Positions 1 to 33,645 of a stretch of 33,645 bases of DNA are shown one piece after another. A model generated the notes under the pieces. That model was not told the DNA's origin. It was given only the letters and a program-made list of their open reading frames with translations, and did no database searches. The stretch's first letter is position 1. Each line of letters opens with the position of its first letter. Location of the stretch: the NCBI GenBank assembly GCA_947625955.1, contig CANQQH010000002.1:1-33645 (forward strand), in the 5' to 3' direction. A program made the position numbers and the translations under genes. The stretch comes from an uncultured Clostridia bacterium. GTDB taxonomy: Bacteria > Bacillota > Clostridia > Christensenellales > UBA1242.

Positions 1-870
1 CTAGAAAACAAAGAAAAAACTCACCTTTTGCAACAAAAGACTTTGGAAGAGAGCTACAAGCAGAAACTTCAAGACAAGGATGAGCAAATCGGCTACTATA
101 AAGATCTCAAAATCCGCCTTTCAACCAAGATGATTGGCGAAACTTTGGAACAGCATTGCGAAACTGAATTTAATAAAAATCGCGCGCTAGGTTTCCAAAC
201 GGCAAGTTTTGCGAAAGATAACGACGCGTCTTCGGGCAGCAAGGGCGACTATATCTTCCGCGACTTCGACCAAGACGGCACCGAGTTCATTTCAATCATG
301 TTTGAGATGAAGAACCAATCGGACACCACTTCAACCAAGCACAAGAACGAGGACTTTTTCAAAGAGCTCGACAAGGACCGCCGCGAGAAAAAGTGCGAAT
401 ACGCCGTGCTCGTTTCCCTGCTCGAACCTGAAAACGAGTTTTATAACGAAGGAATTGTCGACGTCTCCTACAAATATGAAAAGATGTATGTTATTCGTCC
501 GCAGTTCTTCATTCCTATCATAACGCTTCTCAGGAACGCGTCAAGGTCGTCGCTTGAATACAAGCGCGAGCTCGCAATCGCGAGAAACCAAAACCTCGAC
601 ATCTCAAAGTTTGAAGAGGACATGAACGAGTTCAAAACCAAATTCTCGCGCAACTATTCACTTGCCAGCGAAAAGTTCTTCAAGGCCATTGAGGAGATAG
701 ATAAGACCATCGACCACTTGCAGAAGATGAAGGAGAACCTGCTTTCAAGCGAGAACAACCTTCGCCTTGCAAATAACAAGGTTGACGAGCTCTCAATCAA
801 AAAGCTCACGAAGAACAATCCAACCATGCAAAGCAAGTTTTTGGAACTAAAAAATAAAAAAGACAACTAG
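1..870 (+). CDS. DUF2130 family protein, 5' partial
   Basis: The reading frame is open to base 1, so the N-terminus lies outside the window; the first internal ATG is at 28. What is visible is the DUF2130 pattern: an N-terminal charged coiled coil ([14 protein letters not shown]), then a central domain with GDYIFRD and IMFEMKNQ, which fit the D and ExK elements of a PD-(D/E)xK nuclease-like fold, and a C-terminal coiled coil (about residues 215-280 of the ORF-track protein). DUF2130 proteins are widespread and of unproven function; the nuclease-like fold is family knowledge, and catalysis here is inference. The gene ends 52 bases before the next start, with no clear terminator between, so the two may share a transcript. 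Confidence 0.8.
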
Positions 871-922
871 CGTGCATAAACTCCCCTGCCCCGGCTCATA
901 CTAAACGCAGGAGGATGTGTGT

Positions 923-1093
923 ATGAAAAAATATAGGCCAGGTGACACTGTTCCAATGACTTGTGGCTACAAGCCATACGACAAATCTGGAAACAGCCTT
1001 TCAAGCGACAAGATGTTCCTTGAAGAGGGCGACACTTTTCCACCAACCCAGCAGTCCGGCGGCTACTACGTTATGGATATGCGCGGGGAATAA
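923..1093 (+). CDS. YjzC-like small protein (56 aa)
   Basis: A 56-residue ORF missing from the ORF track because of its length. It has a perfect AGGAGG at 909-914, 8 bases before the ATG. The protein starts MKKYRPGDTVPMTCGY and contains GDTFPPTQ in its second half. The two GD(T)xxP motifs about 35 residues apart resemble the YjzC family (Bacillus YjzC has GEKAPNxGxY and GDxFPxT). The function of the family is unknown. It is followed directly by a strong hairpin terminator, which supports it being a real expressed gene. The strong ribosome binding site is seen in the sequence; the family assignment is from pattern memory and moderate. Confidence 0.65.
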   Translation: MKKYRPGDTVPMTCGYKPYDKSGNSLSSDKMFLEEGDTFPPTQQSGGYYVMDMRGE

Positions 1094-1097
1094 AAGT

Positions 1098-1127
1098 AAA
1101 CCACGAGATAAATTCTCGTGGTTTTTA
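1098..1127 (+). terminator. Rho-independent terminator
   Basis: Arms AAACCACGAG (1098-1107) and CTCGTGGTTT (1115-1124) pair perfectly and are followed by T residues. It lies 5 bases after the YjzC-like gene and overlaps the last codons of the opposite gene ending at 1125, so it probably serves both strands. Confidence 0.85.
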
Positions 1128-1385
1128 CTTTCCGTGTTCAAGGTTTTCTCTCATTGATTTGAGGTCTTCAATCAAGTTTTCGTTAAGTTTCATTCTAAGT
1201 TTTGCTTCCTCAGCCTGCCCATCAAAGTATGAAGTTTCGGTCGTTGAATTTGAATATCGTGAAAGTTGCGATATTTCCTTTTGAAGGAGAACATTCGCTT
1301 CTTGCAAACGATTAATAGCTTCTTCAATACTATGAGCATCGGCAACATCAACTTTGAACGCCTTGCCATTGATGTCAATAACCAT
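1125..1385 (-). CDS. hypothetical coiled-coil protein (86 aa)
   Basis: Not recognised. The 86-residue protein begins MVIDINGKAFKVDVADA and then has a helical, heptad-like stretch (EEAINRLQEANVLLQKEI) and a second charged helix (EEAKLRMKLNENLIEDL), so it is probably a small soluble coiled-coil protein. A GGGGGAG ribosome binding site precedes the ATG. Upstream is a consensus promoter (TTGACA, 16 bases, TATAAT), which argues that this is a real monocistronic gene. It is not the 62-aa ORF in the other frame of the track. No functional inference is made. Confidence 0.65.
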   Translation of the reverse strand: MVIDINGKAFKVDVADAHSIEEAINRLQEANVLLQKEISQLSRYSNSTTETSYFDGQAEEAKLRMKLNENLIEDLKSMRENLEHGK

Positions 1386-1411
1386 TAAAAACTCCCCCTT
1401 ATATCATTAAT

Positions 1412-1439
1412 TATACCACCAACCTGGGTTTTGTCAATA
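1412..1439 (-). promoter_or_regulatory. promoter of the 1125-1385 gene
   Basis: On the minus strand, TTGACA is followed after 16 bases by TATAAT, with TGG directly before it (extended -10). It is about 25 bases upstream of the coiled-coil protein gene. Confidence 0.7.
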
Positions 1440-1492
1440 TTTTGTATTTTTGGCACATTGCCACCAAAAAAACCACAAATGCGTGAATTGAT

Positions 1493-1520
1493 TTGATTTT
1501 AGTATTATTTTATTTATAAT
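1493..1520 (+). promoter_or_regulatory. promoter of the BspA-like gene
   Basis: TTGATT (1493-1498), a 16-base spacer and a perfect TATAAT (1515-1520). It sits about 30 bases upstream of the AGAAGGA ribosome binding site at 1540-1546 that serves the ATG at 1552. Confidence 0.6.
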
Positions 1521-1551
1521 TAAATTGAGATAGTATATCAGAAGGAACATA

Positions 1552-4072
1552 ATGATAAAATCAATAAATCGTCACGCAATAAGGAATTTGAGAATCATTC
1601 TCATATTCTCAATCCTCTACCATCGCAGCTTGTTCGGTGGTATGCGTTTATTGTGCGCTCTGGGGCGAGGCGAACTCATCATTCAACATTGTTTATGAGG
1701 TCTTCACCAGCGATCCGTTCGTCTATGTTCTCAAAGGCGACGACACCTACGAAATCGTTGACCTGACCGATGACACGCTTTCTGAATACATCATCCCCGA
1801 CATGGTCAACGGCAAAAAGGTCACTTCCATTGCAGACAGCATCTTCTATCCAGCGAGGTCAACCATGACGAATGTTGTTTTTGGAAACAACATCAAAAAG
1901 ATTGGTGCATACAGCTTCTATCATTGCAAAAGTCTTACCGAGCTCAACTTCAATGAAGGCTTGGAAGAGATTGGAAAACACGCTTTTCAAGAGTGCGACA
2001 TTCTTTCTTCCATCACAATCCCAACAACCTTCAAAACTTTTGGGAAAAATGCTTTCACGGATTGCTTTGAGCTTGCAACAATAACCTATAAAGCAATAAA
2101 TGCAAACGACATGGACGACGAGTGCCGCCCATTTAGCAACAGCAGTTCACAAAGGCAAGACATGGAAGTTATTTTCACCGAGGATGTTATTCATATTCCA
2201 GCGTGCCTATTCCGCTCTTCTTCCTCAAAAGGTTCTCACGCCTACCTCACAAAGGTCACGATTGGCGAAAATGTTCAAACGATTGGCGACCACGCGTTCT
2301 ATAACAGCTTTTCACTTGCCACATTGAACTTCAATGCAACGCGAGCTGAGGACTTCAATTCAAGTGCCGACATTTTCTATGCTGCCGGCGTTCTTGCCGA
2401 CGAGCTTGTGGTTAACATGGGCAACAATGTTGAGAACATCCCTGCGAATATTTTCCATGGAAGTTCGAGCACAACCAACTATATCAACATAAAATCGCTC
2501 ACCATTCCAGAGGGCGTCAAAGATATTGGCGCGAGCGCGTTCAAATACACATTCGGTCTCGAACATCTCTATTTCAACGCAATCGACTGCGCCAACATGG
2601 AAGACGAAGACGATATTTTCTATCAAACTGCAACGCTTGCTCCAAACGGATGCGAAGTTGTTGTTGGCGACCAAGTAACAAGGATTCCAGCCCACCTTCT
2701 TCACGGCAGCTCCGACAAAGAAAAATTTAACCACTTCACAAAGCTGACCATCGGTTTGTCGGTGAAGGAGTTTGGCTTATACGCATTCAGGAACTGCTAT
2801 GGCCTCAAAGAAGTTCTTTATAGAGCAGAGAACTGCAACGACCTTTCGAGCAGCCTCAGGGTGTTCGACAGGTGCGGCGAGAACACCGACGGCCTGATTT
2901 TCACAGTTGATGACACGGTTCAAAGAATCCCTGCCTATCTTTGCGAAACAACAACCTCAACCGCCGCGCACACCATAGAACTCACAATCGGTCAAAATGT
3001 GACGTCAATTGGCTCGCGTGCGTTTGGCCATTTTGAATATCTTTCAAAGATTTTCTATAACGCAACCGCCATGCCCGACTTCGACCTTTCCACCTTTGTT
3101 GAAGACTCGCCAAACATTTTCTACGACGCCGGGCAACTGAACGAGAACGGCATTGAACTTGTTATTGGCGAAAATGTTACAAGTATTCCTTCGTATCTTT
3201 TCCACTGCCACACAAACGGCTTTCCAAATATCAAAACAATGAACATTCCTGAAAAAGTTGAGTTTATTGGCGAGTATGCCTTCCCATTTTTATATAATCT
3301 TGAGACCCTCAACTATAACGCGATAAAGTTTAGCCACCAGCACACCGAAAACATGCACATTTTTAACTCCGCCGGAAGAGACGTTCAAGCTGGGCTGACC
3401 ATTAACTTTGGCGAATCGGTTTGGGAAATCCCAGACTACCTCTTCTACCCTTCTGGGCAAGAGACTTTGATGATGAATATAAAATCGCTCACCATTCCAG
3501 ACAATGTTCAAAGAATTGGCAGCAACGCGTTCAACTATAACTATAACCTTCTCGAGCTCACCATTGGAACTGGCGTGAAAGAACTTGGCGACTATGCCTT
3601 TGGTCGCTGCAATAACCTTGCAACCATAAACTATAAAATTCCAAAACTTGACCATGAGCTGACAAGCGACTCAAATGTTTTCTATCGCGCAGGGCAAGAC
3701 CATGTTGGAATTGTTTATGTCATCTTCTCCGACGACGTTATCGACATCCCTGCCTACCTCTTCTGCAATAGCGAAACCAGCGCCACAACCATTGACCACG
3801 TTTATATCGGTGCAAACGTTCAAACAATTGGCAACAAAGCGTTCGAATATTGCTTGGAACTTGCAACCGTTATCATCGGCAGCGAGACTATCTATTCTCA
3901 GCTTCAAGACATACAATCCGCCGGGCTCTTGATTGAATACGCAAAGCAAATCGCGGTCAAAGACTCCATCATTGAAAGCCTGGGAACAAACGATTTCCTT
4001 GAAAACAACTACACAAAGTCAGCTGGCGAAGGCGACTATGTTGGCTTCACCGTTTATAGTTTGGCGGCATAA
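1552..4072 (+). CDS. BspA-type LRR surface protein, frameshifted signal peptide
   Basis: A large protein made of repeated LRR_5 (BspA/TpLRR) units of the form IGxxAFxxCxxL..LNY..A, at least eight blocks, alternating with short inserts holding VFY.AG and IPAYLF motifs. Such proteins are usually exported and act in adhesion or surface binding. The ORF track starts at a GTG at 1637 that lacks a ribosome binding site. An ATG at 1552 has AGAAGGA in front and encodes a basic n-region and hydrophobic start (MIKSINRHAIRNLRIILIFSIL). After that the hydrophobic h-region continues in the +1 frame (TIAACSVVCVYCALWGEA) straight into the long ORF. The two halves make one good signal peptide split by a one-base shift near 1605-1620. 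No sortase or other anchor is visible at the C-terminus. The LRR call is firm; the start correction is inference. Confidence 0.85.
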
Positions 4073-4105
4073 TACATTTTTTTCGCAAAATTGCTATAAA
4101 TCATT

Positions 4106-4134
4106 TTGTTTTCCACTAAAAATTGTGATATTAT
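4106..4134 (+). promoter_or_regulatory. promoter of the TasA-like gene
   Basis: TTGTTT (4106-4111), exactly 17 bases, then TATTAT (4129-4134), one mismatch from consensus. It lies about 60 bases upstream of the ATG at 4195 and opens a 5' leader that contains the inverted repeat at 4140-4172. Confidence 0.55.
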
Positions 4135-4139
4135 AAAGT

Positions 4140-4172
4140 CAAATTGAGTGCCATCGCCCAATTTGAATAAAA
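4140..4172 (+). promoter_or_regulatory. 5'-UTR inverted repeat before TasA-like gene
   Basis: CAAATTG and CAATTTG form an inverted repeat within the leader between the promoter and the strong AAGGAGG ribosome binding site (4183-4189). It is followed by A-rich sequence rather than a T-run, so it is not a terminator; a 5' mRNA stabiliser or a protein-binding site is possible. The function is inference. Confidence 0.4.
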
Positions 4173-4194
4173 AAATTTATCAAAGGAGGAGCTT

Positions 4195-4803
4195 ATGAGC
4201 ACAAAGAAAAAACTTGTTATTTCGTTGACATCTCTCGCAATTGTTCTCGTTGTTGCAGTTGCTGCGGTTGGAATTACCCTTGCAGCTTTGAATGGAACAG
4301 TTGCTTCTACATTTACCATTAATTACACCGCCTATAACGTTAAAGCAACCGTTACCGCAAAGTATAAAATTGGAACACAAGGAGATGTAAATTTCACTGG
4401 CGGTGAGCCTGCTGGTACATTAAAATTCATCGAAACCCAAGAAACAGCATCTGGAACTCTTAAAGTAGATGATCCTATCACTTTGACATCTACAGATACC
4501 TATGTTGTTGTTACCTACACATTCAAAAACGATTGGACAGAAGATGACAGCGAAACAAAGTCAAACCTTGTTGTTTCTACCGAAACAACAACAATCCAAG
4601 GTCAAGAAGGCATTAAAATCACATACGATACAGATGGTGATGATGACTTTGAGGAAACAGATCTTTCAAGCCTTGCTGCAGTTGCACCAAATGAAACTTT
4701 AACAATAAAGATCAAGTTTGAACTTACCAATAACGCAACAAAAACTGTTAACCTTTCAGTTTCACTTAACTGGAAACTTGAATCACAAAAAATTGAAGAG
4801 TAA
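4195..4803 (+). CDS. TasA/camelysin-like secreted protein (SipW-type signal)
   Basis: A 202-residue exported protein. Residues 1-32 form a lysine-start signal peptide with a long hydrophobic core (KKKLVISLTSLAIVLVVAVAAV) and a small-residue cleavage zone (AALNGTVAS), much like the signals processed by SipW-type peptidases. The mature part is Thr/Ser-rich, beta-type and acidic, with hydroxylated strands (TINYTAYNVKATVTAKYK) and an Asp cluster (DTDGDDDFEE) that could bind calcium. Its size, signal type and place two genes upstream of an S/H/D signal peptidase fit the TasA/camelysin group, which forms matrix fibres or surface proteins. A very strong AAGGAGG site and a private promoter suggest high expression. 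The exact family is not certain by eye; a minor pilin-like or unrelated secreted beta protein is possible. Confidence 0.6.
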   Translation: MSTKKKLVISLTSLAIVLVVAVAAVGITLAALNGTVASTFTINYTAYNVKATVTAKYKIGTQGDVNFTGGEPAGTLKFIETQETASGTLKVDDPITLTSTDTYVVVTYTFKNDWTEDDSETKSNLVVSTETTTIQGQEGIKITYDTDGDDDFEETDLSSLAAVAPNETLTIKIKFELTNNATKTVNLSVSLNWKLESQKIEE

Positions 4804-4822
4804 TTAAAAACAAAACAAATAG

Positions 4823-4853
4823 CTTTCAAAAGTTTGATGGCGGATTTTGAAAG
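4823..4853 (+). terminator. hairpin after TasA-like gene (possible RNA stabiliser)
   Basis: Perfect 9-base arms CTTTCAAAA (4823-4831) and TTTTGAAAG (4845-4853) with a 13-base loop. There is no T-run, so it may protect the 3' end of the upstream message rather than terminate. It stands just before a second, T-tailed hairpin. Confidence 0.5.
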
Positions 4854-4860
4854 TAGAACA

Positions 4861-4899
4861 AAATGTCCGGTTGAATTTTTGTTGGCCGAACATTTTTTT
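4861..4899 (+). terminator. attenuating terminator inside the TasA-like operon
   Basis: Arms AAATGTCCGG (4861-4870) and CCGAACATTT (4886-4895) pair with one mismatch, followed by seven T. It lies between the TasA-like gene and the next gene, directly before that gene's ribosome binding site. Partial termination here would give much more of the first protein than of the downstream ones. Confidence 0.6.
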
Positions 4900-4914
4900 A
4901 TTGAAGGAGAAAGC

Positions 4915-5502
4915 ATGAACACTCAATATATCTCCACCGCCCCTGCTGCTGAGCAGGAAGAAAAAAAGAAGAAAAAGAAACTTATTCTCATTATTTTCTT
5001 CATCTTCTTTTCGTGTGCCGCCGTTATTGGCGTTATTGTGGGCGTTGTTCTTGGAACGAAAAAGCCCGCTTCAAACCTGCTTTCAGTCACCATCGACCCG
5101 ATTATTGTTAACAATGCGAGCGAAACGCATATCGAAGGCGCCGAGAAGTTCACTCTCGACCTCACCAACGGCTCAAAAGACTTCACAAAAGATCTAAATG
5201 TGCAACTCTCGGGCGAAGAATATTTCAAATATTCAATCGAAATTGAAAACGACGAAACAGACAAAATATACTTTTTTATCAGCCTTTCAAACCTTGAAAA
5301 CAACGGCTTTGCAATAACCTATAAAATTGGTGGCGAGGAGCTCGCCTTCCCCGCCGAGGGTGAAGTGAAGGGCGAGATTGCAAAAGGGCAAAAACAAAAA
5401 ATAGAAATACTTTTCAAAATGAGTGATAGTGAACTTGAAAGTGGTAAAGTTGCCGGGAAGCTGACTTTCTCGGCGTCAATGGTAGAAGAAATAGATGAGT
5501 GA
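4915..5502 (+). CDS. single-pass exported protein of the signal peptidase operon
   Basis: The track starts at 4834, but the ATG at 4915 has AAGGAGA at a proper distance, while the 4834 start would lie inside the terminator region. The resulting 195-residue protein has a short N-terminus, a run of six lysines, one hydrophobic segment (LILIIFFIFFSCAAVIGVIVGVVLG, about residues 23-47), and a beta-rich extracellular domain of about 145 residues with no cysteine. It is not a recognised family. The domain looks like a small Ig-like or TasA-like fold (LDLTNGSKDFTKDLNVQLSG). It overlaps the signal peptidase gene by ATGAGTGA, so the two are translationally coupled, and it is a candidate substrate or accessory component of that peptidase. 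Confidence 0.65.
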   Translation: MNTQYISTAPAAEQEEKKKKKKLILIIFFIFFSCAAVIGVIVGVVLGTKKPASNLLSVTIDPIIVNNASETHIEGAEKFTLDLTNGSKDFTKDLNVQLSGEEYFKYSIEIENDETDKIYFFISLSNLENNGFAITYKIGGEELAFPAEGEVKGEIAKGQKQKIEILFKMSDSELESGKVAGKLTFSASMVEEIDE

Positions 5503-6700
5503 AAACGAAGTTATAGTCGATAGAAAACTGGAAGCAAAGGCAAAGAAACTTGCAAAAAAATATGCCAAGCAGAGAAAGGTCAACGAAAAACTCTTGCGGC
5601 CTAAAAAATGGTGGCAATCTCTTTTGACATGGACATCAAGTATTCTCATGCTCTTTGTAATTTTTATCGCAACAACTTTTTCGGTCAGCGTTGTTGTTTC
5701 AAAAATCAACAAGACAGCCCCAATCTATTTGGGAACAAGCTGCATGAAAATCGCCAGTGGAAGCATGAAGGCAAGCGGCTTTGAAATCGGAGATGTTATC
5801 GTCACCCACTCCGTGAAACCCGAGACCCTCAGCGTTGGCGACAACATTGCGTTCTATGTTTCCTATAACGACATGAGAAGGTTCAATTCTCAAACCGCAA
5901 AACTGATTGAAACAAACCAGAAAATCAAATTTACAACCCCAATTTCCACCCTTCTTGGCATCCATTCAAAAAAGATATCCACTGCTGCAAAGACTGGATG
6001 CAAAATTGTTTTCCACCAGATTGTTGCCGTGTATGAAGACGAAAACGGCGAGAGGTGGTTCAAAACCAAGGGCACCTCAAACTCTTCAAGCGACACCTGG
6101 ACAATAAGCGAATCCATGGTTATTGGCGCCCATGCAACAAACGGCTTTTCAAAAATGGTTGCTGCGATTCTCAACGCCATAACAAACGACCCAAGGCTTC
6201 TTGTTTGCTGCACGCTTCTGCCTTTCATTCTCGTTGTTATACTGGTTGCTGGCAACCTTATCAAAGATATAGCCCTCATCATGATTGAACTCGACATTGT
6301 TGAAGAGAAGCGAAAACTCACCGACGATATCTGCGTCAGGAATAAGATTGGCTACCAAATGGGCACGAAGGTGAAATATAAAGTTCTTGCGCAAGCCAAG
6401 CCTGAGGAGTTCTCGCTCTATATGTCGCTGCTCTGGGAAAACGGCTCAACACCTGCAAATGTGAAAAAGTATTATAAGCGCAAAGCGCTCCTTCTCAGGA
6501 AAAACCAGGAGTTGCTTGAACTCAACCGCGAGTGCCAAGAGATGTTCAAAAACAACGAGACTCCAACAAAGATTGCAAAGCACTATAACGACAAGCGCAG
6601 CGAAATCGAAAAACGCCACAAAGAGCGCGTCAAGAAACTAAACGCCATCAAGAAAAAATACAAAAACAAAAAGCCCCAGGCCGACGCTCCCGCACAATAA
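5495..6700 (+). CDS. SipW/ER-type signal peptidase I with long basic C-terminal tail
   Basis: A 401-residue S26B-type signal peptidase. A cytoplasmic basic N-terminus is followed by a membrane segment (about 44-68), the nucleophile box SGSM (Ser90), GDVIVT (100-104), and a VFHQIVAVY segment whose His174 takes the place of the bacterial catalytic Lys. Next comes FKTKGTSNSSSD with Asp200. The Ser/His/Asp set is typical of the SipW/archaeal/ER branch. Where SipW usually has TKGDAN, this protein has TKGTSN. A second membrane segment (about 235-265) is followed by a basic helical tail of about 135 residues rich in KK and RR, much longer than in SipW (about 190 aa in total). It probably cleaves the two exported proteins encoded just upstream. 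It is coupled to the previous gene by a start/stop overlap and followed by a strong terminator. Confidence 0.85.
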   Translation: MSENEVIVDRKLEAKAKKLAKKYAKQRKVNEKLLRPKKWWQSLLTWTSSILMLFVIFIATTFSVSVVVSKINKTAPIYLGTSCMKIASGSMKASGFEIGDVIVTHSVKPETLSVGDNIAFYVSYNDMRRFNSQTAKLIETNQKIKFTTPISTLLGIHSKKISTAAKTGCKIVFHQIVAVYEDENGERWFKTKGTSNSSSDTWTISESMVIGAHATNGFSKMVAAILNAITNDPRLLVCCTLLPFILVVILVAGNLIKDIALIMIELDIVEEKRKLTDDICVRNKIGYQMGTKVKYKVLAQAKPEEFSLYMSLLWENGSTPANVKKYYKRKALLLRKNQELLELNRECQEMFKNNETPTKIAKHYNDKRSEIEKRHKERVKKLNAIKKKYKNKKPQADAPAQ

Positions 6701-6720
6701 AAAAACATCTATAATAAGCA

Positions 6721-6750
6721 AAAAAATAACGCTACGCAGCGTTATTTTTT
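6721..6750. terminator. bidirectional terminator
   Basis: A perfect 13-base stem, AAAAAATAACGCT and AGCGTTATTTTTT, with a 4-base loop. The A-run and T-run at the two ends make it work in both directions, for the signal peptidase operon (+) and the beta-helix/LRR gene (-), whose stop codon lies inside the stem. Confidence 0.9.
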
Positions 6751-8732
6751 CTCTCCTTTTTTGGAAAAACCACAAATCTTTTATCATCAAAAATTATGTT
6801 CTCAACTTTGTGCTTTCTCTCGTCTTGTGCAACTTCAACATCAAATTGTTGCTTTTCCTCATCCGCACAAGCGTTTGAAACCAGAAGTTTTGGCCACTTC
6901 TCAAACTCCTGTTCTTGTTTTTGCTTCGCGGCATTTGGAATAAATGAGCTTTGCGCATAAGTGACCTTCGCCTTGAGAAGCGCGTCATTGCCAGATGTAT
7001 TACTAATCTTGGCTTTCAAACTATTCCATTGTTCTCTCGTCCCATGAAAAATAACATCTGTCAAACTATCACAATTTGAAAATGCCGAATCTCCAACACC
7101 TATTAATTCTCCTGGAAGTTCAATCTTCTGCAACTCGTAGCAATAATCAAAAACATTATAATCAATCACCGTCACTCCGCTTGGGATGCTTATTTCCTTC
7201 AATACTTCACAATGAGTAAATGCCGCCATAGGAATCGTTGTAATATATTGAGGAAGCCGAATATAAGTAAGATAATAATTATGACCAAAAGCATACCTAC
7301 CAATTTGTGTCATTGTATCCGGCAAAATCAAACTTTTGAAACTTTTACTATAAAAAGCATTTTCTACGCACGCAATAACAGGCGCACCCGCATAATAGTT
7401 TGGCACAACAATTTCGAGATTTTCATTAGCAACATTATTAGGCACCTGCACAGTATAACCGCCGTCTATTGAAATGTATCTTAAATATGTTGATGAAGCT
7501 GGTTTTTCTTCATATATGATAACAACATCATTATTAACGACATATCTATCTGTTGTTCCCTGTCTTGTTACCCCTTCAACTTCAAGATTCATCCAATATT
7601 CGTTTTTTATAGTATAATATATTTCAAGAACTTCATCTTTTTTAACCTTTTCACCACTATACAATTGTGTTCCATTTCTTTTCACAACAACTTGCTGAGG
7701 TACGGTTCCAAGAAAGAAATCAACATTTTTGTTCAAAATTTCATCTTCATTTATTTCTTCACTTGAACAAGAAAATATTGCGTCTTTTTCAACATATATT
7801 GCTGATCCATATTCAGCTTCACAACGATAAATTTCACCACCTGTTATATTGCAAGATGACCCCGTTGAAACATATATTCCGCCACCATATGTTGCTTGAC
7901 AGGAGTATATTTCGCCTTCAGTCATGGTGAGAGAAGCCCCACCAGATGCAAGAAATATTCCGCCACCATTTGTTGCATTACCACTATAAATTTGCCCATA
8001 ACTATTGTTAATTTCTACTGAACCACCAGCTTCAACATAAATGCAACCACCATTTTGCGCATATCCTCCAAAAATAGCTGGGTGTTTTGATAGGCTTTTA
8101 TAATCAACAACCAATGTTGCACCAGACGACAAGTATATAGTACCACCATTTGAGTTACAATTCCCATCAATAATGCCACCATACATTTCAACTTTGGCAT
8201 TTTTTTCGCAAAAAACCGCTCCACCACAATACTCAGAAGAACCATCTATTGATCCGTCATTCATAATCAAGGTCGCATTTTCTTCAAGATAAACTGCTCC
8301 GCCCCATAGCGAGCTCCCGCGTATATCTCCGCCATTCATTATAAATGTTCCACCCGATTCAACATAGACCGCGCCACCAAAATACGCTTCCGTGCTTCCA
8401 AGGTTCCCGCCTTCCATAATGAATGTGCCCTCGCTCGAAACATAAACAACACCACCAAAGGTTGCGATCCTGCTATCTTCTTCCTCTTGATAAATATTCT
8501 CAAATTCGCCATCCGTCAATGTCATTGTTGCGCCTTTTCCAACAAAAATGCGCGCACCCCGCAAATATGATTCACTCGCTATGCTCGAAGGCTTTGATGG
8601 CGGCTCTTCAAATTCATATTCACCTTCCCAATATAGTGCCGAAGCACTACTTTGGTTTTGAATGAGTTGAAACGAAAAATATATCGCCAGAGTGGTTACA
8701 ATAAAAAGTAAAATTGCCGATATCTTTTTCAT
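6732..8732 (-). CDS. beta-helix plus LRR surface protein
   Basis: A 666-residue exported protein. Residues 1-32 form a signal peptide (MKKISAILLFIVTTLAIYF). Residues about 60-320 are parallel beta-helix repeats of the type GGAVYVESGGTFIMNGGDI, with at least ten turns, each with GGx(I/V)Y(V/L) and a G-rich corner. Residues about 325-420 have a linker with KKDEVLEIYYT. Residues about 425-580 contain BspA-type LRR units (ENAFYSKSFKSLILPDTMTQIGRYAFG). The C-terminus is charged, with no LPxTG. Proteins of this build are surface adhesins or glycan-binding proteins in gut Gram-positives. GAGGAAG is placed well before the ATG. The upstream promoter holds a 12-G tract, so on/off switching is likely. 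The signal type would suit either a normal or the neighbouring SipW-type peptidase. Confidence 0.8.
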   Translation of the reverse strand: MKKISAILLFIVTTLAIYFSFQLIQNQSSASALYWEGEYEFEEPPSKPSSIASESYLRGARIFVGKGATMTLTDGEFENIYQEEEDSRIATFGGVVYVSSEGTFIMEGGNLGSTEAYFGGAVYVESGGTFIMNGGDIRGSSLWGGAVYLEENATLIMNDGSIDGSSEYCGGAVFCEKNAKVEMYGGIIDGNCNSNGGTIYLSSGATLVVDYKSLSKHPAIFGGYAQNGGCIYVEAGGSVEINNSYGQIYSGNATNGGGIFLASGGASLTMTEGEIYSCQATYGGGIYVSTGSSCNITGGEIYRCEAEYGSAIYVEKDAIFSCSSEEINEDEILNKNVDFFLGTVPQQVVVKRNGTQLYSGEKVKKDEVLEIYYTIKNEYWMNLEVEGVTRQGTTDRYVVNNDVVIIYEEKPASSTYLRYISIDGGYTVQVPNNVANENLEIVVPNYYAGAPVIACVENAFYSKSFKSLILPDTMTQIGRYAFGHNYYLTYIRLPQYITTIPMAAFTHCEVLKEISIPSGVTVIDYNVFDYCYELQKIELPGELIGVGDSAFSNCDSLTDVIFHGTREQWNSLKAKISNTSGNDALLKAKVTYAQSSFIPNAAKQKQEQEFEKWPKLLVSNACADEEKQQFDVEVAQDERKHKVENIIFDDKRFVVFPKKERKNNAA

Positions 8733-8811
8733 TTGCTTCCTCTATTCAAAATTATTCACAGGAAAAACAGCGCGCAAAGCGACCCTGCCCACTCTTTTTC
8801 TATACATAAAA

Positions 8812-8842
8812 AATATACCCCCCCCCCCCATATTTTTGTCAA
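8812..8842 (-). promoter_or_regulatory. promoter with 12-G tract (candidate phase-variable)
   Basis: On the minus strand: TTGACA (8842-8837), AAAATAT, twelve consecutive G (8829-8818), then TATATT (8817-8812). The spacer is 19 bases, 2 above the optimum of 17, and 12 of the 19 are a homopolymer. Change of tract length by slipped-strand mispairing would alter the spacing and so the strength of the promoter of the surface protein gene starting at 8732. Confidence 0.7.
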
Positions 8843-8885
8843 ATGTTTAGGGGCAGTTTTTCAATATTTTTTATTTCCATCAAAC

Positions 8886-8922
8886 AAAAAATCCACTTCG
8901 AAGATGTTGAAGTGGATTTTTT
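8886..8922. terminator. bidirectional terminator
   Basis: 14-base arms AAAAAATCCACTTC (8886-8899) and GAAGTGGATTTTTT (8909-8922). It ends the minus-strand DUF1858 operon, which stops at 8934; it is symmetric enough to act on both strands. Confidence 0.85.
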
Positions 8923-8933
8923 ATATTTTTTTT

Positions 8934-9146
8934 CTAGCCTTTGAGGGCGGCGTTGAGTTTTTCAACCATGAGGTCAACGTCAACACCATGAACCATGGCA
9001 GCCTCTTCGAGCGTTTCCATTCTGCTCATTGGGCATCCAAAGCAATGAAGCCCGAAGCCCATCATTATTGTTGCGAGGTTCTCGTCGATTTTCAAAACAT
9101 CTTCAATGCGCATGGTCTTTGTTATTTTTGCACCTTTCTTTTTCAT
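8934..9146 (-). CDS. DUF1858 domain protein
   Basis: A 70-residue protein that is one complete DUF1858 domain: KTMRIEDVLKIDENLATIMMGFGLHCFGCPMSRMETLEEAA. The conserved pair CFGC in the HCxGCP context is present. Such domains occur alone or fused to hybrid-cluster and ScdA/RIC-type proteins and may handle disulfides or iron-nitrosyl chemistry, but the biochemical role of the stand-alone form is not settled. Its start overlaps the stop of the upstream membrane protein (TAATG), so it is co-translated with it; an AAGGAG lies in the end of that gene. Confidence 0.9.
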   Translation of the reverse strand: MKKKGAKITKTMRIEDVLKIDENLATIMMGFGLHCFGCPMSRMETLEEAAMVHGVDVDLMVEKLNAALKG

Positions 9147-10546
9147 TATTTATTCTCCTTATACTTCGTCATTGCATCAACAAGCTCTTTTATCTGCTTT
9201 TCAATACGCTTTGTTTGGCTGGCAGACAAAGGTTGCTCGTTCTTTCTCATGAGTTTCTCGGCTCTTTCAAGCGCTTCCTCGAAGTCCTTGTCGTTCTTTA
9301 TAACGAACTCGCCCGACTGGTTAACTTCCTTCTTTGGTCTGCCTCTTCCCCTCTTCACAGGCTCGTTTTCTACCTCAGTTTCAGGCCCTTCACTCGTTGA
9401 AACGAACGAGTTGATATCAACCTTGAAGTTGTCGGTGATCTTCGCCTTTTTGTCCGCCTCAGTTTCTTCTTTGCCACCAACTTTTTGGGTTTCAGCAGGC
9501 GCTGCTATTTCCTCGTCGGCCTCGTCTTTTTCCTCAGCGAGTTCCTCGTTGTCTTCTTCGATAGGCTCGTCATCTTTTAGTTCTTCGTCTTCTTCATCAA
9601 AGTCGTCTTCTTCAACATCTTCGTCTTCCGCCTCTTCTTCGCTTGGAACGTTAATTTCTTGCCTTGGGGCTTCTTCCTTTTTTATTTCTTCTGCTAGGGT
9701 TGAAGGTGCTTCTTTTTGATTTTCTGGTTCGGTTGAAGGCTCTTCATCGGCAAGGTCTTCAAAGCCCGGCGCAACTATAATGTCGCTGAACATATCTTCT
9801 TCTTTCGACTCTTCTACCCCCTTTATATCTTTCTGCACATCTCTTTCATTCAAAAGATTATTGATTCGATCAAGAAGGTCTTTCACGTCGGAGCCTGCTA
9901 CCACCTCTTCATTTTTGCTTTCGGTTGCAGGTTTGCAAGCTTTGTGGGCGTTGTCGAAGTTATCGAGCATGTCGTTGAAGTCGTCAACGGCGGTTCTATA
10001 TTGATATTGTCTGATCGCCGTGTAAACATAATAGAACACTTTCGCAAGGAGCAAAAATGCCAAAGGAATAATCGCTGCCTCAGCAATCAAGTAGCCAGTC
10101 AAGCTCACCTCGTTTCCAAGGAACGCGATGCTGAAAAGCAAAAGAGAAGTGAAAACAAAGTTGATATATGTTTTGATGAAGGACTTGTTTTGATTGAAAA
10201 CACCACCCGACAACTCAACATCTAGGCTTTCAAACCTCTTGATGAACTTTGAAGGTTTGTCGGTCTGCCCGTCAAGATAGTTGTTGAGTCCGCGTTGGAA
10301 CTCGGACGGCATTTTCTCAGCGAGTTTCAAAAGCCCAGCTTTCGACTCTTCGCCCAGCCCGTTTCTGCTGATATACTCATTGATTTCCCTTGCCCTGAGC
10401 GAGAACTTGTTTTGGAAGGAAAAGATGAGCGAAAAAATAATCCAAATTGCCAAAATTCCAAGGCAGATAAGCCCTGCAATCGCCAAACGCTCGTTTGTTA
10501 TAACGCCAACAATAACTTTGAACGCCGTTCTAAAATATTCAAACAT
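9146..10546 (-). CDS. acidic membrane protein with AT-hook-like motif
   Basis: A 466-residue protein with no named family that I recognise. Hydrophobic segments lie at about 21-43, 126-143 and 151-175, with a charged cytoplasmic loop between the first and second. From about 210 on it is a long hydrophilic tail: a Glu/Asp-rich stretch (about 285-350, with EDEDVEEDDFDEEDEE), then at about 398-406 KRGRGRPKK, a match to the AT-hook core RGRP, and a helical C-terminus of about 60 residues. The inferred picture is a membrane-anchored protein whose cytoplasmic tail could touch DNA or a DNA-binding partner. It has an extended -10 promoter (TGATATAAT) and is coupled to DUF1858 by TAATG. The long ORF on the opposite strand is only its shadow. 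Confidence 0.75.
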   Translation of the reverse strand: MFEYFRTAFKVIVGVITNERLAIAGLICLGILAIWIIFSLIFSFQNKFSLRAREINEYISRNGLGEESKAGLLKLAEKMPSEFQRGLNNYLDGQTDKPSKFIKRFESLDVELSGGVFNQNKSFIKTYINFVFTSLLLFSIAFLGNEVSLTGYLIAEAAIIPLAFLLLAKVFYYVYTAIRQYQYRTAVDDFNDMLDNFDNAHKACKPATESKNEEVVAGSDVKDLLDRINNLLNERDVQKDIKGVEESKEEDMFSDIIVAPGFEDLADEEPSTEPENQKEAPSTLAEEIKKEEAPRQEINVPSEEEAEDEDVEEDDFDEEDEELKDDEPIEEDNEELAEEKDEADEEIAAPAETQKVGGKEETEADKKAKITDNFKVDINSFVSTSEGPETEVENEPVKRGRGRPKKEVNQSGEFVIKNDKDFEEALERAEKLMRKNEQPLSASQTKRIEKQIKELVDAMTKYKENK

Positions 10547-10572
10547 GATTTTGCCTCCATATTATTTTTTTC

Positions 10573-10581
10573 ATTATATCA
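10573..10581 (-). promoter_or_regulatory. extended -10 promoter of the membrane protein gene
   Basis: The minus strand reads TGATATAAT, an extended -10 element, about 26 bases before the ATG at 10546. No good -35 is seen at 17 bases (TAGTTG). Confidence 0.5.
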
Positions 10582-10639
10582 CAATATTTTACCAACAACT
10601 AGCAATTTTTAGTATGTTTTATACATTTTAGATATTTTT

Positions 10640-13600
10640 TTAGACTTCAATGAGATTCCCGGTTTTGAGGCTGGCAAGATACTTCTTCATAACCTTCTTG
10701 TGCTTTGATTTTTCCATTGCCTCAGCATAGAGCGCAAGTTGCTTTCGATATCTTTCGAGCGTGGCTGGATTTTTGAGCGAGCCTGTTTTATAGTCGATAA
10801 TAACAAGTCCGCCATTTTCTTCAAGGCAAAGGTCAACAATACCCTGAACAACAACGCCGTCACCCTCGCAGCCGCCGAAGTTTTCTTTGGCTGAAAGCAA
10901 CATATAAAATTCAACTTCCTTTCCAATGTTCTTCGCGTTTCGAACAAGCAACGCAAACTCATTGTTTTCAAGCAGCTTGCTGATTCCGTCAATCATGATA
11001 TTCTCGCCCTCGTCTTTGGTCAAAAATCCAACTTCAACAAGCTCCTTCACCTTTTTTTCAAGCCCCTCTTTGTTTTCAAGGAGTGAGAGTTTTTCCATGA
11101 ATTTGTGTTGAAGCGTTCCATTCTCTGCCGACGAGCCGTCGCCTTCATCAAACGCAAACATCTGCGGTTCGCCCTCTTCTGCTGCCTCGCTAGAAATGGT
11201 CGTGACCGCCGTTTTAACAGGCACACCAACGCTGTTTTCAAACGGATATTTCTCAGCAAAAATCTCTTTTATCTTCTCAACCTTCTCATCATTAAACTCA
11301 TTAATAAGCACCTGCCTTTTCTCAGGTTTTTGCTTGCTTTCAATAAGTTCGTCGGCGTCGAAGAGCAAAACGTCATAGTTCACGGAGGCATATTTCGTTG
11401 GATTTTTTATCATGTCGCCAAGGTAATCAACAAAGCACATTGGGCTTGTTGGCAGTTCTTCCTTGATGCTTTCATAGCTGCCGCTTCCAACAACATAGAG
11501 ATAGTCGGTTGCCCTCGTCAGCGCAACATACAAAAGACGCTGCTGTTCTTCGAGCAGTTTTCGTGTTTCAACAAGTTTCACCCCTTGCTTTGCGATTGTT
11601 GGAAGTTTATACCTCGCAAAGGTCTCATGGAAAGAGAGCCCAACGCCTAGGTCCTTGCTGATGAGCATATCGCCCCTGAGCGATTTGAGGTTGAAGTTTT
11701 TGTTCGCCATAACCAAGAACACCACGCCAAACTCCAAGCCCTTCGACTTGTGGATTGTCATCACTTTCACGGAGCCGTAGGTGTGCTCGGGCTCGCACTT
11801 CACCCCGCCCTCGTCTTCAAATATATACTCAAACACGCTCTTGTCGCCAAGCGAGGAGAGGTATTTTATGAGTTTTTGCTTTCGTTTTTCGCCAGCCTCT
11901 TCAAAACTCATTCGAACAAGCACGTCTTGTTTTTTCACGATTTCCTCAGCAATCTCGCGTGCGCTGAGATACTCGCTTCGCTCGCGCGCGTTATCAAACA
12001 ATAGGAAAAAGTCTTGAAGTTTCTTTTGAAGTTTTTCGTCAAGTTTGCCGCTTTTGAGCGCGCTGAGTACGTTCTCATAGTAGTAGTCCCCGCCGCCCGC
12101 CAACTTTATCTTTGCCAGTTCATTCGCCGTGAAGCCGAATATCTTTGAGAACAGGCACGAAAAGAGGCTGTAATCATTCTTATAGTTCGCAACACTCTCC
12201 AAAAAACTTTTGAGCCCAAAGATATACTCGTCTTCCAAAATGTCGCTCTCGGTGTCGGTGCTAACAGGAATGCCCTGCTCTTCGATGGTCTCAACAAGCT
12301 TGGTCAAAAAACCATTGCGCGACTGCGTGAGGATGGTGATATCGCTATACCTGATTTCCCGCATCCTGCCAAGGTCTTTGTCGAAAATTTTCTTGTGGGC
12401 AACGAGGTCAGCAATCTGCCCCGCAATCATCAGGCCCTCTGCCTCGCCGTCTTTTTCAAGCTCAATCTCGGTCTGCTTGTCGTTCATAACGCTATAAACT
12501 TCAAGCTCGCCATCGTCTTTTTCTTGCTTCTTGGAGTCTGCAAACAAAATCTTGACGCGCTTCTCAGTGTCAACCTGTTTCTCCTCGTCGCCTGCAACCA
12601 AGCACGCCTCGTCTTTATAGTTAACGCCCCCAAACTCCTCGGTCATGCTCATTGAGAATATGGTGTTAACAAAGTCGAGAATCGCGCTCTTACTGCGGAA
12701 ATTCGCATTCAACAAAACCAGCTCTCCCTTTGTTTTGTCGGCGCCATAGAGGTTGTATTTTTCCAAAAATATCTCGGGGTCGCAAAGCCTGAAACGATAT
12801 ATGCTCTGCTTAACGTCGCCAACCATGAACCTGTTGTCGGGTCTTGACAAAAGGCGCAAAATCTCCTCTTGAACGCCGTTTATGTCTTGGTATTCGTCAA
12901 CAAGCACATAGTCATACTTCGCGCGTATCTCTTCAAGCAGGTCTTGGTTTTTCAAGACTTTGAGCGTGTTCTGTTCAAGGTCGTTGAAGTCCAGCCCGCC
13001 CTTTTCCTTTTTGAGCGAAGAAAACTCAACTTCAAACTCCTGCGTGAGGTCAAAGAGCCGCTGAACAACCTCTTTTGTGACAACAAGATTATCTTTTATG
13101 CTGTCGAGCGCGTCGGATATTGCATACTTTTTGAGCTCCTTGTAGCGCTTCAAAATCTCCTCTTTCAAAGCGGTTGCAGATTCTTTGAGAACAGTTTTCT
13201 CGGGCGTCAGTTTTGGAATGGTTGGCATGCGCGGGATCTCTTTGAGCCTTGACGCATTCTCCAAAAAGTCGCTCTTTGGATTGATGAAACTAACAATCGT
13301 GTCGAGTGCTTGCAGATATTCAACCAGCTCAGTTTCGCCGATTTTTGCAAACTCTTCAATCTTCTTTTGCACTTTTTCCTTGCAACGATAAAACTCGGCT
13401 TTCATGTGGGCGTCTATAATTTTAACGGCTGGGTTTTTGTTTAGGTCCGTGCTATAAAGGTCGTTGATTTTTTCCTTCCATCCGTCGCGGTCAACGATTG
13501 AGCAGAGAAAATCATAGAGTTTCAAAATGACTTCTTTGAGCGCAAACAAACTTCTATTTTTCGCAAAAATGTCAACAAGATTATAAAAATCCGCGTTATT

Positions 13601-14038
13601 TTCGGCACTTTTCGCCTTGAAAAGTTTTTCAAGCGCGCGTTCTTTGAGCGAAGAAACTTCGTCTTCGTCGAGCACAACAAAGGTTGGGTCGAGCCCCACT
13701 TCGAAAAAGTAGGCTTTGAGCAGCCTCGCGCAAAAGCTGTGAAGGTTGCTCACATCACTTGTTAGAATATCGTCAAGCTGCGCCAAAATAAATGGTGTTG
13801 GTTCAAGCGAAGAAAGTTTTTTGATGAGCTTATTTTTCATGTCGCTGGCGCTTGCCTTGGTGAAGCTTATTATCAAAAAGCGCTTGATTGGAATGTGGTC
13901 ATCGCAAACAAGTCGGGCAACTCTTTCAATCATGACCGTTGTTTTTCCGCTGCCCGCTGCCGCCGAAACAAGAATCGAGTTGTCTTTGAAATTGATTGCC
14001 TTTTCCTGTTCTTTGGTGAACCTTACTTTGTCAGCCAT
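10640..14038 (-). CDS. addA: ATP-dependent helicase/nuclease subunit A
   Basis: The 1132-residue AddA subunit of the AddAB double-strand-break repair complex, which unwinds and resects DNA ends up to a chi-like site and prepares ssDNA for RecA. It is a UvrD/RecB superfamily 1A helicase: Walker A SAAAGSGKTT (about 24-33), motif II LVDEYQDINGVQ, and motifs V and VI TIHKSKGLEFGVVF and LYVALTRATDYLYVVG. At the C-terminus is a RecB-type nuclease with GIVDLC and IIDYKTG (about 1080-1086). Length is typical of the family (about 1200 aa). Its start overlaps the end of addB by 16 bases, the usual addB-addA order. All key motifs look intact. No clear hairpin terminator follows. Confidence 0.95.
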   Translation of the reverse strand: MADKVRFTKEQEKAINFKDNSILVSAAAGSGKTTVMIERVARLVCDDHIPIKRFLIISFTKASASDMKNKLIKKLSSLEPTPFILAQLDDILTSDVSNLHSFCARLLKAYFFEVGLDPTFVVLDEDEVSSLKERALEKLFKAKSAENNADFYNLVDIFAKNRSLFALKEVILKLYDFLCSIVDRDGWKEKINDLYSTDLNKNPAVKIIDAHMKAEFYRCKEKVQKKIEEFAKIGETELVEYLQALDTIVSFINPKSDFLENASRLKEIPRMPTIPKLTPEKTVLKESATALKEEILKRYKELKKYAISDALDSIKDNLVVTKEVVQRLFDLTQEFEVEFSSLKKEKGGLDFNDLEQNTLKVLKNQDLLEEIRAKYDYVLVDEYQDINGVQEEILRLLSRPDNRFMVGDVKQSIYRFRLCDPEIFLEKYNLYGADKTKGELVLLNANFRSKSAILDFVNTIFSMSMTEEFGGVNYKDEACLVAGDEEKQVDTEKRVKILFADSKKQEKDDGELEVYSVMNDKQTEIELEKDGEAEGLMIAGQIADLVAHKKIFDKDLGRMREIRYSDITILTQSRNGFLTKLVETIEEQGIPVSTDTESDILEDEYIFGLKSFLESVANYKNDYSLFSCLFSKIFGFTANELAKIKLAGGGDYYYENVLSALKSGKLDEKLQKKLQDFFLLFDNARERSEYLSAREIAEEIVKKQDVLVRMSFEEAGEKRKQKLIKYLSSLGDKSVFEYIFEDEGGVKCEPEHTYGSVKVMTIHKSKGLEFGVVFLVMANKNFNLKSLRGDMLISKDLGVGLSFHETFARYKLPTIAKQGVKLVETRKLLEEQQRLLYVALTRATDYLYVVGSGSYESIKEELPTSPMCFVDYLGDMIKNPTKYASVNYDVLLFDADELIESKQKPEKRQVLINEFNDEKVEKIKEIFAEKYPFENSVGVPVKTAVTTISSEAAEEGEPQMFAFDEGDGSSAENGTLQHKFMEKLSLLENKEGLEKKVKELVEVGFLTKDEGENIMIDGISKLLENNEFALLVRNAKNIGKEVEFYMLLSAKENFGGCEGDGVVVQGIVDLCLEENGGLVIIDYKTGSLKNPATLERYRKQLALYAEAMEKSKHKKVMKKYLASLKTGNLIEV

Positions 14039-17000
14039 TTTTCGCCCTCCTTATAGAATTTTTCCGCCTTTTCGAGGCTTGGCTTGCGGATGAACTTGTA
14101 TTCGTCGTCGTTGATGCCGCAAACATTTTTCAGTTCGCAATAATCGCATGGCAACCTGTCGCCCTTTTTGAACGGCGTTTTGCTGTGGTAGCCCGAAAGT
14201 ATTTCATTTATTGCCTTTTTCGCAACCGCCAACGCGTAGTCACGCATGCTAACAAGCTCGCTTTCAGAGAGAAGATAGTCGTTCGCCTTGAACTCAATGA
14301 TGTTCTTTTCAATGTTCTTCTTCGCCGTTTTGAGGCTTGGCGAAATATAGTGGCTCTTTGGCGAGAGCAAACTGAGGTTCGTGTCCATATCGAAGATGGC
14401 TTTTTCGTTGTTCAGCAAAAAGCCTTGCATCTTGTAGGCGTCCTTTGCCTTTTCCTCGTCGTCAACGAAGTCGTTGTGCACAGGAAAATACAAAACCCCC
14501 GCAGGGCTTTTCTTGCTGCCGCTGAGCGCACTGAGATATATTGCAAGCTGCAACTTGTGGCCATAGTAAACATCCTCAGCCGACGTTGCCAGCTTGCCCG
14601 TTTTATAGTCGATGATGCGATAGTGATCGCTATTTTCGTCAACGCGGTCTATTCTTCCAACGATTTTAACGCTTGGGTTTTCGTGAATTTCAATGCCTTG
14701 AAGTTCGCCCCCGCCGAACCATTGTTCAAGCAAAGTTGGAACAAATTTCGAGTGGTCGAGTTGGTCTTTCAGCCCTTTCAAAAGCCGCTTGGATTCGTCT
14801 TTCAAAATCCCAAGCAACGCAAGGTTCTCTTCCTCGTTGTAGTTTTTCTCCTTGAAAACTTTCATCAAGAGATTGATTGCGAGCTTGTCGGAGTCAAAGT
14901 CCTTGTGCTTCAAATAGTGGTCAACAAACTTCTCACAGACCGCGTGCAAAATGTCACCAACATCAAGAGCTCTCAAAGAAGCAAGCTGCCTTTCTTTGAG
15001 CCTCAGGCCATACGATGCGAAGTGTTTGAGCGGACACGAGAAATAACATTCCAACTCTGAAATACTCGTTGTGCCCTTTTTGAAAAACAAATCTTTTGCG
15101 TTTTCGAGCGGCTCTTCTTGTTTTTGGATGTTGATATTATCAAAGAGTTCCTTTGCCGCGCCCATATCGTTTTCAAGCGCCTTATAGAGGCTGTGAACAT
15201 CCTCAGGCCTTGCAGCAAAATCCTCGCCGTCGCGATAGTGCGAAAGCGCCTCAGCCAAATAGTCGATTGCAACCTCGCGGCTGCCAAGACTTTTCGCGAA
15301 CTCCTCCACCTCGGCGTCTTCCTTGAACGGCGAGTGCAGCCTTTCGATCTTCATCTGCTCCTCGCCAACCAAGAACATTTCAGCAAGACTCATGACAAGC
15401 GCACTCATCTTCTCCTCTTCACCACTAGACGCGTGCTCAGAGAAACTTATGGTGAGTTTCTCAGTTGGAAGCAAAAGCAGCTCAAACGCTTTGTATCTCT
15501 CTCGGCGGTTTATGGTTCGAATTGTTGGCTCAATTTTCTTCTCGCTTATATTCTCAATCGACGAAATCTCGCTGTCTTGAATGAGGCCAAGGTCCTGCTC
15601 ACGCTTTGGGAAGTTCCCGTCGGTTGCACCCATGATATAAATGCTCTTGATGTTATATAGTCCGTCGGGCGAAGACACGATTTGAACCGTGTCAATCGAA
15701 AGGGGCAAAAGATTGATATCTGCTGATTCAAGCCCACTTATCAAAAGTGCATAGAGTTCATCGAGCTGAACTTTTCTTTCGCCCAAAAATTGTTTGAGTA
15801 TGAGAAGAACATTGCTTAGTTTCTTCTCTGCTTGTTTTGTTGCCATTGCAGAGCGCTCATCACCATTTTCAGTTTGCATTTTATAGAGTTTTTCAAGGCG
15901 TTTTGATAACTCAAACTTTTCAAAAAACGCAAAAATGCCGTCAACAAGGTCAAAAATGCGTAAATTTTCGCCGCAAACCAGAGAAAATTCACTAAAAACA
16001 TCGAAAACAACTTTTCGAATCTCTTCGGCATTTTCTTTGAGCGGGTCGTCAATTGAGAAAGGTTTTGAAAACCTGTTGTGGTTTATTGAGTACTTCAAAA
16101 CATAGTTTTCAAAGTCGTCGCACTTGTCTTTGTCTAGTTCCAAAAGTCCATTTCGAACGAACTGCAAAACGTCCTCTTGATCCAAACTTCTCTTAACAAG
16201 CCAGAAAAGCTCCTTCACCAAAACAAAGACCTGATGAGTTTCAAACTGATATGGGCAAGCTGAAAAATATGGCACTCCAAAGTCGCCAAGCGCGCTTTCA
16301 ACGAAAGGTCTAAGCTCCTCTTTCGCCAGATATACGCAAATGTCACGATAGCGATATTTGCCGCTGAGGATGTCTTCCCTTATGAGACTTGCAACCTTTC
16401 TTGCCTCAACATATTCGCTCGTTGCGCCGAAGATATTGATTTCTCCATGGCGCTGCTGCTTTTTGAGCGGATAGCTATAAAGATCATTATAAATATGCAA
16501 AAAGTCCCCTTTGAAATCTGCTTTCACCAGCTCTGGGTCATATTTTATGTGCGCTTTTTCAGCAACAACTTTCAGTTTTTCAAACACCTCATTATCGCTT
16601 ATATGCGCATTTTTTTGCGTTTTGTGCATATATGGAGCACTAACAGTGAGCGATTTTGCGTTTTTTAGTATGCTCGATATAACGCTAGTCATCGACGCCG
16701 TGAGCGAATCAAAGCCAACAAAAAACACATGCGACTTTTTGATTCTCTCGCTAAGTTCAACTTGTTTTTCAAGCATTGAGAGTTTGTCGGATGGGTCGAA
16801 GATGTCTTCCCCAAGATAGTTCTCATAGGCATCATACAAAAGCGCAATGTCAGTCAGCTTGATTTTGAGCGCAACAGGGCATTTTTGCGATGACTCACTG
16901 AGTTCAAGTGGTGAAATTCCACTTGATTTGAGTTGCTGGATTGTTTCATAGATATTCTCAGCAAAGCCAACGGTGAGTGCTGTTTTCTTATAGCACGCGA

Positions 17001-17301
17001 GGTTATCTTGCATTTCCATGATGATGTTGCGAACAATCATCACGCCCGCCTCTTTTGAAAGCGGAAAAATAGGCTTCAATTGCAATTTTTTGAGAAGCCT
17101 TGAAAAACTATAAACGAAAACATTTGAAAAAGCGTGCGAAGGAAAATTATCAAGCAAATATCTTTCAACATAGAGCGTTTTTGTTTCGGGAGCCAAAACA
17201 ATGAACTCTTCCTCACTCCCATTTGCCTTTTCAATAAGTTCACTAAGTGCCTTTTTCAAGGCTTTTTCACAAGTTGCACCAATAATAAAATTCATTTTCA
17301 T
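14023..17301 (-). CDS. addB: ATP-dependent helicase/nuclease subunit B
   Basis: The 1092-residue AddB partner of AddA. It has the iron-sulfur nuclease: YFSCPLKHFASYGL supplies one Cys, and CDYCELKNVC (about 1062-1071) supplies three Cys with the spacing C-x2-C-x5-C known from Bacillus AddB. The nuclease core is GRIDRVDE...YRIIDYKTG. The N-terminus (MKMNFIIGATCEKALKKAL) sits where Bacillus AddB has a Walker A motif GRSGSGKT, but no GKT or GKS is present, so nucleotide binding at this site is probably lost. The gene has a consensus promoter whose -10 is only 6 bases from the ATG, so the message is probably leaderless. It overlaps addA by 16 bases. Confidence 0.93.
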   Translation of the reverse strand: MKMNFIIGATCEKALKKALSELIEKANGSEEEFIVLAPETKTLYVERYLLDNFPSHAFSNVFVYSFSRLLKKLQLKPIFPLSKEAGVMIVRNIIMEMQDNLACYKKTALTVGFAENIYETIQQLKSSGISPLELSESSQKCPVALKIKLTDIALLYDAYENYLGEDIFDPSDKLSMLEKQVELSERIKKSHVFFVGFDSLTASMTSVISSILKNAKSLTVSAPYMHKTQKNAHISDNEVFEKLKVVAEKAHIKYDPELVKADFKGDFLHIYNDLYSYPLKKQQRHGEINIFGATSEYVEARKVASLIREDILSGKYRYRDICVYLAKEELRPFVESALGDFGVPYFSACPYQFETHQVFVLVKELFWLVKRSLDQEDVLQFVRNGLLELDKDKCDDFENYVLKYSINHNRFSKPFSIDDPLKENAEEIRKVVFDVFSEFSLVCGENLRIFDLVDGIFAFFEKFELSKRLEKLYKMQTENGDERSAMATKQAEKKLSNVLLILKQFLGERKVQLDELYALLISGLESADINLLPLSIDTVQIVSSPDGLYNIKSIYIMGATDGNFPKREQDLGLIQDSEISSIENISEKKIEPTIRTINRRERYKAFELLLLPTEKLTISFSEHASSGEEEKMSALVMSLAEMFLVGEEQMKIERLHSPFKEDAEVEEFAKSLGSREVAIDYLAEALSHYRDGEDFAARPEDVHSLYKALENDMGAAKELFDNINIQKQEEPLENAKDLFFKKGTTSISELECYFSCPLKHFASYGLRLKERQLASLRALDVGDILHAVCEKFVDHYLKHKDFDSDKLAINLLMKVFKEKNYNEEENLALLGILKDESKRLLKGLKDQLDHSKFVPTLLEQWFGGGELQGIEIHENPSVKIVGRIDRVDENSDHYRIIDYKTGKLATSAEDVYYGHKLQLAIYLSALSGSKKSPAGVLYFPVHNDFVDDEEKAKDAYKMQGFLLNNEKAIFDMDTNLSLLSPKSHYISPSLKTAKKNIEKNIIEFKANDYLLSESELVSMRDYALAVAKKAINEILSGYHSKTPFKKGDRLPCDYCELKNVCGINDDEYKFIRKPSLEKAEKFYKEGEKWLTK

Positions 17302-17307
17302 AGGTCA

Positions 17308-17336
17308 ATTATACCAAAAATCCGTTGCTTTTTCAA
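17308..17336 (-). promoter_or_regulatory. addBA promoter, probably leaderless
   Basis: On the minus strand: TTGAAA (17336-17331), exactly 17 bases, TATAAT (17313-17308), with TGG before it. Only TGACCT separates it from the ATG at 17301, so transcription should begin at or next to the start codon. No ribosome binding site is present. Confidence 0.7.
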
Positions 17337-17402
17337 TCAAATTGCGTTCAAAAATCATTTTTGTATAGCTCCACAAAACGCAAATTTAATTACTCACTTG
17401 TA

Positions 17403-17431
17403 TAAAAACGCGCAATTTTTATGCGTTTTTA
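17403..17431 (-). terminator. second terminator downstream of rplI
   Basis: AAAAACGC and GCGTTTTT form a short A/T-flanked hairpin between rplI and the addB promoter. Together with the one at 17455-17483 it isolates addBA from rplI transcription. Confidence 0.55.
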
Positions 17432-17452
17432 ACATTTATATTTTCAAAACAA

Positions 17453-17484
17453 AAAATAGCAGCGTCAAGCCGCTATTTTTTTGA
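17453..17484 (-). terminator. rplI terminator
   Basis: AAAAAATAGC and GCTATTTTTT form the outer stem, with a partly paired inner part. It overlaps the last codons and stop of rplI at 17473. Confidence 0.65.
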
Positions 17485-17916
17485 AACAATAACTTTCACC
17501 TTTCCGTCAACACCCTTATAGAGCTTGATTGGAACAGAATATGTTCCAACCGCCTTTATTGGATTTTGAAGCGCAATTTTCTTTCTGTCGATATCGAAGC
17601 CGAGGTTTGCAAGTTCTTCGGCAATTTCCTTTTGCCCAACTGAGCCAAACGCCTTGCCATTTTCGCCAATTTGAACACTCAAACTAACAGTAATGCTTTC
17701 AAGTTTTTTTGCAACCTCTTTTGCCGCCTCGGTTTCCTCTTTTATTCTTCTCGCCTCGTTGGCCTTTTCTTGCGCATTTATATTGAGATTTGCATTCGAC
17801 GCAACAACAGCAAGTTTGTTTTTCAAGAGGAAGTTGTTTGCATAGCCGTCGCTAACATTAACGATATCCCCTTTCACGCCCAAAGCTTTCACATTTTGCA
17901 ACAATATAACTTTCAT
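17473..17916 (-). CDS. rplI: 50S ribosomal protein L9
   Basis: The 147-residue L9, the elongated protein of the large subunit that binds 23S rRNA near the L1 stalk base and helps keep the reading frame. The N-terminal domain is highly typical: [31 protein letters not shown] (1-31). A long connecting helix (about 45-75) leads to the C-terminal domain with [16 protein letters not shown] (about 86-102). Length is normal (about 148). A consensus promoter (TTGACC, 17 bases, TATAAT) and an AGAAGGAG site lie upstream and two terminators downstream, so here it is a single-gene unit rather than part of the rpsF-ssb-rpsR operon. Confidence 0.97.
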
Positions 17917-17957
17917 TTTTCACTCCTTCTAAAAGTGGCTTTGCCCTTATGTTTTTT

Positions 17958-17986
17958 ATTATATCATGCTTTTTTTCTTGGGTCAA
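17958..17986 (-). promoter_or_regulatory. rplI promoter
   Basis: On the minus strand: TTGACC (17986-17981), exactly 17 bases, TATAAT (17963-17958), about 40 bases upstream of the rplI start with its AGAAGGAG. Confidence 0.75.
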
Positions 17987-18039
17987 TGAATAGTATAAAA
18001 ATTCCAAACTCATCTCAAACTAGAAACGGAGGAAAAGAA

Positions 18040-18327
18040 ATGTTTGATTTGAAATGCAAAAGGATGGATTGCAAGTTCAACGAAAAGTGCAACTGCAATT
18101 CCAAAAAGATTGAAGTGAATCCCAAGACCACTTGCAAAACCTATGAAGATTGCGGCGAAAGAAAAGAGATGCCCGACGAGATTGACCAAGTGCCATCGAG
18201 AAAGAACACGGTTGTGCGCTGCAAAGCAAAGTGCCTGTTCAACGACAACACGGTCTGCAAAGCAAATGGTATCTCCGTTCTCACGAACAACCAGAGCCCG
18301 CAATGCTCAACCTTTATGCCAAAATAA
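18040..18327 (+). CDS. tandem DUF1540 cysteine-rich protein
   Basis: The ORF track extends to 17671, but the ATG at 18040 follows a CGGAGGAAAA ribosome binding site and the upstream part is the shadow of rplI. The 95-residue protein has two similar Cys modules: CKRMDCKFNEKCNCNSKKIEVN...TTCKTYE and CKAKCLFNDNTVCKANGISVL...CSTF. Each fits the DUF1540 pattern (C-x3-4-C-x5-C-x(n)-C-xTF/TY), probably a small metal-binding fold. DUF1540 proteins are common in spore-forming Clostridia and their function is unknown. It is a single gene, ended by a strong two-way hairpin. Confidence 0.8.
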   Translation: MFDLKCKRMDCKFNEKCNCNSKKIEVNPKTTCKTYEDCGERKEMPDEIDQVPSRKNTVVRCKAKCLFNDNTVCKANGISVLTNNQSPQCSTFMPK

Positions 18328-18336
18328 ACCCGCCAC

Positions 18337-18378
18337 AATAAAATATGCCAATCGAATTTTCGACTGGCTTATTTTATT
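18337..18378. terminator. bidirectional terminator
   Basis: Outer arms AATAAAATA and TATTTTATT plus inner GCCA-TCG and CGA-TGGC, with a short loop. It serves the DUF1540 gene (+) and the GNAT gene (-), whose stop codon lies within it. Confidence 0.8.
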
Positions 18379-18790
18379 TTTTTGAAAAATCGGGGTCAAA
18401 CTTCATTCCTGCGCCAACCTCGCCGTATGGCCTTGCAACGAAGCCGAACTTTTCATAGAACTTCTCTCTTCCCTTCGACGCCCCGAGATAAAGGTAGGTG
18501 TCGTCGTCCTCAATTGACCTATACCACTCCACAATCTCTCTCATCAAGATTGCGCCAATGCCTTCCTTTTGGCGTTTCTTGTCAACAACAACATCAAAAA
18601 CGGTATAGTAGCTGCCGTCACCAACAACGCGCGCCATGCCAACAATGTTTTTGCCCTCATAAACCGATACCGCAAAAGCGTTCATCTGCCTGTGCATGTT
18701 TATTTTTTCATCATCTCTTTCTCCCCAACCAACCGACATGAATAGTTTGTTGAAGTCCTCATTGCTTGGGAAACTATGTTTTATTTCCAA
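18374..18790 (-). CDS. GNAT family N-acetyltransferase
   Basis: A 138-residue GNAT protein. The acetyl-CoA site is in VVVDKKRQKEGIGAILMREIVEWY (Q/R-x-x-G-x-G/A form, here RQKEGIG, about 74-80), preceded by the beta strand NIVGMARVVGDG and followed by LGASKGREKFYEKFGF. It resembles small acetyltransferases that act on small molecules or peptides; the substrate cannot be read from the sequence. It lies 13 bases after the membrane protein gene 18804-19514 and probably shares its transcript. Confidence 0.88.
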   Translation of the reverse strand: MEIKHSFPSNEDFNKLFMSVGWGERDDEKINMHRQMNAFAVSVYEGKNIVGMARVVGDGSYYTVFDVVVDKKRQKEGIGAILMREIVEWYRSIEDDDTYLYLGASKGREKFYEKFGFVARPYGEVGAGMKFDPDFSKK

Positions 18791-18803
18791 TTTCTTGCCC
18801 TCA

Positions 18804-19514
18804 CTAATTGTTTTCCTTCATTTTAGGGCTTGGACGAATCATCTTGTCGTTAACCTTGACAGTTATTCGATTCATTGTTGAAATCGACACCGAAATTTTG
18901 CTCTCGCCAAGCGTTGTTGAAAGGACAATTGGTACAAAGCTCGTCAGCGTTTTGTGCTCATCAACCGTTTCGCCATCAACCTTGATATAGTGGTTGTAGA
19001 AACCAGCATACACAACAACTTCCTTTCCATCCACCGAATAGATTTTGAAGTTGAGCATCAGCGAGCAAAGGAAGAACGTGAGCGAGATTAATAACACAAA
19101 CACAGAAACCAACAAAAGCGCATAGTTAGTGTTGTCGGCGTCTATCGCAGGGTCAATCGAATAGCTTACTGCCTTCAAGCTCACGCCATAAACATCAACA
19201 CTTGCCGTTTTCTTGCCATTGAAAAAGAAATGCTCGAAGCTGTCGTCAACATATTTTCCGTCTTCGCCATAGAACTTTATGGTGATATATGCGTCGTTGG
19301 CTTTATGGTTAAGGGTCACGGTTATTTTTGCCGTTGAATATTCACCTGTGCTATTTGAGATGATTTTCCCACTATCGTCAACAACTTTATAGTTGCCAAA
19401 TGGATAGAAAGAAAATATCAACAAAAACAGCGACACAAGAAACAATACCCCAAACACCACTCTGTTTATGAGAATGAATAAGTTTTCCTTGTAGTCAAAT
19501 TTTTTCTTTTCCAT
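18804..19514 (-). CDS. two-pass membrane protein, hypothetical
   Basis: A 236-residue protein of no recognised family. There are two hydrophobic segments, about 11-38 (LFILINRVVFGVLFLVSLFLLIFSF) and 129-153 (NYALLLVSVFVLLISLTFFLCSLML). Between them lies an extracytoplasmic beta-rich domain of about 90 residues (ITVTLNHKANDAYITIKFYGEDGKYV). After them comes a cytoplasmic domain of about 80 residues with repeated short strands (VVVYAGFYNHYIKVDGETV and ISVSISTMNRITVKVND). It is the middle gene of a minus-strand row from 19870 to 18374 with gaps of 13-20 bases, so it is probably in an operon. Confidence 0.7.
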   Translation of the reverse strand: MEKKKFDYKENLFILINRVVFGVLFLVSLFLLIFSFYPFGNYKVVDDSGKIISNSTGEYSTAKITVTLNHKANDAYITIKFYGEDGKYVDDSFEHFFFNGKKTASVDVYGVSLKAVSYSIDPAIDADNTNYALLLVSVFVLLISLTFFLCSLMLNFKIYSVDGKEVVVYAGFYNHYIKVDGETVDEHKTLTSFVPIVLSTTLGESKISVSISTMNRITVKVNDKMIRPSPKMKENN

Positions 19515-19534
19515 ACAAATTTCCCTGTTACTCG

Positions 19535-19870
19535 CTACGCACCTTGACCGTGCGCGGCTTCACTTTTACTTTTATCATAGAGCATTTTAATGTGAAAGCC
19601 AAGCTCATCTTTGAGCTCATAGTTGGTGAAAAGGCTATAATTGTCGTTTATACCAATAACTCCACTTTCAGCAATTGAGCGAAGTATCTCAGTTTCTTTT
19701 ATGAACGGATACTTATGATTATTTTGCTTGATTCTTGCAATCACAATGTCTTTTTTGATAGGAAAAATATATAAATCGTGAATTGAATCCAAAATATCTT
19801 TCTCTATTTCAGTGAGATTTGGTTTGTCTTTTAGAAAATTGTATATTTCAAAAACCTTCTTGTCAAACAT
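19535..19870 (-). CDS. hypothetical protein (111 aa)
   Basis: Not recognised. It is mostly helical, beginning MFDKKVFEIYNFLKDKPNLTEIEKDILDSIHDLYIF, with ETEILRSIAESGVIGINDNYSLF in the middle, which could be a small winged-helix-like unit, and an Ala/Gly end. It is 20 bases upstream of the two-pass membrane protein gene, so probably co-transcribed with it. No signal peptide or membrane segment. Confidence 0.6.
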   Translation of the reverse strand: MFDKKVFEIYNFLKDKPNLTEIEKDILDSIHDLYIFPIKKDIVIARIKQNNHKYPFIKETEILRSIAESGVIGINDNYSLFTNYELKDELGFHIKMLYDKSKSEAAHGQGA

Positions 19871-19928
19871 ACTTTTTCACCATTTTGTTAAATTTTTATT
19901 TTCCAATAATCCACGCGATTTTTTTCAG

Positions 19929-20372
19929 CTATTTATTTTTCGCATTTTTCAAAACTTCAACCGCTTCTTTTCGCATGATGTTATGAATTTCAATTTTTCT
20001 ATTTTTTGTTGCTTTGGCTATTGTCTCGCAAGCGATGAGCACTTCTGGGCAATAGTATTTGTTGCTATCTTCGAGTTTTGCAGCGTAGTAAAGTTTATCA
20101 AATTCTTCATATAAAATTGCGCCCATACACATTGGGCAAGGCTCGGTTGAAACATACATTGTCGCCCCCTTTAATTCGCCATATAAGTTGTTATCTTTAA
20201 GGGCGTCTTGGATCGCAACAAATTCTGCATGAGTATAACAACCATTTAGTTTGACCTTTTTGCTATCGCTTCTGCCAACAATCTCGCCGTCCTTCACAAC
20301 AATTGCGCCATAAGGATATTTCGCTGTTTTAGAAATATCAATCGCAATTTGCATGTATTCTTTGTCTGTCAT
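19929..20372 (-). CDS. nucleoside/nucleobase deaminase (CDA superfamily)
   Basis: The track starts at 20405, but the ATG at 20372 is preceded by AAGGAG at good spacing; this gives 147 residues. The zinc-dependent deaminase core is complete: HAE (His48, Glu50) as ligand and proton shuttle, and PCPMC (Cys79, Cys82) as the other ligands. The pattern (AEFVAIQDAL, STEPCPMCMGAI) is nearest to guanine deaminase and tRNA-adenosine deaminase-like enzymes of the dCMP_cyt_deam family. The substrate is not certain. A real TadA would have a longer, basic C-terminus, so a metabolic purine deaminase is more likely. It is last in the row that starts with the promoter at 21050. Confidence 0.88.
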   Translation of the reverse strand: MTDKEYMQIAIDISKTAKYPYGAIVVKDGEIVGRSDSKKVKLNGCYTHAEFVAIQDALKDNNLYGELKGATMYVSTEPCPMCMGAILYEEFDKLYYAAKLEDSNKYYCPEVLIACETIAKATKNRKIEIHNIMRKEAVEVLKNAKNK

Positions 20373-20392
20373 AATTACTCCTTGTTTCAACC

Positions 20393-20542
20393 TTACTTGT
20401 TCCACATTGCCTTTTGAATCAAAATTGCACGAGTTTGCAAATCATTGAAGAACGCACATTCATGTTCAATGTCAAAATCTTCGCAGTCTGTTTTAAGTTT
20501 ATATTCAACAACAACATTATTATCAAAGAAATATCTTGTCAT
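20393..20542 (-). CDS. small hypothetical protein (49 aa)
   Basis: Below the cut-off of the ORF track. The ATG at 20542 is preceded by AAGGAG (close spacing) and lies 13 bases after the end of the broken GNAT gene; the stop is 20 bases before the deaminase start. The peptide begins MTRYFFDNNVVVEYKLKTDC and ends AILIQKAMWNK, with two Cys and an acidic middle. Its fit into the gap, with stop and start sites close on both sides, argues that it is translated. The function is unknown. Confidence 0.5.
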   Translation of the reverse strand: MTRYFFDNNVVVEYKLKTDCEDFDIEHECAFFNDLQTRAILIQKAMWNK

Positions 20543-20555
20543 CACTCCTTAAAGT

Positions 20556-21022
20556 TTATAACTTTGAAATAATATCATCTGTTTTGCCTTGAATTAAAAA
20601 CAAATCATCAACTTTTTCAAATCCTATTCGTTCATACCAAGAGAAAGGCATATTGTTCTCGCCAAGATAGGTTGCTCCGTTAACGCAGGTGACTTTGTAG
20701 GCTCTTTTTGCTTTTTTAAGCAAAGTGAGAAGCAACTTTTTTGCCACTCCTTGCCTTCTATACCTTTCGTCAACCGAGATTTCTTCAACCATAAGTTGGT
20801 TGCCATCTGCCCATGGCTTCACATATGAAAAAGTGAAACCAATAACAGCCTCTTTGTCTTTTGCAACAAGAAACAAGTCGGGTTGTTTTCAAAATAATAC
20901 TTGCAAATTGCGTTTGAACTTTCAGTTGTCCACCCCTCGCTCAAAACATTGCTATTATAAATATCCATCAAAATTTTTGCACATTGTTTGATGTCTTGTG
21001 CTGTTGCCGTTTGAATCTTCAT
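20556..21022 (-). pseudogene. GNAT acetyltransferase broken by a one-base shift
   Basis: Two overlapping ORFs form one GNAT protein. The first (start 21022, AAGGAG in front) gives MKIQTATAQDIKQCAKILMDIYNSN...CKYYFENNP. The second continues in another frame with DLFLVAKDKEAVIGFTFSYV, then the acetyl-CoA motif RYRRQGVAKKLL and the C-terminal SWYERIGFEKVDDLFLI. The break is at about 20880, at AACAACCCGAC, where adding one base joins the frames. Neither half is likely to work alone. It could be true decay or a base missing from the assembly; the intact motifs on both sides speak for a recent event or an error. Confidence 0.8.
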
Positions 21023-21049
21023 CCTATTCTCCTTATGGCTTCATGTATA

Positions 21050-21078
21050 ATTATACCACTTCTCGCGGCGACTTCCAA
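21050..21078 (-). promoter_or_regulatory. promoter, TTGGAA-N17-TATAAT family
   Basis: On the minus strand: TTGGAA (21078-21073), 17 bases ending GAGAAGTGG, TATAAT (21055-21050). It drives the GNAT/49-aa/deaminase row with a normal leader and an AAGGAG. Nearly the same element stands at 22347-22375 and 23745-23773. Confidence 0.7.
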
Positions 21079-21108
21079 CTTTTTTGCATGGCTTTTTGCC
21101 GCCCTTGT

Positions 21109-21792
21109 TCATGCTTTTGGTGGAAAAATTTGAATGAAAGATTGTTTTCTTATTGACGGTTCCAAGCAATGATCATCAAACCAAGTGTCAAAAAATCGCT
21201 CGGCTGAAAAGTAGTTATAGCCGTCTTTGTTGCCGTCGTAGGTATCGCTTGGGTCGGCGAATATCAAAACATCTTGCTCCTCATTGTCTTTGTTCACCTC
21301 GTCAAACCCAATAACAACACGATAGTGTCCGCCGTCTTCACAATTTTCAACAATCAGCGGTATCTTTTTGTCAATGCTCTCAATGGCGAACTTCTTGAAA
21401 TCACCATATGTTTCAAAGCAGATTCCATCGTCGTTTTTCATGTCGTAGGTGGAAAAAACCTTCAAGCCTGTTAGCATTTTCAAAGCGTTTATGAGGTCAA
21501 TAAGGCGAGTGCCTGTGTACTCTTTTGAATGGCACAACGCTGCAAAGTCCATCTCAGCTGGCACCTTTATTCCATAGTAACCCAGAACCATCATAACGCA
21601 CGAGATTCCACAGGTGTATTCAGTTGTTTGTTGAAGCGTTTCAAACTTTTCAATCAAGTGCAAGTGTTCATTCGCTTTCAAATTATAAAAATCAAAACTC
21701 TTATAGTAGTTCATACTCTCCTCGCCCTCGCCTATTTTCGCGTCTTTCATACTCTCTCCGCTTTTGCTTCTGGACTTATTTAAGCCCAGCAA
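21109..21792 (-). CDS. C39-like cysteine peptidase domain protein
   Basis: A peptidase C39-like (papain-fold) protein: QQTTEYTCGISCVMMVLGYYG holds the Gln and the nucleophile Cys (TCG), GGHYRVVIGFDE holds the His, and IFADPSDTY holds the Asp. The middle part (TGTRLIDLINALKMLTGLKV) is the usual helical section. There is no ABC transporter and no signal peptide, so it is a stand-alone, cytoplasmic form. The start is uncertain: the ATG at 21792 overlaps the end of the uracil-DNA glycosylase gene, but the ATGs at 21750 and 21714 each have a GGAGAG-type site directly before them. It follows the glycosylase gene and is probably in one transcript with it. Confidence 0.8.
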   Translation of the reverse strand: MLGLNKSRSKSGESMKDAKIGEGEESMNYYKSFDFYNLKANEHLHLIEKFETLQQTTEYTCGISCVMMVLGYYGIKVPAEMDFAALCHSKEYTGTRLIDLINALKMLTGLKVFSTYDMKNDDGICFETYGDFKKFAIESIDKKIPLIVENCEDGGHYRVVIGFDEVNKDNEEQDVLIFADPSDTYDGNKDGYNYFSAERFFDTWFDDHCLEPSIRKQSFIQIFPPKA

Positions 21793-22339
21793 TCAAATTT
21801 TTTATTTTTTCAAAAATTTCTATATTGTCTTTATACCCACGCGGATTGAGCGGCGACGGATGATATATTGGTATTAAAGTATATGCCAACGAATTGATTT
21901 CGATTTCAAAAGTCTTTCCAACAACATCGGCAAACTTGTTTATTTTTGTGCCCAGCAGAGCTTGCGTTGGAAACAATCCCATTGTCACGATTATTTTGCA
22001 CGGAATGTCTTCAAGTTGCTCATAGAGTATTGGCAAGCAATTTTGCGTGCAAAACCCCAGATTTTTTCTGTTTTCAATCACACATTTGCAACATTCCGTG
22101 AAATATATGTCATTAATTGAATAGCCAATGTTTTTTAGCAGATTATTTAGTACTCGCCCCGTCCCCTGCAACTTCCCAGAAGAATTATAAAACGCCCGCT
22201 TTGACTGTATCCAACCGTCTTTCGCAGGGCTTTCCCCTATCACAACAAACGGAGTTGTTCCCAGCTGTATCGACGGCTCAACAAGTTTTGGCAGTACGCC
22301 ACACAAACTGCAACTTTCAATCTTGCTTTTGATTTCCAT
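21776..22339 (-). CDS. uracil-DNA glycosylase superfamily protein (Fe-S type)
   Basis: The track starts at 22375, inside the -35 region; the ATG at 22339 is the start that fits the promoter, giving 187 residues. The N-terminal C-x2-C (Cys10, Cys13) and later Cys84 and Cys101 have the spacing of the 4Fe-4S ligands of family 4 UDGs. Motif A appears as VVIGESPAKDGW (33-43) and motif B as HPSP (160-163). These enzymes cut uracil or other damaged bases out of DNA. Motif A deviates from the usual GEAPG-x-x-E/D, so the exact subfamily and substrate are open. No ribosome binding site is visible and the -10 is 7 bases from the ATG, so the message is probably leaderless. Confidence 0.85.
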   Translation of the reverse strand: MEIKSKIESCSLCGVLPKLVEPSIQLGTTPFVVIGESPAKDGWIQSKRAFYNSSGKLQGTGRVLNNLLKNIGYSINDIYFTECCKCVIENRKNLGFCTQNCLPILYEQLEDIPCKIIVTMGLFPTQALLGTKINKFADVVGKTFEIEINSLAYTLIPIYHPSPLNPRGYKDNIEIFEKIKNLIAGLK

Positions 22340-22346
22340 ATAAATT

Positions 22347-22375
22347 ATTATACCACTTCTCGCATTAGTCTCCAA
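22347..22375 (-). promoter_or_regulatory. promoter of the glycosylase gene, probably leaderless
   Basis: On the minus strand: TTGGAG (22375-22370), 17 bases ending GAGAAGTGG, TATAAT (22352-22347), then 7 bases (AATTTAT) and the ATG at 22339. Confidence 0.7.
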
Positions 22376-22386
22376 CTTATTTATTC

Positions 22387-22417
22387 AAAAAAGCACGCAC
22401 TTTGTGCGCGCTTTTTG
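22387..22417 (-). terminator. terminator of the ADP-ribosylglycohydrolase/GNAT operon
   Basis: AAAAGC-CGCA and TGCG-GCTTTT arms around a short loop, with A and T runs at the ends, just after the GNAT gene stop at 22427. Confidence 0.7.
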
Positions 22418-22426
22418 TTTGAAAAA

Positions 22427-22906
22427 CTATTCAAAGTCCACCAAGTTTTCGGTGGTGATGCTCCACTCTTTATAGCTTTCGCTAATTTGCGAACTATGCT
22501 TTGGAAAATTCAAAACGAACTTGTCCCAAAACTTAACCGCGCGCAAGTTTTCAAGCCGTGTTGAAAACGAGAACTCGCCGCCAAAGAGATTGATGATTTC
22601 AGCGGCAAACATAGTGGCATTATTTTTCCCCCTGAACTTAGGCAAAACATAAAATTCGGCAATCTCAAAGTGCTTTGGTTCAAGCTCCCGCACCAGCGCC
22701 AACCCGGCAAATTGGTTGTTCTCGCTCAGCAAAAACGGATACCTGTCCTTGTCTTCCCAGTAGCAATCAAACCACTTGTAGATTGGCTTTTTGTTTTTAT
22801 CAAACTTTATTGTTGGATCAAACTGAGACAGCTCCAAAAGGTAGTCGATGAAGTATTTTCTCACCTTTTCCTTATCGTTCTCCCCCACAAGTTGTATTTT
22901 TTTCAT
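22427..22906 (-). CDS. GNAT family N-acetyltransferase
   Basis: The ATG at 22906 has AAAAGGAG in front and is chosen over the track start at 22936, giving 159 residues. GNAT features: QFAGLALVREL as the central strand, then FEIAEFYVLPKFRGKNNATMFAAEIINLF, where the acetyl-CoA loop is RGKNNA, and NLRAVKFWDKFV near the end. The loop lacks the usual G-x-G/A, but the overall layout is that of YobR/WbbK-like GNATs. The substrate is unknown. It lies about 33 bases after the ADP-ribosylglycohydrolase gene in the same operon and is closed by a terminator. Confidence 0.8.
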   Translation of the reverse strand: MKKIQLVGENDKEKVRKYFIDYLLELSQFDPTIKFDKNKKPIYKWFDCYWEDKDRYPFLLSENNQFAGLALVRELEPKHFEIAEFYVLPKFRGKNNATMFAAEIINLFGGEFSFSTRLENLRAVKFWDKFVLNFPKHSSQISESYKEWSITTENLVDFE

Positions 22907-22939
22907 TTCTTCTCCTTTTGTTGAAATCATTGACAATTG

Positions 22940-23725
22940 CTAATCAAGTCGTGGTTTTGCAAGCGTGTAGAATTTGTCAATGATTTCGCAAAATTCTTTT
23001 GGAAGTTTATTTCTAGCCTGCTGTTTTAGATCTTGGTCAATCCCAAACAACGCTTCTGCCATACTTCCAACAATGCACGCGTTTGTGTCGGTGTCGCCGC
23101 CGAAATATATCGCTTTTTTGATGGCTTCTTCAAACGAATTTGAACTAAATAACGCAAACAAGCAGACATCGATTGTTTCGTGGCAAGTCAAATTGAAGTG
23201 CGTTAACCTAGGCTTTTTGATTTTCAGTTTCAGCTTGTCCATAATTTCTTCTTTCGAAAGACCCTGCCTTGCATAGAAGATGATCAGCGCAATCGTCGTG
23301 GCGCACGAAATCGCTTCCTCTGTGTTGTGCGACGGGATTGTGCAAAGCCGCGCGTTCTTGACAACCTCTTCTTCGCTTTCAAAGAAATTCCCAACCGGTG
23401 AAATTCGCATCATTGCCCCGTTACCCGCACTATTTCCGTCGGCCTTTCCTTTCGCCCAATTCGTGAAGTTTGGCGAGAACATCGACTTGAAATATGGAAT
23501 ACCCTTTGGTATTTTTTCGTCAAATTCGAGTGCATACTCCCTGAGCTTTTTCTCGTAGCTTTGCTTGTTTATAATCGCGTCGGCAACAGCAACTGTGAGA
23601 ATAGAATCATCGCTGAAAAACGCATCGTCCTCAATGATCTTTCCAATCTTCACCTTGCAATGGCGGCTCACCTGCCCAAACTCATAGACCGACCCCGCCA
23701 AATCTCCAATAATCGCCCCAAACAT
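22940..23725 (-). CDS. ADP-ribosylglycohydrolase family protein
   Basis: The start at 23725 (AAAGGAGAGGAA before it, 261 residues) is chosen because the longer track start runs through the promoter. Motifs of the DraG/ARH family: IIGDLAGSVYEF (GDxxGS, 5-16), SDDS (38-41), GNGAMMRISPVG (101-112), and FGGDTDTNACIVGSMAEALFG (208-228), which supplies the second pair of metal-binding Asp. It should remove ADP-ribose from proteins or small molecules in the cytoplasm with two Mg2+. No dinitrogenase partner or ADP-ribosyltransferase is seen nearby, so the target is open. Confidence 0.92.
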   Translation of the reverse strand: MFGAIIGDLAGSVYEFGQVSRHCKVKIGKIIEDDAFFSDDSILTVAVADAIINKQSYEKKLREYALEFDEKIPKGIPYFKSMFSPNFTNWAKGKADGNSAGNGAMMRISPVGNFFESEEEVVKNARLCTIPSHNTEEAISCATTIALIIFYARQGLSKEEIMDKLKLKIKKPRLTHFNLTCHETIDVCLFALFSSNSFEEAIKKAIYFGGDTDTNACIVGSMAEALFGIDQDLKQQARNKLPKEFCEIIDKFYTLAKPRLD

Positions 23726-23744
23726 TTCCTCTCCTTTCATTTCC

Positions 23745-23773
23745 ATTATACCACCTTCTCCCCTTTCTTCCAA
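23745..23773 (-). promoter_or_regulatory. promoter, TTGGAA-N17-TATAAT family
   Basis: On the minus strand: TTGGAA (23773-23768), 17 bases ending GAGAAGGTGG, TATAAT (23750-23745). It drives the ADP-ribosylglycohydrolase/GNAT operon. Confidence 0.7.
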
Positions 23774-23903
23774 ACCTTTCTCGCAAGAAATCACAATATA
23801 AGCGCCACCTCAAACTTCAAGTATTGCTTTTTATACAAATAATTGATTTGATTTGAAATTTGTTATATTAAAGATTTAATTTAAGAAATTAATTATTCAT
23901 ATT

Positions 23904-23939
23904 GGTTAAGTTCCTTTTTGATTCTTGATATGGTATAAT
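23904..23939 (+). repeat. degenerate terminal CRISPR repeat with intact promoter
   Basis: It differs from the consensus at 8 of the first 25 positions and at none of the last 11 (TATGGTATAAT). It is the first repeat in the crRNA sense, so it can act only as promoter for spacer 1 and is never used as a crRNA handle. Confidence 0.85.
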
Positions 23940-25074
23940 TTCATTTGAAAAGACAATTGGATTAATCCAGTTTTAGTTCCCTATTGGATTTTGGTATGGT
24001 ATAATTTATTCCGACGAGGATTGGTTGCATGATAAGTTTTAGTTCCCTATTGGATTTTGGTATGGTATAATTCTGTTAAGAAACATGAAGCCCTTATCAA
24101 GTGTTTTAGTTCCCTATTGGATTTTGGTATGGTATAATATTGAAAGTTAAGCCTGCGTCACCGCAATTGTTTTAGTTCCCTATTGGATTTTGGTATGGTA
24201 TAATCCGCGCGGGCGGCATTCTTGACGATAGCATGTTTTAGTTCCCTATTGGATTTTGGTATGGTATAATTCTTGTATTTGACAAAATGTCATACAGATA
24301 GTTTTAGTTCCCTATTGGATTTTGGTATGGTATAATTTTTGCGCAGCTCTTTCATATCGTTTGACAGTTTTAGTTCCCTATTGGATTTTGGTATGGTATA
24401 ATAGTTTTTCTCGCCACTGTGTCATCTAGTGAGTTTTAGTTCCCTATTGGATTTTGGTATGGTATAATGGAAACTAAAATAGAGTGAACAGGATTATAAC
24501 CCAACCATAGGTTTTAGTTCCCTATTGGATTTTGGTATGGTATAATTAAAAGGCTCAGTTTTTGCATGGATTAAAAGTTTTAGTTCCCTATTGGATTTTG
24601 GTATGGTATAATAAAAGCAACAAGCCCCAATAAATTAGGACAGTTTTAGTTCCCTATTGGATTTTGGTATGGTATAATAACCATCAAGTGAAAAAGCATA
24701 ACCGTCTTGTTTTAGTTCCCTATTGGATTTTGGTATGGTATAATTTTAACTCCATGATGGATTTTTTCAGCTCAGTTTTAGTTCCCTATTGGATTTTGGT
24801 ATGGTATAATTAGCGTTTTCACTGGCAAATTGATACCTAAGTTTTAGTTCCCTATTGGATTTTGGTATGGTATAATAGGGCGGTCGCACGGAGGTTAAAA
24901 ATTATGGTTTTAGTTCCCTATTGGATTTTGGTATGGTATAATTGGAGCAATTTCCTCACCACAAGAAAGATAGTTTTAGTTCCCTATTGGATTTTGGTAT
25001 GGTATAATCAATAATCGATATTATATATACGGCAAAAAGTTTTAGTTCCCTATTGGATTTTGGTATGGTATAAT
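23904..25074 (+). CRISPR. type II-C CRISPR array, 18 repeats / 17 spacers
   Basis: Seventeen identical 36-base repeats (starting GTTTTAGTTCCC, ending TATGGTATAAT) begin at 23970, 24036, 24103, 24169, 24235, 24301, 24367, 24433, 24511, 24577, 24643, 24709, 24775, 24841, 24907, 24973 and 25039. One degenerate repeat (8 changes) is at 23904-23939. Spacers are 30 bases except 31 at 24072-24102 and 42 at 24469-24510. The GTTTTAG start and the complementary anti-repeat of the tracrRNA fix the crRNA sense as +, opposite to the cas genes. Each repeat ends with TGGTATAAT, an extended -10, so each crRNA can start inside its own spacer, leaving a guide of about 24 nt. This arrangement is known for Neisseria and Campylobacter. 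Spacer targets cannot be found by eye. Confidence 0.99.
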
Positions 25075-25088
25075 AGGCAACTAAAAAC

Positions 25089-25131
25089 AAAGAGTTCAAC
25101 ATTCGATATTTTCGTTCGTTGAACTCTTTTT
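25089..25131 (+). terminator. terminator at the cas2 end of the array
   Basis: Perfect 12-base arms AAAGAGTTCAAC (25089-25100) and GTTGAACTCTTT (25118-25129) followed by T residues, 14 bases after the last repeat. It should stop array transcription before it runs into cas2 on the opposite strand. On the minus strand it may also end the cas operon (A-run on the other arm). Confidence 0.8.
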
Positions 25132-25155
25132 CATTATAATGATTTTTTCGAAATT

Positions 25156-25476
25156 TTAGAAAAAACTTAATTGATTGCTTTCAACTTTTTTCTCTTTTTT
25201 CAAAGGAACACCAGTTAAAATCTTCATTGAGGAATATTGTTTTTCAGTCACAATCATAGAGCGCACTGAACCTGTTTTGGGAACTTTTACCGCAACTCTG
25301 TCCTGATGCAGTTGAGCTGATTCCAACGTGTTGCACACTCTTCCATAGAGGCTATATTGTATCATATAGAAGCCATCTTTTATCAAAAAGTTCCTAAATT
25401 GTGTTGCCTCTTTTCTTTCAACAGCAGTCACAACGGGCAAATCAAAAAAGACCAAGATTCTCATAACTCTACTCAT
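25156..25476 (-). CDS. cas2: CRISPR-associated endonuclease Cas2
   Basis: Cas2 of the adaptation complex, in which a Cas2 dimer bridges two Cas1 dimers for spacer integration. MRILVFFDLPVVTAVERKEATQFRNFL is the ferredoxin-like first half with the conserved Asp (FFDLP), and IQYSLYGRVCNT is the next strand pair. The track gives a start at 25500, but MSRVMRILVFFDLP from 25476 is far more usual; its ATGAGTAG overlaps the cas1 stop. A start at 25464 (MRILVFF) is also possible. It is the last gene of the tracrRNA-cas9-cas1-cas2 row; no csn2 or cas4 follows, which defines subtype II-C. Confidence 0.95.
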   Translation of the reverse strand: MSRVMRILVFFDLPVVTAVERKEATQFRNFLIKDGFYMIQYSLYGRVCNTLESAQLHQDRVAVKVPKTGSVRSMIVTEKQYSSMKILTGVPLKKEKKVESNQLSFF

Positions 25477-26359
25477 ACTTGTGCACATTGAGCCCAACAA
25501 TTTTGATTTGTTTTATTTCTCTCTTATTTGTTTTCAAACATTCCAAAAAACTCTCAACATAAATATCGATCGCGTTTGAGAGCGTTTGCATTTTACCATC
25601 AACTTCAACGTCTATATTAATTATATTATAAATCCGTGTTTTTATCTCGGTTGTGACAGCAGTTTCTTTATCAAGATAAATTTTCACAAACAAGTCCACA
25701 ATTGGCCTAAATGGTTCCATCAGATCATCTGCCAAATTAAATTGGTTGAACTGATTTGAATGTTTTATTCCCCAAAACGGCATGAGGCCATGCACAACTA
25801 TACTTCGCGCAACAAATCCGCGTATGATTGCATAACCATAGTTCAAAAATGCATTGATAATGTTATCGTTCCTACGCTTGAAGTCTTTGTTAAACAATTC
25901 TTTGAAATAAATTTGACTTGCTGTTGCTTCAACGTTGCTGCTATCATCACTCAGCACACTATCAGCCAAATTTTTGAGTTTGTCATTCCCGCCACAGATA
26001 TTCAAGACTTCGTTTTGATTCCTAATTTTATTTTTTACAACATTTTGCCATAGTTGTTTTATCAATGGTTTGCTTGCACCAATTTGATGGTTGTAGTTCA
26101 AAATATTATAATGTTGGCAATATGGCAGCAACACGCCACAGGGCAAGTGTTTTTCGTCGCAAACAAAGACCAAAACACCGTTCTGCGCAAACTGAGAAAG
26201 AGTGTAATTTGAAATGCTTCCACTCATATTTTCTATCATAACGCTATTAATGTCTTCAAGTGGATAATCGTTTTGCTGTTCTGAGTTTTTCAAAAACACC
26301 TGGTTGTTCTTTATGTTTATATGCGCTTCATTGCCCACAAAAATATTAATATAACCCAT
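25469..26359 (-). CDS. cas1: CRISPR-associated endonuclease Cas1 (type II)
   Basis: The 296-residue integrase of the adaptation complex. The metal-binding residues of the Cas1 family are visible: Glu144 in VEATASQIYF, His200 in WGIKHSNQFNQFNLADDL and Glu215 in LMEPFRPIVDLFV. The N-terminal beta domain (MGYINIFVGNEAHINIKN...VFLKNSEQQ) and the length are normal for subtype II-C. Its ATG overlaps the cas9 stop as TAATG, with AAGGAAAG inside the end of cas9, so it is translationally coupled to cas9. No truncation. Confidence 0.98.
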   Translation of the reverse strand: MGYINIFVGNEAHINIKNNQVFLKNSEQQNDYPLEDINSVMIENMSGSISNYTLSQFAQNGVLVFVCDEKHLPCGVLLPYCQHYNILNYNHQIGASKPLIKQLWQNVVKNKIRNQNEVLNICGGNDKLKNLADSVLSDDSSNVEATASQIYFKELFNKDFKRRNDNIINAFLNYGYAIIRGFVARSIVVHGLMPFWGIKHSNQFNQFNLADDLMEPFRPIVDLFVKIYLDKETAVTTEIKTRIYNIINIDVEVDGKMQTLSNAIDIYVESFLECLKTNKREIKQIKIVGLNVHKYE

Positions 26360-29300
26360 TAAAGTTCTTTCCTTGTTTCCTTAGGCGCTTTGTATATGTT
26401 GCCCATAATATCAACATAATATTTTTCAATATTTGGCAGCGTTTTAACACCTAAATTATCTCTTTTGTAACACCTATCATGAGTAAGGACCTCAATGCTA
26501 GCATTTGCAATATTTGTTCCATTATAATATCCAAGCAACTCTTTCACCTTTATTTTATCTGGCTTCTTCGATAATGGATTATTAAATGTCTTAACACACT
26601 CCTTTTCTTCATTGAAGGTTAACTTTATTAGGTCGTTTTGATAAAGACTGAAACAAAATTCAAAACCATCATCAATTTCAGTCCATTCTTTTCCTATTTC
26701 CACAACTTTATTAGGCAATTTCTTTGCATAATAATCACTCACATAGACTGGACACAAGAAATATTTATTGGCCTTTTTGAAAACATCAACCCTTACCATA
26801 CCTCCGTTTGCCGCCGCCCCATTTGGAGTTTTCACATAGCTTGACGCTTTAACATAAGCTTTAACCTTTCTAACAACAGGCCCATCCGTTCCGTCCTTTC
26901 TAGGTTTTCTAAATTCTATGTTTGGCGTTATTTTCCCATTTTCAATCAAGTAATTTTTGAGCTTCAAATATAACAATCTATCACTTTCTGGTTTATAGTA
27001 ATCCTCAATAGATTGATTTGGATACTTATCCCCTTTCAAAGGAACAATTTCAGGTTTGTTTTTCACACTAAGATTTTCAATAGAAACACTCTTTATCAAT
27101 CTTTTTGTGTTTCCATACTCACGATCACTCATCATTGTTTCTTGGTGAATTGCGCCCGTCAGTTTTGTTGTTTTCATTCTGCTGATAAACACTGGCTCCG
27201 CACCCGCAGTCTCTTCTTCGCTATAACCAAGATTTATCAGTTCTTGTTTGTCGCTTTGCGAAAATTCATTGCGATAGTAGTCAACTTTTCCGCGAATTTC
27301 CAGTTCCTTCACGAAGTTCAAGTATGGCGGAGTTAACCTATCGCTCATCAAATCAATGCCAAGCTGTTCCAATTCATCTTTTTCTTGTTTATTCAAAACT
27401 TCACCAGTTTTCTTGCTGATGAAAACATTATGCTTATCATCAAAAACAAATTTTTCTTTCAGCATATTAAACTTTGTAATTTTTTGAATTTCGCTATTTG
27501 ATACTGTTGAAATGATGGCTGCGTCAATACAATGGTGAATATCACCATCATCACGAATTTTGTTGATACCCCAAAACTTCCTAAGATAACTTGTAACCGC
27601 CCCATTAACACTTCTTATAACATTCTTTTTTTCGCGTTGGCTTGGCTCAACTTTGAGGTATTTTTGCATGAGGTTGAGCATGAAACGAGAAATATATCTT
27701 GTATCGTTAAGATTGCGTTCAATAAAATATTTTTGTTGTTCTTCGCCATACTTTTCCTTTAACAACCTGGTTTCTTTTTCTCTATTTTTCAAAAGAACAA
27801 CACGCCCAACAAACTCAGCCCACTTGTTTTTATCATCGCCCATGTATTCAAACGGAGTTCTGTTGCCCTTGTTCTGGTTTTCCTGAGCCAGAACCAAAAC
27901 CTTATTATTAAAGCTATCATCCATACTTCTGCTGAAAGGCAAAATATGGTCAATTTGCACATAGTTTGGCTCGAAAAGTCTGCTAAACTCTATTGGTTTT
28001 CCACTATATATACATTTACCATTCTGCTCATTATACAATTTATATTTCAGCAAATCCAAGTAGGTCGGTTTAACAAGTCCAAATTCCTTTAAGTTCTCGC
28101 GCGCTTGATCGTTTTTTAGCAAGTTTTCATCTTGCCTTTTCTGCATTTTCTTTCTTTCAGAAAAGTCTCTACTCATATCTCTTGCAAGTTCGATGTTAAC
28201 TTGTTGAGGAGAACCATATTCCTTTATTATTGCATTGATGATTCTTAATGTTTGGTGAACCGCCCTTTTAACAACTGGAGAGGTTATATCTTCAAGTGTT
28301 TCATCAATTTCCTTGCCTTTGAGATATTTCATCTTTTCTGTTTCAAAGCTTGAATGATTATAGCCAGCACTTCTTGCTGCGATATCATATCTCTCGCCCT
28401 TTTCAAGATAAGGAATCATCTTCGTCATTGCAATAATACTCAAAGAACCAAACTGCTCAAAACTCAGTTCTTTAATGCTATTTTGCTGCTCAACAGAAAG
28501 CCCCTTTAACAAATCGCTGTTTTCAATATACTTTTGAATATTTTGCTCACTTTTATTATACGAAAGTATTGTTGCAACCTCGTCGATAAGTTGAATATTG
28601 TCATATGAGCTTTCCAGTTCCAACGCCTTCCTGATCGAATAACTCTTTGTCATACTAAAAAATGTTGCTTTTTCGCTTGACGCAACCAGTTCTTCATCAG
28701 TCAGTTCAACATCTCGCTTGCCTTGATATCTGCAAAGATTGAATCGCTCACTAGTTGGCAAAGACAACAACTTTCTTATTTGAGAAAATTTGAGCTGCTC
28801 TTTCTCCCTGATCTCTTTTATTAGAATATTTCGTTGTTCTTCTGTTAAAGGTTCATCATTGATTCTTAGATTGTTTATTTTCGAAAGCGCATTGAAATAT
28901 TCAAATGTATATGTTGCCTTTGGAGCTCTTGGTTCACCATTTTCGAACGTACACATTCCAACTTCGAATTTGGCAGAGTACGGACTTGGTTTCCCAGGGC
29001 CTTGATCAAATGTCCTCTGCGCAGAAAAAATACTAAGCACATTCTCAATGAATTGCTCGTCGATTTGAGGATAATACTCTTTTTGTTTTTCAAGAATTTG
29101 CCTTATTTCATCTTTTAGCAAACTTCTATAAAAGCAATTTTGGTAATCTCCTGAATGGTTTCTAATGTTATATATCTCGCGCCCGCATTGTTCAATCTTG
29201 AATCTATTGTCAAAATAAAGAGCTTCGCCGACAGTTTTGTAGCCTCCATCGGTCAAGAACTTCGTGTTGCTATTTAATGATTCAAGCAACTTTCCTTCTT

Positions 29301-29718
29301 CACTTCCACCATTCTTGCGATTACTTTCAAAGCCTCTTCTTTTGAGAATATTGAGAATTATTTTTATGATTTCTCCACAACTAACTTTTTCTTTTATAGC
29401 TTTTGAGCGCAACCAATAAACATCTTCATTGGAAACGCTGGCCAGTTGTTTTTCAACATCAACACCAAAAGTCCTTTGCAATAGTGCCTTCATTCTTTGC
29501 TTTCTCAACGCCTTTCTGCGCGTGCGACGACGCAATCCGCGCTTTTCGCGTCGATTTTTGGCAGTGCTCTCACCAGTCTTTTCCACTTCATTTGGACTAA
29601 ACGTCCTGACACCCAACTTTATTATTCTTGTTGGTTCTTCGGTTACAGGGTCATTTTCCAAAACAGCCCAACCAACACTTCCAACGCCAATATCTAAACC
29701 GATTCTATACTTATTCAT
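26359..29718 (-). CDS. cas9: CRISPR-associated endonuclease Cas9 (type II-C, 1119 aa)
   Basis: RNA-guided DNA nuclease. RuvC-I IGLDIGVGSVGWAV with Asp9; arginine-rich bridge helix RREKRGLRRRTRRKALRKQRM (56-76); helical recognition lobe to about 480; RuvC-II VNIELARDM with Glu510; HNH with QIDHILPFSRS, His591, and Asn614 in ENQNKGNR; RuvC-III HHCIDAAII with His729 and Asp732; then a PAM-interacting part from about 840 to 1119. All catalytic residues are present, so it should cut both strands. At 1119 residues it is a compact Cas9 as expected for II-C. An AGGAG ribosome binding site stands 7 bases before the ATG. The tracrRNA lies directly upstream on the same strand. The cas9 promoter itself is weak by eye. 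The PAM cannot be read from the sequence. Confidence 0.99.
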   Translation of the reverse strand: MNKYRIGLDIGVGSVGWAVLENDPVTEEPTRIIKLGVRTFSPNEVEKTGESTAKNRREKRGLRRRTRRKALRKQRMKALLQRTFGVDVEKQLASVSNEDVYWLRSKAIKEKVSCGEIIKIILNILKRRGFESNRKNGGSEEGKLLESLNSNTKFLTDGGYKTVGEALYFDNRFKIEQCGREIYNIRNHSGDYQNCFYRSLLKDEIRQILEKQKEYYPQIDEQFIENVLSIFSAQRTFDQGPGKPSPYSAKFEVGMCTFENGEPRAPKATYTFEYFNALSKINNLRINDEPLTEEQRNILIKEIREKEQLKFSQIRKLLSLPTSERFNLCRYQGKRDVELTDEELVASSEKATFFSMTKSYSIRKALELESSYDNIQLIDEVATILSYNKSEQNIQKYIENSDLLKGLSVEQQNSIKELSFEQFGSLSIIAMTKMIPYLEKGERYDIAARSAGYNHSSFETEKMKYLKGKEIDETLEDITSPVVKRAVHQTLRIINAIIKEYGSPQQVNIELARDMSRDFSERKKMQKRQDENLLKNDQARENLKEFGLVKPTYLDLLKYKLYNEQNGKCIYSGKPIEFSRLFEPNYVQIDHILPFSRSMDDSFNNKVLVLAQENQNKGNRTPFEYMGDDKNKWAEFVGRVVLLKNREKETRLLKEKYGEEQQKYFIERNLNDTRYISRFMLNLMQKYLKVEPSQREKKNVIRSVNGAVTSYLRKFWGINKIRDDGDIHHCIDAAIISTVSNSEIQKITKFNMLKEKFVFDDKHNVFISKKTGEVLNKQEKDELEQLGIDLMSDRLTPPYLNFVKELEIRGKVDYYRNEFSQSDKQELINLGYSEEETAGAEPVFISRMKTTKLTGAIHQETMMSDREYGNTKRLIKSVSIENLSVKNKPEIVPLKGDKYPNQSIEDYYKPESDRLLYLKLKNYLIENGKITPNIEFRKPRKDGTDGPVVRKVKAYVKASSYVKTPNGAAANGGMVRVDVFKKANKYFLCPVYVSDYYAKKLPNKVVEIGKEWTEIDDGFEFCFSLYQNDLIKLTFNEEKECVKTFNNPLSKKPDKIKVKELLGYYNGTNIANASIEVLTHDRCYKRDNLGVKTLPNIEKYYVDIMGNIYKAPKETRKEL

Positions 29719-29791
29719 TAGTATCTCCTAAGCAACTATAATTAACGACATAATAACACACTTTTCATTCGTTGGCTAGTATTTTTCAAAC

Positions 29792-29886
29792 AAAAAGACC
29801 ACCTTCTCAGGTGATCACTTACTGGATGGGCTTTCGCCCACCATTATTTTAGTAACCTATTGAACTTTGGTATGGTATAAGTTACA
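29792..29886 (-). ncRNA. tracrRNA of the type II-C system
   Basis: On the minus strand, just below the promoter, the RNA begins near GTAACTTATACC. Bases 29847-29880 form the anti-repeat: read on + they match the CRISPR repeat at most positions (TTTTAGTAACCTATTGAACT then TTGGTATGGTATAA), so the RNA can pair with the crRNA repeat. The tail has a tetraloop hairpin TGGGC-GAAA-GCCCA (29827-29840) and a terminator hairpin GATCACCT-GAGA-AGGTGGTC (29797-29816) followed by five T. The total of about 95 nt is typical of II-C tracrRNAs. The crRNA:tracrRNA duplex would carry mismatches in its middle, which form the usual bulge. Confidence 0.9.
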
Positions 29887-29891
29887 TTTTC

Positions 29892-29920
29892 ATTTTATAG
29901 TATCTTTCCCCTTTTGTCAA
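29892..29920 (-). promoter_or_regulatory. tracrRNA promoter
   Basis: On the minus strand: TTGACA (29920-29915), exactly 17 bases, TAAAAT (29897-29892). The start point predicted about 7 bases on falls just before the anti-repeat. Confidence 0.8.
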
Positions 29921-30068
29921 TAATTTTCAAACATAATTTTTTTTCAATAAATTTTATTGCCGCTGAGCATACTAACACTAACCAGCGCAGAAAACAAATT
30001 TTATGATATTTTCTTTTTTTGCGTGCTTTTGCGAAAGTTTATGCTATAATGGCGGTGTGGAGAAAAAA

Positions 30069-30401
30069 ATGAAAGTATATAACAAACTTGTGAGGGATAA
30101 AATTCCTGAAATCATCGCTGCGGACAACGGCAGAATTTGCTCAACCAGAATAATGAACGACAAAGAATACTTGCTTGCACTCAACCAAAAAATGCAAGAG
30201 GAACTCATCGAATATCTTGAAAGTGGAAGCGTTGAAGAACTGGCGGATTTGGAAGAGGTTTTGCGAGCAATTCTCGACATCAAGAAAGTTCCGTATAGCG
30301 AATTTGAAGAGATAAGAAATTCAAAAGCAGAAAAACGCGGTGCGTTCAAAAAGAAGATTTTTCTTGAAAATGTGAAAGAACCTGATGAACCTGACAGATA
30401 A
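30069..30401 (+). CDS. phosphoribosyl-ATP pyrophosphohydrolase-like / MazG-like protein
   Basis: The ATG at 30069, after GGAG, is chosen over the track start at 30003, which lies upstream of the promoter. The 110-residue protein has YNKLVRDKIPEIIAADN, the signature of the small PRA-PH-like NTP pyrophosphatases. The MazG-type metal site is seen as KMQEELIEYLES (E-E) and VEELADLEEVLRAIL (E...D). Such enzymes hydrolyse nucleotide triphosphates to monophosphates (house-cleaning); many phage and accessory islands carry one. An extended -10 (TGCTATAAT, 30044-30052) lies upstream and a terminator downstream, so it is a single gene. Confidence 0.88.
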   Translation: MKVYNKLVRDKIPEIIAADNGRICSTRIMNDKEYLLALNQKMQEELIEYLESGSVEELADLEEVLRAILDIKKVPYSEFEEIRNSKAEKRGAFKKKIFLENVKEPDEPDR

Positions 30402-30420
30402 CGGCTCAGTTTTCGTATAA

Positions 30421-30450
30421 CAAAAAGTCGAGCTTTCGCTCGGCTTTTTG
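30421..30450. terminator. terminator after the MazG-like gene
   Basis: AAAAAGTCGAGC, TTTC loop, GCTCGGCTTTTT: a near-perfect stem with flanking A and T runs. Confidence 0.85.
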
Positions 30451-30494
30451 CTTTGAGAATTTATTCAAAACATTCATTTTCTTGGCATATTTAT

Positions 30495-30942
30495 TTATAT
30501 TTTATTCTTTCGCATCATGAAATGAGTTCGAGATTCGTCATATGTTTCAAAAGCCCAGCCTCTCATATAAGTGTTTTGCGGGATTAGATTTGAAAACGCG
30601 CAAAAGGATGACACAATTTTTGTGCTCTTTAATGATTTCTTTTAATATTGTTGTTCCTATTCCCTTGCCCTGCCATTTGGGCAAAATGCAAAGGTTCCCC
30701 TGCTCGTATTCGCCGCTTGGCAAAAACTTGCCATTTTTGAACCCAATTTCTTCATTGCCGCATAGGATAATCTCTATATTTTCTTTTTCATCCTTGAGAA
30801 AACTATCAAACATTTTGTGCTGAACTGCGTCGTCCCAACCGCCAAAATATTCATCAACATATTTCTTATAGCCGATTTTCTTCACATCATAAATGAAGTC
30901 ATAGTCAGCATCGCTATATTTTCTAAAACTAATTTTTTTCAT
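30495..30942 (-). pseudogene. GNAT acetyltransferase with 3' frameshift
   Basis: The ORF track gives 30547-30942 (131 aa): MKKISFRKYSDADYDFIYDVKKIGYKKYVDEYFGGW, then GNLCILPKWQGKGIGTTILKEII with the acetyl-CoA motif QGKGIG, then LLRVFKSNPAKHLYERLGF and a stop. Taking out one T from the run in GGCTTTTGAAAC lets the frame continue as ETYDESRTHFMMRKNKI to a stop at 30495, which is just the C-terminal strand a GNAT needs. The break therefore lies at about 30547-30553 in a T4 run. It may be a sequence error. AAGGAG stands before the ATG. Confidence 0.8.
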
Positions 30943-30988
30943 AATTACTCCTTCGACTTATTGCCTATACTCCATAAGAACTAAACGA

Positions 30989-31444
30989 TTATAAATTATA
31001 ATACTCTGTTGTGGGTTCGTCCAAAAAATAAATAAGACTATTTTGTGTTTTGAATTCTAGCCCTGAGTATGTGGGTTTTTGAACAAAATTAAACCTTTTA
31101 TCATTTTTATAGGTTTTGAAAAATATATCATAGTCTGTCACGCGAAAATCTGGCGCGGCAAGCCATGGCAGTCTTGTTTCATCAAACTTGCGAACTTTAA
31201 TGATTTTGAGCATCCCAAATTGAGTTTTTATAGGTTTATGAAACACATAAAAATTACCTCGTTCAGTTTCTTCTATCACCCTTGCAATCTTTTTTGCTTC
31301 TTCATCAAGCATGGCTTTATGTTCTTCTGACCTTGGAAAAATGTCAATAAAATCAACACCTTCAACATATTTTAGCGTTGAGATGTCTTTTTCGCAATCT
31401 TTCAAACATCCTATGATAATGCTATTAATATTAGAATAGTTCAT
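30989..31444 (-). CDS. hypothetical protein (151 aa)
   Basis: Not recognised. It is a soluble protein of mixed alpha/beta type: MNYSNINSIIIGCLKDCEKDISTLKYVEGVDFIDIF, a charged helix (EEHKAMLDEEAKKIARVIEETERG), then strands with aromatic residues (GNFYVFHKPIKTQFGMLKIIKVRKF and DYDIFFKTYKNDKRFNFVQKPTYSGLEF). GGGAGG lies in front of the ATG. The layout is suggestive of a small phage or accessory protein, but there is no motif on which to base a function. Confidence 0.65.
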   Translation of the reverse strand: MNYSNINSIIIGCLKDCEKDISTLKYVEGVDFIDIFPRSEEHKAMLDEEAKKIARVIEETERGNFYVFHKPIKTQFGMLKIIKVRKFDETRLPWLAAPDFRVTDYDIFFKTYKNDKRFNFVQKPTYSGLEFKTQNSLIYFLDEPTTEYYNL

Positions 31445-31514
31445 ATTTTTTTTCCTCCCTCAAAGTCACGAGTGTATATGTTAATATAAGATTCCTATTT
31501 GATTTTCATCCAGC

Positions 31515-32183
31515 TTACTTTATCTCAAAACTCCACCTGACGTGTTGGGCGGCAAAATATGGGCAGTGCTCTTTGTCTATGTCAGAGTCATGCTCAATGC
31601 CTTCCCAAGCAGCCCAAAATATTCTTCCGTTTTCAATGAACATCGACGCTTCAAAAATCCAATTTGGGTCATCGTCGGGGTCTATTGATGTTCCATTTCC
31701 CTTAATAACATTGGTTTCAACATCTCCATCACATTCGAAAAGAGCCTCTCCACCCCAACAAACAAATTTAATATATTGTTTGTTGCCCTTTTTGTATTTG
31801 TCTATCACGAGGGTATCATGGAACCACAACAGCGCCTCCATCACCCCGTCAATGTCCTTTTGGCTCTTTATCTCAAACCACTCTTGGAACTTTACCTTTA
31901 ATTGCATCTCTTTGCAGCGAGGCAATACCGATTCCAGGGGCTCAGCGTTAAGAATCCAATCATACCCACGATCTTCATCGCGCTCAATCCAATTCTCATT
32001 GCTCACGTCATAGATGAACACTTTGTGAAGAATTGCGCGATTAATCGTCTCAAAGACCGTGACTCTAATCAGCTTTTCGTTTGCCTCGTCCATGACAAGA
32101 AATTCTCGCTCTTCCTCGGTTTTATGAACGGCAAACACCTCTGCGTCATAGAACCCGTTTTTAGTCTTTATTCGTGCACGCAT
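31515..32183 (-). CDS. hypothetical protein (222 aa)
   Basis: The ATG at 32183 is preceded by GGAGGG and fits the promoter; the track start at 32198 does not. No family is recognised. There are two parts: an N-terminal domain with RARIKTKNGFYDAEVFAVHKTEEEREFLVMDE, and a C-terminal part with KYKKGNKQYIKFVCWGGEALFECDGDVE and FWAAWEGIEHDSDIDKEHCPYFAAQHVRW, rich in Trp and acidic residues. No signal peptide or membrane segment. It has its own consensus promoter (TTGACA, 17, TACAAT). Confidence 0.65.
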   Translation of the reverse strand: MRARIKTKNGFYDAEVFAVHKTEEEREFLVMDEANEKLIRVTVFETINRAILHKVFIYDVSNENWIERDEDRGYDWILNAEPLESVLPRCKEMQLKVKFQEWFEIKSQKDIDGVMEALLWFHDTLVIDKYKKGNKQYIKFVCWGGEALFECDGDVETNVIKGNGTSIDPDDDPNWIFEASMFIENGRIFWAAWEGIEHDSDIDKEHCPYFAAQHVRWSFEIK

Positions 32184-32203
32184 ACTTTTGCCCTCCAAAT
32201 ATG

Positions 32204-32232
32204 ATTGTAACCGTGCATCAAGTTCTTGTCAA
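32204..32232 (-). promoter_or_regulatory. promoter of the 222-aa protein gene
   Basis: On the minus strand: TTGACA (32232-32227), 17 bases, TACAAT (32209-32204), about 20 bases before the ATG at 32183. Confidence 0.7.
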
Positions 32233-32250
32233 GCCAAACTGGCGGCATAT

Positions 32251-32313
32251 TTGTTGCGTGACAAGTCACGCGAAAAGTAATGGCGTTCTGCTTTTCCGCC
32301 CGTTCGAATCCCT
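32251..32313 (+). repeat. 62-base direct repeat, copy 1
   Basis: It begins at TTGTTGCGTGACAAGTCACG and ends GTTCGAATCCCT. It holds a perfect hairpin GCGTGAC-AA-GTCACGC at its start. Copy 2 is 509 bases downstream with one difference (T/C before GCGTGAC). Confidence 0.9.
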
Positions 32314-32448
32314 AACCCCTTGGAGAGAGGGATTCGCTCCTCGTCGAAGTGCGAGCTTTGTGGCGGGCAATCACTTGTTCCGCCTCTCTATCGAACCGGC
32401 GGCACAACCAACCGCACCTAGCATCATCTTTTGGGTTAAAAGTCAATT

Positions 32449-32488
32449 GAAAAAATCGCCATACAGCAGTAGTGTTATGGCGATTTTT
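32449..32488. terminator. terminator-like hairpin
   Basis: AAAAAATCGCCATA and TTATGGCGATTTTTT arms around an 11-base loop, A and T runs on both sides. No gene is seen directly before it on either strand. Confidence 0.7.
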
Positions 32489-32759
32489 TTCTTGCCTTTT
32501 ATTCCCAAAATCTAACGCAATCTGCTACCCTGGTCGATAGAATAAGTATAACAGGGTGAAACTAATAAAGGTTTACTTCGTTTCAGCCAGCCCCTTAAAG
32601 TTAACGCTACTCCTGTTGTGGATGTTATATAGTATAAAGCAGCAGATAGGGTGAAGATTATGAAATATGCAAAGAAAGAAAAAGCCTTAGACCTGTTTGG
32701 TCAAGGCTTTGCACTTTCTGTCGCAAATTTTGTGATATTCGCCCTATGTGCGTGAACTT

Positions 32760-32822
32760 TTGTCGCGTGACAAGTCACGCGAAAAGTAATGGCGTTCTGC
32801 TTTTCCGCCCGTTCGAATCCCT
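32760..32822 (+). repeat. 62-base direct repeat, copy 2
   Basis: Same sequence as 32251-32313 apart from one base. It leads into a hairpin module (GATAAAATGAAATCCG...CGGATTTCGTTTTAT) and the tRNA-Ser-like fragment. Confidence 0.9.
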
Positions 32823-32877
32823 CAATTCACACTAGATAAAATGAAATCCGGACACAAGGTTCGGATTTCGTTTTATA

Positions 32878-32898
32878 TGGCGGAGAGAGAGGGATTCG
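32878..32898 (-). other. tRNA-Ser-like 3' end fragment
   Basis: The minus strand reads GAATCCCTCTCTCTCCGCCA, the usual 3' end of bacterial tRNA-Ser (half of the T-arm, acceptor strand, discriminator G, CCA). It is followed by a terminator-like hairpin. The rest of a tRNA (anticodon arm, D-arm, 5' acceptor strand) is not present upstream on that strand. It is therefore a fragment or an attachment-site remnant rather than a gene. Confidence 0.55.
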
Positions 32899-33017
32899 CT
32901 CCGCATCGCTATCGCGACCGCCCACTTCCGTGGGCTTGCTATCACGCCGGCCGCTAAAAACGCTCCACTGGAGCATTTTTTTAACGCGGCGTTCGAATCC
33001 CTCACAAACTTCGTGAG

Positions 33018-33053
33018 ATAAAAAAATCGGGCATAAGCCCGACTTTTTTTATC
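33018..33053. terminator. terminator-like hairpin of a repeat module
   Basis: GATAAAAAAATCGGGC, loop ATAA, GCCCGACTTTTTTTATC: a stem of about 16 pairs. On the minus strand it follows GTGCCGCCA, again a tRNA-3'-end-like sequence. Confidence 0.7.
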
Positions 33054-33162
33054 TGGCGGCACGTCGGCATCCGAATTTGAACTAAATTTATATATCACAA
33101 AAAAGCGTTTTGCCATTAAATTTGCGCTAACTCAATTTAACTTATATCAGCATGGCATCTGT

Positions 33163-33645
33163 TTATATTTCAGTTGAGACCATTTTATAAGTACGATTTT
33201 TTGTGCTTACACTTTCTTTATAGATATTATAACCCTTTTCACGAGCTACATCAATTAAAAATTTTTGATTTGCTTGCGATATTTTACTTCCAAGATAAAT
33301 CGCCGTCGGCTTTTTTATTACAAAACCAATATCCTTTTGTAACAAAGTATAATCATTTGTATTAGTGTATATAATTCTCCATTCTTTTTCTTCCTTCCAC
33401 TCTTTTGCCTTATGAATTATAATCCTAGCCCAAATCAGTGAGTCTATCGGTCCAAGCATTTGTTGTTTGAAATCATTGTTTACTCCACCAAACATATATA
33501 TTAATAATTCATCTAATAAAAAAGAACGCAATATATTATGTATCTTTACATTACCTTCTGAAACATATTGCGCACCTTGTCCAGGCGGCTGTTTGGACGG
33601 CGGGGCTGGATGACTGGCTTGCCGACAGCGGCCTGATACCCTTTC
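33163..33645 (-). CDS. DUF2971 family protein, 5' partial
   Basis: The track gives 33163-33531 from a TTG, but the frame is open to the window edge, so the start lies outside. The visible part has [18 protein letters not shown], the K-x-x-x-W-x-x-E-x-E-W-R signature of DUF2971, and AIYLGSKIS, the following strand. DUF2971 proteins are often found in defence islands and beside mobile elements; their function is unknown. Upstream of about 33565 the composition turns GC-rich and the protein reads [10 protein letters not shown] and more, which does not look like the family. The true reading frame may therefore be cut by an assembly join. Confidence 0.7.

Follow-up and report, generated by a model that had tools for sequence, protein, structure and literature searches.

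A type II-C CRISPR array with putative promoters in its repeats and a worn oldest repeat in an uncultured Clostridia bacterium

The CRISPR array in the window analysed here (the whole stretch of 33,645 nucleotides from an uncultured Clostridia bacterium) is best explained by repeats that each bear a promoter: the handle of the oldest repeat has decayed, its -10 end was probably kept for the crRNA of the first spacer, and erosion at the array edge adds to the pattern. We give this reading a probability of about 0.68. From the sequence and from experimental precedent we infer that RNA polymerase would start about 6-8 nt into the next spacer, from the extended -10 element at the end of each repeat, and that each crRNA would consist of a guide of about 24 nt followed by the 5' handle of the next repeat. 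Spacers would enter at the cas2 side, which would make the repeat at 23904 the oldest, preceded by no spacer. The 5' half of this repeat, which is the handle that pairs with the tracrRNA, would be part of no functional crRNA and would have decayed, and its 3' 11 bases would still drive the crRNA of the first spacer and were probably kept for that reason. General erosion of the outer edge of the oldest repeat probably contributes as well, and therefore the pattern is consistent with, but no proof of, selection on the promoter.

The locus belongs to the ordinary II-C type of CRISPR-Cas9 systems (Table 1). The cas9-cas1-cas2 genes lie on the minus strand, convergent with the array on the plus strand, and are the only cas genes detected with Pfam, NCBIfam and PADLOC, without csn2 or cas4; the gap between cas2 and the array holds no further gene. 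As expected for II-C, Cas9 is compact, Cas1 is of the NMENI type, and a tracrRNA with an anti-repeat, for which both a promoter and a terminator are predicted, is found near cas9. The 36-nt duplex of anti-repeat and repeat is predicted at -44.0 kcal/mol. Read on the plus strand, the anti-repeat is TATGGTATAAG, nearly an extended -10 element itself. An ORF tested upstream of cas9 gave no Pfam match, and no Rfam RNA family was found across the window. Between the convergent array and cas operon there is a hairpin with a T-run on both sides, absent from the listing of the short-loop terminator scan, which is likely a bidirectional terminator. Upstream of the array, the closest gene (22940-23794, an ADP-ribosylglycohydrolase-like ORF) is divergent and points away from it.

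Table 1. Features of the CRISPR-Cas9 locus, in coordinates of the window
Feature	Position	Strand	Basis or remarks
CRISPR array, 18 repeats of 36 nt, crRNA sense	23904..25074	+	Whole-window repeat scan
First repeat (oldest, leader-distal)	23904..23939	+	GGTTAAGTTCCTTTTTGATTCTTGATATGGTATAAT; 8 substitutions; last 11 bases intact
Extended -10 element TATGGTATAAT of first repeat	23929..23939	+	Fits TRTGnTATAAT; outside the array, 49 sites in the genome against 1 for the reversed control
Spacer 9, 42 nt	24469..24510	+	Starts with GGAAACTAAAAT (12 nt), like the family leader, then 30 nt
Last repeat (newest, leader-proximal), perfect	25039..25074	+	Repeat comparison
Leader start AGGCAACTAAAAACA	25075..25089	+	Nearly complementary to repeat 5' handle; predicted hairpin with last repeat
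Hairpin, T-run on both sides	25089..25133		Fold -18.6 and -18.2 kcal/mol
cas2	25156..25500	-	PF09827, E 1.2e-14; Cas2_II
cas1, type II (NMENI)	25469..26359	-	TIGR03639, E 7.6e-82, above cut-off
cas9, 1119 aa	26359..29718	-	TIGR01865, E 1.5e-232; relatives are solved Cas9
Predicted tracrRNA, upstream of cas9, with Rho-independent terminator at its end	29790..29885	-	Terminator 29816-29797 plus T-run
tracrRNA anti-repeat	29846..29881	-	6 mismatches to repeat; pairs along the whole repeat, -10 region included
tracrRNA promoter TTGACA-17-TAAAAT	29892..29920	-	11/12 consensus matches

The repeat scan confirmed the composition of the array given in the original prediction, coordinates and counts included: 17 perfect repeats and a degenerate one, whose eight changes all fall in the first 25 bases (positions 2, 5, 12, 14, 18, 19, 21 and 25) and none in the last 11 (26-36). 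Repeats 2-18, with starts from 23970 to 25039, are identical (GTTTTAGTTCCCTATTGGATTTTGGTATGGTATAAT), no further copies of the repeat occur in the 1.04-Mb genome bin, and the spacers are 30 nt long, apart from one of 31 nt and one of 42 nt. The longer of these, spacer 9, would be explained by a single integration about 12 nt into the leader, importing leader sequence into the array. Given that a conserved leader and a perfect repeat mark the downstream end, next to cas2, and the worn repeat the upstream one, the repeat at 23904 is most likely the oldest, as described for II-C. Protospacers, which would be independent proof of crRNA orientation, gave no credible match in phage records, and searches of viral contigs with the four newest spacers found no exact match of 24-25 nt.

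The element TATGGTATAAT is present in all 18 repeats, with four further exact copies in the genome, and it fits TRTG-n-TATAAT, the Gram-positive extended -10 consensus (PMC2613000). Searching the genome of the organism (G000) for TRTGNTATAAT returned 67 sites, 18 in the array and 49 elsewhere, against one for the reversed pattern used as control. Among 17 distinct sites sampled outside the array, 13 are intergenic and 10 precede an ORF start of their own strand by 17-39 nt; by its genomic context, the element behaves as a promoter motif of the host. The motif is strongly over-represented in G000 and seems to be a main promoter type of the organism. Within the family of the window, the repeats of 15 arrays are nearly invariant over bases 2-13 (the handle) and 21-36 (ending in the -10 element) and vary in the middle, at bases 14-20. 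Finally, no sigma-70-type site was found on the plus strand in the region scanned (23700-25300). Together with experimental precedents elsewhere, the enrichment in the genome, the position near gene starts, the conservation in the family and the lack of a plus-strand promoter upstream support the proposal that all repeats contain an extended -10 promoter, which is very likely right.

These precedents come from other II-C systems. In Campylobacter jejuni, whose repeats likewise all carry a -10 box in their 3' part and whose array is accompanied by cas9-cas1-cas2 only, crRNA start sites map inside the spacers (Dugar et al. 2013, PMC3656092); start sites were mapped in that organism, whereas the evidence presented here comes from sequence, and the repeat and Cas9 differ. 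Closer to the present case, RNA-seq of Clostridium cellulolyticum H10, of the same class, revealed a crRNA for every spacer, with 23-26 nt of spacer, and there too the last nine bases of the repeat form an extended -10 element and the array is opposite to the cas operon (PMC7038990), although its Cas9 has 1021 aa rather than 1119 aa. The first repeat of an array in our set that is probably that of C. cellulolyticum H10 (L116) has two changes (bases 12 and 18), compared with eight here. The array is also similar to the system of Neisseria meningitidis, in which, according to papers that cite the original work, processing-independent crRNAs arise from extended -10 promoters embedded in the repeats (PMC5006608, PMC7038990).

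The retention of the -10 end was then compared across related II-C arrays. Cas9 relatives were taken from the family and class of the window, from the orders of a Helicobacter and a Rhodocyclaceae locus, and from Bacteroidota, and their arrays were extracted and oriented by script; because the first detector (mismatch limit 15) missed short remnants, the retention of suffixes was assessed anew at the expected spacing, against a null drawn from random positions. The set comprised 89 arrays with a -10-like repeat end, a type of opposite polarity being set aside; 46 of them had an altered first element, and dropping one without a real -10 left 45. These 45 altered first repeats carry 313 changes in bases 1-25 and seven in bases 26-36, with a mean of 4.9 changes per position over bases 19-25 compared with 0.64 over 26-36. 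In 42 of them both TG and hexamer are intact; the three exceptions are TATAAT to CATAAT in L039, TG to TA in L151, and TACAAT to TATAAT, an improvement, in L183. Two of the seven inner changes strike the free N of TGnTATAAT. Thus the degenerate terminal repeats of related arrays decay unevenly and mostly keep the -10, which is the outcome foreseen when this comparison was proposed.

The worn repeat of the window conforms to this pattern. Because it retains 68% identity over bases 1-25, we regard it as a product of point decay and not of replacement by unrelated sequence, and replacement of the outer edge up to a breakpoint, instead of point decay, seems to have taken place in 27 of the 45 altered first repeats. 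The upstream flanks of the array could not be aligned with those of a genome of the same genus (G132), and therefore the two first repeats are not comparable as orthologues.

Such replacements bear on the strongest alternative, namely that the outer edge of the oldest repeat is eroded generically, by boundary rearrangement or position-dependent decay, the inner part being the last to go and the promoter irrelevant. As a control for this we used Bacteroidota II-C repeats of 46-48 nt whose last 11 bases lack a -10 box and among which 21 first repeats are altered. These, too, lose the outer edge; the inner 11 bases were kept in 17 of the 21, against 38 of the 45 with a -10, and any change in the inner 11 bases was seen in 4/21 and 7/45, respectively (P = 0.73). 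Four Cas9-linked, Campylobacterales-like arrays of opposite polarity (L168, L169, L177 and L180) point in the same direction, given that their worn repeat, downstream in the crRNA sense, keeps its handle (the first 21-26 bases) and loses the outer part, there the 3' -10 end (the last ~10 bases). The inner half of the oldest repeat therefore outlasts the outer half in general. Since repeats without a box leave the same pattern, the original prediction overstates the case in ascribing the pattern of decay to selection on the promoter alone, and with mostly outer-edge replacement and the loss of the -10 half where wear is at the opposite end, that claim is not established.

Erosion alone nevertheless fits other features of the data less well, and as a full account of the pattern it seems rather unlikely. 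The drop at base 25/26 (ratio 0.09, 95% interval 0.03-0.17) falls at the edge of TRTGnTATAAT and is steeper than that from the outer to the middle third of the repeat (0.38, 0.23-0.55); the few inner changes include the two at the free N and the one that improves the box; and the first repeat of the window has point changes dispersed as far as base 25 and none beyond. In the point-mutated subset, changes in the inner 11 and the mid 10 bases stand at 4:17 with a -10 and at 4:1 in Bacteroidota (P = 0.02), a comparison that is small, uncorrected for kinship and split post hoc. That purifying selection on the promoter shaped the first repeat is likely but not proved.

Several further observations concern the arrays used in this comparison. 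Remnants reduced to the hexamer (L054 and L126) were considered as cases of promoter-only survival and dropped, given that remnants in the Bacteroidota arrays L088 and L089 are equally short. The Bacteroidota repeats (L070-L104, L214-L240) have a TTG near base 2-4 and a TAnnTTTG-like motif near 24-32, about 20 nt apart, a pattern which, judged from the motifs, is reminiscent of a Bacteroidota promoter extending across the repeat. Bacteroidota first repeats have often lost the outer TTG; this loss was discarded as a clean test, the promoter there not being mapped. In L136, L148, L170, L178, L203 and L213 two or three separate arrays with the same or a related repeat lie near one cas9, several of them with a worn first repeat of their own.

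A second alternative is selection against useless, "extraneous" crRNA, in which mutations of the handle would be favoured for stopping tracrRNA pairing and the 3' end would be no target. It was proposed for extra repeats of II-C arrays by Feussner et al. (2025, PMC12080349), who analysed 364 such arrays, describe the first repeat as the oldest, mutated in 60% of cases and mostly within the first 15 nt, and suggest that it has to go on serving as a promoter for the first spacer. In agreement with their proposal, the first 24 nt of our first repeat are predicted to pair less stably with the anti-repeat, at -7.7 instead of -23.9 kcal/mol; however, eight random substitutions in bases 1-25 weaken the pairing equally (mean -9.1, 5-95% range -15.0 to -4.6 kcal/mol). 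Furthermore, nothing upstream, neither promoter nor gene, is directed into the first repeat, so that little extraneous RNA is expected, and the same authors could not ascribe the mutations to positive selection. We consider this explanation improbable for the present array.

It is also conceivable, if very improbable, that the TATAAT end is no promoter but was kept for full-length pairing with the anti-repeat, the array being read from one upstream promoter. The anti-repeat does pair over the whole repeat, and in L108, where the repeat has T for G at base 30, the anti-repeat tracks this change with a matching A for C; therefore, in ordinary repeats at least two constraints act on the last 11 bases. 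Pairing, however, cannot account for why the first repeat has kept them although its handle has ceased to pair, and neither the absence of an upstream promoter on the plus strand of the scanned region nor the association of the motif with gene starts in this genome agrees with it. The earlier statement that only a promoter role remains is thus reasonable for the first repeat, but the same bases of the other repeats have the anti-repeat to pair with as well. Chance is the least probable alternative: eight random changes over 36 positions would all fall in the first 25 with P = 0.036, for a pattern picked after the fact, which makes the clustering in this repeat taken alone only modestly unlikely, but the identical 5' bias of the 45 related first repeats stands against eight neutral changes having merely missed the last 11 bases.

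At the other end of the array, the leader is a fresher lead than the worn first repeat. Directly after the last repeat stands a motif, AGGnnnCTAAAA, which is complementary to the 5' handle of the repeat and resembles the tracrRNA anti-repeat (AGGTTACTAAAAT), with identity over 12 bases in G132, G092 and G057. According to fold predictions, each of the 15 family arrays can form a hairpin between the first 15 nt of its leader and the handle of its last repeat, in which 9-12 of 13 handle bases pair, with a mean of -10.8 kcal/mol compared with -4.2 kcal/mol for repeat plus spacer. The leader motif was found in the window (25039-25089) and in L035, L036, L037, L039, L040, L041, L047, L051-L053, L055, L108 and L111. 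Outside the family such a hairpin is near background (8% versus 4%), except in L160, L161, L164 and L167, which belong to another lineage. A leader-repeat hairpin is known in type II-A, but at the opposite end from the one proposed here, and the accessible portions of the literature searched on leader-repeat hairpins yielded no description of one at a II-C leader. We tentatively postulate that the family leader mimics the tracrRNA anti-repeat and folds, as RNA or DNA, with the handle of the newest repeat, and that it might control the newest crRNA or mark the integration site.

The clustering of changes at the 5' side and the idea that the promoter is retained are already in print (Feussner et al. 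2025, PMC12080349), and the present array is an instance of them; where these authors stress the blocking of extraneous crRNA, we have added a test of the -10 position by position, with box-less repeats as control. The array bears out, for an uncultured Clostridia family, the existing knowledge of II-C arrays. Should selection on the promoter be proved, a worn first repeat would amount to a natural mutational scan of the bases that the promoter needs, readable from genomes alone, and such a scan needs the control of box-less repeats before it is read as selection.
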